This document shows, in pieces, positions 1 through 64,000 of a stretch of 64,000 bases of DNA. This DNA comes from Haladaptatus cibarius D43. Lineage in GTDB: Archaea > Halobacteriota > Halobacteria > Halobacteriales > Haladaptataceae. The position numbers and the translations under genes were made by a program. The DNA is taken from positions 1,294,082-1,358,081 of the forward strand of contig NZ_JDTH01000002.1 in the NCBI RefSeq assembly GCF_000710615.1. Direction: 5' to 3'. The notes below the pieces were generated by a model. It had not been told where the DNA came from. It ran no database searches and saw only the letters and a list, made by a program, of their open reading frames with translations. The first letter of the stretch is position 1; the number at the start of each line of letters is the position of its first letter.

Positions 1-2
1 AA

Positions 3-47
3 ACCACGACCGCGAACCGCACCGAAACCACGAACTTCCCGTCGTAG
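3..47 (+). CDS. C-terminal tail of an upstream gene (partial)
   Basis: The frame from base 3 is open to a TAG at 45-47. It encodes a short Thr/Asn-rich tail ending NFPS, and nearly all its codons end in G or C, as in neighbouring genes. This suggests the last 14 residues of a gene that starts outside the window. The stretch is too short to identify a family. Confidence 0.35.
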   Translation, partial: TTTANRTETTNFPS

Positions 48-99
48 ATTGTCACGACCGATACAACCGAGTCGGTGGCGGCACAACCACGACTGACCC

Positions 100-1230
100 A
101 TGTACGACGCCATCGTCGTCGGCGGCGGCATCGTCGGCGCGTCCGTCGCGTATCACCTCGCGCGGGAGGACGCCGACACGCTCCTCATCGACCGACACGA
201 CGAAGGACGCGCGACAGATGCGGGCGCGGGAATCATCTCGCCAGCGACGAGCAGTCGAACCGCTTCGTCCGTCTGGTTCGAGTTCGCGCTCAACGCCGCG
301 GCCTACTACCCGACGCTGAACGACCGACTGACCGACGAACAAGAAGGAGACACCGGCTATTCTTCCTGCGAACTCCTCTCGGTCGCCGTGGACGAAGACG
401 AGGTTGTGGACTTCGACGCCGCCACCGAACGCATCGAGAACCGGCAGGAAAAGTACGGGGAACCGAAACCCGGAACGACGACCGAACTGTCCGCAGACGA
501 GGCCCAAGAGAAATTCCCCGCGCTCGCCGAAACCGAGCGATGTCGCGCCTACAGCGACGCGGCACGGGTGGACGCCCAAACGTTCACCGCGGCACTGCTC
601 CGAGCCGGGGAACAGCACGGACTCACCGTCGCAGAACAGGACGTGACTAAAGTTCGTCACGAAAACGGAAGCGTTTCCGGCGTCGAAACCGCGAATGGCG
701 ACAGCTACGAGGCAAGCAACGTCGTCGTTGCTGGCGGCGCGTGGTCACCGCGGTTCGAGGAGTCGCTCGGCGTTTCGATTCCGGTCGAACCACAGCGCGG
801 CCAAATCATCCATCTGGACTGCCACGACACGGATACCAACGATTGGCCCATCGTCGGCGCGTTTCGCGGCCACTACATGGTCCCGTGGGTGGACAACCGA
901 ATCGCCGTGGGTGCAACCCGAGAAGTCGATTCGGGATTCGAACCGCGAACCACGGTGGGTGGCGTCAACGAGGTGCTAACGGAGGCTCTTCGCGTCGCAC
1001 CCGGACTCGAAGACGCGGAAATCGAGGACGTTCGAATCGGACTCAGACCACGCTCTGCCGACCAACTGCCGGTGTTGGGGCCGATTCCGACCGTCGAAGG
1101 CGTTCATCTGGCGACCGGCCACGGCGCGACGGGGCTTCAGCTCGGGCCGTACAGCGGGAAGTTGGTTGCAGATACTGTTCTCGGCGAACCAATGGAAAAA
1201 GAGCAGTTCAACGTGAATCGGTTCGAATAG
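100..1230 (+). CDS. FAD-dependent amine/amino-acid oxidoreductase (DAO family)
   Basis: A 376-residue protein that opens with a Rossmann FAD-binding fingerprint (VVGGGIVGASVAYHLA, residues 6-21) followed by an acidic strand end (LLIDRH). The C-terminal ATGHGATGLQLGP segment is the usual second FAD/substrate-side motif of the DAO fold. The family includes glycine/sarcosine oxidases and D-amino-acid dehydrogenases, which oxidise C-N bonds with FAD. Length is typical. There is no signal peptide, so it is cytosolic. It is convergent with the lanthipeptide synthetase gene, with a 37-base gap. The substrate cannot be read from sequence. A role in lanthipeptide tailoring is possible but unsupported. 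Confidence 0.85.
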   Translation: MYDAIVVGGGIVGASVAYHLAREDADTLLIDRHDEGRATDAGAGIISPATSSRTASSVWFEFALNAAAYYPTLNDRLTDEQEGDTGYSSCELLSVAVDEDEVVDFDAATERIENRQEKYGEPKPGTTTELSADEAQEKFPALAETERCRAYSDAARVDAQTFTAALLRAGEQHGLTVAEQDVTKVRHENGSVSGVETANGDSYEASNVVVAGGAWSPRFEESLGVSIPVEPQRGQIIHLDCHDTDTNDWPIVGAFRGHYMVPWVDNRIAVGATREVDSGFEPRTTVGGVNEVLTEALRVAPGLEDAEIEDVRIGLRPRSADQLPVLGPIPTVEGVHLATGHGATGLQLGPYSGKLVADTVLGEPMEKEQFNVNRFE

Positions 1231-1267
1231 TGTCGGTTGGGGGCATGTCGATGAAGCGGGCTGATGC

Positions 1268-4200
1268 TCACTCCCACAGCATGACACACGGCAGTTCCGG
1301 GTTGTCAAGTCGAAGCAACGAATAGCCGATGCCGGACTCGCCGAGGAAAAACGTTGGGTTGTACCAGTCTTCGGTCTGCCACGGAACCGTGTACTGGCCT
1401 ATCGTTTCCGCACGCTGGACGGCCGACCCGGCCAACGCTCTGGCCGATTCCCGATATTGCTCTTCATCCAGCGTTCTTCCGGCCCGTAACAGGAACTCCA
1501 CGCGACCGAAATTGCCACAGCATACATGGTCACGGTCAACGAGCGTGGTTGGGTCGGTTCCGCGAAGCGCGTGTTCGACCTCCTGCCGAAACCCGCTATC
1601 GGGTTCTGCGTTGGGTTCGATTTCGAACATGCCGAGGCGTGCTAACCCGATTCCGGCCCGCCCGGAACACCATCCGGTCACGAAGTCCGTGTCGGTCAGC
1701 AGTCGGCGGTCGGGCCAGTTGTTCCGCTCCGGCGAGAACGATTCTCGCTCGAATCGAATGCCTTCGACCGCGGCATCCCGAAACCGAGAGTGGCCACTCG
1801 CATCGGCGAGTTTGAACAGAGAATACGCGATACCGGCGATTCCGTGGGAAAAACCGGTGAGCGCCTGCACGTTGTTGATGGTGTGCCAAACGAGAACCCC
1901 GTCCTCCTCGATGCGGTTCGAACAGAGATGGTCTCCGGCGATAGTGGCTCGCTCCAACACCGCCTCGTCACCGGTTTCCTCGTACAGCGCCAGTAGTCCC
2001 AATATCACGCCAGCAGTGCCGCCGAGCGCGTCGAACAGTTCGTCCTCCTCGATTCGTTCGGGAGTTAGTATCGCGGCGATTTCCTCCGCCGTTCGGATGT
2101 ATTCGTCGTCAGATAGCAGTTGTCCGACCTTCGTACAGCCGTAAATCAGCGACCCGATTCCGTGGCCTGCACCGACCCTATCGTCGGAAAACGGGTTTCC
2201 CTTTTCGACATCCAGTCGGTCGATGAGCGGTGCGACGACGTCGGCGGTAAATTGCCGATACTCGTCTTCTCCCGTAACGTTCGCCAGCGCGGCGCTGAAC
2301 ACGGCAATCCCAATTCGACCCTCGTACAGGTCTTCTATCAGTCGATGGAAATAGATGCCGCCGTTTCGGTGTTCGCGGAGGTGCCACGTCACAGAGTCAT
2401 ACGGCGTCGTGCGTTTGTGGTTCCGGATTCGATCGAATATCTCCCGCGACCGTCGTCGAAACAGGTCGGCACTCGCGGGGGTCGTCCGTCCATCAGTTTC
2501 ATCACCAGTCTCGGTTTGGGAGCGTGGCGGCGTGGGATGTGAAATCTCTTCCTCCGCATACGCCAACTTGAAGTAGTCGAGTTGGTTTCGCAAATCCGAT
2601 TCGCCGAACTCGTTGATTCGGTCACGAACCTGCTCGATGGGCGTCGTTTCGAAGACGTCTTTCACGGCCTGGCCATCGTGGCGTAACTTGGTATCGGTCG
2701 CATTGACAGTAAATCGCGGAATGTCGAACCGCCACATTGCGGTTCGTTCAGCCTCGTACACGTCCCACATCTCCTCCCCGACGGTTTCCTCGGTAAACGG
2801 TCGAGCCAACAGTTCCACCTTGCAGCCGAATTTCAGGCCGGTTCGGAGGTACGCAGGCGTGGTGGCCGGAACGAGCGTCCTGCCGTAAATCTTCGTAGAG
2901 CGGTAGAGAAACCGGACTTCCGTCCCCTCGAACAGTGCTATCGGCCCGTCCTCCGCGAGAATTTCCGCCCGGTTGTCGAGGAAGAACCGGTACATCTCCT
3001 CGAAACCGCCAATGAGGGGATCGGCGTGGTTTTCCGGCGTGATTCGATCGCCGTCGAGGAGTGGAAGACTCTCGCCTTCGATGGTTCGCGTGTCCCGATA
3101 GTCGAGTTCCATGATGTCCGTGTTGACGTCAGAGAACTCCGGAATCTCGACGCCGGTTGCTTCTCCCTCCTCGGCACCGAGGCCGTCGATACGCTGAATG
3201 TCCGATGACGGCAGATACATCGGAAGGACACGCATCCGCAGAAGTGACCCGTGGACGAGGTCGTACATTTCGTTGCCCGCGGTTCGTTTGTCCGCTGCAA
3301 GGACGGGTTCGAGAACCGTTTCGAGGTCAACGACGACCGGTTGGTCGCCTACCGCGACGATGTTCTCCAGATGGCCGTCGGTGAAGTTGAGCGCGTACAG
3401 GATGGCCAACAGCATCCCCGAACGTCGGTAGTAGTCGTCTACCTCCGACTGGGCCGAACACGAATCGGATTCGACCCACTCCTGCCAGCCGTACGTTTCG
3501 CGTGGCAGGCAGGTGAGCGTCCGAACGTTCGGGAGGTCGGCGGCGTCGTTCACCCATTCGAGAAAGTCGTAAAACGCGGTGTCGATACGCATATCGCGGG
3601 GCTTGTATGCGGTTTTCGTTCCGGATTCGAACGTGACGCCGAGAACCGTCTTCCCGCCCTGATGCGGGTCGCCGAGGAAGTCGATGTCCGTTACCGGCCC
3701 GAGGTCGCCGTCGGAACCGAACGTTTCGTTGAGGGCGGTTCGGTCGGCAGCGAGGTGCGAACTAAACGATTCGACGGCGTCGATCCACTGTCGAACGAAC
3801 GTGATGAGCAGTTTCGACAGAACGGCATATTCGATGCAAAACGACCGCAGGCCGCCCTGAGTCAGAGTCTCCGTGAAAGAATCGTAATATTTTCGCGGCG
3901 AACTCGGCCTGTCGGGATTCTCCGCCACCGCGAGTTCCGGGTCGCGTGCGGCGATGAATCCCTTGAACTCGATGAACAGCGGATGCGCGAAAATGGTGTG
4001 AAATCGGTCGAGAAGCCACCGCTTGAACGCATCTACCGCCGGTTCCGGTGTTTCCCTCCAATCGACTTTCTCAGACGCGTATTCCACGAGAACGTTCAGA
4101 AAATGGGCGAACGGAACGTCGTCCGTTCTGAGCGGGTCGTCCACCGAAGCCACATCGGTCGCCTCCACGAACAAGAGGAGTTCGTCCAATTGGTCTACCC

Positions 4201-4462
4201 ACGCGGGAAGGGCGTCGTCATCCGACCAATCGGTCATCTGAATCCGACGGCGACACTCGGCCACAGAGAGGCCAGCGATTTCGAGACGTTTCTGAAACGG
4301 GTCTTCCTCGCCGTCCGCAACCCGGGCACGCCATTCATCCATCCAGTCGTCAGGGTTTTCGACAACCTCCCGTGACAGGTCGTCTGACGACGTTCGAAGT
4401 CGGTCGTGCAGTGTTTTGGCTCGGACAGCGACTCGTTTCTTTTCTTCGGTGGTCAGACTCAT
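1268..4462 (-). CDS. lanM: Class II lanthipeptide synthetase LanM (CCG type)
   Basis: A 1064-residue bifunctional enzyme that dehydrates Ser/Thr of a precursor peptide and then adds Cys thiols to form (methyl)lanthionine. The N-terminal kinase-like dehydratase (DUF4135) keeps a YKPR lysine (near K287), a DGHLEN catalytic segment (D362, N367) and a VDLET metal-binding segment (D379). The C-terminal LanC-like cyclase shows the HGIAG repeat motif and the putative zinc ligands WCSG (near C932) and VCCGN (C981, C982). The last motif is CCG rather than the common CHG, as in cyanobacterial ProcM-like enzymes with three Cys zinc ligands, which are known for substrate tolerance. Length matches full LanM. 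The gene lies 115 bases downstream of a small peptide gene on the same strand, its likely substrate. I see no LanT protease-transporter nearby. Confidence 0.95.
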   Translation of the reverse strand: MSLTTEEKKRVAVRAKTLHDRLRTSSDDLSREVVENPDDWMDEWRARVADGEEDPFQKRLEIAGLSVAECRRRIQMTDWSDDDALPAWVDQLDELLLFVEATDVASVDDPLRTDDVPFAHFLNVLVEYASEKVDWRETPEPAVDAFKRWLLDRFHTIFAHPLFIEFKGFIAARDPELAVAENPDRPSSPRKYYDSFTETLTQGGLRSFCIEYAVLSKLLITFVRQWIDAVESFSSHLAADRTALNETFGSDGDLGPVTDIDFLGDPHQGGKTVLGVTFESGTKTAYKPRDMRIDTAFYDFLEWVNDAADLPNVRTLTCLPRETYGWQEWVESDSCSAQSEVDDYYRRSGMLLAILYALNFTDGHLENIVAVGDQPVVVDLETVLEPVLAADKRTAGNEMYDLVHGSLLRMRVLPMYLPSSDIQRIDGLGAEEGEATGVEIPEFSDVNTDIMELDYRDTRTIEGESLPLLDGDRITPENHADPLIGGFEEMYRFFLDNRAEILAEDGPIALFEGTEVRFLYRSTKIYGRTLVPATTPAYLRTGLKFGCKVELLARPFTEETVGEEMWDVYEAERTAMWRFDIPRFTVNATDTKLRHDGQAVKDVFETTPIEQVRDRINEFGESDLRNQLDYFKLAYAEEEISHPTPPRSQTETGDETDGRTTPASADLFRRRSREIFDRIRNHKRTTPYDSVTWHLREHRNGGIYFHRLIEDLYEGRIGIAVFSAALANVTGEDEYRQFTADVVAPLIDRLDVEKGNPFSDDRVGAGHGIGSLIYGCTKVGQLLSDDEYIRTAEEIAAILTPERIEEDELFDALGGTAGVILGLLALYEETGDEAVLERATIAGDHLCSNRIEEDGVLVWHTINNVQALTGFSHGIAGIAYSLFKLADASGHSRFRDAAVEGIRFERESFSPERNNWPDRRLLTDTDFVTGWCSGRAGIGLARLGMFEIEPNAEPDSGFRQEVEHALRGTDPTTLVDRDHVCCGNFGRVEFLLRAGRTLDEEQYRESARALAGSAVQRAETIGQYTVPWQTEDWYNPTFFLGESGIGYSLLRLDNPELPCVMLWE

Positions 4463-4541
4463 CGTGGAAAATGCACTATGTTTGAAATATGGAAACTACG
4501 TCAGTATGGTACACAGACTGAATACAGCAATCGAGGAGATA

Positions 4542-4559
4542 CAGCACCGAACGGTACTG
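4542..4559 (-). promoter_or_regulatory. Possible hairpin between precursor and synthetase genes
   Basis: On the minus strand CAGTACC-GTTC-GGTGCTG can form a 7-bp stem (one G-U pair) with a four-base loop. It lies between the stop of the precursor peptide gene (4578) and the lanM start (4462). Such a stem could attenuate or process the transcript so that the peptide is made in excess over the enzyme. Only the symmetry is seen; the function is inference. Confidence 0.3.
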
Positions 4560-4577
4560 GCTCCTACCACTGCTCGC

Positions 4578-4727
4578 TTACTGAAGTTGCGTGTTGCAAC
4601 TGTTGAACCCACACGAGTCCGGTGCGGCGGCGTCGTGTTCGAGTTCGTCGATGGTTGGCTCATCGCGCGCGTATTTGTCTTCGAACTGTGCTTTGAGGTC
4701 GTTCGTTGGCATGCTTGTTGCGGACAT
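4578..4727 (-). CDS. lanA: Candidate lanthipeptide precursor peptide LanA (49 aa)
   Basis: A small ORF directly upstream of lanM on the same strand, too short for routine gene calling. The 49 residues comprise an acidic, Cys-free leader (residues 1-36, containing PTIDELEHDAAAP) and a short core, DSCGFNSCNTQLQ (residues 37-49). The core holds the only two Cys (39, 44) plus Ser38, Ser43 and Thr46, so up to two thioether rings are possible. This leader/core split and the adjacent LanM fit a class II precursor. The leader lacks an obvious GG cleavage site; AAAP or a nearby site is a guess. An in-frame ATG at 4739 would add four residues, and an internal ATG encodes Met6. A TATA-like box lies 24-33 bases upstream of 4727. 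Confidence 0.75.
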   Translation of the reverse strand: MSATSMPTNDLKAQFEDKYARDEPTIDELEHDAAAPDSCGFNSCNTQLQ

Positions 4728-4750
4728 AACCAAATTCATATAGTTATCTA

Positions 4751-4760
4751 TATGTATTAA
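4751..4760 (-). promoter_or_regulatory. TATA-like element for lanA-lanM
   Basis: Read on the minus strand, TTAATACATA lies 24-33 bases upstream of the lanA ATG at 4727. This is the usual distance for a leaderless or near-leaderless haloarchaeal transcript. The surrounding 4735-4860 stretch is much more AT-rich than the flanking genes and must also contain the promoter of the divergent MFS gene. Confidence 0.4.
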
Positions 4761-4863
4761 GTATTTCTATCACTGAAATAGAACCTATATGAAAGTCTTA
4801 AGATTTTATTATTATATGGGAAATAGTGTGTTTTTTATATTGCTGTAGATACGTAACGTGTAG

Positions 4864-6189
4864 ATGGGTGTATCACTACCGAAATTCATGGGCGGTCTTC
4901 GCTCGAATACGGCGTTCACGCGGCTATTTTTGGGCCGAATCGTCACCAACGCGGGCGACAGCATGTACGCAATCGCCGCGATGTGGCTCGTGTACGACCT
5001 CACCGGCTCTCCGTTCTATACGGGACTCGCCAGTTTTCTCGTTCGAGTGCCGACCGCCCTTCAGTTTCTCGTGGGGCCGCTGGTTGACCGATGGCCGCTC
5101 CGGTCGTTGTTGGTGGGTACGCAACTCATACAGGGCCTCTGTGTGCTGGCAGTTCCCATCGCGGCGGCGGTTGACTTGCTTTCCGTCTGGTTGGTTCTGC
5201 TGGTCATGCCTCTCTTGACCTTTCTCAACCAGTTCGTCTATCCGGCCCAACAGGCGACCCTTCCCCGAATTCTCGATGATGACGAACTCATCCGGGCGAA
5301 CTCTCTGTTCTCGTTCGCCTACCAAGGTCTTAACATGGTCTTCAACGCGGCCAGCGGGGTACTCATCGCAGTCATCGGGGCGGTGGCGCTCTATCTGGTC
5401 AACGCGGCGACGTTCGCCGTCGCCGTCGTCCTCTTCCTTGGACTGAAAATTCCGGATGTCGCCCAAAGCGCGGATGGAGGGGACGAAAGCGACGAGACGG
5501 AGGGCGCTGAATCTACGGACTCCACGGAATCCACCGAAGAGTCGGACGATGACAACTATTTCGTTCGACTCCGCGAAGGGCTTAGCTACGTCCGTGGCTC
5601 CGTCCTCCGTGCGCTGATATTCGGTGGCATCATCGTCAACTTCGCATACGGCGTGATGATTGCCGTCCTTCCGGCCTTCGCGGCAACCCGCGGTGGTGCC
5701 GAAGCGTACGGTCTGTTCATGGCCGCGATGGCCGCCGGAAACCTCGTCGGCGCGATGGCGGCACCGGTCGTAGACGACTATCCGTTCGGGTGGATTACCA
5801 TCGTCGGCTACGTGCTCTCCGCGGTCTGCTGGATTGGCGTGCTCACCGTGACGTGGTTCCCGGCGTCTATCGTGTTGTTCTTCTGCACGTTCGTGCCTAT
5901 CGGAGCCGCCAACGTGGTACTCCATTCGATGATACAATCCACGGTACACGATTCCCTCCTCGGACGCGTCTCTTCCGTCAACGCAAGCCTGAGCACGGTG
6001 ACCCTTCCGGTCGGGTCGCTTCTCGGCGGGACGCTCGCAACGACGCTCGGCAGTGCGACGGTTATGTCCGGATTGGCAATCGCATTGCTCAGCCTGAGCG
6101 TCTATTTTCTCGTCCGACCGAAACTGCGGACGCTCCCGCCGGTCGGAGAGGCCGACGAATCAATTCTCGACTTCGATAAAAATATCTAA
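4864..6189 (+). CDS. MFS transporter, likely exporter of the lanthipeptide locus
   Basis: A 441-residue major facilitator protein with about 12 membrane segments. It has the MFS_3/EntS-like start (FTRLFLGRIVTNAGDSMYAIA) and the LVGPLVDRWPLRSLL loop after helix 2. A long acidic Ser/Asp/Glu-rich linker (near residues 203-228) separates the two six-helix halves. The family mainly exports small amphiphiles, siderophores and drugs by proton antiport. It is divergent from lanA-lanM and shares their AT-rich intergenic region, and no ABC-type LanT is present. Export of, or immunity to, the modified peptide is therefore a reasonable inference. ATG at 4864 is chosen; a TATA-like TTTTATTATTATAT sits about 50 bases upstream. 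Confidence 0.85.
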   Translation: MGVSLPKFMGGLRSNTAFTRLFLGRIVTNAGDSMYAIAAMWLVYDLTGSPFYTGLASFLVRVPTALQFLVGPLVDRWPLRSLLVGTQLIQGLCVLAVPIAAAVDLLSVWLVLLVMPLLTFLNQFVYPAQQATLPRILDDDELIRANSLFSFAYQGLNMVFNAASGVLIAVIGAVALYLVNAATFAVAVVLFLGLKIPDVAQSADGGDESDETEGAESTDSTESTEESDDDNYFVRLREGLSYVRGSVLRALIFGGIIVNFAYGVMIAVLPAFAATRGGAEAYGLFMAAMAAGNLVGAMAAPVVDDYPFGWITIVGYVLSAVCWIGVLTVTWFPASIVLFFCTFVPIGAANVVLHSMIQSTVHDSLLGRVSSVNASLSTVTLPVGSLLGGTLATTLGSATVMSGLAIALLSLSVYFLVRPKLRTLPPVGEADESILDFDKNI

Positions 6190-6235
6190 ATTTATCGTAG
6201 AAAATTTAATAACATAATATTATAAACTACATACA

Positions 6236-7522
6236 ATGATTCACGTTGGAATCTCCGATGAGGGGATGCCAGACTTCCCACTCAAGAAGTTGGATAACGG
6301 ATACGTCGTTCCGGACGCATCCGTGGCGGACATCCATCGCGCCCATCGACGCCAAACCCGAAATCAGGTTGCACTCGCGGTCGAGGCCGAAGAATTGGGC
6401 TACGATTACGTCGTCCATCCGGAACACCACGTCTCGCTTCAGGATGCTAACTCACCGAACCCGATTCTCACGCAGACCGCCGTCGCGGCGCAGACGGAGC
6501 GCATTCGTCTACTCCAAATGGCGAACATCCTATCGTGGCACGAACCGGTTCGACTGGCCGAGCAAATCGGAATGCTCGACAACATCAGCGACGGCCGAGT
6601 TGAGGTTGGCGTCGGACGGAGTTCTACACCCCTCGAATCGAGCGTTTTCGGGCAGTACTGGGGCGGGTCGGCACAGAATGATGTCAAAGACCAGCAATCG
6701 TTCGAGGAGAAGTTCGAACTGCTGTTGAAGGCATGGACTGAGGAGTTCATCACACAGCACGGCCAGTTCCATCGCGTTCCGCCGTCGTACACAGAATGGG
6801 AAAACAATCAGGAGTATCACTACCTGATGGACGAGGCGAGCGAAAGCGACCCGAGCGAGTATATGCAGGTGGACGCCGGAACGGGCAAAACGACGCTGAA
6901 ATCCGTGCCCGTCATGCCGCAACCGATGCAAAAACCGCATCCACAACTCTGGAAACCTGCGGGGTCTGCGCGCTCCGCGAGGCAGATCGCCGCACAGGGT
7001 TTCAACGCCTGTTGTCACTGTACGACCTTTTCCGCGACGAAGGAACTCGTCGAGCAGTATCACGACGCAACGGAAGAAGCGGGCTGGCCCGACCACCGAC
7101 CCGAGTACGACGGCGAGCCGTTGCGTAAGGGATGGGACGGTGACCGCCGCCGCGGCATCGCCGCAATTCTCGGGGTGTTCAACACGGACGTTGCCAGCGA
7201 AGAAACGTTCGAACGATGGAAACGCAGTCAGGAGTTCGCCTTGAACCGAAAGAAGGGGTCGAAACCGCCCGAAGAACCAAGGGCTGTCGAAATCGACATC
7301 GAGGAGAAACTGGCGGAGGTAGATGCACCGCTCGTGGGCGACACGGAGGAGATAATCGACCAACTCGCCACGTTTTGGGAAACCTGCGGCTATGAGGATT
7401 TCGTCGTTTTCGTGCAGACGAAAATCACCGGGATGAGCCACGAGGAGAACGTCGAACAACTCCGTGCGTTCGCCGAGGACGTGGTACCCCACTTCAAAGA
7501 ACAGACCCAAGTGTACCAGTAG
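6236..7522 (+). CDS. Luciferase-like flavin monooxygenase, copy 1
   Basis: A 428-residue protein of the bacterial luciferase-like (LLM) family, a TIM-barrel enzyme using FMNH2/F420-type reduced flavins with O2. Family features include EELGYDYVVHPEHH near residues 50-63, the LAEQIGMLDNISDGRVEVGVGRS segment near 110-130 and the late KPHPQLWKPAGS motif. It has no signal peptide. It begins 46 bases after the MFS gene, behind an AT-rich stretch likely to hold its own TATA box. It is followed by a paralogue in the same orientation. One block (6785-6957) is almost identical to copy 2 while the flanks are clearly more diverged. The substrate is unknown. Confidence 0.85.
   Translation: MIHVGISDEGMPDFPLKKLDNGYVVPDASVADIHRAHRRQTRNQVALAVEAEELGYDYVVHPEHHVSLQDANSPNPILTQTAVAAQTERIRLLQMANILSWHEPVRLAEQIGMLDNISDGRVEVGVGRSSTPLESSVFGQYWGGSAQNDVKDQQSFEEKFELLLKAWTEEFITQHGQFHRVPPSYTEWENNQEYHYLMDEASESDPSEYMQVDAGTGKTTLKSVPVMPQPMQKPHPQLWKPAGSARSARQIAAQGFNACCHCTTFSATKELVEQYHDATEEAGWPDHRPEYDGEPLRKGWDGDRRRGIAAILGVFNTDVASEETFERWKRSQEFALNRKKGSKPPEEPRAVEIDIEEKLAEVDAPLVGDTEEIIDQLATFWETCGYEDFVVFVQTKITGMSHEENVEQLRAFAEDVVPHFKEQTQVYQ
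6785..6957 (+). repeat. Near-identical tract shared by the two LLM genes (copy A)
   Basis: These 173 bases match 8158-8330 with only four differences that I can count (at 6872, 6876, 6928 and 6931), including an 87-base perfect run (6785-6871). The immediately preceding bases show several mismatches per 40. Such a sharp identity block inside otherwise diverged paralogues is the usual trace of gene conversion. Confidence 0.8.
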
Positions 7523-7608
7523 CCGACTGCTCGGTTCCGATTCGGTGGAAAGAATATAGCTCTAAATTATAGCTAAATTTAAATTGATGGTTTAGAGTAT
7601 TTACATCA

Positions 7609-8889
7609 ATGGCACAGTTTGGCGTGGCAAACGAGGGAATGCCCGACTATCCGCTCAAGAAGCTGGAAAACGGATACGTCGTTCCAGACGTTTCCGTCGC
7701 AGAGATTCATCGGACACATCAACGGCAGACGGGGAATCAGGTCGAGTACGCGGTTCTCGCCGACAAGCTCGGCTACGACTACGTGCTCCAACCAGAGCGT
7801 CACTTCACTCTACTCGGCCCGGTATCGCCGAATCAACTGCTCATCCACACTGCGGTTGCGGCACGAACCGAAAACGTTCGCCTCCTCCAGATGGCGAACA
7901 ACCTCCCGTGGAGCGAACCGGTTCGACTGGCGGAGCAAACCGCCATGTTGGACATCATCAGCGATGGCCGAGCGGAAATCGGCATCGGACGCGGTTCCGA
8001 CCCAAGAACGACGGCGATTTTCGGGCAGTACTGGGGCGGGTCGAAGCGGAACTTCATGAAAGACCAGCGGTCGTTCGAGGAGAAGTACGAACTGCTGTTG
8101 AAAGCGTGGACCGAGGAGTTCGTCACGCATCACGGCGAATTTCATCACGTCCCGCCATCGTACACAGAATGGGAAAACAATCAGGAGTATCACTACCTGA
8201 TGGACGAGGCGAGCGAAAGCGACCCGAGCGAGTATATGCAGGTGAACGTCGGAACGGGCAAAACGACGCTGAAATCCGTGCCCGTCATGCCGCAACCGAT
8301 ACAGAAACCGCATCCACAACTCTGGAAACCCGCCGCATCCGAGGGATCCGTGAAGTGGGCCGCCCGCCACGGCGTCAACGGCTGTACGTTCGGCAACTCG
8401 TTTTCTGGGGTCAAAAAGCGAATCGACCAGTATTACGACGCGGCGGAAGCGGCGGGCTGGCCCGACCACCGGCCCGAATACGACGGCGAACCGTGGCGCA
8501 GAGGGTGGGACGCGGAACGCAATCGCGGAATGGTCGGCATGCTCGGCGTGTTCAATACGGAAGTCGCAAGCGAGGAGACGTTCGAACGATGGAAACTGGG
8601 GCAGGAGTTCAACTTGAGCAACATCAAAGGGATGAAACCGCCAGAACAGGCGAAAAACTTCACCATCGATGCGGAAGCGATGTTGGAGGAAGGGGACGCA
8701 CCAATCGTCGGAGGTTCGGAGGAGATAATCGAGGGATTGGTCGAATACAGGGACGTCTGTGGTTACAAGGATTTCATCGTCATCCCACTGATGAAGGCGG
8801 TCGGCATGACCCACGACGAAAGCGTCACGCAACTCCGTGCGTTCGCCGAGGACGTGATGCCGTACTTCGAAGAACAATCGGCGACGTAA
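7609..8889 (+). CDS. Luciferase-like flavin monooxygenase, copy 2
   Basis: A 426-residue paralogue of the preceding gene with the same layout: KLGYDYVLQPERH, LAEQTAMLDIISDGRAEIGIGRG and KPHPQLWKPAAS. The proteins are similar end to end, with divergence concentrated around the GVNGCTFGNSF region (against FNACCHCTTF in copy 1) and the C-terminal third, which could alter substrate choice. ATG at 7609 follows an 86-base AT-rich spacer with TATA-like sequence, so it may be transcribed separately. It is convergent with the SolA-like oxidase, with a 10-base gap. The family is known for flavin-dependent oxygenation; the actual reaction is not predictable here. Confidence 0.85.
   Translation: MAQFGVANEGMPDYPLKKLENGYVVPDVSVAEIHRTHQRQTGNQVEYAVLADKLGYDYVLQPERHFTLLGPVSPNQLLIHTAVAARTENVRLLQMANNLPWSEPVRLAEQTAMLDIISDGRAEIGIGRGSDPRTTAIFGQYWGGSKRNFMKDQRSFEEKYELLLKAWTEEFVTHHGEFHHVPPSYTEWENNQEYHYLMDEASESDPSEYMQVNVGTGKTTLKSVPVMPQPIQKPHPQLWKPAASEGSVKWAARHGVNGCTFGNSFSGVKKRIDQYYDAAEAAGWPDHRPEYDGEPWRRGWDAERNRGMVGMLGVFNTEVASEETFERWKLGQEFNLSNIKGMKPPEQAKNFTIDAEAMLEEGDAPIVGGSEEIIEGLVEYRDVCGYKDFIVIPLMKAVGMTHDESVTQLRAFAEDVMPYFEEQSAT
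8158..8330 (+). repeat. Near-identical tract shared by the two LLM genes (copy B)
   Basis: Partner of the tract at 6785-6957, with about four mismatches over 173 bases. It encodes the YTEWENNQEYHYLMDEASES region and the KPHPQLWKP motif, which are identical at protein level apart from small changes (DAG/NVG and M/I). Confidence 0.8.
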
Positions 8890-8899
8890 GGGTTTGTTC

Positions 8900-10024
8900 T
8901 CAAAATCTATCCAGCGAGAACAAGTCGATGTCGTGGCGACTCTTACCGTCGATGGCCAGTTCGGCCAGAATCTCGCCGACCACGCTCGACAGTTTGAATC
9001 CGTGGCCCGAAAACCCCGCGCCGACGACGACCTGCGGGTGGTCGGGAAGCGCGTCGATGATGAAATGCTCGTCGGGCGAGTTCGTGAACAGGCAGGTTTC
9101 CAATCGCATCGTCGGCCCCGCAGCGGTGGGGAAGTAACGCTCCGTAAATTCGCGGAGAACGCGCTCGTCGGCCCGATTCGGTTCCGCCATCTTATCTGGG
9201 TTCACCTGTTCGTGGAAATGGTTGTACTTCCCCACTTTGTAGCCCGGTATGCCGTACTCCGGGAAGCCGTAGAAGTAGCCCTCCTCGCAATCGAGGATGA
9301 AAACCGGAAACGATTCGGGGCAGAACTGGTCGGGCGATTCCGGTTGAAACCAGCCGAGAACTTGTCGTTCCGGAATTGCTTGCGATTGCAGCATTGGGAG
9401 CAGGTTTTTCGCCCACGCGCCCGCCGTGACGACCATGGTGTCAGCGGTGCAGCTTCCTTTGTCGGTTTCGACCATAACGCCGCCGGAAGACGTCGGTTCC
9501 CAGTCGAGCACCGCCTCGCGGGCGCGAATCTCCGCACCGTGGCGATGGGCCGACGCGACGTGCGCGACGACGCACTGCTCGACGTGGAGGAATCCGCCGT
9601 CGGGTTCCACGACGGCCACGAAGTCCTCGGGGAGGTCGTAGCCGGGGTAGCGTTCGCCGACTTCCGCCGCCGAAAGCAGTTCGTAGTCGATATCGTGTTC
9701 TTCGCAGGATTCGCGCGCACCAGCGACTTTCTCGCTCCCTTCCGGGCCAGCGACGACGCACCCCGTCGTGTGCAGGAGTTGCGTCGGATGCTTCTCGTCC
9801 AGTTCGTGCCAGAGGTCGTAGGCACGAGAGAGAAGCGGGACGTAATCCGGATGTTCGTAGTACGCTTTCCGGATGATTCGCGTCACGCCGTGCGACGACC
9901 CCTTCGCGTGGGGCACGTCGTAGCGTTCGAGTCCCAGCACTCGCTGGCCTCGTTTTGCGAGGTGGGAAACCGCCGCGCTTCCCATGCCGCCGACGCCGAC
10001 GACGATGGAATCGTAGTGAGTCAT
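8900..10024 (-). CDS. SolA/MTOX-like monomeric sarcosine/N-methyltryptophan oxidase
   Basis: A 374-residue FAD oxidase of the monomeric sarcosine oxidase family. It has an N-terminal Rossmann motif (VVGVGGMGSAAVSHLAKRG), the GSSHGVTRIIRKAY segment near the flavin, and a Cys in METCLFTNSPDEHF at the position used for covalent FAD attachment in MSOX/MTOX. The final GAGFSGHGFKLS motif is typical. It oxidatively demethylates secondary N-methyl amino acids or opens related amines, yielding H2O2. ATG at 10024 fits the family N-terminus. It is convergent with the LLM pair. A second DAO-type oxidase lies at the window start. Confidence 0.88.
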   Translation of the reverse strand: MTHYDSIVVGVGGMGSAAVSHLAKRGQRVLGLERYDVPHAKGSSHGVTRIIRKAYYEHPDYVPLLSRAYDLWHELDEKHPTQLLHTTGCVVAGPEGSEKVAGARESCEEHDIDYELLSAAEVGERYPGYDLPEDFVAVVEPDGGFLHVEQCVVAHVASAHRHGAEIRAREAVLDWEPTSSGGVMVETDKGSCTADTMVVTAGAWAKNLLPMLQSQAIPERQVLGWFQPESPDQFCPESFPVFILDCEEGYFYGFPEYGIPGYKVGKYNHFHEQVNPDKMAEPNRADERVLREFTERYFPTAAGPTMRLETCLFTNSPDEHFIIDALPDHPQVVVGAGFSGHGFKLSSVVGEILAELAIDGKSRHDIDLFSLDRF

Positions 10025-10218
10025 TCACTCGCACCATTGCTGGCAAGGGCATAAGTGGTTCAGTTCGTCGTCGGTTTCGAGTCAGTTCGACGGCGGTTCC
10101 AGCGTGCGACGATTCGAAACCGAAATCGCACCGAAAACTGCGGTAATACGCAATTTATGTGTCACCACTACTGTCCGAACGATAGCGGATAGCGTTCCGA
10201 TAACGGTATATCCTCGAA

Positions 10219-10872
10219 GTGAATAGCGATGGAAAACACCTGATTCGGGTGCGAACCGTGACGGGACAGACAGACTACATCGACGACGACATTACGGACG
10301 CCATTCTCAACGGCTCGAAGTACGAGCGATTGCGCGTCCGTCGGCACAGCATCTTCGACCAATCGATTCCGACGAAATTGGCGTGGCAGAGCGTTCTCCT
10401 GCTCGCCTTGGCGCTCGTTGCGCCCATCACGCTGGCGTACCCCTCGGCGGTCGCTGGCCTGTTTCCGGGCGGGGAACCTCTCACGTCCTCGCCGACGGTG
10501 CTGATGCCGGGGGCGCTCGTCCTCGTCCTCGAACTCGGGACCGCAGTGGGACACGTCGCCGTCGCTGGCGCGATTCTCCGCGGGGAGTCCACGCTGAGCG
10601 AGCGCCGAATGCGACAACTCCTGAGTGTTGAGGAGATGGCGTCGTTCTACGGCTTCGTGGGCGGTGCGCTGCTCCTCGGCATCACGCTCGCGTTCTTCCT
10701 GCTCGGGTTTTCGGGCGTCGAAACCCTCCAGCAGTATTCGACGGCGGGAAAACAGGGGCCGTTCGACCCGTCCGGAACCGGGCTCAGCGTGGCCACCGTG
10801 TCGATACTGTCGTTCGTGGCGAGCGGCGTGCTCTTCGCATCGAGTCGGTATCTGGCCGTCAAATTGGACTGA
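10219..10872 (+). CDS. Uncharacterised four-helix membrane protein
   Basis: 217 residues starting at GTG (10219). The first 55 residues are soluble and polar, followed by four hydrophobic segments (near residues 57-77, 95-117, 146-166 and 190-212). I recognise no catalytic motif. Base composition and G/C-ending codons match the surroundings, so it is a real gene. The role is unknown. Confidence 0.7.
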   Translation: MNSDGKHLIRVRTVTGQTDYIDDDITDAILNGSKYERLRVRRHSIFDQSIPTKLAWQSVLLLALALVAPITLAYPSAVAGLFPGGEPLTSSPTVLMPGALVLVLELGTAVGHVAVAGAILRGESTLSERRMRQLLSVEEMASFYGFVGGALLLGITLAFFLLGFSGVETLQQYSTAGKQGPFDPSGTGLSVATVSILSFVASGVLFASSRYLAVKLD

Positions 10873-10987
10873 GGGGCACGCGGAACACAGCTCTATGGAA
10901 ATGGACGTCACAGAAACACTGTTCGATGGTACCAGTAGACAGAACGTTTACTGACGTTCATCCCGAACGTGAAAAGGGGTGGGAGTC

Positions 10988-11383
10988 ATGGCGAAGGACG
11001 ATTGGGATGTCCTGTACGATATTCTACTGGAGCCGTCGATAGACGACAGCGTCTATCGAGCGCTCTCGGACACACAGCGCCGATACACGCTGTACCTCCT
11101 CGTGGAATGGGGGCGCGTGTTCGAGGACGAACTGGCGGATATTCTCACCGGATGGATTCACGCGGACGAGTATCGAATGGCGACACCTGACGACCGAGAA
11201 CGAATACACATCGAACTGCACGAGATACACATCCCGATACTACGGGAGGCAGGACTGGTTCGCTACGACGAACAGATGGAACTCCTTTCGCTCGGGGAGG
11301 TATCACCGCCCGTCGGTCGAATCCTCGACTGGGCACGACAGAACGAGCGCCAAAATACCCCTGAGCCGAACTCCGAGTCGTAG
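10988..11383 (+). CDS. Small winged-helix-like regulator, DUF7344-type
   Basis: About 131 residues from ATG 10988 (a GTG at 10979 would add three). The sequence LYDILLEPSIDDSVYRALSDTQRRYTLYLLVEWG followed by HIPILREAGLVRYDEQMELLSLG has the shape of the haloarchaeal DUF7344 winged-helix domain: an N-terminal helix, a recognition region and a beta-wing. Such proteins are usually transcriptional regulators in tandem with sensory proteins. Only 3 bases separate it from the DICT gene, so the pair is probably one operon. Confidence 0.65.
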   Translation: MAKDDWDVLYDILLEPSIDDSVYRALSDTQRRYTLYLLVEWGRVFEDELADILTGWIHADEYRMATPDDRERIHIELHEIHIPILREAGLVRYDEQMELLSLGEVSPPVGRILDWARQNERQNTPEPNSES

Positions 11384-11386
11384 ATA

Positions 11387-12142
11387 ATGAGCTTCCACAA
11401 ACACATCACGGCAGTCGAACGGAAGCAGAAGACGCTCGTAGTGTACGCCGCCGACCCGGATACCGACCTCGCGGAGCAGTTCGAAACGAAGAACGTCACG
11501 GTGCAGTACAAACGGCTTCGGAGCGTCGGTGGCGACGAATTTCTCGTCGTCCGGGACGACGGGGAGTTCAGAGGAACGGTAGGATTGCAGGCCCTCACGG
11601 AGTTTCTTACACCTCCCATCTCCGTCCCGTGGAGCGACGTAGGGGAGTCGTCTTCGTTCCGCGACCTGCTTTCGGTTCTCGACAGAACCCTGTTCACCTC
11701 GTTCGAGAAACGGCAGATGCTTGCGACGAGTCGGGAAATCGAAGACCGCGCGTGGCGGGTCGGAGACGGCGAACTCCACGTCGGCTTTCAGTCGCCGTCC
11801 GCGTTTCGCGCACAAGTCTCGGTCTACGACCGACTCGCCGATGAGACGAACCTCGACATCCACATCTACGGGCACGGGGAGTGGCGCTCGTTCGAAATGC
11901 AGGATGTGACGTTCCACGGGAACAAAACCGACGAAATCGGCGAGGCGTGGTTTCTGGTGTACAACGGCGGCGGCGACCCGTCACAGAAATGTGCACTGCT
12001 GGCGGAAGAGCGCGACCCCGACCAGTTCTACGGATTCTGGACGTACAACCCGGAAACGGTGGACGAACTGCTTCGTATCTGCACGAAACCTACGGGTAGA
12101 ACGACGAAGCAGTCGCGTATCGGTTGTTTGCGTGTTGCGTGA
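11387..12142 (+). CDS. DICT sensory domain protein
   Basis: 251 residues resembling the haloarchaeal and cyanobacterial DICT domain, named for its association with diguanylate-cyclase-type signalling. Typical pieces are the LVVYAADPDTDLAEQFE start, RDLLSVLDRTLFTSFEKRQML in the middle, and AEERDPDQFYGFWTYNPETVDELL near the end. It is probably a cytosolic signal or light/redox-input domain without its own output domain. The putative partner is the winged-helix protein just upstream. The last 53 bases overlap a convergent membrane-protein gene; the final basic stretch (TTKQSRIGCLRVA) is unlike the rest. Confidence 0.75.
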   Translation: MSFHKHITAVERKQKTLVVYAADPDTDLAEQFETKNVTVQYKRLRSVGGDEFLVVRDDGEFRGTVGLQALTEFLTPPISVPWSDVGESSSFRDLLSVLDRTLFTSFEKRQMLATSREIEDRAWRVGDGELHVGFQSPSAFRAQVSVYDRLADETNLDIHIYGHGEWRSFEMQDVTFHGNKTDEIGEAWFLVYNGGGDPSQKCALLAEERDPDQFYGFWTYNPETVDELLRICTKPTGRTTKQSRIGCLRVA

Positions 12143-12476
12143 TGAACGCATACCAACCGACGAAAACGGCGGAGAGGGAGAGCGTTCCGACGGCACCACC
12201 GAGATGGGAAGATACATCGCTACCCATCACTGTCTCCACGATTCCGAGACTTACCGAAACGACGAGAAGCGTGGCGTACAGGCCCATAATCGCGTAGCCG
12301 AGTTCGTCCAACTGCGCAGTTTGCACTGCATGGAGAATGAGGAACGACCCGCAGACGAGCGGAATCGCTAGCAGTGCGTGAGTCGGCGTCGGTACGAACA
12401 GGGTACCGCCCACGTAGATGAAAACGGCGTAGACGACGATAGTGCAGAGCGACCCTGCCAAGTGGCGGGAGTTCAC
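12090..12476 (-). CDS. Small four-helix membrane protein, convergent overlap
   Basis: 128 residues with about four membrane segments (near residues 9-29, 33-50, 58-80 and 88-110) and almost no soluble part. No motif is recognised. It starts at ATG 12476. Its 3' end overlaps the DICT gene on the other strand by 53 bases, so one of the two C-termini may have shifted in this strain. Confidence 0.65.
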   Translation of the reverse strand: MNSRHLAGSLCTIVVYAVFIYVGGTLFVPTPTHALLAIPLVCGSFLILHAVQTAQLDELGYAIMGLYATLLVVSVSLGIVETVMGSDVSSHLGGAVGTLSLSAVFVGWYAFITQHANNRYATASSFYP

Positions 12477-12588
12477 AGTCGTCGGTACGTCTCTGATTGT
12501 TGAATAGTTTTGGAGAGGAACCGTTCGAGATTGAAACGCGGACGAGTCGGCGTGAAAACGTGGTGTCGATTGGAGAACTGCGGAACTG

Positions 12589-12867
12589 TCACCGGTTTAG
12601 AATAACCGGGTACAGCGCGCCGAATACCACGCCGAAGACAGCGGAGTTAATCATGTGAATCGTCCACCCGGCGGCCCCGCCGTCGAGACCCCACAGGGCC
12701 GGAATAGCGTGTTCGATGACGGGCCGCATCTGCATCGTCAGCATGACGCCCATCACGGCACCCGCGATGAGTCCCGAGAGCACACCGGACTGCCACGCGT
12801 TTTCCCGATAGTTCGCGATTCCGCGTACCAGTTCACTTAACCACGTCCGCGGACAGCTATTCGACAC
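12589..12867 (-). CDS. Small two-to-three-helix membrane protein (start uncertain)
   Basis: The conserved-looking part reads NAWQSGVLSGLIAGAVMGVMLTMQM, then a loop, then WTIHMINSAVFGVVFGALYPVILNR. It has glycine-rich membrane helices resembling small haloarchaeal membrane proteins that are often loosely annotated as histidine kinase. GTG at 12867 gives 92 residues. That leaves only three bases to the divergent gene at 12871, too little for two promoters, so an internal GTG (at VLSGL) may be the real start. The function is unknown. Confidence 0.55.
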   Translation of the reverse strand: MSNSCPRTWLSELVRGIANYRENAWQSGVLSGLIAGAVMGVMLTMQMRPVIEHAIPALWGLDGGAAGWTIHMINSAVFGVVFGALYPVILNR

Positions 12868-12870
12868 CCG

Positions 12871-13662
12871 ATGAGCTATCGAGACGCGGTCATGGCGGCG
12901 AAATACGCCGGTGGGTCGAACGAGCAGGCGACGGCGCTCCACGAACATCGCCTCGAAACCGTCGTCGGAGGCGAGGGATACTTCGGTTTCGACGCACCGC
13001 GGGGACTCGTCGTCCACGTCGTACCGGACGCCGTCTACGACGACGGCTACGCTATCGACCTCGCGGAACATTCGATACTTCCCGAAGCAAATCCGTCCCG
13101 TCCCACGCAACTGCCCGTTCTCGGCAATCACGACGCCCACGGGACGTGGACTGCCGACGGGTTCGGTGCCTACGTCGAGCAGGGGTCGGACGACGAGCGC
13201 GAAGCCGCCTGCGCGGGCTATTCGCATCTCTTTTCGAACGGCGTTATAGAATCCGTCTCGGCGATTCCGTTCGGCGAAGCAGGGGCGGAAAACGAGTCGG
13301 AGCAAAGTGAACCGAAGCAGTTGGACGGACGCGCCCTCGAACTCGATTTGACGCGGTGCGTTCGGCGCTATCTCCGCGTTCTCGCGTACCATCAGCAGAT
13401 GGCCCCGATTCACGTTACGCTCACGATGTACGGCGTCCGCGGCTGTCTGCTGGATTCGAGCGAACCGGAACCGACCGATGCGGGCCGAATGTCCGAAGAC
13501 ATGCTCGCGCCGTTTCCCGTCAACCTGTCGAATTTCGACGCCGACGTTCGAACCGAACTGGCGAATCCCATCGACGCACTCTGGCGGGGTGCAGGCTATC
13601 CCGGGTCGCCATTTTTCGAGTCGGGAGAATGGACGCTTCGTTCGGCGTTCGACGGGCAGTAA
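12871..13662 (+). CDS. Hypothetical haloarchaeal protein
   Basis: 263 residues, soluble and acidic, with no signal peptide. I do not recognise a family with certainty. Conspicuous parts are DAPRGLVVHVVPDAVYDDGYAID, LDLTRCVRRYLRVLAYHQQMAPIHVTLTMYGVRGCLL and the C-terminal ADVRTELANPIDALWRGAGYPGSPFF. These read like the sensor/receptor half of AlbA_2-type ATP-binding proteins in haloarchaea, but this is a weak impression. GC content and codon use match neighbours. Confidence 0.6.
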   Translation: MSYRDAVMAAKYAGGSNEQATALHEHRLETVVGGEGYFGFDAPRGLVVHVVPDAVYDDGYAIDLAEHSILPEANPSRPTQLPVLGNHDAHGTWTADGFGAYVEQGSDDEREAACAGYSHLFSNGVIESVSAIPFGEAGAENESEQSEPKQLDGRALELDLTRCVRRYLRVLAYHQQMAPIHVTLTMYGVRGCLLDSSEPEPTDAGRMSEDMLAPFPVNLSNFDADVRTELANPIDALWRGAGYPGSPFFESGEWTLRSAFDGQ

Positions 13663-13702
13663 CTCACAAAAACCAGCAATGAATCAACTGCTATATTTCC
13701 CG

Positions 13703-14289
13703 CTATCGGCGAAGGGACGCCTGTACCGCCCGCTCCGCGATTTTCACCGCTCCTCTCGCCGTCCGTTCGAGGGAGCCGACGGCAACTGACCGCACATGCG
13801 TCACTTCGTTTTCCCGATACAGTCGTCGCCGCAATTCGGTAACGTCATCGACGAGTTCCCGACAGGTTCGCACCGTCTCGTAGGGCGGTTCGTCCGCGCT
13901 CAAAACGTCGTCAACGGCCTGCTCGGTGAGGTGTCGAGACTCTCTGGCGAATCGCTCGAACTCGTCGGGCCACGGGGGGTCGCCCATCGCTTCGCGTTCG
14001 ACCAGCGTTGCGATTCGTTGGGCTTGCTCCGCAACGTCCGCGAGATGTCGTTGCCGATGGCGTACAGCGCCTTTACCGTCTCTCGGATGTCCGTCGCGGA
14101 GCGTCCTTCGACACAGACTTCCGGTGGTTCACCGTCGTCGGTCTGTTCGGCACCGATTATCAACTCGCCGTTCTCGGCGGGGTAGAGCGCCAATTGCATT
14201 CCCGCTTCGACGCCGTGTTCGTCCGCCCACTCCTTCGGCAGGGAAATCGTCGTGGAGCTTCCCGTGTATTGGACTTTTCTCGTTTCCAT
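13703..14289 (-). pseudogene. phoU: AbrB-PhoU phosphate regulator, frameshifted
   Basis: The N-terminal half, METRKVQYTGSSTTISLPKEWADEHG, is the AbrB/SpoVT DNA-binding module that haloarchaea fuse to PhoU. It continues through ALYAIGNDISR and then runs out of frame. The PhoU-like continuation (VAEQAQRIATLVEREAMGDP to the stop at 13703) is in the +1 frame. The break is at about 14037-14042, where CGGAC replaces an expected CGGGAC, i.e. one missing G. Restored, the product is about 195 residues. It sits 13 bases downstream of pstB, so it belongs to the pst operon and would normally repress phosphate uptake. A real mutation or a sequencing error are both possible. Confidence 0.8.
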
Positions 14290-14302
14290 GCCTGACTCTC
14301 CG

Positions 14303-15208
14303 TTATCCGAACTTCCCGCTGACGTAGTCTTCGACGCGCTGACTTTCCGGGTTCTCGAATATTTTCCCCGTATCGTCGTATTCGACCAGTTCGCCGCCGG
14401 TGAGGAAAACCGCCGTTTGGTCGGAGATACGCGCCGCCTGTTGCATGTTGTGCGTGACGACGACGACGGTGTACTCCTCCGAGAGGTCGTCCACGAGGTC
14501 TTCGATTTTCGCGGTTGCGATGGGGTCGAGTGCGCTCGCGGGTTCGTCCATCAGAATGACTTCCGGGTCGGTAGCGAGACAGCGGGCGATACAGAGGCGT
14601 TGTTGCTGGCCGCCAGAAAGCCCCATCGCGTTGTCGTCGAGGCGATCGCTCACCTCGTCCCAGAGCGCGGCGTTCCGGAGCGCTCGTTCGACGAGTTCGT
14701 CTTCTTCATCCTCGTTGGCTTCGCCGAGCAGTCGCGCGATGAGGCCCGTTTTGATGTCACCGTGCTTTTGCGGCCCATACGAGACGTTGTCACGAATCGA
14801 CTTCGGAAACGGGTTCGGTGCCTGAAACACCATCCCGACGCGCTTTCTGAGTTCGACCAGATTGGCGTTGTCTTGATAAATTTCCTCGCCATCAAGGCGA
14901 ACCGACCCGTCGATTCGGGCGCTGTTAATCCGGTCGTTCATGCGGTTGAGACAGCGCAGGAACGTGGACTTACCACAACCGGACGGCCCGACGAGGGCGG
15001 TGACGCTCCGCTCGGGAATCTCCATCGAGATGTCCTTGAGGGCGTGTTCGCCGCCGTAGTGGACGTTCAGCCCCTCAACGGAGAGCTTCGGGTTACCTGC
15101 AAACTCGTAGTCTGTCCATTCGTCTTGGAGTTGCTCGGTACTCTCGCCGGACGTGGTGGTTTGCTGGCGTTGCGTCGTCTCTGCTGCCTGTGGTACGTTT
15201 TTGCTCAT
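14303..15208 (-). CDS. pstB: Phosphate ABC transporter ATP-binding protein PstB
   Basis: 301 residues from ATG 15208. Walker [11 protein letters not shown]-loop [12 protein letters not shown], signature LSGGQQQR, Walker B VILMDEP and switch His [10 protein letters not shown] are all present. The NPFPKSI segment is specific to PstB. A Gln/Thr/Ser-rich N-terminal tail of about 45 residues precedes the ABC domain. The protein hydrolyses ATP for high-affinity phosphate uptake with PstA/PstC. Its start overlaps the pstA stop by four bases, which implies translational coupling. Confidence 0.97.
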
Positions 15209-16809
15209 TGCTGTAGTTTCCTTCTGAAGTAGATTCGCGTCCCGATACCGACGGCGTAGAACGAGAGGACGACCAGCAACAGCACGAAGGCCGTCCCCCA
15301 TCCGAACGCCTCGGCGTTCTCACCGCTCACTCCGGCGGTGATGCTCGCGTACAGTTGGTACGGAAGCGTCGGTGCACTTGCGAGTAGCGCGTCGTTGGTG
15401 ACGAAGGGAGGTACCGAAGAGAACTCGAACGACCCGAACACCTTCGGTGCCGAATCGCGTAGTCCCCCAGCCATCACCAACAGAATCGGTGCCGTTTCGC
15501 CAGCAATGCGACCGACACCGAGGATAACGCCCGTGAGAATACCCGGCATCGCCGCCGGGAGAACGACGCTCTTGATGGTTTCCCACTGGCTCACGCCGAG
15601 TGCGGCGCTGGCGTCCCGATACTCGTCCGGAACTGCTAGAACCGCCTCTCGGCTCGTGATTAGCACAAGTGGGATGAGCATGAACCCGAGGATGAGCATC
15701 CCGGCGAGCAACGACGTGTTGTTGCCGAGTCGCGGAATCAAAAAGGCGTACCCGAACAGGCCGAAGACCACGCTGGGGGTACTCCAGAGTCCGTTCGTCG
15801 CTACCTCGACGACCTGCGTGAACCGACCCTGTTCGGCGTACTCCGTGAGGAAAACCGCCGCGGCGACGGCGAGCGGTACGCCGACGAGGACGGCACCGAC
15901 GACGACCCAGAAGGTTCCGATGACGGCCGGGAAGACGCCGTTGATTTCGTCCGGACGGAACGTGTACCCGTTGGTGACGAACGGCATCTGTATCCGAACG
16001 AACGGTATTTCGGCGTTCAGCATGGGGATGACCGCCGGGCCGATTCCGACGCTGAACTCGCTGAATGCGTGGCCGAATCCCTGTCGCCCGATGAACAGGA
16101 GCAACATCGCCAGAATCGCCAGCATTGTGATTGCGCTGAGGCCGATAAGTGCAAACGCACCGCGCTGACAACCGCGGCTTCCGAATCCTTCGCTCGCCAG
16201 AGAACCAGCCCACGCGCCGAACAGTCCGGTCACCCCAGCAAATGCCGGAACCACCAAATAGCCCGGGAACGCCGCCGAGAGGCCGGTGGGTTCCCACGAC
16301 CAACTCGCGGTGAGCACGTCGCCGAGGACGAGTCCAGTGAGGCCGAGGGCGAACAGTCCGACCGGCACCGTCGTCCCGAGGTCTTCGCGGGCGGCGAGTA
16401 CGCCAACTGCCACGACGATACCGACGACAACTGCAACTGGCACCCAGACGACTGCGCCGAACTCGAACGTCTGGGAAACGGTCAGTCCCGTCACGAACAG
16501 TGCGATGATACCGAATCCAACGCCGGTCACCGCGCCGGTTCGTTCGTCCGGTGTCGTCTCGAACCGACCGCTCCACGAACCGACGCCGATTCCGAGGACG
16601 CCGAAACCGATGAGCGCGGTCAGCAGTGCGAACACGTCCAACAGCCCGATACCCAACAGCGACGTTGCTTCCGTCGTTTCGCGGAGGAACGTCGTCGCGG
16701 TCAGGAGTGGCGTGACGATACCAAGTGCTACGATTCCGTACGACAGCCATTCGAGGATGCTCTTTTCGCCGTCCACGAGTGCGGTATCGCGCTTGAACGT
16801 GCCGCTCAT
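15205..16809 (-). CDS. pstA: Phosphate ABC transporter permease PstA
   Basis: 534 residues. The C-terminal 280 residues form the canonical PstA permease, with the EAA-type loop in [31 protein letters not shown]. An N-terminal region of about 200 residues holds roughly six extra membrane helices, a lengthening common in haloarchaeal PstA. It forms the membrane channel with PstC. It overlaps pstC and pstB by four bases each, so the genes are one operon. Confidence 0.95.
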
Positions 16810-17909
16810 GTGTCACCACCCAGTTGTCGTTTCATCCGCTTCTCGATGAGTTGTGAGACAGTACTGATTATCATCACAACGACGAACAGTACGACACCGG
16901 CCGCGAACAACGCCTGCATGTGGGGGCCGTGGGCGTTGCCGTACTGGCTCGCAATGAGGCTCGTCAGCGTTTCGGTGTTACCGAAGACGTTGTACAGCGG
17001 TTCGGGAAGCCGCTGGCTATGACCGAGAATGACCGTCGCGGCCATCGTCTCGCCGATGGCCCGGCCGACGCCGAGCAAAACCGCCGCCGAGACGCCCGAG
17101 AAAGCGGCGGGAATGGAAATCCCCTTCATCGTCTGCCAGTCGGTGACGCCGAGCGCCAGCGAGCCGTCTTTCATCGGGCCGGGAACGCTCGACAGTGCGT
17201 CCTCGGCGACGGAGACGACAGTCGGGAGCGCCATCAGCCCGATAACCAATCCGACGAGGAATAAGCTCCCGAAGTCCGGGAGAGAAAAATGTTCCATGAG
17301 GTAGCTGTTCAGCGTCACGTACCCGAGGTATCCGTACACGATGGACGGAACCCCTGCGAGTACCTCGATCCCGGGCTTGACGACCTCGCGCACGCTCGTC
17401 GGAGCAATTTCGCTGATGAACAGCGCTCCGGCGATACCGAGTGGGGCTGCGATGCACATTGCGATGGCCGTCGTCACCAGCGTTCCCCAAATCATCGGCG
17501 TGAGTGCGTAGACGTTCCCGCCCGTGTTCCAGAAGTCCTCAATGCCCGGCCACACCGTCGTGCCGAAGACGGTCATCGACTCTTCGAGGGCGAAGAGGCG
17601 GATTCCCATTTGGGTGAGGATGGGAAACGCCTCGATGAAGAGGAACACCGTGATGAGCGAGAGTATCAACACAGTCGAAATCGTTGCGAGTAACGTCAGC
17701 GCCCGGGCGGTCGCCGCCTGCTGTTCGACCCAACCGTAGGCGACGGTGAGCAGGAATCCAAGTATTGCGAACACCGTGAACTGCGACCCCGTTATGAACC
17801 CGACGAACGACGCGATAAGCAGTATCGCGCCGAGCGCTTGTGTCAGTGCGGCTCCACGGTCGTCTACGGTGTCGTGAACCGATTCGGAGAGTGCCGCCTC
17901 TCCGGTCAT
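16806..17909 (-). CDS. pstC: Phosphate ABC transporter permease PstC
   Basis: 367 residues with about eight membrane segments. The cytoplasmic coupling loop is LALGVTDWQTMKGISIPAAFSGVSAAVLLGVGRAIGETMA, the PstC/PstA signature. An extra helical pair lies at the N-terminus. It is the partner of PstA in the phosphate channel. It lies 98 bases downstream of pstS and overlaps pstA by four bases. Confidence 0.95.
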   Translation of the reverse strand: MTGEAALSESVHDTVDDRGAALTQALGAILLIASFVGFITGSQFTVFAILGFLLTVAYGWVEQQAATARALTLLATISTVLILSLITVFLFIEAFPILTQMGIRLFALEESMTVFGTTVWPGIEDFWNTGGNVYALTPMIWGTLVTTAIAMCIAAPLGIAGALFISEIAPTSVREVVKPGIEVLAGVPSIVYGYLGYVTLNSYLMEHFSLPDFGSLFLVGLVIGLMALPTVVSVAEDALSSVPGPMKDGSLALGVTDWQTMKGISIPAAFSGVSAAVLLGVGRAIGETMAATVILGHSQRLPEPLYNVFGNTETLTSLIASQYGNAHGPHMQALFAAGVVLFVVVMIISTVSQLIEKRMKRQLGGDT

Positions 17910-18007
17910 CGTTCACCTATCCGTTGCTTTTCTACATTCATGTTTCAAAATTTAAATAAATTCGACAGTCGTTTCGTGTCCAATGCCGATACGGTCGCGC
18001 GAGCGGA

Positions 18008-19156
18008 CTACTGGTTCGTCGGCTCCGGAAGCTTGTCGAGTTGCTTCTGTCGCTCCTCGTCCGTGAGGGTCAGGTAGTTCGCCGGTTCGACGAACATCTT
18101 CTGACCGTACTCGTGGAGAATCATGCGGATGAACGCCGCCTCTTTGTTCGACGTCCCTTCCCACGTGTAGCAGTGGAGCGCGCGGGAAAGCGGGTAGTCG
18201 AGACTGCCGAGGTTGTCGCCATACGTGTAGGTCGTCCCTTCGATTTCGAGCGCAAGTGGTGCAACCGGGCCGTCTTCCTCGACGAACGCGAGCGCGATGT
18301 AGGCGATGGCGTTGTCGGAGTTCTCGACGAGCGCCGCAACCTGCTGGTTCTGGCCCTTTCGAACGTCCGTACCGCCCATGTCGGCGTCCGGGTCACCGAG
18401 AACGTTGGCGCGGAAGGACGTGTCGGTACCCGAGCCTTCGGCACGGCCGACTGCCTGAATCTCCTTGTCCGGGCCGTCAAACTCCGACCAGTTCTGTATC
18501 TCCCCGCGGTAGATCTGCTGAAGTTGTTTGAGCGTGAGTTTCTCGACGCCTGCGTCGTAGATTTGACGGCTCACGACGATTGGCTGGGCGTCAACCGCGA
18601 CGATGTGGTCGGTGAACGGTTCGAGTTCGGACTCGCTTCGGTTGGGGAACTCGGCGCTGACCGGTGCGGATGCGTCACCGATGTCGACCTGCCCCTTTTC
18701 GAGTTTGGTGAGGCCGACACCCGTGTGGTTCAGTCCGATGGACGTGTAGAACGGCGGTGTTCCCTCTTCGCCGCTGGGTTCGAAATCGTAGAGGCCCGCC
18801 CAGTAGTCGGCCATGTTCTTGTCCGTCTGGATGTCGTCCCAGCCCGGGACGCTCGATTCATCGCTAGAACCCCAGTACTCGCCGTCGGACGCGGGGGCGT
18901 TTCCGTTCCAGAGCGACCCCGCTTGGCTCGTGATGGGGTAGACCGTCGAAGACCCGTCCGCGGTCAGTGGCTGATTCGACGAACTGCCGCCGCCGTTGTT
19001 CGAATTCGAACTGCTGTTGTTTCCGTTGCCGTCAGTCGTGTCGTCTCCACTGGTTCCGCTACAGCCCGCGAGCGCCATGGCACCTGCAGTGCCCGTGAGT
19101 GCGATGAATTTGCGTCGTGATGCGCCGGTCGTTGGTCGCTCTGAGTCTCGCGTCAT
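18008..19156 (-). CDS. pstS: Phosphate-binding lipoprotein PstS
   Basis: 382 residues. The Tat signal ASRRKFIALTGTAGAMALAGC ends in a lipobox Cys, followed by a Gly/Asn/Ser linker, so it is exported folded and anchored as a lipoprotein. Phosphate-binding-type motifs are LTADGSSTVYPIT near the start and AVGRAEGSGTDTSFRANVLG in the second lobe. It captures extracellular phosphate for PstCAB. First gene of the operon; a TATA-like box lies 35-44 bases upstream (read on the minus strand). Confidence 0.95.
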   Translation of the reverse strand: MTRDSERPTTGASRRKFIALTGTAGAMALAGCSGTSGDDTTDGNGNNSSSNSNNGGGSSSNQPLTADGSSTVYPITSQAGSLWNGNAPASDGEYWGSSDESSVPGWDDIQTDKNMADYWAGLYDFEPSGEEGTPPFYTSIGLNHTGVGLTKLEKGQVDIGDASAPVSAEFPNRSESELEPFTDHIVAVDAQPIVVSRQIYDAGVEKLTLKQLQQIYRGEIQNWSEFDGPDKEIQAVGRAEGSGTDTSFRANVLGDPDADMGGTDVRKGQNQQVAALVENSDNAIAYIALAFVEEDGPVAPLALEIEGTTYTYGDNLGSLDYPLSRALHCYTWEGTSNKEAAFIRMILHEYGQKMFVEPANYLTLTDEERQKQLDKLPEPTNQ

Positions 19157-19521
19157 TCAGGTAGCACTGCCCGTCGTTCGGTAAAAACTACTTATATTAG
19201 TGATATATCTCTCTGACCAACACAACAGTTCACTATGAACTCATCTGTTGGATAGCGTATGCTATATACCAATATTATTCGTCCCCTGTGTGAAGCCGAA
19301 TGGATGTATGGATGCTGATGATTCGAGGACGAGCCGATACGCGAAGGAGGGCGAAATCGACATCGACCGGGAGTTGCGCTGGTTTCATCTGCGCTTCAAC
19401 CCATCCGCTTATGAGTCTTTTCCAAGTCTTAATTTGTACATAAATTCTCTTGCGATAGCTCGTATCCAGTCTCGATTAGAAATGATACCAAGGCAGAAGT
19501 TGCAAATAAAATCATAAATCG
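19157..19521. other. Intergenic region upstream of pstS
   Basis: 365 bases between the pstS start and the antiporter stop. The pstS-proximal 60 bases are AT-rich and hold the TATA-like CTAATATAAG (minus strand, 19191-19200). The rest contains an unlikely plus-strand ORF beginning at a TTG (19248-19517) with no recognisable domain. I see no RNA gene. Confidence 0.5.
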
Positions 19522-21372
19522 CTATTCCGACAATATTCTCGCCGCGTCTTCGACAGCATCAGTCGTCCCCAGAAGCGTGACCACATCACCCTCCTCCAGC
19601 ACGACATCGGATTTCGGAATGATGTACTCGGAATCTCGTTGAACGAGCACGACGGTGCTTTCGTCCGGAAAGTCGATGTCGCCGAGTTGGCGTCCAACCA
19701 CCGACGCCGAATCGGCAGTTACCTCGGTAACGTCGTTCTCCTCGCCGACGCCCGACAGCCACGCGAAGAAACTCGGTCGAAGGATGAGGTCGTCCATCGT
19801 ATCGACGGTGGCGAGCGTCGGTGTCGTGGTTCGAACTCCTAAGTCTTCGAAAGCGTCTACGTTCTCCGTGTCGTTCACCTGTGCGAGCAGGTTTTCGACG
19901 CCGAACTTCGTTCGCGCGGTCTGACAGGCGAGGATGTTCTGGTCGTCTTCGCTCGTCGCGGCGACGACCATCTTCGCGCCTTCGACACCCGCTTCGTCGA
20001 GAACTTCGGCGCTCGTGCCGTTTCCGTGAACCACCGAGTAGCCGTCCGCCCGGAGGTCGGTGACGACTTCCACGTCGCGTTCGATGATGATTGGGTTTTC
20101 ACCGCGTTCTTCGAGCCGTTCTGCGAGGGTTCGTCCGATTCGGCTTCCGCCGATGATGAGTATCGTCATGGGTACGATGTCGAGTCTCTGTGCGATGAAC
20201 GGCGCGCCGCCTGCTTCGAGGACGACGGTGACGAGAATGACGAGGAAAACGACGCTCACGACGCTTTCGGCGTTCGCCACGTTGGACTGCGCGAGTTGGA
20301 GCGAAAAGAGCGTCGCCGTCGATGCGGGGATGATTCCCCGCGGGCCGACCGCGGAGATGAACAGTCGTTCGTTTCGGCTGAAATCGGAACGAATCGTCGA
20401 GAGAAACACGGAGAGCGGTCTGAAAACCAGCATCGCAATCAGTACGACGGCGACGCCAGCCAGCCCGAATTCCACGAGTTCCTCGAACCTGAGCAGTGAT
20501 GCGAGGATGATGTAGACGACGCTCAACACGATTGCCGTAACGTCGCCGCTGAAGCCCTCGATTTCCTCCTCGTAGGGGATGTCAGCGTTGCCCACCAGCA
20601 GTCCGGCGACCGCGACCGAAACGACCCCCGCCTCCGAGGCGAACAGGTCGGCCACGGCGAACGAAATTAAGGCTGTAGCGATGACGGTTATCCGCGAATT
20701 TTGCGGGGTTCGGCTGAAATTTCGAAGCACGTAGATTACGCTAACCGCCGTGACGATGCCGATGAGGACGCCGACGCCCAACTGCGTGACGAACTCGATG
20801 ACGATTTCCTCGCCTACCGGCCCGCCGCCCGTGAACGGTCGTTCGCCGAGCGCCGCCGCGCTGAAGATGACTGCGCCGAGAACCGACGCGACGGGGTCGT
20901 TGACGATGCCTTCGGTTTCGAGCGTCGTTTTCACGTTCTCGCGCACGTCCGTCTGTTCCAGAATCGGGGTTATCACGGTCGGCCCGGTGGCGACGAGAAG
21001 TGCGGAGATGAGAAACGAAAGGCTCCACTGCAAATCGAGCAGGTATCGTATCGTGAGTCCCAAGCCGAGAAACGTAATCGCGGAACCGAGCGTGACGAGC
21101 CTGAGTGTTGCCGTCGATGCCGACCGGATTCTGGAAGAAGTGAGGTTGAACGCACCCTCGAAGACGATGATTGCGACCGCCAACGAAACGATGGTAGAGA
21201 GCGCGTTACTGAACAGAGAGGGGTCGAGGAGGCCGACGACTTCCGGGCCGAACAGAATACCGAATCCGAGCAGGAAGACGACGTTCGGAACTCCAAACCT
21301 GTCGGCGAGCAGTTTCGACACCGCTCCAAGAAGGATTATTGACGCCGACGCCAGCAGTGCATCAGTGGCCAT
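19522..21372 (-). CDS. NhaP-type Na+(K+)/H+ antiporter with TrkA domains
   Basis: 616 residues from ATG 21372. An N-terminal CPA1 antiporter domain of about 12 helices carries the EGIVNDPVAS motif (the Asn-Asp ion site) near residue 160. It is followed by a cytosolic TrkA-N Rossmann domain (ILIIGGSRIGRTLAERL, near 380-396) and a TrkA-C domain at the end (PKSDVVLEEGDVVTLLG). The TrkA modules usually gate transport by NAD(H) or nucleotide binding. The expected role is Na+ or K+ extrusion against protons, important in high salt. It is monocistronic. Confidence 0.92.
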   Translation of the reverse strand: MATDALLASASIILLGAVSKLLADRFGVPNVVFLLGFGILFGPEVVGLLDPSLFSNALSTIVSLAVAIIVFEGAFNLTSSRIRSASTATLRLVTLGSAITFLGLGLTIRYLLDLQWSLSFLISALLVATGPTVITPILEQTDVRENVKTTLETEGIVNDPVASVLGAVIFSAAALGERPFTGGGPVGEEIVIEFVTQLGVGVLIGIVTAVSVIYVLRNFSRTPQNSRITVIATALISFAVADLFASEAGVVSVAVAGLLVGNADIPYEEEIEGFSGDVTAIVLSVVYIILASLLRFEELVEFGLAGVAVVLIAMLVFRPLSVFLSTIRSDFSRNERLFISAVGPRGIIPASTATLFSLQLAQSNVANAESVVSVVFLVILVTVVLEAGGAPFIAQRLDIVPMTILIIGGSRIGRTLAERLEERGENPIIIERDVEVVTDLRADGYSVVHGNGTSAEVLDEAGVEGAKMVVAATSEDDQNILACQTARTKFGVENLLAQVNDTENVDAFEDLGVRTTTPTLATVDTMDDLILRPSFFAWLSGVGEENDVTEVTADSASVVGRQLGDIDFPDESTVVLVQRDSEYIIPKSDVVLEEGDVVTLLGTTDAVEDAARILSE

Positions 21373-21878
21373 CGCGTAGCAGTCACGGTGTGTCGGTTGA
21401 CCCGAGTGCTTGGGATGGGCGACCGACCACACGCAAGGGACAGTCAACCGATTCATGGATAAATATCGCGGCCATGGCGGACAGGCGCTCGATTACGAAT
21501 CATCGACGGATTGGATGATTCCGGGTGACTGACTGACGGCATTGTTCACCGTTCACTTCGTTGCCCGCGTTCCGAGTTCGACCATGCGATGCCTCGTATT
21601 TGTCCACAGAAATCTAGAATACAGTATGTGAACCGTCGCTTAGTGCTATCATCAAAGAACGCACAGAAGCGTCGACGAGGCCGAGAGGGAGCGTAAAACG
21701 GCATCGCACGGAACATACGTAACTATTATTCATTGCTTACAGTAAGGGGACACTACTGCTCACAGGGGGCGTTTTCAGCCACCCAATAACAATGGTTTGT
21801 TCGGTCAAAAGACGCGACAGTTGCTCGGGACGATTGGCGGATTTCGAACGAGCGGCGAACATACGAACTCACCACACA
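21373..21878. other. Intergenic region upstream of the peptide importer
   Basis: 506 bases between the antiporter start and the substrate-binding protein start. It must hold both divergent promoters. The part from 21595 to 21760 is somewhat AT-richer (for example ATACGTAACTATTATTCATT). I see no ORF with coding character and no RNA gene. Confidence 0.5.
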
Positions 21879-23465
21879 ATGACTGAACACGACACAACTC
21901 CGGATTCGGTAAAGCGCCGACGGCTCCTCCAAGGCCTCGGTGGGGCTGGTATCGCAGCACTCGCCGGTTGTACGGGGAGTCAACAGTCGAACTCCGGCGG
22001 CACACTGACGCTCGCACAGGTAAAGAGTCCGCTGGAGTTCGACCCTATCGTCCTCAACGACGTACCCTCGACACAGGTGGCAGACCGCGTGTTCGAGGGA
22101 CTGTACACGTATGATAGCGGCATCAACGTCGTTCCACACTTGGCGACCGGCGAACCGGAGGTCAGGAACAACGGGAAGACGTACATCGTCGAGATGCAGG
22201 AGGGAATCCAGTTCCAGAACGGCGACTCGATGACCTTCGAGGACGTGAAATATTCGTTCGAAGCGCCGGTCAAGGAGGAGACAGAAAACGCCTCCGAAGT
22301 GAGCATGATACGGAACATCTCGAAGGCCGGCAACCGGCGAGTCAAGTTCGACCTGAAATATCCCTACGGCCCGTTCATGAACGCGTTGACGCGGCCTATC
22401 GTCCCGAAAAGCGTTCGGGAGAACAACAAACAGAAGTTCAACAAACAGAATCCCGTCGGTTCCGGGCCGTTCCAGTTCGACGAATGGCAGGAAGGAAATT
22501 TCGCCAGAGTCACCCGGTGGGACGACTACTGGGGGGAACCGATGCCGAATCTCGGGGAAATCGAGTTCAATCCGATCGAAGAGCCGACGACCCGGCTGAC
22601 GAGCCTTCAAACCGACGAAAGCGACGTTATCGAGGGAATCCCGCCGAAACTGTGGCAACAGGTACAGAACATGAACAATGCGAGCATCGAGTCCGTCATC
22701 GGGATGGGCTACTTCTACCTCGCTTTTAACTGCCAGAACGGGCCGACCACCGACCCGCAGGTTCGGGAAGCCATCGACTACTGTTTCGACATGGACCAAG
22801 CCGTGTCGAACTTCGTGGAACCGAGCGGGGTTCGCCAGTACAGTCCACTGCCGGAGCAGATTGCTAAGAAATGGGGAATGCCGCTGAACAAGTGGAAAAA
22901 CATCGCCCACGGCAAGGACATCGACCAAGCGAAAACGATGCTCGACAATGCCGACTCCGTTCCGAACAACTGGAACGCGAACATCATCGTCCCGCCGGAC
23001 GACAAACGTGAACAGTTGGGCGTCACCGTGGCGAACGGCCTGAAGGAGGCCGGATACAACGCGAGCGTCCAGCGACTCGACTGGGGTGCGTTCTTAGACC
23101 AGTACGTTTCGGGCGACCCCAACGATTACAACATGTACACGCTGGGCTGGTCGGGAACGCCAGACCCCGACGCCTTCACGTACTACTTCTTCACGAAAGA
23201 AGCGCATGGGACGACGGACGGCACCTTCTACAACGGTGTGAACCAGCAAATCAACCGAGCACGTCGGTCTGCCAACCGACAGGAGCGAAAACGATTGTAT
23301 CGGGAAGCAATCACGCAAGTGCTGGAAGACCGGGCACACATCCCGGCGTACAACATGAAAAACAGCTACGGGATGAAACAGGACGTCAACGGATTCGAGT
23401 CGCATCCCGTTTCCAGCTTCGTGGTTTCGACCGACTACACGAACGCATCCATCGGGTCGCAGTAA
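21879..23465 (+). CDS. dppA: Peptide ABC transporter substrate-binding lipoprotein (DppA-like)
   Basis: 528 residues from ATG 21879. The Tat signal KRRRLLQGLGGAGIAALAGC ends in a lipobox Cys. The mature part is a family-5 solute-binding protein: LATGEPEVRNNGKTYIVEMQEG, FQNGDSMTFEDVKYSFE, and late SGTPDPDAFTYYFF. It binds di- or oligopeptides outside the cell and delivers them to the permeases. First gene of a five-gene operon, 39 bases ahead of the permease gene. Confidence 0.95.
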   Translation: MTEHDTTPDSVKRRRLLQGLGGAGIAALAGCTGSQQSNSGGTLTLAQVKSPLEFDPIVLNDVPSTQVADRVFEGLYTYDSGINVVPHLATGEPEVRNNGKTYIVEMQEGIQFQNGDSMTFEDVKYSFEAPVKEETENASEVSMIRNISKAGNRRVKFDLKYPYGPFMNALTRPIVPKSVRENNKQKFNKQNPVGSGPFQFDEWQEGNFARVTRWDDYWGEPMPNLGEIEFNPIEEPTTRLTSLQTDESDVIEGIPPKLWQQVQNMNNASIESVIGMGYFYLAFNCQNGPTTDPQVREAIDYCFDMDQAVSNFVEPSGVRQYSPLPEQIAKKWGMPLNKWKNIAHGKDIDQAKTMLDNADSVPNNWNANIIVPPDDKREQLGVTVANGLKEAGYNASVQRLDWGAFLDQYVSGDPNDYNMYTLGWSGTPDPDAFTYYFFTKEAHGTTDGTFYNGVNQQINRARRSANRQERKRLYREAITQVLEDRAHIPAYNMKNSYGMKQDVNGFESHPVSSFVVSTDYTNASIGSQ

Positions 23466-23504
23466 CCACTCGCACCCCGTTTCGATACGAGTTACTAACA
23501 ATAC

Positions 23505-24503
23505 ATGGGAATCCTCCGCTACACGATTAGCCGGTCTTTACAAGCAATCCCGGTTCTCGTCGGAATCGTCACCATCACGTTCTTGCTGACGAACGCCATT
23601 CCGGGCGACCCCGTCCAAATCATGCTCGGGCCGTCACCGAGCGCCGAGATGGTCGAGGAAATTCGGGCACAGTACGGGCTAGACGAACCGCTCCCGGTTC
23701 GATACGTGAACTACCTCACCTCCGTCGCACAGGGTGACCTCGGACAGAGTATCTACTACGGGGTGCCCGTGATGACGAAGATTATGGAGCGACTGCCGGT
23801 GACGCTCCTCCTCATGCTCTCCAGTTTCGGATTCGCGCTCGTGACCGCGATTCCGCTGGGTATCATCTCGGCCAGACGGCGAAATCAACCGACAGACCAC
23901 GTTTCGCGCGTCGTCGCACTCATCGGCGTCAGCACGCCGTCGTTCTGGATTGGGCTGATGCTCATCATCATCTTCGCCTACCATCTGGGCTGGTTCCCCG
24001 CGACAGGGTTGATTCTGCCGTGGGCCGACCCGAGTACGGTCGAAGGCGCGTCCTCCCAACTGGACGTACTCCATACAGCAGCGATGCACCTGCTCTTGCC
24101 GACGCTTTCGCTCGGGACGCTCCAGATGGCCGCGATTACGCGAATCGAACGGTCGTCGATGTTGGAAGTCCTCCAGCAGGAGTACGTGAAGTTGGCGCGG
24201 GCCTACGGCGTCTCGGAAGGAAAGATACTGCGACGACACGCCTTCCGCAACGCGCAACTGCCCGTCATCACCGTCGTTGGCCTCCAACTCACGTCCGCAC
24301 TCGGCGGGGCGGTGCTGACCGAGACGGTGTTCAACATCAACGGGATGGGACGGCTCATCATTACGGCAATCAACAATCAGGATTATCCGCTGGTCATGGG
24401 GACGACGGTGTTTTTCGGCCTGACGTTCGTCGTCGGCGTCATCCTCACTGACCTTTCGTACGCGTACATCGACCCGCGTGTGACCTACGACGAGGTGGAC
24501 TGA
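23505..24503 (+). CDS. dppB: Peptide ABC transporter permease (DppB-like)
   Basis: 332 residues with six membrane segments. The family N-terminus YTISRSLQAIPVLVGIVTITFLL and the coupling loop YVKLARAYGVSEGKILRRHAFRNAQLPVITVVG are typical of DppB/OppB. It forms half of the transmembrane channel. The next gene starts 2 bases after its stop. Confidence 0.95.
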   Translation: MGILRYTISRSLQAIPVLVGIVTITFLLTNAIPGDPVQIMLGPSPSAEMVEEIRAQYGLDEPLPVRYVNYLTSVAQGDLGQSIYYGVPVMTKIMERLPVTLLLMLSSFGFALVTAIPLGIISARRRNQPTDHVSRVVALIGVSTPSFWIGLMLIIIFAYHLGWFPATGLILPWADPSTVEGASSQLDVLHTAAMHLLLPTLSLGTLQMAAITRIERSSMLEVLQQEYVKLARAYGVSEGKILRRHAFRNAQLPVITVVGLQLTSALGGAVLTETVFNINGMGRLIITAINNQDYPLVMGTTVFFGLTFVVGVILTDLSYAYIDPRVTYDEVD

Positions 24504-24505
24504 CG

Positions 24506-25495
24506 ATGGGAACAGGTGAAACTACGACGGACAAACTCCGCGAACCGCAATCGAACGAAGGATACGACCCCGAAGAGCCGAGCGAATCCAACGTCGGGTG
24601 GCGACATACGCTCGACCAAATTCAACAGGATACGACGGCGAGAATCGGGTTCTACATCATCGCATTCATTCTCGGCGTCGCCATCTTCGCGTGGATAGAC
24701 GCGAAACTGTTCAACTACGCCATTGCCAGTCAGTTCTGGTACAATCCGGTGAACGACCCGCAGAACGCGAGAATCCTCCTCCCGCCGGTCGGAATGGAGA
24801 ACACGTTCGGGAGCGGAACGATGAAATACCCGCTCGGAACCGACCACCGTGGTCGGGATATTCTCGTCCGACTCGTCTACGGCTCTCGAATCGCCATGCA
24901 GGTCGGCATCGTTTCGACCGGGTTCGGCCTCATCGCCGGAACCCTCGTCGGTGCCGTGGCGGGCTACCACGGCGGCTGGATTGACGACGCGCTGATGCGC
25001 CTCGTGGAGACGCTGTACGCGATTCCGTTCCTCGTGTTGGTCATCGCGTTCATGGCCGCATTCGGGCGGGATTTGACCTACGCCATGATAGGTGTCGGCA
25101 TCACGACGATTCCAGTCTTTGCCCGCCTAATTCGGTCGCGGGTGGTCAGCGTACGGGAAGAAGAGTACATTGAGGCGGCGCGGGCCGCCGGAGTCCGTGA
25201 CCGAAACATCATTCTCCGGCACGTCATTCCGAACAGTTTCGCGCCCGTCCTCGTGCAGGCGACCCTACAAGTCGGCATCAGCATCCTCATCGTGGCCGGA
25301 CTCTCGTTCCTTGGCTTCGGTGCCCAACCGCCGACGCCCTCGTGGGGGCAGATGTTGAACCAATCTCGCGGCTACATGCTTCCCGACCCATGGTTCAGCC
25401 TGTGGCCCGGGATCGCTATCCTCATCACGGTGATGGGGTTCAACCTGCTCGGCGACGGCCTCCGAGACGCACTCGACCCACGAATCAAAAACTGA
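24506..25495 (+). CDS. dppC: Peptide ABC transporter permease (DppC-like)
   Basis: 329 residues. An N-terminal soluble tail of about 45 residues precedes six membrane segments. The characteristic PLGTDHRGRDILVRLVYGSRIAMQVG segment and the coupling loop YIEAARAAGVRDRNIILRHVIPNSFAPVLV identify DppC/OppC. It is the partner of the preceding permease. The downstream ATPase gene begins 9 bases later. Confidence 0.95.
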   Translation: MGTGETTTDKLREPQSNEGYDPEEPSESNVGWRHTLDQIQQDTTARIGFYIIAFILGVAIFAWIDAKLFNYAIASQFWYNPVNDPQNARILLPPVGMENTFGSGTMKYPLGTDHRGRDILVRLVYGSRIAMQVGIVSTGFGLIAGTLVGAVAGYHGGWIDDALMRLVETLYAIPFLVLVIAFMAAFGRDLTYAMIGVGITTIPVFARLIRSRVVSVREEEYIEAARAAGVRDRNIILRHVIPNSFAPVLVQATLQVGISILIVAGLSFLGFGAQPPTPSWGQMLNQSRGYMLPDPWFSLWPGIAILITVMGFNLLGDGLRDALDPRIKN

Positions 25496-25504
25496 AATTC
25501 AAAA

Positions 25505-26638
25505 ATGACTGAGACGATACTCCAGATAGACGACCTGAAAACGCAGTTCTTCACCGAAGAGGGCGTCGTTCGTGCCGTCGATGGCATCTCCTTCGACGTG
25601 AAAGAGGGCGAAATCGTCGGCCTCGTGGGCGAAAGCGGGGCCGGAAAGAGCGTCGCCGCCCAGAGCATCCTCCGACTCATCGACCACCCCGGCGAAATCG
25701 TCGGCGGCGAAGTCCGATTTCGGGACGACGTACTGTTCGGACTCGAAGAAGGGCCAGACGGCAACCTCCAACCGCGCGATGAGATGCTCTCGAACGAGGA
25801 CATGCGGCGGCGGATTCGCGGCACGGAAATCGCCATCATCTTCCAAGACCCGATGGAGAGCCTCAATCCGGTGTTCACGGTGGGCAACCAGCTTCGGGAG
25901 TTTATCGAAATCAACCGGAATCTCTCAAAAGAGGAGGCGAAAGAAGAGGCGATTCACATGCTCCGCGAAGTCGGGATTCCGGAACCCGAGACGCGGTACG
26001 AAAACTATCCTCACCAGTTTTCGGGCGGGATGCGCCAGCGCGTCCTCATCGCCATGGCGTTGGCCTGCGAACCGAGCCTCATCATCGCCGACGAACCGAC
26101 CACGGCATTGGACGTGACCGTCGAGGGCCAAATCCTGACGTTGGTAGACGAGTTGCAGGACAAATACGACACGAGTTTCGTCTGGGTCACGCACGACATG
26201 GGCGTCGTCGCCGAACTCTGTGACCGCGTCAACGTGATGTATCTCGGCGAAATCGTGGAACAGGCCACGGTTGACGACCTGTTCTACGACACGAGACATC
26301 CCTACACGACAGCGCTGCTGAACTCCATGCCGCGCCCCGACCAGACGGTTCACGAACTGGAACCGGTAAAAGGCGTGATGCCCGAAGCCATCAACCCACC
26401 TCGTGGCTGTCGGTTCCACACGCGCTGTCCCGACGCCAGAGAGGCCTGCGTCGAAACCCATCCCACGTGTCGGGAGGTCAGCGACAGGGACGACCCCGAA
26501 ACGCAGTCGCATCGGTCGGCCTGCATCAAACACGACGAGTTCGACGCCGGATACTGGTTCAGCGACCCAATCGAGGTACAGGCGAAGACGGGAATCAGCG
26601 GCGACCTCGTCAGCGACGCGTCGGAGGGAGGTGACTGA
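25505..26638 (+). CDS. dppD: Peptide ABC transporter ATPase (DppD-like)
   Basis: 377 residues. Walker [11 protein letters not shown]-loop [12 protein letters not shown], signature FSGGMRQR and Walker [13 protein letters not shown] are present. The C-terminal oligo_HPY region ([13 protein letters not shown]) is specific to peptide and nickel importers; in some relatives this Cys-rich part binds an Fe-S cluster. It energises import with the following ATPase. Confidence 0.95.
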
Positions 26639-26639
26639 G

Positions 26640-27944
26640 ATGTCCGATTCGATGTCGATGGGCCGTCTCGACGAGGACGAGACGGCGATGGGCGAACCGC
26701 TCCTCGAAGTCGAGGGACTGACGAAACATTTCACGAACGGCGGCGGCTTCCTGTCCGGGTTGTTCGGCGAGGAGGAGTCGGTGAGAGCGGTCGAGGATGT
26801 TTCGTTCACCATCCACAAGGGCGAGACGTTGGGACTGGTCGGCGAGTCGGGATGCGGAAAAAGTACGCTCGCCCGAACCATCCTCCGACTGCTCACACCG
26901 ACGGACGGAACCGTCTCGTTCAAGGGTCGTGATTTGACCGAGTTGAGCGGCGAGGAGGTGCGAAGTCAGCGCAAAGACATGCAGATGATTTTCCAAGACC
27001 CGCAATCCTCGCTCGACCCGCGGATGAAAATCGGCCCCATCGTGGAGGAACCGATGAAAGCTCACGGGATGTACGATTCGGAAGGAAGAGAGGACCGAGC
27101 GCGCGAACTCCTCGAAAAGGTCGGCCTCGACCCGCAACACTACAATCGCCATCCGCACGCCTTCTCGGGTGGCCAGCGTCAGCGCGTGAATCTGGCCCGC
27201 GCCCTGAGCGTGAATCCGGATTTCATCGTCTGTGACGAACCGGTGTCGGCGCTCGACGTGTCGATTCAGGCGCAGGTGCTCAACACGATGCGGTCGCTTC
27301 AGGACGAATTCGGCCTCACGTACCTGTTCATCGCGCACGACCTCTCGGTGATTCGGCACATCTCAGACCGCGTGGCGGTGATGTATCTGGGCCAGCTGGT
27401 CGAACTCGCGGACAAAGAAGAACTGTACGAAAATCCACAGCATCCGTACACGCAGGCGCTCTTGGAGTCCATTCCGGTTCCCGACCCCCGCGAAACGGGA
27501 ACCCGCGGCGTCCTCGAAGGCGACGTTCCGAGTCCCATCGAACCGCCGAGCGGGTGTCGATTCCGAACGCGCTGTCCGAAACTCATCGCGCCCGCAGAGT
27601 ACGAGCTTTCGCCCGAAGAGTGGGAACAAACTCGCAGGTTCCTGCGGGCGGTACAGCGTCGGTCGTTCGAACCGACGGGCGAATTCGAAATCGTGGCCGA
27701 GTTCTTCGATGGGGACGCTCCCGATGGTGAGGCGGGACGCATCATCGAAAGCACGATCGACCAAATTTTGGCCGACGACTGGGAAAGCGCGAAAGAACTG
27801 CTGACCCAGTCATTCGCGGAACAAAGCATCTGTGCGAAACAGATTCCCGACTACGAAGTGCCTGCCGAGTTCGGAACCGGCCCGCACGCCGCCGCGTGTC
27901 ACCGTCACCGCGACGACGTTGTCGAAGGTCGGCAAGAGCAGTAG
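26640..27944 (+). CDS. dppF: Peptide ABC transporter ATPase (DppF-like)
   Basis: 434 residues from ATG 26640, one base after the preceding stop. A GTG at 26631 is an alternative start. Walker [10 protein letters not shown], signature FSGGQRQR and Walker [13 protein letters not shown] are present, followed by the oligo_HPY segment [12 protein letters not shown]. About 110 residues extend beyond the usual end. They include a predicted soluble domain and a second Cys-containing stretch, a lengthening seen in haloarchaeal peptide ATPases. Confidence 0.93.
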
Positions 27945-27970
27945 TTTCCGTTCCTACTGTTTCCGTCCCG

Positions 27971-28444
27971 CTATCGCAGAACGACTGTCGTCTCGTCGCG
28001 CGGTTTTTCGTCCTCGGTCGCAAGATACGCGCCAATCGTGTACTCGCCGGAGTCAGCGGGGATGCGGGACGATTCGTCGCGCCGCTCGAATCGTCCGTCC
28101 CACAGTACCTGTGTCAGCTTTCTCTCACGCGCACGGAAGTAGAATACATTTGGCTGGTCGCGGAGATAGTAGGCTTCGTCGCTGGCTTCCAGTTCGCCAT
28201 TTACGTCCCACCCCCAGAGTCGCTGTCGGGGCGTTTCGACGACCATCGGAATCGGCAATCGATTTTCGAACGTGACCGTGATTCGTATTTCGTCGCCGAC
28301 TTCGTACCGTGATTTGTCGGTGCTGACGCTGACAGTGATGCTCCGCCGTGTGACCCACTGCGGAACGATGGCTCTGAGCGCGCGCCCGAGATAATCGACG
28401 TTCTGGTCGAATCCCAGTTGGTCGTCCGAATCCGTGCCTGACAT
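27971..28444 (-). CDS. Small beta-sandwich-like hypothetical protein
   Basis: 157 residues from ATG 28444, where the sequence becomes typical (MSGTDSDDQ). The segment SITVSVSTDKSRYEVGDEIRITVTFENRLPIPMVVETP, ending in EYTIGAYL, has the beta pattern of an Ig/transglutaminase-associated or BsuPI-like domain. It has no signal peptide. It is convergent with the peptide importer operon. The function is unknown. Confidence 0.65.
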   Translation of the reverse strand: MSGTDSDDQLGFDQNVDYLGRALRAIVPQWVTRRSITVSVSTDKSRYEVGDEIRITVTFENRLPIPMVVETPRQRLWGWDVNGELEASDEAYYLRDQPNVFYFRARERKLTQVLWDGRFERRDESSRIPADSGEYTIGAYLATEDEKPRDETTVVLR

Positions 28445-28556
28445 TGTCGGCGTTCGTGTTAGACCAAGCCACGTGGGATGGTGTCTTTTGTGGCTCGGAA
28501 GCGAACGAAAGCGAAGTCGAAATGCGGTTTGGCCCGCCCCGAACACCCGTCAAAAG

Positions 28557-28574
28557 TTTTAGGTTGGCCTAAAA
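28557..28574. promoter_or_regulatory. DtxR/SirR-type iron-box palindrome 1
   Basis: TTTTAGG-TTGG-CCTAAAA is a perfect 7-bp inverted repeat around four bases. It matches the TTAGG-N4-CCTAA form of operators bound by metal-dependent DtxR-family regulators (SirR/Idr) in haloarchaea. It lies 37 bases upstream of a 46-codon gene on the plus strand and about 112 bases upstream of the divergent hypothetical gene. A sister site is at 35719. Confidence 0.65.
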
Positions 28575-28611
28575 CGAATGGCTATCGAAGCGCGAAGCGG
28601 CAGGAGAAACC

Positions 28612-28752
28612 ATGAAATCGAAAACGACGCGAAAAAAGCGGGCAAAAGCGTGGGCCTACGTTCATCTCGGACTGTTCGGGGGTGCAGACGAGGAGCAATC
28701 GACGGAATCAGAGGACGAACCGGACGATGAATCCGACGACGAGAAATCGTAG
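28612..28752 (+). CDS. 46-residue microprotein behind an iron-box palindrome
   Basis: Starts MKSKTTRKKRAKAWAYVHLG, with a basic N-terminus and a short hydrophobic centre (WAYVHLGLFGG), and ends in a highly acidic tail (SEDEPDDESDDEKS). A Shine-Dalgarno-like AGGAG sits 6 bases before the ATG. The acidic tail with haloarchaeal codons argues for a real gene. The palindrome at 28557 suggests iron-dependent control. An overlapping ORF starting at 28578 in another frame looks non-coding. I recognise no family. Confidence 0.55.
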   Translation: MKSKTTRKKRAKAWAYVHLGLFGGADEEQSTESEDEPDDESDDEKS

Positions 28753-28803
28753 AACAGCAACAGTCAACCTCACGTTTATATCGTCGGTCGTTATCCATCA
28801 CGT

Positions 28804-29436
28804 ATGATAGAGCCGAGCGTTTTGCTCGCCTTCGTTCCGGCCGCCCTCGCGCTGAACGTCGCCCCCGGCCCGGACAGCATCTACACGTTGAAACGGAGCG
28901 TCAGCGACGGCCGAACCGCTGGCGTGGCCGCCGCCGCAGGAACTTCGACTGGCAGTCTCGTTCATACCACCGCCGCCGTCCTCGGCTTGTCGGCGGTGCT
29001 GAAAGCGTCCGCACTCGCGTTCACCGTCGTCAAAATCGTTGGCGCGGCGTACCTCGTCTATCTCGGCATCGGCACCCTGCGCAACCATGAGGAGTTCGAA
29101 ATCACGTCCAAGACGGACAGCCAAACACACGGCGAATCGTTCCGGGAGGCGTTCGCCATCAACGTCCTCAATCCGAAAGTTGCCGTCTTCTTCCTCGCCT
29201 TTCTCCCACAGTTTGTCCGCCCGAGCGGCAGTTTCGGCCTGCAAATCTTTACGCTCGGTGTCTTGTTCGGAACGCTCGGCTTTTGCTATCAGTCACTTCT
29301 CGCCGTCTTCTCAAGCAGGGCACGCCGGATGATAACCGAGCGCCAGCGCGTTCGAAACGTGCTTCGGTACGCGAGCGCTAGCGTTCTCGTTTGGTTCGGC
29401 GTTGCGCTCGCGCTCGAAGAACGGCCGAGCGTCTGA
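28804..29436 (+). CDS. LysE/RhtB family amino-acid exporter
   Basis: 210 residues with six membrane segments. The RhtB/LysE hallmark APGPDSIYTLKRSVSDGRTAGVAAAAGTSTG (here NVAPGPDS) is at residues 20-50, and INVLNPKVAVFFLAFLPQFV at about 118-137. The family exports amino acids such as threonine, homoserine or lysine by proton or sodium antiport. ATG at 28804 matches the family start. It is transcribed alone. Confidence 0.92.
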   Translation: MIEPSVLLAFVPAALALNVAPGPDSIYTLKRSVSDGRTAGVAAAAGTSTGSLVHTTAAVLGLSAVLKASALAFTVVKIVGAAYLVYLGIGTLRNHEEFEITSKTDSQTHGESFREAFAINVLNPKVAVFFLAFLPQFVRPSGSFGLQIFTLGVLFGTLGFCYQSLLAVFSSRARRMITERQRVRNVLRYASASVLVWFGVALALEERPSV

Positions 29437-29472
29437 GAAAAGCTCGTTCGAATCGGTCGGTCGCTTCGCCGC

Positions 29473-31266
29473 TCAGTCGAACGAAATCTCCGCGATTCGC
29501 GTGTGGTATGGGTCGCGTTCTTCCGCTTCCGGAGCGATGTTGATGTCCGGCGAGTACTGGCTTACAGTCCAGAATTGCCCCGTCGTCGGGTCAACCGAGA
29601 CGCCGTTGTAGTCGCCCCAGCGCATGACTTCCTGTCCTTCGCCATAATCGTATTTGGATTCCCCATCTTGGACGACCACCGAATCCTCCAACAGGTTCGG
29701 CGTGTAGTCGGCGGTTCGACCCGCCACGTCCATTCTCGGGAAGGTGTCCGGCCCGCTCACGTTGTGCGTGATTATCGTTGAGTCGCTGTCAGAGCCAATC
29801 GTCGGGATGAAGTAGGATTTGTCGGGGTCACCGTAGACGCCGCTTTGGACGACTTCACGGGTTGCCGTGTCGATTTCGTACCACTTGATTGCCGCAACGG
29901 CGGTGCCGTCGCCGTTCCAGTCGTACTGAATCGTGTGTGCCGTCCAGAGCGACCCGTCGTTGTAATCCGCGTTCATCAGTCGCGTTCCGAGGGTGTCGAT
30001 ACGCGCATCCGAGTTCGGTTGCCGTGCTGTCGGAGGGTACGCGAACTCCTCGACATCGACGGTAAAACAGTCGAGCGTCGGGTCGCTCACCGGATTCGTG
30101 ACCTCCCACAGCGAGAGCGCGCTGGCGGTCGGCGACGGGAAGACGCTATCGACCAGATAGAAGGTGCCGTCTGTTCCGCCGGAAAACGGCTGTAACGCGG
30201 GTTGTACCGTGAAGTCAACGTTTTCTACGTTGGGATTGTCGAGCGCGGTGAAGTGGTTCGCCGTCACATCCTGTCCGTCGTACATCGCCTCCTTGTCGAG
30301 AGTCACCATCGTCACCTCCAACACATCGCCGAAGAAGTTCTGAGTGAGGTAGATGGCGTCCCGGTCGAGTCCGAGCGCCGGGTAATCCACGAGTCCCTCG
30401 TTGTTTATCGGCGGAATCCGGTAGACGTGCCACTTGCCATTCGGATTACTGTTGTCGGAGACAGCGATACACCACCACCCTCGTGGTTCGCGGGCTAGGT
30501 TGACACTTCCGTCCTCATCCCCTTCTTCGCCGGGTTCCTTTCCTTCCTCTTGGTCGTCCTTGTCCACGATTTCGCCGTCCTCCGTGATTCCGGGTTCGTA
30601 CTGCACCGCGGCGATGACGAATCGGTCTGCATTGCGGTCGTACCGCGCTCGCGGGTCGAACACGAACGGTTCGCCGTAGACGAACCCGCCTTCGGGTTCG
30701 TCGATAAGCGGTTCGAACAGATCTTCCAGTTGTACCTTCAACTGTTGTTTTCCCGACCGCTTGTTGAAAATTGCCACCTGTCGATTGACAGCGTGGACGT
30801 TCTTGCTCCGGCCCGTTGCGATTTGCGAATCCGACGGAACCCCGCCGCGTGTTCCCTCCGCGTTCACCCCGTCGTACTCCGCTCGAATCGTTACTTCATC
30901 ACCGGTATCGAAACGACCGCGTAGATCGCGGTTCCGTTGCACCCGTGCATGCTGTCCAGCGCGTCTTTCTGCCCGTAGTGTTTCGATTTTCGTCCCGCTC
31001 ACTGGTGACTTCGCTCCCGTATCCCGCGCGGAACCGCCGTTCCCTTTCGACTCCAACCGTGCGAGATTCACCGTGGCCCCGGAGTGCGTTCGTTCGAACG
31101 GGCCGTTCGCACAGTCGGACGCGGCGCGAACGTCGATGGAACTTCCCGGTACCGCCAAACTACCGACGCCGACACCGGAGAGTTGCAGTGCACGCCGTCG
31201 GGTCATCGTCAATCGGTCGCCGTCGGAGTTTTGTTCCGAGTCCAGTTGGGTGTGTTTCTTCGACAT
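29473..31266 (-). CDS. Large secreted Tat-substrate protein, possible beta-propeller
   Basis: 597 residues from ATG 31266. A Tat signal follows a 25-residue polar lead (TRRRALQLSGVGVGSLAVPGSS). The mature part is beta-rich with repeated short strands (for example AIYLTQNFFGDVLEVTMVTLD and GTAVAAIKWYEIDTATREVVQSGVYGD) and an acidic Glu/Asp/Lys insertion near residue 240. It lacks a lipobox and a C-terminal anchor, so it is probably released. I recognise no catalytic motif. The AT-rich region upstream contains its promoter. Confidence 0.75.
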   Translation of the reverse strand: MSKKHTQLDSEQNSDGDRLTMTRRRALQLSGVGVGSLAVPGSSIDVRAASDCANGPFERTHSGATVNLARLESKGNGGSARDTGAKSPVSGTKIETLRAERRAGQHARVQRNRDLRGRFDTGDEVTIRAEYDGVNAEGTRGGVPSDSQIATGRSKNVHAVNRQVAIFNKRSGKQQLKVQLEDLFEPLIDEPEGGFVYGEPFVFDPRARYDRNADRFVIAAVQYEPGITEDGEIVDKDDQEEGKEPGEEGDEDGSVNLAREPRGWWCIAVSDNSNPNGKWHVYRIPPINNEGLVDYPALGLDRDAIYLTQNFFGDVLEVTMVTLDKEAMYDGQDVTANHFTALDNPNVENVDFTVQPALQPFSGGTDGTFYLVDSVFPSPTASALSLWEVTNPVSDPTLDCFTVDVEEFAYPPTARQPNSDARIDTLGTRLMNADYNDGSLWTAHTIQYDWNGDGTAVAAIKWYEIDTATREVVQSGVYGDPDKSYFIPTIGSDSDSTIITHNVSGPDTFPRMDVAGRTADYTPNLLEDSVVVQDGESKYDYGEGQEVMRWGDYNGVSVDPTTGQFWTVSQYSPDINIAPEAEERDPYHTRIAEISFD

Positions 31267-31385
31267 CGTACAGAAATATACTCCCCGGATATTATAATTA
31301 TTCAATAATTATTTTAATAAATATTAATATGGTTTCAGAGCAGTAAGGTCGAACTGCACCCATTCACAAAAAACGAGTCGCGAGT

Positions 31386-31985
31386 TCAGCAGTTACAGAA
31401 GTAGTTCGTCTGGCAGTCACCGTCACAACAGGTTTCACACTCCGCCGAGCGAGTGTTTTCACAGATGATCGGCGAACAGAAACAGTCCGTGTTACACGCT
31501 TGCGTGTCGATTGCCTGTGTTCTAATGTCCGGGTTGTAGAGGAACGTTTTGTCGGAACTCTCGGGTTCGTGGAAGGCGTACGCGCGACCGGTTTCCGGTT
31601 CGACGGTGATGCTCACGACGCCATCATCAACGTTTCGGACACTGACGATTTCGTCGGCCCGCTCTGCGGTACCTTTCAAGTAGGTCGTTCCCTCGTTTTT
31701 CTTGGCGACGTCGCCGAATCCGACGGTTTTCCGGGTGTGAACTTCCGAATGCACGTCGGCACTTTGGAGCAAGCCGTCGTTCGACAGCAACGCCATGAGG
31801 TCGCCTGCGTGCTCTGCGAACAGCGATTCGGTTCGAATTGGGTCTGCGTACTGCTCTTCCAGCGTCGGTTTAGCACTCGCACCACCGCTAGCGGCGGCCA
31901 CGCCAGCGCCGACCACGGCGGTCGTTGCGGCTTTTTTCATCAGCGTTCGTCGGTTCAATCCGTCCGTGTTACTTTTGTCAGTCAT
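31386..31985 (-). CDS. Tat-exported protein with 10-Cys C-terminal peptide (halocin-like layout)
   Basis: 199 residues from ATG 31985. The Tat signal NRRTLMKKAATTAVVGAGVAAASG is followed by a soluble acidic domain of about 120 residues with no Cys. A final stretch of about 37 residues holds ten Cys (ACNTDCFC, PIIC, AEC, ETCCDGDC, YFCNC). This layout (Tat leader, Cys-free middle domain, disulfide-rich tail) is that of the halocin C8 precursor, in which the tail is the antimicrobial and the middle part gives immunity. The tail does not resemble halocin C8 itself. A halocin or other secreted peptide is inference. A divergent MFS gene begins 197 bases away. Confidence 0.75.
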   Translation of the reverse strand: MTDKSNTDGLNRRTLMKKAATTAVVGAGVAAASGGASAKPTLEEQYADPIRTESLFAEHAGDLMALLSNDGLLQSADVHSEVHTRKTVGFGDVAKKNEGTTYLKGTAERADEIVSVRNVDDGVVSITVEPETGRAYAFHEPESSDKTFLYNPDIRTQAIDTQACNTDCFCSPIICENTRSAECETCCDGDCQTNYFCNC

Positions 31986-32182
31986 TTTTTCAACCTCGAG
32001 TATATTGAAAGTATACTTGATATTAAAATTTCGTGCTAAACGATTTGGTATGATTCTGACTCGGAACGTCAATCCCCTCCAAATCGGTGTATCCGATGAG
32101 AACGACGAACTGTAGTGCAGAAAAAACACCGTGGCACGAAAATGTAGATAGCATTTTCCGACCACAGTACCAACTACGGACG

Positions 32183-33415
32183 ATGGGTCGGCTACTTTCC
32201 GGCGTCCGCGGCGAGCGCGTTCGCCTCGCCGCCGTGATATGGTCGGTGCTGCTTGCACAGGTGCTCCTCTATCCCGGCGTGCCCGACCTCGTCGTCCACC
32301 TCGGCGCGAGCGAACAACTCGACGGCGGAACGTGGTTCCTCGTCGCGGAGTTCGCCGCGTTCGTCATCTGTGCGGGTATTTGGGGCTACTTGAGCGACCG
32401 ACTCGGAAAACGTGTCCCGTTCATCGTCGCGGGTGCAATCGGCGGTTCCGCCGGATACGCCGCTCTCGCCGCGACCCCGACCCTCGGCCTCTCGTTCGGC
32501 GCGGTGCTGGCGCTCCGTGTCGTGCAAGGTGCTGCGACTATCGCCGCGTTCTCGCTGTCGATGACGATGCTGATGGATTTGCGCGGCGGCCACGGTAGAA
32601 ACATGGGCGCGGCCGGTATCGCCATCGGCCTCGGAACCGCGATGGGCGCACCAATCGGCGGACAACTGACCGAAATTCACCCGACCACGCCGCTCGTCGC
32701 CGCGAGCGTCCTCTTGGTCGGAACCGCCCTGCTGGCAGTTCCGACCCCCGACCGCGTGCCATCTGAGTCGCGTGCGACCGTTGCAACCGCACTGGCGCGA
32801 CTCCGCGACAGACCCGAACTGTCGATTCCCTACGCCTTCGGCTTCATCGACCGACTCACGGCGGGCTTTTTCGCGCTCGTCGGCACGCTCTACTTCCAAA
32901 CCGAGTTCGGCTTGGATGCGGGTGCGACGGGACTCATGCTCATGCTCTTTTTCGCCCCGTTCGCCCTACTTCAGTATCCGATGGGACGACTGTCAGACCG
33001 AATCGGGCGATTCGTTCCGGTCGTCGTCGGATCGATTTGTTACGGCATCACGGTCGTCGCGGTCGGATTCGCACCGACGGTTGTCCTCGCAGGGGCTGCG
33101 ATGGTTGCCGTCGGCGTCTGCGGCGCGTTCGTCTCCCCCGCGACGATGGCGCTCGTCACCGATATTGCCCCCGACAGCGACCGGGGGGTTGCTATGGCGG
33201 GATTCAACGCGTTCGGGAGTCTCGGATTTCTGACCGGGTTCCTCGTCGGCGGCGGTCTCGCCGACAGCCTCGGATTTACGACGGCGTTCACGGTCACGGG
33301 ACTGCTCGAAGTCGGTATCGCGCTGGTCGCGTTCCGCGCCGTCTACCGCCTTGGCGGCCGCGTCGAACAAGGGGAACAAGGCTCTGAAGAGACGAAAACG
33401 ACCTCTGCGGAGTAA
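32183..33415 (+). CDS. MFS transporter
   Basis: 410 residues from ATG 32183, about 12 membrane segments. The MFS loop motif GYLSDRLGKRVPFIVAGAIGGSAGY lies after helix 2, and YPMGRLSDRIGRFVPVVVG in the second half. It resembles tetracycline- or sugar-efflux type DHA1 transporters. The substrate is unknown. It is divergent from the Cys-rich secreted protein, so a link to export or immunity is possible. Earlier in-frame starts exist but encode an unlikely soluble lead. Confidence 0.88.
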   Translation: MGRLLSGVRGERVRLAAVIWSVLLAQVLLYPGVPDLVVHLGASEQLDGGTWFLVAEFAAFVICAGIWGYLSDRLGKRVPFIVAGAIGGSAGYAALAATPTLGLSFGAVLALRVVQGAATIAAFSLSMTMLMDLRGGHGRNMGAAGIAIGLGTAMGAPIGGQLTEIHPTTPLVAASVLLVGTALLAVPTPDRVPSESRATVATALARLRDRPELSIPYAFGFIDRLTAGFFALVGTLYFQTEFGLDAGATGLMLMLFFAPFALLQYPMGRLSDRIGRFVPVVVGSICYGITVVAVGFAPTVVLAGAAMVAVGVCGAFVSPATMALVTDIAPDSDRGVAMAGFNAFGSLGFLTGFLVGGGLADSLGFTTAFTVTGLLEVGIALVAFRAVYRLGGRVEQGEQGSEETKTTSAE

Positions 33416-33478
33416 GGCAAAATCGATTGCCACAATAGCTAAGCAGATTTGTGAAGTCCGAACTTCGTGGGGGATACG

Positions 33479-34033
33479 ATGGCAGACGAACTTACCGATA
33501 CGACAGTCGCGATTTTCATCGCACCGCAGGGAACCGAACAGGTCGAGTTTACCGAACCGAAAGACGCAGTCGAAGACGCCGGAGCGAGCGTCGATGTAAT
33601 CAGCGCCGAAACCGGCGAAGTGCAGGCGGTCAACAACGACCTCGAACCCGGCGACACATTCGAAGTCGAACAGGCGTTTTCCGAAATCTCCGCAGACGAG
33701 TACGACGCACTGCTCATTCCGGGCGGTGCGGTCGGTGCCGACAAACTCCGCGCCGACGAAAATGCAGTACAGATCGTTCGGGAGTTCGCCGAGGCGAACA
33801 AACCAATCGGCGTCATCTGCCACGGCCCGTGGACGCTGGTCGAAGCGGACGTGGTCGAAGGTCGAACGCTAACCTCCTATCCCAGCCTACAGACCGACAT
33901 CCGGAACGCGGGCGGGGAGTGGGTGGACGAAGAAGTCGTCGTTGACCAAGGGTTGGTGACCAGCAGAAATCCGGACGATTTGACATCCTTCTGTAATAAG
34001 GTAGTCGAGGAGTTCGAAGAAGGTCGCCACTGA
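33479..34033 (+). CDS. DJ-1/PfpI family glutamine-amidotransferase-like protein
   Basis: 184 residues from ATG 33479 (a GTG at 33467 adds four). It has a flavodoxin-like PfpI fold with the nucleophile elbow VICHGPWTLVEADVV carrying the catalytic Cys, ALLIPGGAVGADKLR before it, and the NAGGEWVDEEVVVDQGLVTSRNPDD stretch typical of PfpI/YhbO. Members act as deglycases, chaperones or proteases in stress. It is cytosolic and monocistronic, following the MFS gene by 63 bases. Confidence 0.9.
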   Translation: MADELTDTTVAIFIAPQGTEQVEFTEPKDAVEDAGASVDVISAETGEVQAVNNDLEPGDTFEVEQAFSEISADEYDALLIPGGAVGADKLRADENAVQIVREFAEANKPIGVICHGPWTLVEADVVEGRTLTSYPSLQTDIRNAGGEWVDEEVVVDQGLVTSRNPDDLTSFCNKVVEEFEEGRH

Positions 34034-34107
34034 AAATCCGGGGACACAACGGCGAACAGTATTTTTTGAGATTCGAGAAAGTTGGTGTCGAGATTCTTGG
34101 ACTGCTA

Positions 34108-35589
34108 CTACGAACTATCGTCACCAGTATCATATCGACCGAACCACGGTCGGACGCGCTCGAATGCAGCGCTGGCAGAGATAACTGTGTCGTCTGCGAA
34201 ACGCGGGCCCGCGATTTGCATCCCGACCGGAAGCCCGCCGCTGACGGTTCCTGCCGGAACCGACGCGGCGGGGTGGCCGGTGAAATTGAGCAAGTACGTG
34301 GGGCACCACCCGATTCGCGGGTCTACCGGTTCGCCTTCGATTTCGTCCGGGCCGAGCGTAGACCCCTCTGTTGCGTTTGCGACGGGGGGATGACAGACTG
34401 TAGGTGAGACTAGCAGGTCGTACTCTACAAACACGTCCTCTATGGCATCGTGAACTGTCGTTCGGATAACGTGGTGATGGAGGTACTCCGTCGCAGTCAT
34501 TTCCGTACCAGACTCAATCAAGTCAACGAGGCCATCGGTCATCTCGTCACGATGGTTCCCGAGCAAATCGAGGTTCTCGTGGCGTGCGAGCCACTCGTTC
34601 ATCGCCGCGAGATTCGCGCCCACAAGCTTCAGCCACGCGTCCGTCAGTTCCGTGTGAGAGTATCCGAGTTGAATCTCGACAAACTCGACTGTGGCCCCTG
34701 CGTGACGGAATGCTTCGACCGCGTCGTTAACTGTCTCGCGCAGTTCAGCCTCGACAGGAAACGTCCCGTAATCCGGCGTGTATGCGATTTTGAGGTCTTC
34801 GATTGGATGTTCGAGAGCCTCGCGGTAAGACTCGTGGTCGTCCGGCAGGCTCGATGGGTCCCGAGGATGGTGGCCCTCCATCACGTCGAGAACGAGCGCG
34901 GCGTCACGGACGCTCCGCGTAATCGGGCCGTGAGTGGACTGGATACCGAGTTCATTAGCAAATCCATCCGGTCGAGTTACGTCCGGTACGCGTCCGAACG
35001 TCGGCTTGAATGCGTACACGCCAGACCACGCTGCTGGGATGCGAAGTGACCCCCCAGCGTCCTTCCCGTGTGCGATGGATACGAGTCCATCGGCGACTGC
35101 CGCAGCGCTCCCACCGGAGGAGCCGCCAGCGTTCCGCGACAGGTCGAACGGATTCCGAGTCGGGCCACGAAGTGGATTGTCAGTCGTTCCCTTGTGGTCT
35201 AACTCTGGCGTATTGGTCGTCCCGACGATCACTGCGCCTGCCGCTTCTAACCGAGTGACGAAGGTCGAATCGGTTTGGGAGACGGAATCGCGGAATGGAA
35301 CTGAACCCATCGTTCGGAACAGGCCCTCCTTCGATGCGGCGGATTCTTTTAACGCCACGGGAACCCCGGCGAGCGGGCCAACCGGACGACCATTCTCGAC
35401 TGCTCGCTCGATGTCGGCGGCCCGCTTTCGAGCGTACTCGTCCGCAACCTCCACGTAGGCGTTCAGCTCGTCATTTCGGCGGCCGATTCGGTTTAATATG
35501 TCTTCGACGACCGCAGTGGGCGAGATGTCCCCGCGACGAACCTTCGCCGCGATTTCCGACACAGACGCATACGCCACGTTCATAGCCAC
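34108..35589 (-). CDS. Amidase signature family protein
   Basis: 493 residues. The Ser-cis-Ser-Lys triad is visible: Lys in VPVALKESAASKEG (near 82), the Gly/Ser-rich loop NAGGSSGGSAAAVADGL (near 150-166) and GKDAGGSLRIPAAWSGVYAFKPTFGRV. It hydrolyses amide bonds of unknown substrates. It is not clearly a GatA, because no gatB/gatC neighbours are present and the C-terminus differs. It is divergent from the IucB-like gene. Confidence 0.92.
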   Translation of the reverse strand: MAMNVAYASVSEIAAKVRRGDISPTAVVEDILNRIGRRNDELNAYVEVADEYARKRAADIERAVENGRPVGPLAGVPVALKESAASKEGLFRTMGSVPFRDSVSQTDSTFVTRLEAAGAVIVGTTNTPELDHKGTTDNPLRGPTRNPFDLSRNAGGSSGGSAAAVADGLVSIAHGKDAGGSLRIPAAWSGVYAFKPTFGRVPDVTRPDGFANELGIQSTHGPITRSVRDAALVLDVMEGHHPRDPSSLPDDHESYREALEHPIEDLKIAYTPDYGTFPVEAELRETVNDAVEAFRHAGATVEFVEIQLGYSHTELTDAWLKLVGANLAAMNEWLARHENLDLLGNHRDEMTDGLVDLIESGTEMTATEYLHHHVIRTTVHDAIEDVFVEYDLLVSPTVCHPPVANATEGSTLGPDEIEGEPVDPRIGWCPTYLLNFTGHPAASVPAGTVSGGLPVGMQIAGPRFADDTVISASAAFERVRPWFGRYDTGDDSS

Positions 35590-35718
35590 ATCTTGGCTGT
35601 GTCGATGTAGTAGGTCTATCGTTACGGATTGACCGGGATTTGGTGCGACTTCGTCGGCGAGTAGATAGAAAACTGGAACTGTTTTTGAACGTTGCGTAAA
35701 ATCGACGCGCTTATGATG

Positions 35719-35736
35719 TTTTAGGTTAGCCTAAAC
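35719..35736. promoter_or_regulatory. DtxR/SirR-type iron-box palindrome 2
   Basis: TTTTAGGTTAGCCTAAAC contains the inverted repeat TTTAGG-TTAG-CCTAAA. It is nearly the same operator as at 28557 and fits the haloarchaeal DtxR-family iron-box consensus. It ends 22 bases upstream of the IucB-like acetyltransferase ATG, overlapping the expected promoter, a position suited to repression by iron-loaded regulator. Confidence 0.75.
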
Positions 35737-35757
35737 TACAATGATACCAGTAAGAAG

Positions 35758-36477
35758 ATGTCAGGTGAATCAGCGGACTCGCACCGATTCCACGGCAGGA
35801 GGGACTACGGTATGAGCGACGATCACCAGGAGGTGACCCCTACTCTCGGCCCGGGTGCGACCATCAGGTCGAATTACGTGTTCCAACGGTACGACCGAAC
35901 CATAGAGCGAACCATCTCGTTTCGCCCAGCAACGATGGAACGCGACTTGGGCAGACTCCACACATGGCTCGGCTACGACCACGTGGCAGAGTTCTGGACC
36001 CTCGACATTTCATTGCCAGCGTTCCGCGACCACCTCGCCGGGAAACTCGCGGAAGACCACCTGACGCCGTATATCGGCTACATCGACCACGTGCCGATGA
36101 GTTACTGGGAAGTTTACTGGCCCAGCGAGTACGAACTCGATGCGTATTACGACGCAGACCCGGCAGACCGGGCCGCACACCTGCTCATCGGGCCGCCGGA
36201 GTACGTGAACAGCGGCTACGCGAAAGCGCTTTTCCGCGCCATGGGCATCATGCTGTTCTCACACCCTGAAACGAAGCGGGTGGTGGGCGAACCCGAAGCC
36301 GATAACGAAGTCGTCCTTCACGTTCTGGAACAGTGTGGCTTTGAGGCCCGCAAGGAATTCTACTTCGAAGAAGCCGACAAAGACGCCCTGTTGATGGTCT
36401 GTGAACGAGACGGTTTCGAGGAGGCACTGCTTGCGGACTCACCAGCGACGGTCGCGCAGGATTCGACAGACGAGTAA
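35758..36477 (+). CDS. Siderophore-type GNAT acetyltransferase (IucB/RhbD-like)
   Basis: 239 residues. The C-terminal 180 residues match the acetyl-CoA N-acyltransferase type of aerobactin/rhizobactin synthesis: RDHLAGKLAEDHLTPYIGYIDHVPMSYWEVYWP, HLLIGPPEYVNSGYAKALFRAM, and VVGEPEADNEVVLHVLEQCGFEARKEFYF. These enzymes acylate N-hydroxylated diamines in hydroxamate siderophores. The iron-box palindrome just upstream supports iron control. No IucA/IucC synthetase or IucD hydroxylase lies in this window, so it is either a stand-alone piece of a dispersed pathway or a relic. Confidence 0.88.
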   Translation: MSGESADSHRFHGRRDYGMSDDHQEVTPTLGPGATIRSNYVFQRYDRTIERTISFRPATMERDLGRLHTWLGYDHVAEFWTLDISLPAFRDHLAGKLAEDHLTPYIGYIDHVPMSYWEVYWPSEYELDAYYDADPADRAAHLLIGPPEYVNSGYAKALFRAMGIMLFSHPETKRVVGEPEADNEVVLHVLEQCGFEARKEFYFEEADKDALLMVCERDGFEEALLADSPATVAQDSTDE

Positions 36478-36566
36478 GATAACTGTCGTAACCGACTATG
36501 GACCGCAGAGTCGTTCCCGTTACCGCAATCCATAGGATTTTGTCCGTACTCCGTCGTTAGCAGTCC

Positions 36567-37835
36567 ATGTCTGGCAGTAGACCGTCGATAGTCGATTTCC
36601 GCCGTGACCTACACCAATATCCAGAGGCCGGGTGGAAGGAGTTCAGAACGACCGCGCTCGTCGCCGACGAACTCGCAGAGCGTGATTTCACACTCCATCT
36701 CGGGAGCGATGCAGTCGCCGAGGAGGAACGACTCGGCGTCCCGCCCGAGGACGAACTGCTCGCCGCAATCGAACGAGCGCGGCGGGAAGGCGCTCCTGAA
36801 GAATACCTCGACCGAATGGACGGTATCTCCGGCCTCGTCGCAGTGAAAACTTACGGCGATGGAACCGGCCCCGTCGTCGGCGTCCGAGTCGATATGGACG
36901 CCCTCGAACGAACCGAGGCACAGGACGACGACCACCGACCTGCAAACGAGGGGTTCGTTAGCACGCATCCCACCGAGATGCACGCCTGCGGGCACGACGG
37001 CCACACCGCCATCGGCCTCGGTGTCGCCCGCGAACTCGACCGGAACGGCGGCTTCGACGGAACGCTGAAACTGTTCTTCCAACCCGCCGAGGAGGGCGGT
37101 CGCGGCGGCCTCCCGATGAGTAAATCCGGCCATTTGGACGACGTAGACCACTTCGTCGCCATCCACCTCGGACTCGGCATCGAGACGGGAACCGTCGTCG
37201 CGGCGTTCGAACACCCGCTTTCGAACGCGAAATTGGACGTAACCTTCGACGGCGAACCGAGCCACGCGGGCAACGCTCCCGAAAAAGGACGAAACGCGCT
37301 CCAAGCCGCCGCAACTGCCATCCAGAACCTCTACGCGATTCCGCGCCACAGCGACGGCGTTACGCGAATCAACATCGGACAGGTTCGGTCGGAAAATCCA
37401 CAGAACATCATTCCCGAAGAAGTAGAAATGCGCGTCGAAGTTCGCGGCGGTGACGCCGAGTTGAACGAATACATGCTCGGGCGGGCGCGACGAATCGTTT
37501 CCGCGTCTGCGGAGATGCACGAAGTCGGCGTTGAAACCGGCCTGTACGGGAAGACGACGACGTTCACCGCCGATACGGACATCGCGGAAGCCGTCGCGGA
37601 CGCGGCCAGTGCGGTTGAGGGTGTTGCGGAGGTTGTCCCGTGCGACGACATGGGTGGAAGCGAAGACGCCTCCTACCTCATCCGGCGAGTGCAGGAAAAC
37701 GGCGGACAGGCGACCTACGTCGGCATCGGCGCAAGCAATCCGTATGGGCATCACACCGCCCGATTCGATATCGAAGAGGAGTCGATTCCGATTGGAATTG
37801 GTGTTGTTGCGGAGACGGTTCGGCGGGTGTGCTGA
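36567..37835 (+). CDS. abgA: M20 peptidase family, AbgA-like amidohydrolase
   Basis: 422 residues. The N-terminus FRRDLHQYPEAGWKEFRTTALVADEL, the Arg-rich insertion (ERLGVPPEDELLAAIERARREG), DMDALERTEAQDDDHRP, and MHACGHDGHTAIGLG with the metal-ligand Cys/His are very like E. coli AbgA, the p-aminobenzoyl-glutamate hydrolase subunit. LFFQPAEEGGRGGLPM carries the catalytic Glu. The enzyme is a di-metal amidohydrolase in the cytosol. AbgB is not seen nearby; the function may be on another N-acyl amino acid. Confidence 0.9.
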   Translation: MSGSRPSIVDFRRDLHQYPEAGWKEFRTTALVADELAERDFTLHLGSDAVAEEERLGVPPEDELLAAIERARREGAPEEYLDRMDGISGLVAVKTYGDGTGPVVGVRVDMDALERTEAQDDDHRPANEGFVSTHPTEMHACGHDGHTAIGLGVARELDRNGGFDGTLKLFFQPAEEGGRGGLPMSKSGHLDDVDHFVAIHLGLGIETGTVVAAFEHPLSNAKLDVTFDGEPSHAGNAPEKGRNALQAAATAIQNLYAIPRHSDGVTRINIGQVRSENPQNIIPEEVEMRVEVRGGDAELNEYMLGRARRIVSASAEMHEVGVETGLYGKTTTFTADTDIAEAVADAASAVEGVAEVVPCDDMGGSEDASYLIRRVQENGGQATYVGIGASNPYGHHTARFDIEEESIPIGIGVVAETVRRVC

Positions 37836-37883
37836 GATACATCTCTCTACTGCAAAAATACAGAATTACAGAATTAGTGCTTC

Positions 37884-38129
37884 CTAATTGCTATCGGTGT
37901 TTACGTCAGCCATTGACCATCGGTAGATGTTTCGCGTGATATATAATCCGACTGTTAGAACTAGAACACCTGCAATGACCGCTGCTAAATTTAATTCGGT
38001 GGTGGTCGTTCCGTCTGGTGCCCAAGAGGGGTTTGGAGAATTCCACAATAAATACATCTCATACGTCATCAAGACTGTGAATAGGAAGCTCATTCCAGCA
38101 ACAACGATTCCTGCCCGACGATATTCCAT
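37884..38129 (-). CDS. Small two-helix membrane protein
   Basis: 81 residues with two hydrophobic helices (near 8-28 and 47-66) separated by a short polar loop (NSPNPSWAPDG). Codons are AT-richer than in the flanking genes. It is the last member of a same-strand group of four small membrane or secreted proteins. No known family. Immunity or assembly for the cassette is only a guess. Confidence 0.6.
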   Translation of the reverse strand: MEYRRAGIVVAGMSFLFTVLMTYEMYLLWNSPNPSWAPDGTTTTELNLAAVIAGVLVLTVGLYITRNIYRWSMADVNTDSN

Positions 38130-38239
38130 TAATAATTGACAATGTCCTTAGGACGTGAATATCTTTCCTATCCTTTCACGTAAAATCTATTTTACTAGTT
38201 GAAATAGTAGATATGTTAGAATACTATTGTCTTCTTGGC

Positions 38240-39247
38240 TTATGCACCCACACTACCACCAGTACCGATATTGATAATGGCTGTAATGATAAATAATATT
38301 ACAAAGATAGCTGCGGATTTTATTAGCGGCCATGCAGCATCAAGGAAAACAGGAACATCTTGTACGAAGTTGTCTGAAATATCGTCCTTAATTCTGTTTT
38401 CAAGTTCGGCATCTGTCGGAGGCGCACTAAAGCACTCCTTATGACACTCATCGTTTTCAGTTCCACCCCAGTATAGACAATTCGTCGTCGGATTCCAACC
38501 TGCCCACATTCCAATAGAAATGCTACCAACTTGACTTCCCTCGGAAAATGATACACCACTAAACTGCGCTCCAACTAATGGAACTCCGTATCCATTACAA
38601 TCAGTGAAGTATTTTGGCTGAATTAGTGTTGTCTCTGTGCATGCTTGACCCCAGCTGGCAGTATCACATGATTGAATCGGATCATGATGAAGATCTCGGT
38701 CATCCATCCAATCCGGGTCATCAGTAGAAACTCCACCACTACATTGAGTGCTGACGTCTGTTGTGCAGATAACTGGGCCACTTTCTACACCAATATTTTC
38801 AGCTTCATGCTCATTACTAGATTTTTTTGAAATGACACCATCTGGGAATTTCTCCTCCTCAACTTGTCTTGTGCGGGTTATGGTACCATCAGTATCTATT
38901 GTCAACTCATGAATGACACCATTCTGCCAATACTCTGCTGTTAATGTGCTATTCCACGAAATATTCACAACAGATCCATCTTCTGGATCAGTTAGTTGAA
39001 TGATCTCGTTTGCGGGTTCATCAACGCTGGCGGTTCCAGTCGCAAGATATAGACAGAGAGAATTCTGTTCAGCTGCTGTAAATAGTAATGTTTCTTGTTT
39101 CTTATTTGCTGCAGCTTCTAAGGATAACTTTTTAATCGGCTCTTCAAATTCTCCACTTGCAGTTGTAATTGTTGCGAAACTGCCTGTAGTTAGTGCTCCA
39201 ATGCCAAATCGTTTCAGAAAGTCTCGTTCATTAACCTCATCATATAT
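38240..39247 (-). CDS. Cys-rich secreted or membrane protein without a normal start codon
   Basis: The frame is open from 39247 to the stop at 38240 (335 codons), but it contains no ATG and its first GTG is at 38968. Upstream of that GTG the frame still encodes a good signal-peptide-like segment, ERDFLKRFGIGALTTGSF. ATG codons for MMRLMNE lie one frame away and stop after nine codons. A one-base shift near 39225-39240, or an unusual ATA start, would explain this. The mature part holds about ten Cys between residues near 170 and 275 and ends in a hydrophobic helix (IFVILFIITAIINIG). Lower GC than the chromosome. The family is unknown. Confidence 0.6.
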   Translation of the reverse strand: MYDEVNERDFLKRFGIGALTTGSFATITTASGEFEEPIKKLSLEAAANKKQETLLFTAAEQNSLCLYLATGTASVDEPANEIIQLTDPEDGSVVNISWNSTLTAEYWQNGVIHELTIDTDGTITRTRQVEEEKFPDGVISKKSSNEHEAENIGVESGPVICTTDVSTQCSGGVSTDDPDWMDDRDLHHDPIQSCDTASWGQACTETTLIQPKYFTDCNGYGVPLVGAQFSGVSFSEGSQVGSISIGMWAGWNPTTNCLYWGGTENDECHKECFSAPPTDAELENRIKDDISDNFVQDVPVFLDAAWPLIKSAAIFVILFIITAIINIGTGGSVGA

Positions 39248-39450
39248 CTAGTCACATAAGTATAAAATAATACTTATATTAAATTTTATATTAATATGCT
39301 TAAAATGAAAAATTCACATTCGTATTGATATAGTATACAAATGAGTTTGGGTAAAAATCCTACAAAATGAGTATCAGGATCTATAGTGGCGCAACCTTCT
39401 TCAATTTTCTAATCAGATTCATTCATATCTAAAATATTTGTCTATTTATG

Positions 39451-39813
39451 TCATGAGAAAGTATACAAGCCAACGAGAACAGCAGTTCGACTGAAAAGGT
39501 ACGTAATAGCATATCCCATGCTTAATTGCGGCCAATAGATGATCAGAATTACGTACGTTCCAAAAGTAAGTGAAAACCCAACCATTCTTGCAGGGATCGA
39601 AGAAACCATTAATCCTCTTATAATTTCAAACTGTTGCATGAGCAAGGGAACACCCCCACCGAGAAAGGTACCCATTAAGAGTCCAGCATAGGCAGGATGT
39701 TTCGGCGATAGTGTTCCAGTACGGAAGAACTGCGTAATATCACCTATATCGCCTTTCAAATAAGCAAGCAGGACGAAGATGATGAGAATTCCACTAAGTT
39801 GAATAAAATTCAC
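39451..39813 (-). CDS. Four-helix membrane protein of the AT-rich cassette
   Basis: 120 residues from GTG 39813, with four hydrophobic segments (near 5-20, 43-60, 75-95 and 98-117). The starting GTG lies 2 bases after the stop of the preceding small gene, implying one transcript. No motif recognised. It could be an immunity or transport component. Confidence 0.6.
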   Translation of the reverse strand: MNFIQLSGILIIFVLLAYLKGDIGDITQFFRTGTLSPKHPAYAGLLMGTFLGGGVPLLMQQFEIIRGLMVSSIPARMVGFSLTFGTYVILIIYWPQLSMGYAITYLFSRTAVLVGLYTFS

Positions 39814-39815
39814 TA

Positions 39816-40016
39816 CTATGAGGAATTTTCTGTTAAATTAAATTCCGTATCCGAAAACTGACTCACACTCAAAAAGAAAGCACCTCCAAGAATTGTGGTC
39901 GCCACACCAATCATAGCTCCAAAAACATCGTTAGTAATCATACTAATTGTTAATAGGATAACACCGAGTGGAACTAATGTAGCAGACAGAATTCGTCTGA
40001 GCCGTTCTCTGTTCAT
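39816..40016 (-). CDS. Small two-helix membrane protein, first gene of the cassette
   Basis: 66 residues from ATG 40016, chosen because the sequence then begins MNRERLRRIL, a basic membrane-insertion start. Two helices (near 8-28 and 32-50) precede a polar tail. Like its neighbours it is AT-rich. No family recognised. Confidence 0.6.
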   Translation of the reverse strand: MNRERLRRILSATLVPLGVILLTISMITNDVFGAMIGVATTILGGAFFLSVSQFSDTEFNLTENSS

Positions 40017-40362
40017 ACTTTTCCCGTGGAAGATATGATATGAATATATTCGGTTCTGACCGTATCGAATCTTGAAAATAGTAATAATTGAAATAGAGTA
40101 CGATAGAATGTGTTCCAACCAATTTATTATCCAGGACTAATTAGCATCCACCAACATTATTAGTAGATTTTTGAGAGGTGCCAAATCCAATATTAGCAGT
40201 CGGAGTAGAAAATGGATTTCTCCTGACGCCATAGCGAATAAGGAAGCTATTCAGTATGCAGTCGCCTTCTCATGTCGGAGTGACATTCCACGATCCAACC
40301 CGAGATCAGATCAGACCATCACTTGTAAAAGTTTAAATTAAAAAAGCAGACCACTTTGCGCC
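40017..40362. other. Intergenic region before the pilus ATPase
   Basis: 346 bases, AT-rich, holding the divergent promoters of the small membrane cassette and the pilus ATPase. TTTAAATTA at 40332-40340 lies 23-31 bases before the ATPase ATG, so that transcript is probably leaderless. I see no RNA gene or ORF of coding character. Confidence 0.5.
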
Positions 40363-42567
40363 ATGGCCAACGCGCATTCGCTTCACACTACCACTACCGA
40401 CTGCAACACCCCCGAAACAGTTCCGCCACCAATCCCACCAGACGACTCCGACGCGTGGTACGCCCCCGACGTGCGCGACCAGCGCGAACTCCATCCCGGC
40501 GTCGTCGCCACGATTCGAGAAACCGACGACGGCTTTCGCTACGACGTTCGAACCCCTGCACTCGGCGCGAGGGACGAACGCGCCCTCGTCAAGATTCGAG
40601 AGCACTTTGCAACTGCAAATCTCCGCCGACCGCTGACGCGCGAAGGCGCAATCGAGTGTGTCGAACGCGGGTTCGACCCGAAATATCGCCGGGCTATCGA
40701 CCGTCTCACCAACCTCTCGCAGGCGGGTCGGCGGCGCGTCGAGTACCACGCGCTGGCCGAACTGCTCTGTCTCGGAAAGCTGACGCCCCTCGCGCTGGAC
40801 GACCACATCGAAGTCGCCGACGCCGCGGGCGACCAGCTCGTCGTCCACACGGAAAACTACGCACCTGCAGACACCGACCTCTCCGCCGACGCCGATTATC
40901 TCGCCCGGTTCGCCAGCGAGCGTATCGAGACGCACACGGTCGCGTTCGGAGAGTTTCGAATCCCGGTCGTCGTCTATCAGGAACACCTGCTCGGCACCGA
41001 CTCCTTTGCGACGAAGTACGCCGTCCTCGAACCGAATCTCCTGCCGGACGACGACCGACTCATCGAGGAGTGCAAAGAGCGAATCTGGGAGACGAACGTC
41101 GGCGGCGTCGTTGATGACCGTTCCTCGTTCGTCCGTGAACACGCCAGACAGTTTCTATCGCGGCGACTCACGGCCAGAAACACGCGGGCGTGGCTCGACG
41201 CCGCCCGGTATCGCGTTCGAACCGCACTGGCGGAGTACGACCTCGCGATTCCGCCGGTTGACCACCGATTTTCCGACGATAGGCTCTCGGATTTGGTGTA
41301 CTACGTCCTGCGAGACTACGTTGGCCACGGGAAGATGACGATTCCGATTCGGGACGGATTGTTAGAGGACATCGAAGCCAACCGCGTCGGTGAGCGCATC
41401 AAGGTGGTTCCGCGCGGCCGCACAATCGGTCACGGCGAGCGCATTCCGACCAACCTTGCGTTCGAAGACGAATCGGCGTTCGTCAACGTCGTCACGCAGA
41501 TGGCCGCCTCGGACGGCGTCGAACTCAACGCCAGCAACCCGAGTGCAAAGGTCAATCTCTCCCCAGACGGGGTTGCCGACGAGGAAACGATCCGCTGTGC
41601 GGTCGCTCTCCCAGTTATTTCGGAGGGCGGGCCACACATTTCGATTCGGAAACAGGCACCTGATACGATGACGCCCGTCGATTTGCTGGACGGTGGAAGC
41701 ATCTCTACGGAAATCGTCACCCTGCTCTGGCAGTTGTACGAACACCACGGCGTCGCGCTGTTTTCCGGGCCGACAGGGGTCGGGAAGACGACGCTGATGA
41801 ATGCGCATATGCCGTTCATCCCCTACCGCGACCGCCCGATCAGCATCGACGAGGGGTCGCGCGAGGTTCGACTGCCCCACGAAACTGGCGTCTCGCTTAC
41901 GACCCGTGACCACGAGAGCGACTACAAACGCGTGACGATGGCGGATTTAATGACCGAATGTAACTACCTCAATCCGGACGTGGAGGTTATCGCAGAAATC
42001 AACACGCCCGCCTCGTTCCAGACGTTCGCGGAATCGCTGAACACGGGCCACGGGTTGATTGGTACGACGCACGCCGAGAACATCGAAAAACTCGTCAATC
42101 GCGTCGTGGAGCAAGGTCTTCCCGCCTATCTTCTGCGCGAAATCGACCTCGTCGTTTTCCCGCGATACGTCGATGGCAACCGGTACGTCGGCGAACTCGT
42201 GGAGTTGGTGAACGAAGACGAGTTCGCCGAGTTGGACGGACGCTGTGGTACGGTTCGCAAGGACGGGACGACGATTCACTGGAACACGGTCGCATGGCGC
42301 GATCACGACGGCACGTTCCAACTCGACTACGACCATCCGCAGTTGGGTGATGACGAACGTGAAATCGGTTTCCGATTTTTCCGACGACTCGCAGACCGCA
42401 CCGACAGAAGCGTCGAGGAAGTCGAGACCGATTTCCACCGCAAACACGGCTACGTGCAGTATTTAGAACGCGAGGGGATGACGGATTTCGAGGAACTGTT
42501 TTCCTTCCTCGCCGACTTGCAGAACAACGAGGCGGCAACCGTGGAGCGGGCGAAGCGGGGAGTGTGA
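40363..42567 (+). CDS. Archaeal type IV pilus/secretion ATPase (VirB11/PilB-like)
   Basis: 734 residues. The C-terminal two thirds form a GspE/VirB11 ATPase: Walker A FSGPTGVGKTTLMNAH near residue 467, Walker B-like ISIDEGSREVRLP, and the His-box LNTGHGLIGTTHAEN. The N-terminal 300 residues are the acidic, all-helical region found in haloarchaeal pilus ATPases. The hexameric motor powers pilin assembly at the membrane. In haloarchaea its gene is normally followed directly by the TadC-like gene; here that partner lies 8.7 kb away. Confidence 0.92.
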   Translation: MANAHSLHTTTTDCNTPETVPPPIPPDDSDAWYAPDVRDQRELHPGVVATIRETDDGFRYDVRTPALGARDERALVKIREHFATANLRRPLTREGAIECVERGFDPKYRRAIDRLTNLSQAGRRRVEYHALAELLCLGKLTPLALDDHIEVADAAGDQLVVHTENYAPADTDLSADADYLARFASERIETHTVAFGEFRIPVVVYQEHLLGTDSFATKYAVLEPNLLPDDDRLIEECKERIWETNVGGVVDDRSSFVREHARQFLSRRLTARNTRAWLDAARYRVRTALAEYDLAIPPVDHRFSDDRLSDLVYYVLRDYVGHGKMTIPIRDGLLEDIEANRVGERIKVVPRGRTIGHGERIPTNLAFEDESAFVNVVTQMAASDGVELNASNPSAKVNLSPDGVADEETIRCAVALPVISEGGPHISIRKQAPDTMTPVDLLDGGSISTEIVTLLWQLYEHHGVALFSGPTGVGKTTLMNAHMPFIPYRDRPISIDEGSREVRLPHETGVSLTTRDHESDYKRVTMADLMTECNYLNPDVEVIAEINTPASFQTFAESLNTGHGLIGTTHAENIEKLVNRVVEQGLPAYLLREIDLVVFPRYVDGNRYVGELVELVNEDEFAELDGRCGTVRKDGTTIHWNTVAWRDHDGTFQLDYDHPQLGDDEREIGFRFFRRLADRTDRSVEEVETDFHRKHGYVQYLEREGMTDFEELFSFLADLQNNEAATVERAKRGV

Positions 42568-42722
42568 CAGCACGGAGACAAGTGCGTGCGGAAGCACCCT
42601 CGCCACGGAATATATATTCTAATATATATATTAATATTAAAATAGAACTTGATAAGGTATCCATCAACCTAGTCGCCAACAGCAGCTAACTACCCACCAA
42701 TATAAAACTGAACGAGGAACTA

Positions 42723-42730
42723 TTTATAAA
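42723..42730 (+). promoter_or_regulatory. TATA-like element for the island MFS gene
   Basis: TTTATAAA lies 28-35 bases upstream of the MFS ATG at 42758, inside a 190-base AT-rich stretch following the ATPase stop. This fits a short-leader haloarchaeal promoter and shows that the inserted genes bring their own transcription signals. Confidence 0.45.
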
Positions 42731-42757
42731 ATATAGAAAGGTAAAAGAATTAAGTGT

Positions 42758-43996
42758 ATGTGCACTGTTTCGAGTGATGTGTCTACTAAGCTTGCGCCCC
42801 TCCGAATCTCCGCATATCGAAAACTTCTCTCTTCAAACATAGTAACGACGTTCGGGTTCTGGTTTACCTACGTAGCGGCATTCGACCTCTACGTGTTTGA
42901 CGCCGGAATCGGGCCATTAGCAGTTAGTATTCTGGGCGTGAGTAGCGTCCTTCCACAAGTCATCGGCGGTCCGATTTCCGGTGTCCTCACTGACCGGTAC
43001 GACCGTCGAAATATCATCACCATATCATACCTGCTGTGTGCACCACTCGTCGGACTGCTGGTTTTCTATCAGTCGATATGGTTAGCGTATGGTGTCTTTC
43101 TCGGGACGGGGACGCTGTATGCAGTTTCACGGCCGTCTTACCGGTCGTTGATACCGCAAATCGTTCCGGACGAACAGCTCGAAGCGGCAAACGGGCTGCT
43201 CTCCAGTAGCGACTCGACTGCACAGATTGTCGGCCCGGGTATCGCTGGTGTCTTCCTCTCGTTTTTTGAGCCGACTCTCCTATTCATACTCGATGCGATC
43301 TCGTACTGTTTTGCAGCACTCATCGTCTATACGCTCTCCGTCACGGCGGTAGACAAAGAGAACGATGGTGGATTCGTCACCGAATTTCGAGATGGCCTTT
43401 CATACCTGAAACGTGCACCATTCGTGCTCTCCGTCGTCGTTCTCGGTGGTCTTATGTTCGCCGCGATAGGCGTGTTTGAAGCTATCATTCCGTATTTCCT
43501 CAGGGAAACGCTGGGTCAAAACAGTTCAATGTATAGCTTGGTACTGTTGATGATAGGAGTGGGTTCATTTTTCGGTGGACTCACGATTAGCTCGATTAAA
43601 AACCGAATCGGATACCAACTCGTGCCCGCACTGGCAGTGGTGATACTGGGCACGTCGGTGGGAGCATTCACCATCGTTCAAGGCACGCCAGCGATTGCGA
43701 TTGCCTCGGGAGCAGTCGGTGTTGCGGCCGTATGGTTCACGTCGTCCGCCTACACCACTCTTCACCGTGACCTCGATGAGTCATATCACGGTCGTATCAT
43801 CGGCGTTTTCAAATCGACAACTCGTGGGTCACAGATTATCGCAATGGCCCTCGCCGGAATTATGGTTAGTGTGGCTGGAACCGTCGTCCTCTTCAGAACG
43901 ACGATGGTCGTGTTAGTGGTTGGTGGCGTCGGCTGGGCACTCTTCGTCACACAGAAATCAGAGACACGAGCGACCAGTCCGAGCCACGACGATTGA
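42758..43996 (+). CDS. MFS exporter of the island
   Basis: 412 residues with about 12 membrane segments of the MFS_3/EntS type (ISAYRKLLSSNIVTTFGFW; ISGVLTDRYDRRNIITISYLL after helix 2). It resembles the MFS gene of the lanthipeptide locus in family, though not closely. The expected role is export of a product made by the neighbouring enzymes. Codon use is more mixed than in core genes. The kinase gene begins 28 bases after its stop. Confidence 0.85.
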   Translation: MCTVSSDVSTKLAPLRISAYRKLLSSNIVTTFGFWFTYVAAFDLYVFDAGIGPLAVSILGVSSVLPQVIGGPISGVLTDRYDRRNIITISYLLCAPLVGLLVFYQSIWLAYGVFLGTGTLYAVSRPSYRSLIPQIVPDEQLEAANGLLSSSDSTAQIVGPGIAGVFLSFFEPTLLFILDAISYCFAALIVYTLSVTAVDKENDGGFVTEFRDGLSYLKRAPFVLSVVVLGGLMFAAIGVFEAIIPYFLRETLGQNSSMYSLVLLMIGVGSFFGGLTISSIKNRIGYQLVPALAVVILGTSVGAFTIVQGTPAIAIASGAVGVAAVWFTSSAYTTLHRDLDESYHGRIIGVFKSTTRGSQIIAMALAGIMVSVAGTVVLFRTTMVVLVVGGVGWALFVTQKSETRATSPSHDD

Positions 43997-44024
43997 ACAG
44001 TATCCGTTCCAAATCAAACGAAAA

Positions 44025-44639
44025 ATGAAACACTCAAAAATAATCCTCCTTGGACTCCCCGGGGCGGGAAAGACGACATGTGCTCGCAAACTCTCTGCGG
44101 AGTTCGGACTCACCGAGTTCGATCTCGGAACCATCCTCCGAGAAAATGCAGATGTCGAAACGGCCTACGGCACTCCGGGCGAATATATGAACCGCGACGA
44201 ACTCGTTCCCGATGAACTTGTCAACGAACTCGTGTCGAAACGACTTCCTGCCGATGAGTTCGTGTTAAGCGGGTATCCGCGCACTGTAACGCAGGTCGAG
44301 CATCTCGGGACGATCACAAACGTTGGTTTCGTCTGTTTCCTCTCGGCGAGTGTAGAGGTTCTCGTCGAGCGACTTCGTAACAGACGCATCGACCCGAAAA
44401 CGGGCACCACGTATCATCTTAGGGCAAATCCACCGAAATCAGAAGCGGTTGCCAATCGGCTTGTTCAACGTCAGAGTGACCGAGAAGAACTTCTTAAACC
44501 GCGTATCGAGGCGAATCAGGAGTTGCTCGAACCGATAGTTGAACGATATCGTACTCATCCACATTTTGTAACGATAGATGCAACACGTCCCCCGGACGTG
44601 GTTTATCGAACACTCGCCGAGAAAATTGCGTCTAAATGA
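44025..44639 (+). CDS. Adenylate-kinase-like enzyme 1 (no zinc lid)
   Basis: 204 residues from ATG 44025. P-loop LLGLPGAGKTTCARKL, AMP-site-like ILRENADVETAYGTPGEYM, and GYPRT (preceded by Ser where adenylate kinases have Asp) place it in the nucleoside monophosphate kinase family. The lid is short (RIDPKTGTTYHLRANPP) and lacks zinc Cys. The core adenylate kinase is presumably encoded elsewhere, so this one is probably recruited to a pathway. It is paralogous to the gene at 47731, sharing the ILRENA-E-YGTP-EYM stretch. It phosphorylates a nucleotide or an unknown phosphate acceptor. Confidence 0.82.
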   Translation: MKHSKIILLGLPGAGKTTCARKLSAEFGLTEFDLGTILRENADVETAYGTPGEYMNRDELVPDELVNELVSKRLPADEFVLSGYPRTVTQVEHLGTITNVGFVCFLSASVEVLVERLRNRRIDPKTGTTYHLRANPPKSEAVANRLVQRQSDREELLKPRIEANQELLEPIVERYRTHPHFVTIDATRPPDVVYRTLAEKIASK

Positions 44640-44727
44640 AAGCGAGATAGATGGCCGTTTTGCTTCTCCTTATATTATACTGGCAATAATAGTACGAGCA
44701 GGAATAGTCGTTTTATCGATGTGAAAA

Positions 44728-44832
44728 CTATACTATAATTTCGGGCAGAAACAGCGAGGGAAGTATCTTATCTAAACACGCGGTGTCCCTCTGAAAATCA
44801 CTACTCAATTGGGGTATGGATGTAACTGCCAT
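44728..44832 (-). CDS. 34-residue ORF with perfect Shine-Dalgarno (candidate peptide)
   Basis: On the minus strand the ATG at 44832 begins MAVTSIPQLSSDFQ and ends FLPEIIV before TAG. GGAGGTGAT sits three bases upstream, a nine-base match to the anti-Shine-Dalgarno of archaeal 16S RNA, rare for this largely leaderless genome. A single Cys (residue 19) and several Ser/Thr are present. Its place inside a putative biosynthetic island makes a precursor or signal peptide conceivable; nothing in the residues proves it. Confidence 0.4.
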   Translation of the reverse strand: MAVTSIPQLSSDFQRDTACLDKILPSLFLPEIIV

Positions 44833-44835
44833 GCT

Positions 44836-44844
44836 ATCACCTCC
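44836..44844 (-). promoter_or_regulatory. Perfect Shine-Dalgarno sequence
   Basis: GGAGGTGAT on the minus strand, spaced 3 bases (8 from the GGAGG core end to the ATG region) before the 34-codon ORF. The length of the match makes a chance occurrence in an AT-rich spacer unlikely. Confidence 0.55.
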
Positions 44845-45081
44845 ATTGTCGTATCATTACTCCGACTTACTACAAGTTAAAACTTATGGATTAAATTTAT
44901 TTATATATTGAATTAATGTAAAAATAATATAATACTCATAGAGAAGAGAACGGTATCCGTCGACCGACTTGACCTCGCCTTGAATAAGTCGTACCTACAT
45001 TCGATTGTTACTACATCATCTACTATCACATTTTCGTTTTAATCCATCAAATATTAATTTATAGTGCTAGTTTGTACAGCT

Positions 45082-45612
45082 ATGGTTGGTTCAACGTTTA
45101 TCAGTGGAGAGACAGTAACACTTCGAACGGTCGAAGAGGACGATATCGGTTTTCTTCAGCAGTCGAGAAACGAGCCGGGATTCCGACGGACACTCCGGTT
45201 CACAAAACCAACAAACCGGAAACAGATGCGGTCGTTTTTCGAAAACACCGTCGTTGGTGACGACGCCAGTGTCAATCTATTAGTCTCCGTCGAGGGAACA
45301 CCAGTTGGTGCAGTAAACGTGTTCAATATTGACCAGCGCTGCGGCGAAATCAGCTACTGGATTCTCCCGGAGCACCGCCAAAATGGCACCGCAACTGAAG
45401 CGATTTCGCTTCTGCTTGATTTTGCGTACGACACATTGGATCTTCACCGCGTGTACGCTCAAACGATAGCATCGAACGAAGCTTCGAAGGCATTCCTCGA
45501 AGCGCTCGGTTTCACTCTCGAAGGGACGCTAAGAGAACACGAGTTCGTTCAAGGTGAGCGACAGGACACACACTTTTACGGACTTCTCGCGCCGGAGTGG
45601 CGAAACCAGTGA
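45082..45612 (+). CDS. GNAT acetyltransferase, RimJ/RimL type
   Basis: 176 residues from ATG 45082 (a GTG at 45064 would add six). The RimJ/L pattern is clear: VTLRTVEEDDIGFLQQSRNEP, the acetyl-CoA loop WILPEHRQNGTATEAISLLLDFAYDTLDLHRVYAQTI, and ASNEASKAFLEALGFTLEGTLREHEFVQGERQDTHFYGLL. Relatives acetylate protein N-termini, antibiotics or peptide-nucleotides (self-resistance). In this setting modification or self-protection is plausible. It is convergent with the nucleotidyltransferase gene, with a 30-base gap. Confidence 0.9.
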   Translation: MVGSTFISGETVTLRTVEEDDIGFLQQSRNEPGFRRTLRFTKPTNRKQMRSFFENTVVGDDASVNLLVSVEGTPVGAVNVFNIDQRCGEISYWILPEHRQNGTATEAISLLLDFAYDTLDLHRVYAQTIASNEASKAFLEALGFTLEGTLREHEFVQGERQDTHFYGLLAPEWRNQ

Positions 45613-45642
45613 CGCTCGTCTATCGAAGGTAGACGTACACCG

Positions 45643-46215
45643 TCAGTCAGAACAAGTTGTCTGAATGAGACTCGATTCAGTGTTCCAAAGCTCCCGTATT
45701 CGGGATACTGCGCCAATGGATTCGAGTTCGTCCGCTACTGCATTCGGAACGTCATCTTTCCACTCGGCATTCGTCGCTATCTTTTTTCTCACTTCGTATC
45801 CACTGATATCCCTCTCTTTTCGCTTCGTTTTTACCTCCTTCCCGTGCCGTCGAAGGCGTGAAACTTTTGTTTCGTGCCATTCTTCCAGCATTAATATGAA
45901 GTGGTAGACGTCTTGTGGGATATAGTACTGCCAAAGTTCGGGGCGATTTATCGGGAACGGAGAAATACTAAACGCCGTCTCTATATTGGACTGTTCGATA
46001 GCCATCTCGATAATCCGTTTTCGTTCGTAGTATTTCAACGGATTATGGGCCAACTTGTGGCGTTTCGGGTCGTCCACTTCTTCGGCGATGTGTGATGGGT
46101 CAGCGTTCGTTATCCCGATAATCAACTGGTCACAGTTGTTGCTGGCCCATTTGGCATATTCGAGATGGCCGTCATGGAATGGCTGAAACCGACCGTGGAT
46201 GTGACCGACGCTCAT
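45643..46215 (-). CDS. NMN-adenylyltransferase-like nucleotidyltransferase
   Basis: 190 residues. The cytidylyl/adenylyltransferase signature GRFQPFHDGHLEYAKWA (HxGH at residues 15-18) opens the protein, and ISGYEVRKKI near residue 145 matches the second ISSTxxR-type motif. This is the archaeal NadM family, which transfers a nucleotidyl group to a phosphorylated acceptor. An insertion of basic residues (RLRRHGKEVKTKRKERD) precedes the second motif. Its start overlaps the stop of the SelD-like gene by four bases, so the two are coupled and probably act in sequence. It is likely not the housekeeping NadM. Confidence 0.85.
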   Translation of the reverse strand: MSVGHIHGRFQPFHDGHLEYAKWASNNCDQLIIGITNADPSHIAEEVDDPKRHKLAHNPLKYYERKRIIEMAIEQSNIETAFSISPFPINRPELWQYYIPQDVYHFILMLEEWHETKVSRLRRHGKEVKTKRKERDISGYEVRKKIATNAEWKDDVPNAVADELESIGAVSRIRELWNTESSLIQTTCSD

Positions 46216-47552
46216 ACATCAACCCGTGCCAACCACTCAACGTACTTCGCGGCGTTGAGTCCGTCATCCACGGAAATGGTGTCTCCCTGCCAGTCGTGGA
46301 ACTGTCCGAGAACGGCGGGGTCGGCATCCTCCGCGTTCGCCAATCGTTGCTGTATTTCCCGGATTACGTTCGGTGCCGCAACGATAGCTATCGGCCCGTT
46401 TGTTTCAACGGTTATGTCCGGCAGAATCCAACGGTCGCGTATTTTATCAATCAGTTGTTTGTTTAGTATTGGAATGTCCGTAAGGTGGAACGTCTTGTTG
46501 CTTTTTTCGGCAGGACGCCGCATTCCTCCGATTCCGGGGCCGGAGATGTCCGATGCAAATTTTATATGGCGAGCGGAATCGAACTCCGCTCCACTTTCGG
46601 GGCAGAACTCGGAAATGATTTTTGCGACGTGTTTGTGGTCTGCGCTAAGCGATTCGAACGCCTGTTCACGGACGTTCGGAGAAGTTCCCTCTTCGATGCC
46701 GAGGCGGTACATCGCAAGTCCACCGCATGGTCTATGAATCAAAATCATATCGTCTGATTCGACTCGATTCTCTCCCGTCGGTGGTTCGTGATTCCCAGAG
46801 GCCGTCGCAGTCGCACCAAACTGCCACCCATTACCGTCGTGTCGCAGAATCTCTGGTGTGAGGACGGTGACTGAGTCAGAAACAGCTTGTTCAAACCACT
46901 TCGAAACCAGCTCGGTGGACAACTCCCCGTCTTTGGGGGCCGCAACAATTGGTCGCACCTCACGATTTTGGTACGCACCCATGGAATAACAGTCATTGAG
47001 TGAATGATTGGCCGCGATTGCGGCCTGTTTTTCGCCCGAGAGATGTGGAAACGCGTGAACAATATCGATGTTTCCAGCGACGAACCCTGATTCACGTGAA
47101 CCGACTGGTTCGATATGTTCGAACCACTGCATCGGGTCTGTCGAATTAGCTATCTGAATGGAGTGGGCTTTCCCGATGGAGACTTGCCCAAGGTCAGAGA
47201 GGGACTGGTAGGCGTCGCCAACTCGCTCTGCGAACGTCTCGATGTCCGTTCCAAGTTGTTTGTCAGCCAATGTCGCCGTCAATGTCCAAACTTGATTATC
47301 GGCTTCGTCGTAGTTCGTATCCGGAGCAGATTTTTCAAGTCCCTCTTTGGTGACTGAACGTCGGTACTCCGTCGTATTCGGGAGAATCGCCGCTTCCGAT
47401 GTCGGTGGGAGTTCGACTGGACACCCATCTAAGTAGTCTTTGATTTCATCGATAGCTGGATAAACCACCTTTCGAAGAGATGTTTTCCCACCACAACCAC
47501 AAATCGAACCGATGGTCGATATTTTTTTCGTTGAGGTCACACCATTACCCAT
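46212..47552 (-). CDS. SelD/AIR-synthase superfamily enzyme
   Basis: 446 residues. The N-terminal Gly/Cys loop ICGCGGK (Cys18, Cys20, Lys23) resembles the catalytic GCGCK loop of selenophosphate synthetase, keeping the Cys-to-Lys spacing. ANHSLNDCYSMGA (182-193) matches the SelD NALSDVYAMG element, and the C-terminal half has the AIR-synthase C fold with repeated Gly (DISGPGIGG). The family transfers ATP phosphate to selenide, amides or carbamoyl groups. Sequence is far from normal SelD, and no selenium genes are seen here, so the acceptor is unknown. It is coupled to the downstream nucleotidyltransferase and has its own TATA-like TTTATAAG about 30 bases upstream. Confidence 0.7.
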   Translation of the reverse strand: MGNGVTSTKKISTIGSICGCGGKTSLRKVVYPAIDEIKDYLDGCPVELPPTSEAAILPNTTEYRRSVTKEGLEKSAPDTNYDEADNQVWTLTATLADKQLGTDIETFAERVGDAYQSLSDLGQVSIGKAHSIQIANSTDPMQWFEHIEPVGSRESGFVAGNIDIVHAFPHLSGEKQAAIAANHSLNDCYSMGAYQNREVRPIVAAPKDGELSTELVSKWFEQAVSDSVTVLTPEILRHDGNGWQFGATATASGNHEPPTGENRVESDDMILIHRPCGGLAMYRLGIEEGTSPNVREQAFESLSADHKHVAKIISEFCPESGAEFDSARHIKFASDISGPGIGGMRRPAEKSNKTFHLTDIPILNKQLIDKIRDRWILPDITVETNGPIAIVAAPNVIREIQQRLANAEDADPAVLGQFHDWQGDTISVDDGLNAAKYVEWLARVDV

Positions 47553-47730
47553 GATAACATATATTATGATTAAAGAACTTATAAATATTATGATTCCATA
47601 GGTTATATATTATATAAAGGTGGCCAGAACAATAGTTCCGTGCTGGCTGTGTATCGTATTGGTGTGACAAATTCGCCAACAGATAGGCTGTCTTATGGCT
47701 CTATATTCGTCTGTTGTCAATGCTGAAGGC

Positions 47731-48369
47731 TCACAACCTGTCGTCCGGAATGTACTCTTCGACCACTTCGAAGAAGTCCTCCCAAACGGCCTCGTGAGGG
47801 CGTTCCGCGTCAACGACGACGACATCGTCACTGTACTGTTCAACCACTGGAACAGTCTTCTGTTCGTATTCTTGGATTCGCTGTCGAATGATGTCCTCGC
47901 TGTTGTCGTCGTCGCGTTCGGTTAGTTTCGCCCCACAGAACTTACATTCTCCCGGCGTGTCTGGCGGACGATATTCTTTGTGATAGGAATCTCCACAGTT
48001 ACTGCATATCTTTCGGTCTAACAGACGATAGAATGTCGTCTCGTCGCTGACCTCCATGAGGACGACAACATCCAAACCAGTGATAATTTCGGAGAAATTC
48101 TCCAGTTGATTCATGGTTCGCGGGTAGCCGTCGAGCATAAAGTGGTCAACCTCGGACAGTTCCTTTTCGACTATCGAGTTAATCATCTCGTCGGGAACGT
48201 ACTTCCCTTCGTCCATGTACTCCTTCGGTGTCCCGTAGGGAGTCTCTAACTCAGCATTTTCTCGAAGTATCTGGCCGGTTACGATGTGTGGGATACCATA
48301 CCTGCGCTCTAGTTTCTTACACTGAACATTTTTTCCCGCGCCCAATGGGCCGTATATCGCTGCGTTCAT
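47731..48369 (-). CDS. Adenylate-kinase-like enzyme 2 (zinc lid)
   Basis: 212 residues. The nucleoside monophosphate kinase fold is shown by IYGPLGAGKN (the P-loop Ser/Thr is replaced by Asn), TGQILRENAELETPYGTPKEYM and DGYPRT. The lid has four Cys (ICSNCGDSYHKEY and GECKFCG), the zinc-binding type. It is paralogous to the kinase at 44025, which lacks the zinc lid and keeps a normal P-loop Thr. The divergence suggests different nucleotide or phospho-acceptor roles. It lies between the 653-residue protein and the SelD-like gene on the same strand. Confidence 0.85.
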   Translation of the reverse strand: MNAAIYGPLGAGKNVQCKKLERRYGIPHIVTGQILRENAELETPYGTPKEYMDEGKYVPDEMINSIVEKELSEVDHFMLDGYPRTMNQLENFSEIITGLDVVVLMEVSDETTFYRLLDRKICSNCGDSYHKEYRPPDTPGECKFCGAKLTERDDDNSEDIIRQRIQEYEQKTVPVVEQYSDDVVVVDAERPHEAVWEDFFEVVEEYIPDDRL

Positions 48370-48504
48370 CTCTTATACTATAAACAGTAAAAACGCATAT
48401 AAATTACTTTCTCCTCAAATTTAGTTATAAGTAGCAATTACAGATATAGTAGTACGTAGTAAATATTTGAAATAAGGTGCATTTTACTTCTCCAGTATTT
48501 GGGT

Positions 48505-50466
48505 CTATTGACGGTACGGAGGCATGTAGCCCGTTTTCTCGCCGACCAACATTGTTGTTCCAATTTCGGAGTAGACATCGAGATTGGAAACGACGTGCGT
48601 CGTGATGTAATACTGATTCTCTTCGAGTGCCGCGGCATCGACCTCAAAGGTTACGTGAGCGGTTTCACCGGGTTCAATCGTCCGTTCGGTGATCTGAGGG
48701 TTGAATAGCTGCTTTCCGTTTCGATTCGTATCCCCGTACTGCCAGATAGTGGGATAAATCACGACTTCGGATGTGACATCTCGGTTGTTTTCGAACGTGA
48801 CTGTGAACTCACGCCGGGAGTCCGTCGTGTCGAATAGTTCCCCCTCAACAACCGGACAAACGGGGTCGGTTTCTCCCGGTGTTGTTGGAACGTCGAACAG
48901 TTGAGCACACTGCGGACATTCTCCAAGTGCACGATGAGCCTCGCCGGAGAGGTCGGACACCTGTTTGATAAAGACTGGACGGCCACAGTGAATGCAGTCT
49001 TGGTCAGCAACCAATGTATCGTCGTCAATAGCTCGACTAACATACTGACCGACGATGGAAGAACCGTTTTCAAGTGGCTCTAACAGTCCCTTCGATAGCT
49101 CATCGATCTGGTCGTAAAGGTCGTTGAGAATCGAACGTGATTGGTGGTGCGTATCGAGATTGAGTCGCTCACGTGTGATAGTGTGGTGTGTGTCGAGGAG
49201 GTCGTTCTGGAACGTTTGTGCGGTTTCCGCAAGGGAATCGCCGAGCATTCCAAGCCGCCGGTGTCGGTCAAGCGTGTCGAGACAATCGAACATTGTCTGG
49301 AGTTTTTCGTCTCCAACCATCGTATCGCTGACGACGAGTTCGAACTGTTCGGACTCCATTTGACGACCGGCGAACAGTAGCACGCGAAGCGTATCGTTTT
49401 CTTGGAATGCAAGGTAGTATCGGTCACCGACACCGTCAGTTGGAGCACTGGTTCGGAGATAGTATCGGTCATCCGTTTCAGGGAGTTCTGAAAGCGGAAT
49501 CCGGAAATCACCGATATATCCATCGACCGTAACTTCCATCCGTGTTTCACCCTCGCTCTGATAAATCGAGCAGTCCGACGGCGGTTCCTTCTCGGGGTCA
49601 CCGCCCGCCTCGGGATGACCGAAGGGAATGTACGCATCTGCTTGAATATCGTTCAGGGTGGAGAACTCGTTGAGGAGATAACATCGCTCAATTACATCGT
49701 AGCCTGCTTTGATGAGACTGTGATGTAACAACGGTTCGATAGGGTCTATCGGAGAAATACGATATCCACCGATGAGAGACGTTCCATTCACGAGCATTCC
49801 GGTTCCGACGTGAACTGGAAGTCCGGATGGGCCGTTACCTATCATCGACGCACAAGAGGCCATAAACGAGTGGTCAACGGTGAACTCATCGACGGGAATG
49901 AGTTCGCCGTCATTTAGCGGGCAGTTCCGTTCGCCGTTTTGGACACACTGGGGTTGCCGACCGTCGTATGAGTCCGGGTCAACGCGAGTCGGATAGCCAC
50001 AGAGGATTCCGCCGTTGAGGAAGATGTGAAGCGGAAAGCCACCGATATGCATCGACAGGGATGACAATCCCTTTTCTTCGAGCGAAGCTAGTTGCTCGGC
50101 GGTGTCGTTAGCTGAGCGGGTTATAACCGTCTCTCCCGAACCGGGTTCGTACTGCTTTGGGGGACTTTTTAAGAGTAGACAGTCTTCTTCAGCGTCTCGT
50201 TCTTCCCGTCGGTAGAGATCAGTTGCGAGCGACGGAGTAAAGCCTGTTATAACGCTAAAGCACCCCTGCGACGGCCCATTGTCGGACAGGCGACGCTGAA
50301 GTGCAAGCAGTATCGACTCATCGAGGTCGTCAGAAGACCCTACGTAGATAACCGGCTCTTCGTCTCCAATATCGTCAAGTTCAGTGATAACTTCCTCATT
50401 TCTGTCCGATGCGATCTGTTCTGCTGATTCAAAATATTCGCCGTCGTTCTCAGATAATACTACCAT
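48505..50466 (-). CDS. 653-residue multidomain protein: possible clan CD protease plus zinc ribbon
   Basis: No family is firmly recognised. Residues 130-260 contain SLSMHIGGFPLHIFLNGGILCG (His140) and later HSFMASCASMIG (Cys205). This H-G...SC arrangement resembles gingipain/caspase/CHAT-type clan CD proteases. Residues 415-480 are a predicted coiled coil rich in Leu/His/Asp. CIHCG and CPQC (near 491-521) form a zinc ribbon. The last 110 residues are an Ig-like beta domain (REFTVTFENNRDVTSEVV). No signal peptide or membrane helix. As the first gene on the minus strand of the island it may process or sense the product. Confidence 0.6.
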   Translation of the reverse strand: MVVLSENDGEYFESAEQIASDRNEEVITELDDIGDEEPVIYVGSSDDLDESILLALQRRLSDNGPSQGCFSVITGFTPSLATDLYRREERDAEEDCLLLKSPPKQYEPGSGETVITRSANDTAEQLASLEEKGLSSLSMHIGGFPLHIFLNGGILCGYPTRVDPDSYDGRQPQCVQNGERNCPLNDGELIPVDEFTVDHSFMASCASMIGNGPSGLPVHVGTGMLVNGTSLIGGYRISPIDPIEPLLHHSLIKAGYDVIERCYLLNEFSTLNDIQADAYIPFGHPEAGGDPEKEPPSDCSIYQSEGETRMEVTVDGYIGDFRIPLSELPETDDRYYLRTSAPTDGVGDRYYLAFQENDTLRVLLFAGRQMESEQFELVVSDTMVGDEKLQTMFDCLDTLDRHRRLGMLGDSLAETAQTFQNDLLDTHHTITRERLNLDTHHQSRSILNDLYDQIDELSKGLLEPLENGSSIVGQYVSRAIDDDTLVADQDCIHCGRPVFIKQVSDLSGEAHRALGECPQCAQLFDVPTTPGETDPVCPVVEGELFDTTDSRREFTVTFENNRDVTSEVVIYPTIWQYGDTNRNGKQLFNPQITERTIEPGETAHVTFEVDAAALEENQYYITTHVVSNLDVYSEIGTTMLVGEKTGYMPPYRQ

Positions 50467-50565
50467 GAAGAAAATAAAATACTACAGGTATACAAATGAT
50501 TCGTTTCTACAAACGGTGACAGAACAGCGGTGAAAGATAGTATAATTTCGCAAATCCATATATAG

Positions 50566-51089
50566 ATTAAATATCGCGCCATTCGATATACCGCACGACA
50601 ATTCCTGTTTCGTCTTCGGATACACCAACCCAGATACCGACGAGGCGATGTCCGCAAGCGGTTACAACGGCGGCTTGAGAGGGTTGTACGGAACCAATAT
50701 TGACAGTCTCTGTAGTAATCGTCGAGGAGAGGAGATTCGAGCGGACAACGACGATTCGTTGTCCGTTAGTCGTGCAGGGAATGGAGCGAAGATACCTCGT
50801 CACGGGAAGATACTATTCTAGTTTTCAGGTGAACGGAACCGGTTCCCAGTCCCGTCCAGCGCCCCAAAATCCCACGACCAACCGTGATGTCCGCGGTGGT
50901 AGGCTGTCCCGCAAACAGTCCTTCGACGGCAGTCCGGACGAATACAGCGCCGACTTCGATCCAGTAGAAGGTCAACAATGCAAGTATGTCCCAGTCGAAC
51001 GCGACAACACCGACAACCGGCATCAGATTCACTAACAGTAAACCTACCGCCTCGGCGCAGTTGTTCTCGGATTTATTTTCCACGTTCAT
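50566..51089 (-). pseudogene. Degenerate membrane-protein remnants at the island edge
   Basis: The ORF from 51089 begins with a helix pair, VGLLLVNLMPVVGVVAFDWDILALLTFYWIEVG, which looks like the start of the haloarchaeal DUF6498 membrane family. After about 65 residues it loses hydrophobic character and ends at 50766, far shorter than the family. A second overlapping ORF (50567-50803) ends in VGIWVGVSEDETGIVVRYIEWRDI and has a different frame. Together they look like a truncated, frameshifted gene, consistent with the end of an insertion or deletion. Confidence 0.5.
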
Positions 51090-51298
51090 AATTACGGTAA
51101 GAGATGTGGTGTTCGGATGAAGGTCAGCAGTTGACTAACCTCACTCTCGTGGGTTGCGTTGCTCAACAGACCGCGAGTTCCACGGACGTCGTTGAATTTG
51201 ACATATCCCCTCCGCGTCAGGATAGAAGCCTGCGCTACTCTACGTGAAAATACAGTCATAGATTCATAGAGTTTAAATCAAATAACACGGGTATCTCG

Positions 51299-51309
51299 TT
51301 TTATGATAT
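51299..51309 (+). promoter_or_regulatory. TATA-like element for the pilus membrane-protein gene
   Basis: TTTTATGATAT is 23-33 bases upstream of ATG 51332, the right spacing for a leaderless transcript. It gives the separated TadC-pilin block a promoter of its own, which would compensate for separation from the ATPase gene. Confidence 0.4.
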
Positions 51310-51331
51310 ATTTCGAGTACGAGGTTCCGGG

Positions 51332-53278
51332 ATGAGCACCATTACGGAGTCAAACAGCGCTGAAACACGTCCAGAAGATTCACCACCTGCAGAGAATTTT
51401 CACCGCTCGTCCTCCCTCGGCATTCTCGACCGCGCACTGTACGCGCTGTTCTCGCGCCACGCCGACCGGAGCCGCCACGACCGCGACCGGAAACGCTACC
51501 GCGCAACCGACGTGAACGCCAGTTTCGACGTGTTTCTCTCCCGAACCTACGGCCTTTCGTGGCTCGTCTTTCTCGCTACGTTCTGCTGGGCGTTTCTGGT
51601 GACGGTGGCGGTTCCGGATTCCGTCCTCGCTAGTCTGGCGTCGTTTTTCCACGACGGACTCCCACTGCTGGATAGGGTTCGGGTACCGAACGTTCCGCGG
51701 ATGTACGCCGCAACCGGCCTCGCTGTGGCCTGTGCAACCATCAGCAAGCGAACGGTGGTGTGGGTCGGCGGACTGTATCTCGGGTGGTCGGCCAGTGCAC
51801 GTCGGTCGAACATCGAGCGAACACTGCCCGGTACGGTTCGATACCTTCGCGCGCTTTCGTCCGGAAGCGACGACAAGACGGCCATGCTCCGGAAAGTCGC
51901 CGACCGAAAAGAATCCTACGGCGACACCGCCGTCGCGTTTCGGAAGGTGCTGAACAAGGCGGCGCTCACAGGAAGCGTGGACGACGGCCTGCGAATCGTC
52001 GCCCGAGATACGCCGTCACGCGACGTTCTTGCGCCATTTCTGCTCAAATTCCGTGAGCACGCGGAACAGGGGCCGGATGCACTCGAACAGTACCTCCAGA
52101 TGGAGAGTCGGATGTTGAGCCATCGACAGTCTCGAAGCCGCGAGCAGGCAGAAGGATTTCTCGAACTCATCGCCGAAATGTTCATCGTCCTGCTTGTTAT
52201 CCCGGCTCTCTTGGTTATCGTACTAACCGTTATGAGCGTTCTCGCACCGGGATTGGCGGCACCTGCGCCACCGCCGTTCGGCTGGCTATCGATGCGAGCA
52301 CTCATCATCTACGGCAGTGGCGCGTTCATCCTCGTCGTCGGTGCTGGCGCGGCGGTCGTGATGTCCTCGCTTCGACCCGCCGATCAATCGGCCCCGAAGC
52401 ATTCCTGCTCGTCACATGGCATCGAACTGTTCAAAACGCTGTTGGTTAATCCGGCAAACACCGCGGTGTTGGCGGTTCCGCTGGCGCTCTGTGTCGGTGG
52501 ATTGCTCTGGATGCTCGATTATACACCCGTAGATACGGTGTTGCTCTCTTACGTCGCGTTCGCCCTTCCGGTCGGCCTCGTCTCCGTCCGGCGGTCACGA
52601 ATCGACGACGCGAAAGACCGCGAAATCAAGGATTTCGTTCATGCGGTGTCTGCTCACGTCGGATTAGGTCGTCCGTTTTCGGCCGCAGTTGAGCGCGTTG
52701 CGCGCGACGTCGATATGGGGGCGCTTCAATCGGACGTCACGGATCTCGCGTTCAATGTGAACCTCACGAGTCGAGACGGAGATTTGCGCCGAGATGCACT
52801 CACTCGATTCGTCGAAAACGTCGGGACGCCGATGGCAGACCAGACCATCGGACTCGTCACCGGAACGCTGGACGTCGGCGGTGATACAGAAACGGTTTTC
52901 GACACTCTACAGGTCGAGATTGGCAGATTGTATCATCAAAAGAAAGCACTTCGGTCGAACATGCTGGTGTACGTGGTCGTTGGCTGGACGACTGCGCTCC
53001 TCATTATCGGCATCATGATTGCCGTGAACGCCTACGTTCTCGACAGTTTCTCGCAGTTGTCGGCGGTGTCCAACTCGAATGCGGGGTTAGCTCTCGACCC
53101 GAACGCGGTACAACCGGCACGTGACCGACACCGGTTCTACGTCGTCACGCAGACGACGATGCTCGCCTGTGGTTGGTTCGCCGGATACGCGAGTCGAGGG
53201 TTCTACGAAGCACTGCTTCACTCGGCGGCCCTCGTCACAGTTGCCTATTTCGTTTTCGCAGGGGCGGGAATGATATGA
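51332..53278 (+). CDS. Type IV pilus assembly membrane protein (TadC/PilC-like)
   Basis: 648 residues. Two T2SSF repeats are visible: the first around RTLPGTVRYLRALSSGSDDKTAMLRKVADRK (near 162-192), the second around DAKDREIKDFVHAVSAHVGLGRPFSAAVERVARD (near 428-462). Each is followed by paired membrane helices; extra helices lie near 55-80 and 110-135. It forms the platform for the pilus ATPase. The gene for that ATPase is at 40363, separated by the island. The stop overlaps the next start by four bases. Confidence 0.93.
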   Translation: MSTITESNSAETRPEDSPPAENFHRSSSLGILDRALYALFSRHADRSRHDRDRKRYRATDVNASFDVFLSRTYGLSWLVFLATFCWAFLVTVAVPDSVLASLASFFHDGLPLLDRVRVPNVPRMYAATGLAVACATISKRTVVWVGGLYLGWSASARRSNIERTLPGTVRYLRALSSGSDDKTAMLRKVADRKESYGDTAVAFRKVLNKAALTGSVDDGLRIVARDTPSRDVLAPFLLKFREHAEQGPDALEQYLQMESRMLSHRQSRSREQAEGFLELIAEMFIVLLVIPALLVIVLTVMSVLAPGLAAPAPPPFGWLSMRALIIYGSGAFILVVGAGAAVVMSSLRPADQSAPKHSCSSHGIELFKTLLVNPANTAVLAVPLALCVGGLLWMLDYTPVDTVLLSYVAFALPVGLVSVRRSRIDDAKDREIKDFVHAVSAHVGLGRPFSAAVERVARDVDMGALQSDVTDLAFNVNLTSRDGDLRRDALTRFVENVGTPMADQTIGLVTGTLDVGGDTETVFDTLQVEIGRLYHQKKALRSNMLVYVVVGWTTALLIIGIMIAVNAYVLDSFSQLSAVSNSNAGLALDPNAVQPARDRHRFYVVTQTTMLACGWFAGYASRGFYEALLHSAALVTVAYFVFAGAGMI

Positions 53279-53985
53279 AACGCGGCCAATCGAACGTCGT
53301 CGGCGTCGCTCTTCTTCTCGGAACGGTGATGCTCTCTCTCGCCGGGCTAACCGCCAGTGTCGGTTTCGTCGTGGATAGCAACACCGCAACCGCGGACGCG
53401 ACGCGCGTTTCGACCGACATGAACCGCGCCCTCTCGCCAGTCGAATCGACTGGCGTCCATCGCGGTCGGATTTCGTTTTCCGACGGACGACTGGAAACCG
53501 CGGAGCGGGAACTCCGGATATTGGACGATTCGGGCGTCGCCCGAACAGTTCAGGTCGATGCGTTACGCTTCACGAGCGGGAGTAGACGCGTCACATACGT
53601 CGCGGGAGGCATCGTCCGAGGGACGAACGATTCCGCACGGATGTACACCCAACCACCGATTACGGCTTCAAGAGACGGTGGCGTGTTGGTCGTCGGTGCC
53701 GCGAAACTCAACGCATCGGAGCGCGCCGTCGCATCAAATACAGGCACGTCCGCGCTCGTCCGAACGAACGTCACGCACGCTCGGACGACGCTCGGCAACG
53801 GGACGTACCGAGTCGCCGTCGAGACGGAAGCGACCGGCGCGTGGCGTCGATACTTCGAGCGCCAAAACACGACGACAACGACCCGCGATTTCGACGGGGA
53901 CGGGATTCCGAGCGTCGTCGCGGAGTACCCCGGACAGCGGTTCGCGTACCTCGTCGTCCACGACATGCGAACGGAGGTTCAGTGA
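53275..53985 (+). CDS. Pilin-like protein 1 (DUF7289-type)
   Basis: 236 residues. The N-terminus MKRGQSNVVGVALLLGTVMLSLAGLTASVGFVV has the prepilin layout: basic lead, Gly-Gln cleavage context and a long helix. This is the type processed by archaeal prepilin peptidase. The remainder is a beta-rich Thr/Ser/Arg domain with AYLVVHDMRTEVQ at the end. It is the first of five pilin-like genes and starts inside the tadC stop (ATGA). Confidence 0.85.
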   Translation: MKRGQSNVVGVALLLGTVMLSLAGLTASVGFVVDSNTATADATRVSTDMNRALSPVESTGVHRGRISFSDGRLETAERELRILDDSGVARTVQVDALRFTSGSRRVTYVAGGIVRGTNDSARMYTQPPITASRDGGVLVVGAAKLNASERAVASNTGTSALVRTNVTHARTTLGNGTYRVAVETEATGAWRRYFERQNTTTTTRDFDGDGIPSVVAEYPGQRFAYLVVHDMRTEVQ

Positions 53986-54455
53986 TGAATAATCGTGGAG
54001 TGAGTCCGGTCATCGGAAAGGTACTCGAAGCGGGGTTGGTCGTGTTGTACATCGGAATGATTACGACGACGCTGTACGGCGGGGTCGTCCCGGAGTACCG
54101 AACGGCGGTCGGAGACGAAGTCGGCGACCGCGTGCTCTCGAAGGCCGCGGAGCGAATCCAACAGACGGTTCCCGCGAACGGAACAGCCGTTCGCGGTCAG
54201 ATGCGCGTGACACTCCCGCAGACGATTCGCGGGACGGCGTACGAAATCCGCGCCCAAAATCGAACGCTCACACTCGTCCATTCGAACGAGCAAGTGAGCG
54301 GAACTACTCAGATTGCAGTTCCGGAACACGTCGGGACGGTACGAGGAAATTGGTCGAGTACGGAACCGGCAGTCATCGTCGTTCGAAGCGGGGAAACCGA
54401 GAGGTCAGGCCTCGTCGTCGAACTGAAGCGGGGACAACGGGGGCGAGCATCATGA
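53985..54455 (+). CDS. Pilin-like protein 2 (DUF7266-type)
   Basis: 156 residues. MNNRGVSPVIGKVLEAGLVVLYIGMI is a class III-like signal (NRGVSPVIG) followed by a hydrophobic helix. The mature part is small and beta-rich. Its start shares one base with the previous stop (TGATG). The family is always found in this operon position in haloarchaea. It is a minor pilin or pilus accessory subunit. Confidence 0.85.
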   Translation: MNNRGVSPVIGKVLEAGLVVLYIGMITTTLYGGVVPEYRTAVGDEVGDRVLSKAAERIQQTVPANGTAVRGQMRVTLPQTIRGTAYEIRAQNRTLTLVHSNEQVSGTTQIAVPEHVGTVRGNWSSTEPAVIVVRSGETERSGLVVELKRGQRGRAS

Positions 54456-55135
54456 CGCGAGGACAGATGAATCTTCCCGCGTTGGCGGTTGCACTGCTCA
54501 TCTTGACGATGGTCACCGGACTGAGTATCGGAATGGCGGACAGAGCCTTCCTCGGTGCGGACAGGGATGCCACGTCGCGGCAGGTCGGCGTCGCGGTCAG
54601 CGAACGAATGGTAAGCGAGGAAAGCGACGTGACGGTTCGACCGAACGTCATCGACGCAACCGAACTCGAAACCCTCGACGCAAAGCGGATGCAAGAGCTG
54701 TTTCCTGTCGTCGGGAACCACGACGTTCGTGTCAAACTCGACGAGAACCTTCTCGCCGAGCGCGGGAATCCGACGAGTGGGCCGACGATTCGCCGTATCG
54801 TGTTGGTCGAGCGCCGCGACGAAGTGACGCGAACGCCCCAGCTTTCAGCGACCGATCCGCGATTTACGCTTCCGAGGCGCACGTCGAACGCGACGCTCAC
54901 GATACAGTCCCCAGACGAAACGACGGTAACGACGGTTCGGGCGAACGGCCGAATCGTGCTGCGAAACGAATCCGGACTCGACGGAACGGTTTCGGTGTCC
55001 GTTTCGCGCTTCGAAACGGTTCAGTTCGCATTCGAAACCGAAGCTTCGGGGTCGCTTCCGACAGGAAGCGTTCGAGTCACGTACTATCCCACGAACACCC
55101 GAAAAGCGGTGCTGGCGGTGACGGTGGATGCCTAG
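54452..55135 (+). CDS. Pilin-like protein 3 (DUF7263-type)
   Basis: 227 residues from ATG 54452, overlapping the previous stop by four bases. The N-terminus RGQMNLPALAVALLILTMVTGLSIGMAD is again prepilin-like. The mature domain includes many short strands and one segment with repeated Arg-Val-Leu (RRIVLVERRDEVTR). A minor pilin role is inferred from operon and layout. Confidence 0.8.
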   Translation: MTRGQMNLPALAVALLILTMVTGLSIGMADRAFLGADRDATSRQVGVAVSERMVSEESDVTVRPNVIDATELETLDAKRMQELFPVVGNHDVRVKLDENLLAERGNPTSGPTIRRIVLVERRDEVTRTPQLSATDPRFTLPRRTSNATLTIQSPDETTVTTVRANGRIVLRNESGLDGTVSVSVSRFETVQFAFETEASGSLPTGSVRVTYYPTNTRKAVLAVTVDA

Positions 55136-55532
55136 GGCACAGCTCTCTCTGTCGGTCGTGGAGGCGGGAATTGGCGTCATCTTCATTCTCGGCGTTGCGA
55201 TGGGATTCGCATTGGGCGTCCCGGCCCCCGACACGCGCAGCGCACAGCTCGAACTGTACGCCGAAGACGCGGGAACCGTGCTTGCGAGCGAACCGCCGCG
55301 ACATCAGGGAACGACCCGTCTCGCAGAGATCATCGACTCGCCGCAGACGTTCGAACGTGAGCAGAGCGCGCTGGAACGCCGCGTGGATAGAATCCTCCCG
55401 GACAACCTCATGTTTCGGGTCGAAACGCCACACGGTGCGGTCGGCTATCGAAAACCCGCAAGCGTCCCAGTCGGCGTTTCGACGGTAACGACGACGAACG
55501 GCGACGTGACGATTTGGGTGTGGTACGTGTGA
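55128..55532 (+). CDS. Pilin-like protein 4 (DUF7262-type)
   Basis: 134 residues, overlapping the previous gene by eight bases. RAQLSLSVVEAGIGVIFILGVAMGFALGVP is an N-terminal helix with a prepilin-like lead. The soluble part is short and contains LARE-type loops (TRLAEIIDSPQTFEREQSALE). It is in the conserved order of the haloarchaeal pilus operon. Confidence 0.8.
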   Translation: MPRAQLSLSVVEAGIGVIFILGVAMGFALGVPAPDTRSAQLELYAEDAGTVLASEPPRHQGTTRLAEIIDSPQTFEREQSALERRVDRILPDNLMFRVETPHGAVGYRKPASVPVGVSTVTTTNGDVTIWVWYV

Positions 55533-56047
55533 GAGACCGCGCACAACTCGTGTTGGCCGCAGCAGCAATCGTCGCCGTCGCACTCGCACCCGTCGTCTTC
55601 GCGTACCTGCAACTGGGCTACAGCGGCGACGTAACCGCGAGCAACGATTACGATTCGCCCGTCGAGAACGCCGACGGCGTACTGTCGCGGGCGGTGCAGG
55701 ACACCGCCCGCGACGTTCCCGCGGAGTACGAGTGGGACGATCGAGACGCCGCGATTTCGGCGGTACACTCCAACCTCGAATCGGAGTTGGACACCTTACG
55801 CTCGTCCCGCGTCGAATCGGGAACGGTCTACCAAGTCGAGTACAATCAATCGGCCGCGGAGGAATGGACACAGGCGAACTGCCCGAGTGGGCCGAATCGG
55901 CAGTTCGGAGACTGTGTCGCAGAACGGGGCGTCGTCGTCCAAAACCGGGGTGGCGAAACGCACGTTCTCGGTGTCGCGTTCGACGTTCGCGTGACGACTG
56001 AACGTGGGTGGTACGAGGTAACGATACCGGTGGAAACGACAGAGTGA
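55529..56047 (+). CDS. Pilin-like protein 5 (DUF7261-type)
   Basis: 172 residues from GTG 55529, which overlaps the previous stop by four bases (GTGA). RDRAQLVLAAAAIVAVALAPVVFAYLQLGY is the N-terminal helix. Two Cys (QANCPSG and FGDCVAE) may form a disulfide outside the cell. It is the last gene of the pilus operon; a 251-base spacer without features follows. Confidence 0.8.
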   Translation: MRDRAQLVLAAAAIVAVALAPVVFAYLQLGYSGDVTASNDYDSPVENADGVLSRAVQDTARDVPAEYEWDDRDAAISAVHSNLESELDTLRSSRVESGTVYQVEYNQSAAEEWTQANCPSGPNRQFGDCVAERGVVVQNRGGETHVLGVAFDVRVTTERGWYEVTIPVETTE

Positions 56048-56298
56048 TTCGTTACAATCTGGAGAAGGAAGAAACGAGATAACCGACATCCGATTGTGAC
56101 ATCGACGTACTCGATATCGATAGATGACGTTCAGTTCGTTGCAATGGCTGGACGACAGCATATTTTACAAGCTGCTTTTACAGCATTGAATTAATTAGTT
56201 GGCGACTTTTACGTCTGCAACAGCGTTATTCTACTACTTAGCCAACACCTGTACAATCGACTGTGACAGCGTTTTCCGGTCGAGGGGGTGGGTTTCAT

Positions 56299-57831
56299 AT
56301 GAGCCAGACCGAAAATAGCACGCTCGCGGTGCCGGTAACTGAACGAGATCATATTCGCGGCCCGGACGATGCCCCGGTGACGCTCGTCGAGTACGGCGAC
56401 TTCGAATGCCCGTACTGTGGTGATTTTTATTCGGTCATCCGGCGGATTTTGAACCGGGTCGGAACGCAGATTCGATTCGTCTTCCGCCACTTCCCACTCA
56501 CACAACAGCATCCGCGGGCACAGAAAGCCGCCGAAGCGGCGGAGGCCGCTGGTGCGCAAGGCCGATTTTGGGACATGTACGACCTGCTGTATCAGCGACA
56601 GGATGCGCTCACCCGAGACGACCTCGTGCGCTACGCCGAGGAACTCGATTTGGACATTCGTCGGTTCACGGACGAACTCGACAGAGGCGTCCACGAAGAG
56701 CGAGTCAGAGAGGAGTATCAGAGCGGTATCCGAAGTGGTGTAACTGGAACGCCGACGTTCTACATCGACGGGGAACGATACGACGGCCCACACGAGTTCG
56801 AACCAATGCTCGCCGCGATTGCAGCGGTGGGTGACCTATCCGAGGTAAAACAGTCGTTGCAGGTCGAGAACCGCGAACTTCGAGAGACGATAGACCGTTC
56901 TCGCCGCGGAGCACCCGCCGCTGGTGAGGCCGTCCGTGACCGGTTTTCGGCGGACGAAATTTTTCAGCGAGTAACCGCAACTGCGGACGAGGAAATGGAA
57001 CGGGGGACGCGACTCCTGTTTTTCAGCGGACTCGCCGCGGGCTTGAGCGTCGGTGCAACGTTCCTCGCGCGAGCGGCGATGACGACCGCATACCCGGAAA
57101 GCGTGGCGATGGGAAACCTCCTGTATCCCATTGGCTTCGTGATGATCGTCATCGGTGGCTACCAGTTGTTCACCGAAAACACGCTGACGCCGGTTACGCT
57201 CGTTCTAACGCGCCTCGCCAGCCTGCCACAACTGTTCCGTCTGTGGACTATCGTTCTCGCCGCAAACGTCCTCGGCGCCGGAGTCAGCGCCTTCCTCCTC
57301 GCGAGAACCGGCATTTTCGAACCCGACGTTGCGGAAACGGCCTACCGGTTCGGCGAGCACGCGATGCACACGTCGTGGTCTGCGCTCTTCTACAAAGGCA
57401 TCTTTGCTGGCGGCCTCGTCGCGACGATGGTATGGCTTGTTCACGCGGCGCGGGAGACGATTTCACGACTTCTCATCGTCTATTCGATTATGATAATCAT
57501 CCCGGTCGCCGACCTCTTTCACTGCGTGGTCGGCGCGTGCGAGGTGCTCTTTTTGGTTTTCATCGGGAGCGCGAACGTTGGAACCGTCTTTGCGGACTTT
57601 TTCGTTCCCGTCGTTCTCGGAAACACCCTCGGTGGAATCGTGTTCGTCGCGCTCGTGAACTTCAGCATGACCGAAAATCGGCGCTTTCCGGAGCACAACC
57701 GACACCGATTCGAACTGTCGTGGTCGGAGTGGCTCTTCGGTACCCGTCTACGCGAATATCTCCGAGAACGGGAACGGAGCGAGTCGTCCGAAGAACGGGC
57801 GGGAACACATTCGACCGACCGACAGAATTAG
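56299..57831 (+). CDS. DsbA-like thioredoxin fused to a formate/nitrite transporter (FNT)
   Basis: 510 residues from ATG 56299. Residues 12-180 form a DsbA-type domain with a CPYC active site (YGDFECPYCGDFY) and the cis-Pro TPTFYIDG. A short helical linker leads to an FNT channel of six helices (GNLLYPIGFVMIVIGGYQLFTENTLTP, LGNTLGGIVFVALVNF). No signal peptide precedes the thioredoxin domain, so it faces the cytosol. FNT proteins move formate, nitrite, hydrosulfide or lactate. The fusion could couple redox or sulfide chemistry to transport. A persulfide-handling rhodanese/MBL enzyme follows, supporting a sulfur role by inference. Confidence 0.9.
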   Translation: MSQTENSTLAVPVTERDHIRGPDDAPVTLVEYGDFECPYCGDFYSVIRRILNRVGTQIRFVFRHFPLTQQHPRAQKAAEAAEAAGAQGRFWDMYDLLYQRQDALTRDDLVRYAEELDLDIRRFTDELDRGVHEERVREEYQSGIRSGVTGTPTFYIDGERYDGPHEFEPMLAAIAAVGDLSEVKQSLQVENRELRETIDRSRRGAPAAGEAVRDRFSADEIFQRVTATADEEMERGTRLLFFSGLAAGLSVGATFLARAAMTTAYPESVAMGNLLYPIGFVMIVIGGYQLFTENTLTPVTLVLTRLASLPQLFRLWTIVLAANVLGAGVSAFLLARTGIFEPDVAETAYRFGEHAMHTSWSALFYKGIFAGGLVATMVWLVHAARETISRLLIVYSIMIIIPVADLFHCVVGACEVLFLVFIGSANVGTVFADFFVPVVLGNTLGGIVFVALVNFSMTENRRFPEHNRHRFELSWSEWLFGTRLREYLRERERSESSEERAGTHSTDRQN

Positions 57832-57924
57832 TTCCGAATCGTGCCTTCGTTTTGGCGACTCGCTCTCAGTTGCACGATTTCGAACGAGACGGAACTATCG
57901 ACTATTCGGACAGTAGTTCCGATC

Positions 57925-59085
57925 TCACGCCGCGCAGTTGTTCGGCCCGACTTCGAGTTCCGTCGCTTCTTCGTCGCTGTCGGGTGAATCTTCCCCTGTA
58001 TTGATTGCGATGACCGTCTCGTAGTTCGGCGGTTTTTCGGGGGCATTGTCGGTCAGTCGGTTCACGAACGCCTCTTCGTCCAACTGAAGCAGGTCAAGCG
58101 TATCGCGGAGGTTGCCGAGGCGGGCTTGAATGGGTTCACCCGGTTCACCACCCTCGTACCGGCCATCGTTCGTAACCGAAACGTGTCCGGGCAGGATTCG
58201 GGTGTCGTCCGGCAGGTCGAGAATCGTCTCGTGGAGCGTTTCGTACAGCAGTTCGGCACCCGTGGACGCATCGCTTTCGCCGAATTGGAGTTCGGTTCGT
58301 CCCACCGAATCCACGAATAGCGTATCGCCTGTAAGGAGGTAGTCGCCATCGTCACCGTCGATGCGGTAGTTCATCATCTCGGTCGTGTGGCCGGGCGCGT
58401 GCAGGACAGTTATCTCCACATCGCCGAGTTCGATGGTATCACCGTCTTCGAGCGAGTCGTACTCGTACTCGACATCGCGCTCGCTCGACATCTCGCCGAG
58501 ATAGTACGGAACGTCGAGGGTTTCGGCGAGTCGTGAACCCCCCGAAATGTGGTCTGCGTGGATGTGCGTATCGAACACACACGAGATGGTCAACCCCGCC
58601 TCTTCGGCGGCGATTTCGAACACGTCGATTTGCCGCGTCGCGTCCACGACTGCGGCGTCACCCGACTCCGTGGAACCGACGATGTACCCGAGACAGCCTT
58701 TCCCCCGCCGCTGAATCTGCCGGACGACGAGTTCCTCGTCCCCGTCGTCCGTCGCTATCGGGACGATGTCGTACACCTTGCTCCAGTCTTCCATGCCACC
58801 TTTGACGACGGTCACGTCGTCGTATCCCTGCGTTTCGAGTTCGAAGGCAAAGGGCGTCGATGTCAGGCCTTTTCCGCAGATGGTGACGATTTCCTCGCCG
58901 TCGATTTCCTCCATTCGGTCACGTTGGTCGTCCCCCACACCCTCCCGCGGGTCGAACGGGACGTTTTTCGCGTCGGGCAGATGCCACGCTTCGAAGCTAT
59001 CCTCGGGGCGGGTGTCGATGAGCGTCATCGACTCGCCCGCGTCGAATCGGTCGGCCAACTCGTCGGCAGTGATTTGATGTACCAT
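57925..59085 (-). CDS. Rhodanese-metallo-beta-lactamase fusion (persulfide dioxygenase-like)
   Basis: 386 residues from ATG 59085. The N-terminal rhodanese domain (residues 1-105) has ICGKGLTS with a Cys in the active loop. The remainder is a metallo-beta-lactamase fold with DTHIHADHISGG, APGHTTEMM, LTGDTLFVD and ILPGHVS, the metal ligands of ETHE1/Blh-type persulfide dioxygenases. It oxidises glutathione- or thiol-persulfides in the cytosol. Many relatives carry the rhodanese domain C-terminally; here it is first. It is convergent with the FNT fusion. Confidence 0.9.
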   Translation of the reverse strand: MVHQITADELADRFDAGESMTLIDTRPEDSFEAWHLPDAKNVPFDPREGVGDDQRDRMEEIDGEEIVTICGKGLTSTPFAFELETQGYDDVTVVKGGMEDWSKVYDIVPIATDDGDEELVVRQIQRRGKGCLGYIVGSTESGDAAVVDATRQIDVFEIAAEEAGLTISCVFDTHIHADHISGGSRLAETLDVPYYLGEMSSERDVEYEYDSLEDGDTIELGDVEITVLHAPGHTTEMMNYRIDGDDGDYLLTGDTLFVDSVGRTELQFGESDASTGAELLYETLHETILDLPDDTRILPGHVSVTNDGRYEGGEPGEPIQARLGNLRDTLDLLQLDEEAFVNRLTDNAPEKPPNYETVIAINTGEDSPDSDEEATELEVGPNNCAA

Positions 59086-59230
59086 GGAATCCCCTGCAGG
59101 GGGTGCGACGCGAAGACGGTTAGCAGTTGTCGCTCGATCCGGAGAGTTGTCGCTTAATCCTGCGACTCCTCTGCTCTGCGGGGAACAGCGACCACGATGC
59201 TTATTTGAAATTAGCACTAAAGGTTAACAT

Positions 59231-59434
59231 ATGAAGATATTTAAGTGGATTCTACGAACTGCGGTTTATGTTATTTTGTTCACTGCTGTAGCTATGCTTA
59301 CGATGACATATCTCATACAAAACCTTGGAGAGACTAATCTGTTTGTTAATATTGTATCTGTGACAATAGGGGTCGTGATTGGGGTTGGGGTGGCAATTGG
59401 TCAATATTACAATATTGAAAAAGGCAGCATATAA
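59231..59434 (+). CDS. Small two-helix membrane protein
   Basis: 67 residues with two hydrophobic helices (near 8-30 and 38-60) and a short loop. AT-rich codons unlike the flanking genes. No family known. It begins 146 bases from the divergent rhodanese/MBL gene, in an AT-rich gap. Confidence 0.55.
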   Translation: MKIFKWILRTAVYVILFTAVAMLTMTYLIQNLGETNLFVNIVSVTIGVVIGVGVAIGQYYNIEKGSI

Positions 59435-59475
59435 TCAATAGCATCGAGAACTGCAAGACATCCACAAATATCTTT

Positions 59476-60810
59476 TCAATCCTGCGACTCTTCCGCGCCG
59501 CGCACGCGTGCGCGGCGCACTTTCGCCGCCGTCAGTCGAAGCACCTCCCGCAGAGCGGCGTGTCGCTTCCAGAACAACGCGAGGGCTAACACGATGTAGC
59601 AAATTGAGTACGCGATGAGTAACCAGTACGAATACGTCGCGGCTTGTGCGGGCGGAAGCGTCTGTAAAAGGATGAACTCCGCCACCACTTGCGAGCTAAA
59701 CAGGACGAGAATCGTAACCGCCTCGCGGACGCTAATTTGGAAGTTGATGAGCACCGAGATAGCAAACAGGCTCTGTGCCGCGGTCAACCAGATTTCGGCC
59801 GCCTGTTTTCGGTCGAACGGAAGCACGCCATACTGTCCGAGCGCGAGGCTGTACACCACGACGAGGGTTCCGATGAGGAGCGTCCACTGGTTGAGTTTCG
59901 AGGAGATGAGCGCGTTGAACGCCGCCGTCGAGCGCGCCTTGTTGACCAGATACGCCGTCACGATGAGTTCCGGACTCTCGCTGGCGAGGGGTGCAATCCA
60001 CTGGAGCATGAAAAACGGTGGAATCCCGAACTGAAGACCGAGCGTTTCGAGGCCGTGTGCGAACGGTTCGACGGCAGTGAAGATGAGAAATCCCGAATAA
60101 AAGAACAGCACGAAGACGATTGGGATGCGAACCGAACGGGGCCGGCGCTGGAAGTACGCCGGAACGCCGACGTGTTCTTCTGCGCCGACCTCTCCCTGAA
60201 TGATGATTGCGATGTAAATCGCGTAGAGACTGACCAACACGATGGTATCCATGGCGTCGATACCGCCGCCGAACGGGACGAAAAAGGCGTAGACGGTCGC
60301 ACAGAACAGGAACAGAATCTCGGTTGCGATGTCCCGGTCGAGCGGAATCGAATCCCCGAATTGAACGTTCTGCTCTATGAGTCGCGCGCCGTCGTGCTGA
60401 CGAGCCTTGTGAATCGAAAAGAGCGCGATGCCCGACCAGCCCAGTCCGATGAGGATTCGGTTCGCACCGGTCATGTTCGCAACGGCGAGATTTGCGGCTT
60501 CCCGTCCCGCCTCCGTCCCGGCGTTCGTTCCGGCAGTCCACGCGAAATAGGCGTCCACCGCGTACTCCGGGGCGACGGCGAGGATAGCGAGGACAGCGAG
60601 CGCGAACGCGCGCGGAACGTCTTTTTCCGCGGTTTCCGCCCCCCATGCGAGAAGAAAGGACGCCCCGAGAATGGCGAGTCCGCTCACGGCGACGACAACC
60701 AGCGTTCCGAGCGCGTGTTGAGCGCCCGTCGTCCAGACGCCCACCCACGAAAGGGTCAGCAAAACCGCCCCGACGAGGGCGGTGAGCGGATGGCGTAGCA
60801 AAGAACTCAT
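59476..60810 (-). CDS. Sodium/calcium exchanger-family (CaCA) cation antiporter
   Basis: 444 residues, about 11 membrane segments. Two inverted alpha-repeat regions are visible: APEYAVDAYFAWTAG with ANMTGANRILIGLGW (near 80-140), and SPELIVTAYLVNKARSTAAFNALISSKLNQWTLL (near 275-310). Cations (Ca2+ or H+) are exchanged for Na+ across the membrane. Acidic residues in both alpha-repeats are kept. It is monocistronic, divergent from the Usp gene. Confidence 0.88.
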   Translation of the reverse strand: MSSLLRHPLTALVGAVLLTLSWVGVWTTGAQHALGTLVVVAVSGLAILGASFLLAWGAETAEKDVPRAFALAVLAILAVAPEYAVDAYFAWTAGTNAGTEAGREAANLAVANMTGANRILIGLGWSGIALFSIHKARQHDGARLIEQNVQFGDSIPLDRDIATEILFLFCATVYAFFVPFGGGIDAMDTIVLVSLYAIYIAIIIQGEVGAEEHVGVPAYFQRRPRSVRIPIVFVLFFYSGFLIFTAVEPFAHGLETLGLQFGIPPFFMLQWIAPLASESPELIVTAYLVNKARSTAAFNALISSKLNQWTLLIGTLVVVYSLALGQYGVLPFDRKQAAEIWLTAAQSLFAISVLINFQISVREAVTILVLFSSQVVAEFILLQTLPPAQAATYSYWLLIAYSICYIVLALALFWKRHAALREVLRLTAAKVRRARVRGAEESQD

Positions 60811-60935
60811 GGGTTCTTACTGAACCACGGCGTGCAAGGTAACGGTTCCGTCGGCTAAGCAGATAGCAGTCCGGGGAGAATCGGCGACCCCCGAACGACG
60901 ATTTATACATGTCTTCGCCGTACATCGGACGGGCC

Positions 60936-61826
60936 ATGTTCGACCGAATCCTCATCCCCATCGACGGGAGCGACTGCGCGAAGCGCGCCGCGAAGTACGG
61001 TTTGAAACTCGGAACCGCCTACGGTTCGACGGTAACCGTGGTCTACGCCCTCGAACGAAGCAGGTTTCGACGAGTCGATACGGAGACACAGGCCGAGCGA
61101 GAAGAGCAAGCTACCGATTACTTCGCCGAAATCGAAGCCATGGCCGACGACGTTGGCATCTCGGTAGACACCACTCTTTTGGAGGGAAAACCGCACGAAG
61201 CAATCGCGGAGCACGCGAGCGAAATCGACACGAATCTCATCGTCATGGGTCGCCGCGGACGGTCGGGGCTGAGCGGACAACTACTCGGAAGCGTGACCGA
61301 CCGGGTGCTCCGAACCGTCACGGTTCCCGTCTGTGCGGTTTCGAACGGCGAAATTTCGGACGAGACGGGAGAAGCGTACAATCGAATACTCCTCCCGACG
61401 GACGGAAGCGAGAACGCCGAAAACGCGACGCCATACGCCGTGAGCGTTGCAAAGCAGTACGATGCGACGGTCCACGTTCTCAACGTCGTGGACGTGGAGA
61501 TGGAGGGCGGACTGTTCAGTGCGGGTGGCGTCTCGAAGGAGTTCATCGAGCGATTGGAAGCGCGGGGAACCGAGACGGTCGAACGAGTCGCGGAGCGCGC
61601 TCGCGGAATAGACTCCGAAATCAACCTCGAAACTGCAATCGTTCGAGACGCGCCGACGGCGGGTATTCGAGAGTACGTCAACGACGAGGACATCGACCTC
61701 GTCGTGATGGCATCGCGGGGCGAGGCAAATTTGCGAGGACAGTTACTCGGAAGCGTCACGGATACGGTTCTAAGCGTCGTGGACGTGCCTGTTCTCGTCG
61801 TGACGAAAACCGTGGAAACGGCGTGA
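60936..61826 (+). CDS. Universal stress protein with two UspA domains
   Basis: 296 residues from ATG 60936, where MFDRILIPIDGSDCA begins the first domain. Each half ends in the nucleotide-binding loop: GRRGRSGLSGQLLGSVTDRVL, then SRGEANLRGQLLGSVTDTVL. Tandem Usp proteins bind ATP and modulate stress responses or neighbouring transporters. It is divergent from the CaCA antiporter by about 125 bases; haloarchaea often pair Usp proteins with cation transporters. Confidence 0.92.
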   Translation: MFDRILIPIDGSDCAKRAAKYGLKLGTAYGSTVTVVYALERSRFRRVDTETQAEREEQATDYFAEIEAMADDVGISVDTTLLEGKPHEAIAEHASEIDTNLIVMGRRGRSGLSGQLLGSVTDRVLRTVTVPVCAVSNGEISDETGEAYNRILLPTDGSENAENATPYAVSVAKQYDATVHVLNVVDVEMEGGLFSAGGVSKEFIERLEARGTETVERVAERARGIDSEINLETAIVRDAPTAGIREYVNDEDIDLVVMASRGEANLRGQLLGSVTDTVLSVVDVPVLVVTKTVETA

Positions 61827-62052
61827 AACGTTCGCGTTTTTCTTATCAGGGCTGTTCGAATCGAAATTCCGAACGTCCGAAATTTGGTGTGTTCCGAACT
61901 CATCGCGTGAGAGTCCGTTTAGAACGGGAATCATATCCAAACATGCTGTGGTTAGTACAAACCAAACGCTGGAAACTCGCTAAGAAAGCGCGAAGTCCAC
62001 GGAGGACAGGGTGCGTATAACGAATATAGTCCATCAGAAACGCTGGAATATC

Positions 62053-63039
62053 ATGCCTCCGACGACTGACGACTCGTCTGACAGTGAGCAGAAAGCGGAA
62101 TCGAAGACGAGTCGAGGGCATTCGACTCCGGAGTCATCGACGGCGGAACAACCGCTTCGAGTCGGGGTTCTCCTTCCCGGCGAGACGGTTCCCGCGTGGA
62201 TGAAACGCGCCATCGAGCGCATGGTCGCGGAGACGAACGTCGAGATTACGCATCTCGTTATCAACGACGACGCAGGGCCCGACGACCTCAGTGATTACCG
62301 TGCGGGGTCGTTTCCCGGCGGCGTTCTGGAGTACATTTCGTGTAGCGTCGAACGACTGCGGAAACATCTCCTATGGTCGTTGACCGGTGTTGCTCGGCAG
62401 TTCGCGGAAACACCCGACTACCAAGAGCCGAAAGCAATCGATTCTATCGCGGGGTTTTCGGGTGCAAAACGGTTGTACTGCCAACCCCTTCCGGCGTCCG
62501 GATTCGGCAATCTCCTCCCCGACGATGTGGCCGAGGAAGTCGGCGAAAACACGGATGCCGTCATCCGATTCGGGTTCGGCGTGCTGAAAGGCGAATTTTT
62601 GGAGATGCCGACCCACGGCGTGTTGAGTTTTCATCGCGGGGACTTGGAGACCTACCGCGGGCAGCCGGGCGGGTTGTGGGAGTTTTTGAACGACGAACCG
62701 ACGGCGGGCATCACGCTCCAGCGAATCAGCGAGACGTTGGACGGCGGGGAAATCATCGCCGAACGGACGGTCGATATTTCCGACGCTCGAACGTGGCGCG
62801 AGATAGAGCGTCGGCAAATCGCCGTCTGTGAACAACAGCTCGCGGTCGGTGTCCGCCGACTGCGAGATTCGACGTTCGAACCGACTACCCCGGATTCGCT
62901 CGGCACTCTGTACACCATGCCGACGGGCGTGGATGTCGTTCGCTACGTCTGTAAAACTGCAATCGGAACCCTCTGCAGGGATAGACAGACCGGAACGAGG
63001 GAAAGCAGTCAGACGCAGCGCGAACGCGACGTTACGTGA
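62053..63039 (+). CDS. Formyltransferase-like protein
   Basis: 328 residues from ATG 62053. After a 35-residue acidic lead, LRVGVLLPGETVPAWM opens a Rossmann-like formyl transferase N-domain. The hallmark THGVLSFHRGDLETYRGQPGGLWEFLNDEPTAGITLQRISETLDGGEIIAER is similar to methionyl-tRNA/UDP-sugar formyltransferases (the LPxxRGxxP loop is replaced by YRGQPGG). The C-terminal domain of Fmt is missing. It may use 10-formyl-tetrahydrofolate on a sugar-nucleotide. No glycosylation genes are seen here. Confidence 0.75.
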   Translation: MPPTTDDSSDSEQKAESKTSRGHSTPESSTAEQPLRVGVLLPGETVPAWMKRAIERMVAETNVEITHLVINDDAGPDDLSDYRAGSFPGGVLEYISCSVERLRKHLLWSLTGVARQFAETPDYQEPKAIDSIAGFSGAKRLYCQPLPASGFGNLLPDDVAEEVGENTDAVIRFGFGVLKGEFLEMPTHGVLSFHRGDLETYRGQPGGLWEFLNDEPTAGITLQRISETLDGGEIIAERTVDISDARTWREIERRQIAVCEQQLAVGVRRLRDSTFEPTTPDSLGTLYTMPTGVDVVRYVCKTAIGTLCRDRQTGTRESSQTQRERDVT

Positions 63040-63086
63040 AGATTCGAAACGACCGCAAAAGATGAAAGCGATTGGTGTGTCAGCCG

Positions 63087-63710
63087 TCAGACTGTAACTG
63101 CCTTCTGCTGTGAGAGCGACTGCGGGACGGAGACTTGATACGTCGTGGTTGAACCGTACTGCGTCGTAATCGTCACTTCTGCCGTGTCACCCTCTCCCAG
63201 ACCCAATCCATCGTCGCTGAGGTGGTAGGCTGGAATCGTCAATCTAAGACGGTCGTCCTGCGAATTGAGAACCGGACGGGAGCGGTCAGTGTCCTTGATG
63301 GGACTGATAGCGAACTCGTCGTTCTCCGGTGCGACGATGACGGTGTTGCCATCTATCGAGGAGTTGTTACCGACGAGCGTCGTCGCGCTGTCCGGCCCTA
63401 TCCACTGGACGGTAGCCGTGGAGAGATTGATGTCGTCAGACCCCGACCCACGCATGACAGTAAAGTTGACGAAATCGACGTGCTTGTCGTCCGTGACGTT
63501 ACCGTAGGTGCTGACGACCTGCACGCGATTCGAAACCTGCGCACTACTTTCTTCACCTGTCTGTTCGGACTTCGACTGAAGGAATCCCGCTGTGTTGATG
63601 AGAACCCCCGCCGCAATCGCGGCGACCAACACCATCGCAATGAACACGATGAGTGTCCCAATACCGACTTGACCTCTGTTGTTGAGGCGCGTTTCGAGTG
63701 TGTCTTTCAT
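63087..63710 (-). CDS. arlB: Archaellin (flagellin)
   Basis: 207 residues from ATG 63710. The class III signal peptide [29 protein letters not shown], cut after the Gly, is the archaellin start. The mature globular part has potential N-glycosylation sequons (NVT, NFT, NLS, NSS). Acidic residues are frequent. Assembled into the archaellum filament. No other archaellum genes are in view. It may be a single or secondary archaellin. Confidence 0.93.
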
Positions 63711-63907
63711 TATTTCTCGTGGCCCGGAAACCCGGACACTCATGAGCATGTCCAAAGCAGTCGGTTAACTCTTCCTGTATCCTACCAGATTTATTTTATT
63801 TCCATTCGCTAGCTAAAACGATGCATTAAGGCAATTAGACCCTATAAACCGCAATAACATAGAGAATAGATAAAATATATTATGGTTAGATCAGGAAGTT
63901 CAGGCCG

Positions 63908-64000
63908 CTATTTCTCGGCAGGTCGTGACTCCTCTGCAACCTCGTACAGCGGATTCGGAACCGTGCCGTGCTCGGAGGCGTGTGGCCGCCCATCCGCATC
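63908..64000 (-). CDS. C-terminal fragment of a gene leaving the window
   Basis: The minus strand is open from the window edge to a TAG at 63908-63910, encoding 30 residues (GRPHASEHGTVPNPLYEVAEE and a short tail). Codons end mostly in G/C. Too short to assign. Confidence 0.55.
   Translation of the reverse strand, partial: DADGRPHASEHGTVPNPLYEVAEESRPAEK

Follow-up and report, generated by a model that had tools for sequence, protein, structure and literature searches.

A five-gene class II lanthipeptide cluster of Haladaptatus cibarius with a two-dyad precursor, an MFS transporter and two presumed luciferase-like tailoring enzymes

Within the window, a 64,000-nucleotide stretch of Haladaptatus cibarius D43 DNA, we find a class II lanthipeptide cluster of five genes that probably yields a very small peptide, a nested hairpin with two thioether bridges, exported by an MFS protein and tailored in a flavin-dependent manner by two luciferase-like enzymes (LLM1 and LLM2). 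The features of the locus are as follows.

1224..8912: inserted or lost segment bounding the cluster, between two convergent FAD-oxidoreductase (DAO) genes; empty site in the sister genome G005
1268..4462, minus: lanM, class II lanthipeptide synthetase, 1064 aa; Pfam and NCBIfam matches, WCSG/VCCG, placement in the LanM tree
4578..4739, minus: lanA, precursor peptide gene, longest frame 53 aa; leader and core conserved upstream of related LanMs in G035 and G178, with a third-position excess
4581..4619, minus: predicted core peptide DSCGFNSCNTQLQ; DSC-x3-SC kept in the window, L053 and L058, GSC-x3-[ST]C in L089
4740..4863: AT-rich divergent intergenic region (25% G+C by composition) with the presumed promoters of lanA-lanM (minus) and MFS-LLM (plus)
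4864..6189, plus: MFS transporter, 441 aa, presumed exporter or self-protection (PF07690/PF05977); within the insertion
6236..7522, plus: LLM1, luciferase-like flavin enzyme, 428 aa, presumed tailoring (PF00296); LanM-linked clade, within the insertion
7609..8889, plus: LLM2, tandem paralogue of LLM1, 426 aa, 66% identical to it; within the insertion

We propose that the acidic leader of LanA is bound by LanM, which would dehydrate two core residues, Ser2 and Ser7, with Thr10 as a possible third, and then add the thiols of both Cys residues. This would most likely give a nested hairpin in which an inner ring between Cys3 and Ser7 lies within an outer ring between Ser2 and Cys8. The leader would be cut off by a protease encoded outside the cluster, the product would leave the cell through the MFS protein, and LLM1 and LLM2 would supply the tailoring step. 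The targets of the product are probably other haloarchaea.

By its domain content, LanM is complete and bifunctional, with Pfam matches to both the DUF4135 dehydratase (PF13575, 352 bits) and the LANC_like cyclase (PF05147, 180 bits) and a score of 772 bits against NCBIfam TIGR03897, for which the cut-off is 304. The YKPR, DGHLEN and VDLET motifs quoted in an earlier note on this DNA are all present. The cyclase carries WCSG and VCCG, and the zinc motif reads VCCGNFG; with CCG replacing CHG, the enzyme is of the CCG type, with a ProcM-like zinc site, as are most other archaeal LanMs for which the motif pattern was caught. Our tree comprised 53 LanMs. None of the five genes of the segment encodes a LanT with a peptidase domain that cuts after a double-Gly-type site. 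Such LanT-type transporters are common, yet not obligatory, in class II lanthipeptide clusters. Archaeal lanthipeptide clusters have been reported to depend on proteases from elsewhere (PMC12144867). Homologues of the MFS protein occur at 50-52% in L053 and L058 and at 44% in L087. The gap between lanA and the MFS gene contains no occurrence of TTTATAWA.

Homologues of the two luciferase-like enzymes are rare, being present in 12 of the 392 genomes of the order, and seven of 14 homologues, from five genomes, adjoin a LanM gene. These seven form one clade (100/100), and a second clade holds the ten LLMs that have no LanM beside them (Fisher p 5e-5); a class-wide search for LLMs returned no additional LanM-linked genome. 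Near one Pseudonocardia LLM (L104) we discarded a LanM candidate, since its 24% match lies in a sugar-ABC-transporter/dehydrogenase region. For LLM1, a model of only moderate confidence (pLDDT 76) has its nearest folds in the flavin monooxygenase RslO1 and luciferases (7bip, E 7e-21), with F420 enzymes matched more weakly (~2e-13). Sequence profile and model alike place the LLMs nearer FMN monooxygenases than F420 reductases, and for the presumed flavin-dependent tailoring they point to oxygenation as more likely than reduction. GarO, a luciferase-like monooxygenase of the class II actagardine cluster of Actinoplanes, reportedly forms a sulfoxide, a precedent for thioether oxidation from a bacterial enzyme that we compare by description only.

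The alternative that survives best, possible if somewhat doubtful, is that the LLMs carry out no oxygenation and instead reduce leftover dehydroalanine or dehydrobutyrine to D-Ala or D-Abu, as proposed for the LanJC of birimositide. LanJC enzymes belong to PF00296, are encoded in lanthipeptide clusters and have been proposed to convert Ser to D-Ala (birimositide BrtJC, PMC7268733; SprOR, PMC7794033), and a PF00296 enzyme within a lanthipeptide cluster is what we find here. In nearly all LLM-linked cores Ser/Thr residues also outnumber Cys by one or more, the extra residue here being Thr10. Such a surplus is common in any lanthipeptide, however, and one LLM-linked core of L089 holds more Cys than Ser/Thr. 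LanJC enzymes, which we considered by description only, are moreover bacterial with a proposed Dha to D-Ala reduction, whereas the LLMs constitute an archaeal clade of their own with the closer resemblance to FMN monooxygenases described above. The locus makes the effect of a luciferase-like enzyme on an archaeal lanthipeptide testable.

The LLM pair accompanies this type of peptide in a number of unrelated haloarchaea. Cores of the form [ST]C-x3-[ST]C, a motif defined only after inspecting the data, are found at four of six LLM-linked LanM loci versus three of 56 other LanM loci (p ~9e-4). The motif-bearing LLM loci include L089, though its LanM is distant in the tree and its leader differs. 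The pairing is not strict, since L087 and L088 are LLM-linked LanM loci with other cores (of the WCSITA type, and ACLYDSAVCDT) and three motif-bearing loci are without an LLM. A broader reading, which we hold tentatively as a distinct possibility that stops short of probable, is that the LLMs are the first lanthipeptide-dedicated archaeal flavin monooxygenases. Together with LanM they would then give a new class of oxygenated nested hairpins from [ST]C-x3-[ST]C cores, bearing, for instance, a sulfoxide at a thioether or a hydroxyl group on the backbone or a side chain, and enzyme and core type would have spread jointly among unrelated haloarchaea.

The spacing of the dyads is constant over divergent loops (GFN, GSE, WSS, VSD, ISG, TSD and VCD), with exactly three residues in every LLM-linked dyad core, which suggests that the two dyads pair with each other. 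We favor the nested topology because a C-x3-S ring has been verified in sallan A2 and reciprocal [ST]C dyads in larlan. The DADC lanthipeptides larlan and medlan (PMC12144867) likewise have two [ST]C dyads, paired reciprocally across a loop; they differ in their longer loop, three rings and cut loop, and in the present core the reciprocal pairing is a prediction. The earlier note had implied instead two separate tiny rings of the three-atom class, Ser2-Cys3 and Ser7-Cys8. This arrangement, which we think unlikely, gains some plausibility from the adjacent Ser2-Cys3 ring reported in archalan gamma (PMC12144867), while independent rings would not require the exact spacing of the LLM-linked dyad cores, and the verified larlan and sallan A2 rings also speak for the nested hairpin. 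The locus also allows a test of whether the bridges run between the two Ser-Cys dyads or stay inside each of them.

The limits of the cluster are given by the sister genome G005, in which the site is empty and both flanks are retained at 89-92% nucleotide identity. The segment contains exactly lanM, lanA, the MFS gene, LLM1 and LLM2, all five of which are missing from the syntenic site of G005, and it is absent from the same site in eight of the eight congeners examined. We found no large repeats or mobile-element ends at the segment edges. The same empty site separates the LLMs from the flanking FAD oxidoreductases, and we rejected the idea that they are partners. The MFS, LLM1 and LLM2 genes belong to the cluster with lanM and lanA, because all five lie in one insertion and the MFS and LLM genes recur beside this type of core at other loci. 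It is improbable that they are passengers or a separate catabolic unit co-inserted by chance with a two-gene lanthipeptide cluster: the order and direction of the MFS and LLM genes relative to lanM vary among loci, and other LanM loci do without them, but the co-occurrence with LanM is repeated in five genomes despite the rearranged gene order, the LanM-linked LLMs form their fully supported clade, and the genes are jointly present or absent at the site. As the empty site is clean, the cluster boundaries are known and the whole could be transferred to Haloferax volcanii as a single 7.7-kb piece.

As the earlier note had described, the precursor gene precedes lanM and points the same way; we measure 115 nt between the two. 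It may start at ATG 4739 (53 codons), ATG 4727 (49, the frame named in that note) or ATG 4712 (44), and homologues favor 4727 or 4712. The encoded peptide is acidic and ends in DSCGFNSCNTQLQ, with its two Ser-Cys pairs and no Cys outside it, again as described; we infer the boundary of this 13-residue core. The leader conservation that the note had named as a check was found in other haloarchaeal genera, where the ORFs upstream of related LanM loci share LK-x2-FE-x2-Y-x-R-x2-P and, at two loci, the identical core pattern DSC-x3-SC. By tblastn, LanA homologues lie directly upstream of LanM in the MAG QS_1_68_20 (E 2e-10) and, as three tandem copies, in Natronobiforma cellulositropha (E ~1e-5); a further related LanM, in G013, is preceded by a match to the leader alone. 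In ungapped blocks, 27 of the 41 nucleotide differences between lanA and its relatives fall at third codon positions (binomial p 2e-5). A chance origin of the DSC-x3-SC match was rejected, as none of 718 acidic small ORFs of background DNA has [ST]C-x3-[ST]C near its C terminus. With its place beside lanM, its Cys-poor conserved leader and its Ser/Thr/Cys core, lanA has the features of a lanthipeptide precursor gene, and the suggestion that its product is the substrate of LanM is well supported by the conservation of leader, core and position in three genera. CCG-type LanMs can be promiscuous and may use precursors encoded at a distance (PMC10027976), but the same conservation, together with the third-position excess, makes it very improbable that this ORF is spurious, or encodes a peptide that LanM does not use, and that the real precursor is encoded elsewhere.

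The existence of archaeal lanthipeptides, and their action on other haloarchaea and on motility, were shown only recently. Experiments have established class II lanthipeptides in haloarchaea, among them archalans alpha-gamma, sallan, ciblan, pellan, litlan, medlan and larlan (PMC10105419, PMC12144867). These share with the present locus a CCG-type LanM, a short acidic leader and a core of ~6-14 residues in which Cys often precedes its Ser/Thr partner; its core sequence is not one of the published cores that the two papers quote, and their main texts make no mention of a luciferase-like enzyme. Since archaeal lanthipeptides with ~50-residue precursors were already known, the two traits that the earlier note had put forward as distinctive, a very short precursor and very small rings, had precedents: the median length of published archaeal LanAs is 51 aa (PMC12144867), and the smallest product, sallan A2, has six residues (CTRYSF; PMC10105419, PMC12144867), alongside the adjacent Ser-Cys ring of archalan gamma. 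That note's substrate assignment stood and its claims of novelty did not, and it had overlooked the MFS and two LLM genes of the same insertion. What the locus adds is a recurrent cassette of LanM, two-dyad precursor, MFS protein and luciferase-like enzyme. The genome has a second LanM locus, with the core ASKLPCCDTTN, which matches ciblan A1.

The earlier note described a LanM, or class II lanthipeptide synthetase, with intact dehydratase and cyclase motifs behind a 49-residue peptide gene in the same direction, and we located both in the window:

1268-4462, minus strand: lanM, 1064 aa; both the DUF4135 and the LANC_like domain are complete, and TIGR03897 matches at 772 bits
4578-4739, minus strand: precursor ORF, 115 nt upstream of lanM on the same strand, with the C-terminal end DSCGFNSCNTQLQ
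4864-6189, plus strand: MFS gene, following the precursor ORF
6236-7522, plus strand: LLM1, luciferase-like, 66% identical to LLM2
7609-8889, plus strand: LLM2, luciferase-like, 66% identical to LLM1

The 49-residue peptide begins at the ATG at 4727; it would be 53 residues long from the ATG at 4739 and 44 from the one at 4712. Because homologues begin MSTN, MSES, MSAT, MSAN or MPTN, the starts at 4727 and 4712 are both plausible.

The MFS gene and both luciferase-like monooxygenase (LLM) genes belong to the LanM cluster, to which they are tied by an empty site, co-occurrence and phylogeny. In the sister genome G005, the two FAD-oxidoreductase genes that flank the segment are directly adjacent, with nucleotide identity of 89-92% on both sides, and window positions 1224-8912 are absent, exactly the five genes and nothing more. 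The other seven congeners also lack the segment at this site; the right-hand FAD gene is mostly or wholly gone too in G006 and G007, and ~0.8 kb of different DNA separates the two flanks in G001. At E below 1e-60, 392 genomes yielded 14 LLM relatives in 12 genomes, seven of them beside a LanM (two each in the window and G035, and those of G178, G018 and G250), with order and direction relative to LanM varying among the linked loci. MFS homologues are present at the window, G035, G178 and G018 loci, as well as at two more LanM loci (L110 and L133). The seven LanM-linked LLMs, a label set from gene position and not from sequence, form a single clade with 100/100 support, and the other clade holds 10 unlinked LLMs, two of them from Actinomycetota.

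Within the pair, a 300-nt patch (LLM1 6645-6944, LLM2 8018-8317) is 90% identical as against 71-78% over the remainder of the genes, suggesting that the tandem genes have undergone gene conversion. In three Halorussus-group genomes (L093, L094, L095), the unlinked LLM relative lies within a ~975-aa open frame and apparently has another domain fused to it. One congener has a lone LanM C-terminal remnant of 45 residues at L065:8137-8265 (G008:C1:613136-613270), distant from the empty site; it matches the window LanM at 60% identity, and we read it as a relic of a lost relative.

Among 59 related and 392 order-wide genomes, the nearest LanMs are those of G035 (MAG Halobacteriales archaeon QS_1_68_20; 48% identity) and G013 (46%). 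The ORF proved to be conserved upstream of related lanM genes, as MSTNGTRDLKAQFEGKYARAEPTITQSTPKDSCGSESCNDGVSE in G035 (tblastn E of 2e-10) and as three tandem copies in G178 (Natronobiforma cellulositropha JCM 31939; about 1e-5), ending PKDSCWSSSCN, PKDSCWSSSCGA and VPDSCWSSSCN. The two ORFs upstream of the G013 LanM share the window's leader with differing cores (PPTLTMGCGSY, PPTLYNCGH). At a second locus, G035 encodes the cores ETGCSFSEDHCPDCSTY and EAGCSFSESICPDCSIA. From these upstream ORFs, the leader is kept and the core varies between clusters, as the earlier note had proposed to check, with one core type nevertheless recurrent. Third codon positions take 27 of the 41 nucleotide differences between the precursor and its relatives in ungapped blocks. 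The G035 MAG, 81% complete, has 14 LanM matches altogether, several of them fragments. An Eis-like acetyltransferase gene (Acetyltransf_9, Acetyltransf_17, SCP2_2), absent from the window, lies 3' of lanM in the two closest LLM-linked loci (L053:3984-5192 and L058:5825-7027; 40% mutual identity) and is a possible extra tailoring gene.

We scanned 62 LanM loci for small acidic ORFs with [ST]C-x3-[ST]C at most 22 residues from the end. This two-dyad core occurs in four of six loci with an LLM (window, L053, L058, L089) and in three of 56 without (L069, L110, L113; Fisher p ~9e-4, with the second group entered as 55 loci), for a motif picked after inspection of the data and with the window, L053 and L058 mutually related (87% support). 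L089 matters most, as its LanM is distant from the window's in the tree and its leader is different. Five tandem short precursors precede its one LanM (L089:4172-5351; GSCVSDSC, GSCISGTC, GSCVSDSC, GSCTSDTC, GSCVCDSC), one of them with four Cys. L110, one of the three exceptions, comes from the genome that holds L089; its very long branch is placed close to the window clade, and the locus carries an MFS gene, with no LLM of its own. L087 and L088 have an LLM and cores of other types. At L087:8664-9324, in G018, two precursor-like ORFs end DNWCSITA and DAWCTITATKE; this cluster may be decaying, since its LanM is split over two frames (residues 82-623 and 707-1064).

Dehydration and cyclisation by LanM are the established chemistry of the family. 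Known archaeal rings include Cys1-Ser5 in sallan A2 (CTRYSF), Cys2-Thr5 and Cys6-Ser10 in archalan alpha (GCGFTCSPFSSW), the reciprocally paired Thr-Cys dyads of larlan (Thr2-Cys10 and Thr9-Cys3), and a ring between adjacent Ser2-Cys3 in archalan gamma (PMC12144867, PMC10105419). Cys1-Ser5 of sallan A2 and Cys3-Ser7 of the window core are alike in being C-x3-S. The window core would form nested Cys3-Ser7 and Ser2-Cys8 rings, an arrangement that appears to fit better than two independent tiny rings because the dyad spacing is constant at three residues over divergent loops.

Tailoring by thioether oxidation is known from GarO-type enzymes. Dha reduction of the LanJC type has published precedent (PMC7268733, PMC7794033). 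In profile and fold searches (LLM1 model pLDDT of 76), LLM1 is nearest to flavin monooxygenases (RslO1 7bip, 2i7g, luciferases), with F420 enzymes farther away, so we lean, without strong confidence, toward oxygenation.

Short precursors, a trait that the earlier note stressed, are already known from haloarchaea, together with class II lanthipeptides and CCG-type LanMs (PMC10105419, PMC12144867, PMC10027976). In their main texts, the two papers on archaeal lanthipeptides (PMC10105419, PMC12144867) make no mention of luciferase-like enzymes. We therefore file the locus as a new form of the known archaeal class, in which a class II lanthipeptide cluster combines a two-dyad core with luciferase-like enzymes from a dedicated clade. 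The window's genome has three LanM loci, the other two being L066 (G000:C1) and L067 (G000:C12). The L066 precursor (9351-9551) ends ASCYLPCHTASKLPCCDTTN, and its last 11 residues, the core ASKLPCCDTTN, fit the description of ciblan A1 (Ser2-Cys6, Cys7-Thr9, one Dhb).

Follow-up and report, generated by a model that had tools for sequence, protein, structure and literature searches.

Genes of the insert in the pilus operon

The window, a 64,000-nt stretch of the Haladaptatus cibarius D43 genome (G000), carries a pilB-like gene (positions 40363-42567) and a pilC-like gene (51332-53278), both on the forward strand, which flank an 8.7-kb insert (42568-51267). All seven genes that the initial annotation had listed in this insert are present at the positions given there. 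Three of them are on the forward strand and encode an MFS exporter (42758-43996; MFS_1, 131 bits, 5.5e-38; TIGR00900, 173 bits, under the cut-off of 319.6), the adenylate-kinase-like protein ADK1 (44025-44639; ADK, 94 bits, 1.1e-26; TIGR01351, 154.4 bits, under the cut-off of 168), whose ATG at 44025 lies 28 nt past the exporter stop, and a GNAT acetyltransferase of the RimL-like superfamily (45064-45612; Acetyltransf_3, 85 bits, 1.3e-23) that scores only 39 bits against the RimL model PRK10151, far under its cut-off of 184. The reverse strand encodes a NadM-like nucleotidyltransferase (NadML; 45643-46215), a SelD-like ATP-dependent enzyme (SelDL; 46212-47552), the adenylate kinase ADK2 (47731-48369; ADK, 120 bits; TIGR01351, 179.8 bits, over the cut-off of 168), and a 653-aa member of a haloarchaeal protein family that is unclassified (48505-50466). 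The P-loop is kept in ADK1, which has SGYPRT in place of the DGYPRT of ADK2. At the right end of the insert, also on the reverse strand, lies a gene for a DUF6498 protein (50766-51089; PF20108, 44.9 bits, over the cut-off of 23.7) of 107 aa, as against 207 positions in the model, of which only positions 6-65 are covered.

In a close relative (G557, with a 96% identical PilC), pilB and pilC are contiguous, the 8.7 kb being replaced by ∼50 bp. The GC content of the insert is 0.496, compared to about 0.57-0.61 for the larger part of the window; nothing resembling an element boundary was seen among repeats at the insert ends. The 8.7-kb block is a recent insertion in the pilus operon. A role in anti-phage defense was rejected, as PADLOC gave only weak matches.

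The conserved SelDL-NadML pair

The genome sets, as counted, comprised 391 and 116 genomes of the class, 196 genomes of the phylum, and a set of 28; the class set is a draw that does not include every species. A scan of contigs yielded four loci, and most Halobaculum species came from the genome-set search instead. Neighboring genes were taken from an in-house ORF picker that, for some loci of high GC content, selected a frame on the wrong strand; the SelDL frames were re-read. Thirty of the picked neighbors were run against Pfam and 20 locus proteins against NCBIfam, and the other names given here come from reading the sequences.

SelDL is encoded in 11 of the 391 class genomes. The NadML subfamily is found in the same 11 genomes and in no others: strong matches (E ≤ 3.2e-54) come from exactly these genomes, and the other matches listed are at 3.9e-16 or weaker. 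The two genes directly adjoin each other in every case, with gaps of -4 to 52 nt (as calculated from start codons of our choice), and in the window the SelDL stop overlaps the NadML start by ATGA, so that the coupling noticed in the initial annotation is real. Nine of the 11 carriers belong to Halobaculum and one other genus, the remaining two being the window genome and G175; two more named records, those of Halorientalis marina and of the metagenome-assembled genome QS_5_70_17, contain the pair as well. Trees of SelDL and NadML for these 13 taxa largely agree. By its conservation, adjacency, and co-inheritance, this pair is the conserved core of the locus.

Relationship of SelDL to selenophosphate synthetases

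SelDL has no match in Pfam. Its score against NF038049 (SelD-like HyperS) is 204.6 bits in the window and 122.7 bits for the QS_5 copy, in both cases under the cut-off of 250, a value that was not exceeded in any of the 116 class or 196 phylum genomes. Against the SelD model TIGR00476, the window protein scores 16.3 bits, under the cut-off of 125. A profile of the 11 SelDL orthologues aligned by hhalign with Escherichia coli SelD at a probability of 78.5% (pairwise E value of 1.7e-5), compared to 0.1% for E. coli PurM, 0.3% for HypE, and 4.4% for ThiL. Kinship with AIR synthase (PurM), HypE, and ThiL was rejected on these values, so that only the first half of the original “SelD/AIR-synthase-like” label can be retained.

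Residues Cys18, Lys23, Asp187, and Asp335 of SelDL align with Cys17, Lys20, Asp91, and Asp227 of SelD. The equivalents of Cys17 and Lys20 are invariant in the SelDL alignment, where a two-residue insertion precedes the Lys, and form part of a Cys-Gly-Cys-x-Gly-Lys loop. The position of Asn87 is occupied by His in the window protein and by Asn in Halobaculum; Asp51 and Asp68 of SelD could not be reliably aligned. A structure model built from five sequences had a mean pLDDT of 40; its Foldseek matches, all above an E value of 0.001, carried no meaning, and its quality was insufficient to reveal the active site.

With SelD as the closest characterized relative and its Cys17 and Lys20 retained, SelDL could be imagined to serve an orphan selenium route, in which it would produce selenophosphate and NadML would adenylylate either selenophosphate or a seleno-product; orphan SelD genes are on record (PMC2276186). 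However, in a search that used the SelD model alone, no canonical SelD exceeded the TIGR00476 cut-off in any of the 11 pair genomes, which makes this route quite unlikely and fails to place the gene in selenium metabolism, the assignment that would have undercut the initial annotation.

NadML and the NMN adenylyltransferases

NadML matches CTP_transf_like (46 bits) and PRK01153 (81 bits), and its profile matches the archaeal NMN adenylyltransferase 1f9a at 3e-24. The HxGH motif is found in seven of the eight aligned sequences (HDEH in L074), the Ser and Arg of the SGxxxR stretch are invariant, and Trp95 is conserved. The subfamily also has two invariant stretches of its own, PFPxNRPxLW and LExWHExK.

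The profile match, Trp95, and the SGxxxR motif would all suit a redundant NMN adenylyltransferase, with the pair serving an NAD-related or other cofactor reaction and making no new product. Against such a role, NadML reaches only 70.4 bits with TIGR01527 (NadM), under the cut-off of 181.2, a second, ordinary NadM match (E ≤ 1e-10) is listed for four of the 11 pair genomes, and the linkage of NadML to SelDL is perfect. Redundancy appears unlikely, even though, with the NMN-adenylyltransferase framework kept, the acceptor of NadML could still be NMN.

Neighboring genes and cargo

In nine of the 11 pair genomes, a gene for a phosphoglycerate-mutase-like (iPGM-like) enzyme lies directly upstream of SelDL, at a distance of 8-62 nt. 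No copy of this gene was found in G000 or G175, which have an adenylate kinase instead: the ADK2 orthologue that adjoins the pair in G175 is 57% identical to ADK2 of the window. The canonical adk genes of these genomes are located elsewhere (C1:839306 in G000 and C1:2496324 in G175). In G175, NadML is followed by a DHH-DHHA2 gene (Mn-dependent pyrophosphatase, 162 bits, cut-off 283).

The iPGM-like protein scores 240 bits against apgM, below the cut-off, and, in H. marina, 159.8 bits against PhpG (NF038358). The latter match and the membership of both PhpF and NadML in the Pfam family PF01467 would fit a phosphonate-type pathway resembling that of phosphinothricin, with NadML in the place of PhpF, the mutase-like enzyme in the place of PhpG, and SelDL catalyzing a side reaction. 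However, the PhpG score is far under the cut-off of 545, the mutase-like gene is missing from G000 and G175, and PEP mutase exceeds its cut-off in none of the 11 genomes, without any match at all in G000 and G175. Given the absence of PEP mutase, this highly improbable pathway was rejected.

The 653-aa family has eight homologues in five of the 391 genomes, two of which carry the pair. Its invariant features are His147, Cys205, and a CxxC...CxxC pattern. The window protein had no family or structure match (the mean pLDDT of its single-sequence model was 38), no viral copies of it were found, and none of the eight members matched a peptidase family; accordingly, the “possible protease core” seen in the initial annotation was dismissed. 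The ORF lists inspected for the nine Halobaculum-type loci contain no MFS, GNAT, or 653-aa gene. The pair itself is absent from same-genus relatives, in the nearest of which the insertion site is empty. Taken together, these distributions do not support the idea of seven genes in a single pathway; of the common pathway envisaged in the initial annotation, what stands is the association of a phosphoryl-transfer with a nucleotidyl-transfer enzyme, conserved in 11 of 11 genomes. The exporter, the acetyltransferase, the second kinase, and the 653-aa protein are loose cargo that does not follow the pair. The acetyltransferase and the exporter might be a “self-protection pair,” and the locus might make a “secondary product,” as was suggested initially.

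The chances are about even that the site is an insertion hot spot holding seven cargo genes without a mutual relationship, among which only the two of the pair share a function, a reading that is compatible with the activation module proposed below. The 653-aa, MFS, and GNAT genes do not track the pair, the pilB-pilC gap holds different cargo in G558, and in G560 an insertion lies within pilB itself. On the other hand, the 653-aa gene is within about 8 kb of the pair in G175, too, and the two occur together in two genomes versus 0.14 expected (P = 0.007, a value not corrected for kinship).

Proposed function of the pair

The probable task of this rare conserved pair is to synthesize a phosphorus compound of an unusual kind and then to link it to a nucleotide. 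The best explanation as a whole, which we put forward tentatively and at somewhat less than even chances, is that of an ATP-driven activation module in which SelDL and NadML carry out two successive steps. In the reactions that we infer, SelDL would split ATP into AMP and Pi, as SelD does, phosphorylating a small nucleophile at the Cys-Gly-Cys-x-Gly-Lys loop, with sulfide, converted to thiophosphate, as the likeliest candidate. NadML would then adenylylate this phosphate-type product with ATP, releasing PPi. ADK2 in the window and its orthologue in G175 may recycle the AMP formed by SelDL, and the pyrophosphatase-type gene product in G175 may remove PPi. In Halobaculum and the other genus, the phosphoglycerate-mutase-like enzyme could transfer the activated group onto an acceptor, similarly to what the name given to PhpG implies for CMP-phosphonoformate. 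The window pair arrived in the pilus operon by insertion, together with its exporter, acetyltransferase, and 653-aa cargo. Speaking against the module are the SelDL scores under the NF038049 cut-off, the replacement of SelD Asn87 by His in the window, and the possible use of NMN by NadML. In addition, a simple motif scan of the 13 loci revealed no TusA/SirA-type sulfur-relay gene such as the crenarchaeal relatives have, its one match being a chance hit in a 31-residue frame.

In a more specific version, a dedicated haloarchaeal route to a nucleotide-linked thiophosphate that we regard as rather unlikely, NadML would convert free thiophosphate, produced by SelDL from sulfide and ATP, into an AMP-thiophosphate (similar to ADP-beta-S), from which the mutase-like transferase of Halobaculum would move the thiophosphoryl group onto a metabolite. 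If true, this would give small P-S metabolites their first enzymatic route via a nucleotide-activated intermediate; a 2019 review refers to P-S natural products as extremely rare, with two related small molecules known.

Comparison with known systems

In agreement with the initial annotation, literature searches found no described system with a SelD-like and NadM-like pair, and its pathway appears never to have been described or tested. NadML shares the fold family and the HxGH and SGxxxR motifs with archaeal NadM but forms a subfamily of its own, with its specific invariant stretches and its tie to SelDL. The pair locus resembles the phosphinothricin PhpF-PhpG system in combining a PF01467 nucleotidyltransferase with a phosphoglycerate-mutase-like enzyme (the PhpG label is that of NCBIfam); however, it has a SelD-like enzyme and no PEP mutase, and the window genome lacks the mutase-like gene. 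Microcin C-type peptide-nucleotide antibiotics are made with an adenylating enzyme of the ThiF type, MccB; none of the nine window proteins scanned matched ThiF.

SelDL belongs to the same superfamily as SelD and shares with it the CGC...K loop and the equivalents of Asp91 and Asp227. It differs in its overall divergence (only about 19-24% of residues identical to those of E. coli SelD, with no model matched over its cut-off), in a long insertion in the N-terminal half, and, in the window, at the Asn87 position. The crenarchaeal SelD-like family (NF038049), for which Li et al. proposed a thiophosphate synthase role in 2014 and which their paper reports from Sulfolobales and Thermoproteales only (PMC4210487), is likewise archaeal, homologous to SelDL, and similar in keeping the catalytic Cys and Lys; SelDL is haloarchaeal and falls under the family cut-off. 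The thiophosphate proposal, or a connection of these crenarchaeal relatives to sulfur, recurs in two reviews, and the proposal is still treated as speculation in reviews up to 2026. Whereas the reported partners of the crenarchaeal family are SirA, Prx-like, and DSR genes, SelDL is partnered by NadML. The thiophosphate hypothesis thereby gains a partner enzyme as well as a halophile system of two genes, found in named Halobaculum species among others, and, with two enzymes available from named species, becomes testable by expression and product analysis.

Genomic Distribution and Linkage of the Gene Pair

The core of the system is a pair of genes encoding SelD-like (46212-47552, minus strand) and NadM-like (45643-46215, minus strand) proteins, which overlap by ATGA, as stated in the initial annotation. 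This is a genuine pair, with no description in the literature searched, consistent with the annotation's view that no described system has this gene set. The SelD-like gene was found in 11 of 391 genomes searched from the class (4 of 86 genera) and was not found in 26 of the 28 genomes searched in the family, including all 8 others of the same genus. In the class search, NadM-like matches at E ≤ 3.2e-54 came from the same 11 genomes; all other listed matches were at 3.9e-16 or weaker and resemble ordinary NadM. The two genes are adjacent in all 11 genomes, as well as in two further records, Halorientalis marina and a MAG. The trees of the two proteins (13 taxa) are mostly concordant: the genome of the window groups with G175 in both (support of 1.00 and 0.98), and the Halobaculum genomes group with G311. 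H. marina and the MAG are placed differently between the trees, with weak support in the NadM-like tree. The window is haloarchaeal, and, judged by the pair, its nearest named relatives are Halorientalis and Halobaculum. A NadM-like gene with 33% identity to that of the pair is found in two related phage contigs (L082:2186-2803 and L083:7467-8084), with no SelD-like gene adjoining.

Insertion between pilB and pilC

In the window, the pair belongs to an 8.7-kb block of lower GC content (0.496) located between the pilB-like (40363-42567, plus strand) and pilC-like (51332-53278, plus strand) genes. This block is an insertion. In the close relative G557 (PilC identity of 96%), pilC directly follows pilB, the aligned stretches lying about 50 bp apart, and the two genes are likewise close to contiguous in G325, G554, and G556. 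G558 carries other cargo of 4.4 kb at this site, and G560 has a 5.3-kb insertion within pilB, which makes the gap look like a hot spot for insertions. The G558 cargo (L104:12650-16759, reverse complement) consists of two genes judged by eye to be secreted hydrolase-like. A second low-GC block (GC of 0.37 to 0.42) with small membrane-type ORFs occupies positions 37900-40320 of the window (2.5 kb versus 0.6 kb in G557).

All seven genes previously listed are present in the 8.7-kb block, along with one for a short DUF6498 protein. The plus strand carries the MFS gene, followed after 28 nt by an adenylate-kinase-like gene and then by a GNAT gene; the minus strand carries, in transcription order, the gene for the 653-residue protein (48505-50466), an adenylate kinase gene (47731-48369), and the SelD-like and NadM-like genes.

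Lineage-Specific Partners

Partner genes of the pair vary by lineage. In 9 of the 11 genomes (Halobaculum and a second genus), a phosphoglycerate-mutase-like gene lies 8 to 62 nt from the SelD-like gene; it was searched for and not found in the genome of the window or in G175. The best model for the H. marina copy is apgM (239.8 bits; cut-off, 320), with PhpG (NCBI name, CMP-5'-phosphonoformate--3-phosphoglycerate phosphonoformyl transferase) lower in the list (159.8 versus 545 bits). An acyl-CoA-dehydrogenase-like gene, Pfam-tested in one locus, adjoins the mutase-like gene in the loci read. The genome of the window and G175 instead have an adenylate kinase gene beside the pair (57% identity between the two copies), and in G175 the gene directly after the NadM-like one encodes a DHH-DHHA2 protein, for which Mn-dependent pyrophosphatase is the top-ranking model (162 bits; cut-off, 283). 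The SelD reaction liberates AMP and Pi, and that of NMN adenylyltransferases liberates PPi; the adenylate kinase and DHH-DHHA2 proteins therefore fit as by-product recyclers and may act as such for the pair. Within about 25 kb, the SelD-like region of G175:C3 (L016, L037) also encodes a methionine adenosyltransferase, an adenosine/thioadenosine deaminase-type amidohydrolase, a methyltransferase, a shikimate dehydrogenase, and a MATE exporter.

The 653-Residue Protein Family

This family comprises 8 members in 5 of the 391 genomes; searches returned no family match and no solved relative. Its genes are often close to an exporter gene: MFS in the window and near a second copy in the same genome, MFS-like in G161 (by BLAST) and G175:C1 (by eye), MATE in G175:C3, and an ABC-2 permease in G004. 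The second copy (C2:1376571-1378505, outside the window) lies in a region (L035:13218-18297, with L031) about 18 kb past the window that has its own MFS, aminotransferase, AglF-like nucleotidyltransferase, and 5'-nucleotidase-like genes, and it adjoins an apparent siderophore cluster.

In G004, the homologue adjoins a Peptidase_S66 gene, and genes for an AsnRS-like protein and an extra, archaeal-type leucyl-tRNA synthetase lie close by. This synthetase was found in G004 and G092 but in neither of the two tested genomes of their genus. The G004 and G092 loci (L041:9785-18915 and L042:10120-19250) share the homologue, an MccF-like Peptidase_S66, an ABC-2 exporter, an AsnRS-like paralogue, and the extra synthetase. 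They resemble a biosynthetic cluster that includes self-resistance to a compound targeting LeuRS. The arrangement hints at a bioactive compound for the 653-residue family in that lineage and implies nothing firm for the window.

Relationship to Known Enzymes

The NadM-like profile (8 members) matches the archaeal NMN adenylyltransferase 1f9a at 3e-24, but these proteins score below the NadM cut-off (70 versus 181 bits) and have specific invariant stretches around PFPxNRPxLW and LExWHExK, where NMN-type enzymes differ. Only half of the "SelD/AIR-synthase-like" assignment held: a profile built from the 11 haloarchaeal proteins could be aligned with SelD of E. coli, but no such alignment was obtained for PurM. 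Four SelD residues, C17, K20, D91, and D227, each line up with an invariant position, and the N87 position is His in the window protein. Kinship with HypE and ThiL was rejected, as the same profile fails to align with either.

In NCBIfam, the SelD-like protein matches NF038049 ("SelD-related putative sulfur metabolism protein") at 204.6 bits, under the cut-off of 250. A motif scan of haloarchaeal pair loci revealed no TusA/SirA-like motif nearby, which weakens the sulfur link. The pair may, tentatively, constitute a two-step activation system; a thiophosphate-nucleotide is an unlikely product. Given the model name "HyperS" and its matches in Sulfolobus, NF038049 appears to trace back to the SelD-like family of Li et al. 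2014 (PMC4210487), which that paper reports only from Sulfolobales and Thermoproteales and for which it proposes thiophosphate synthesis.
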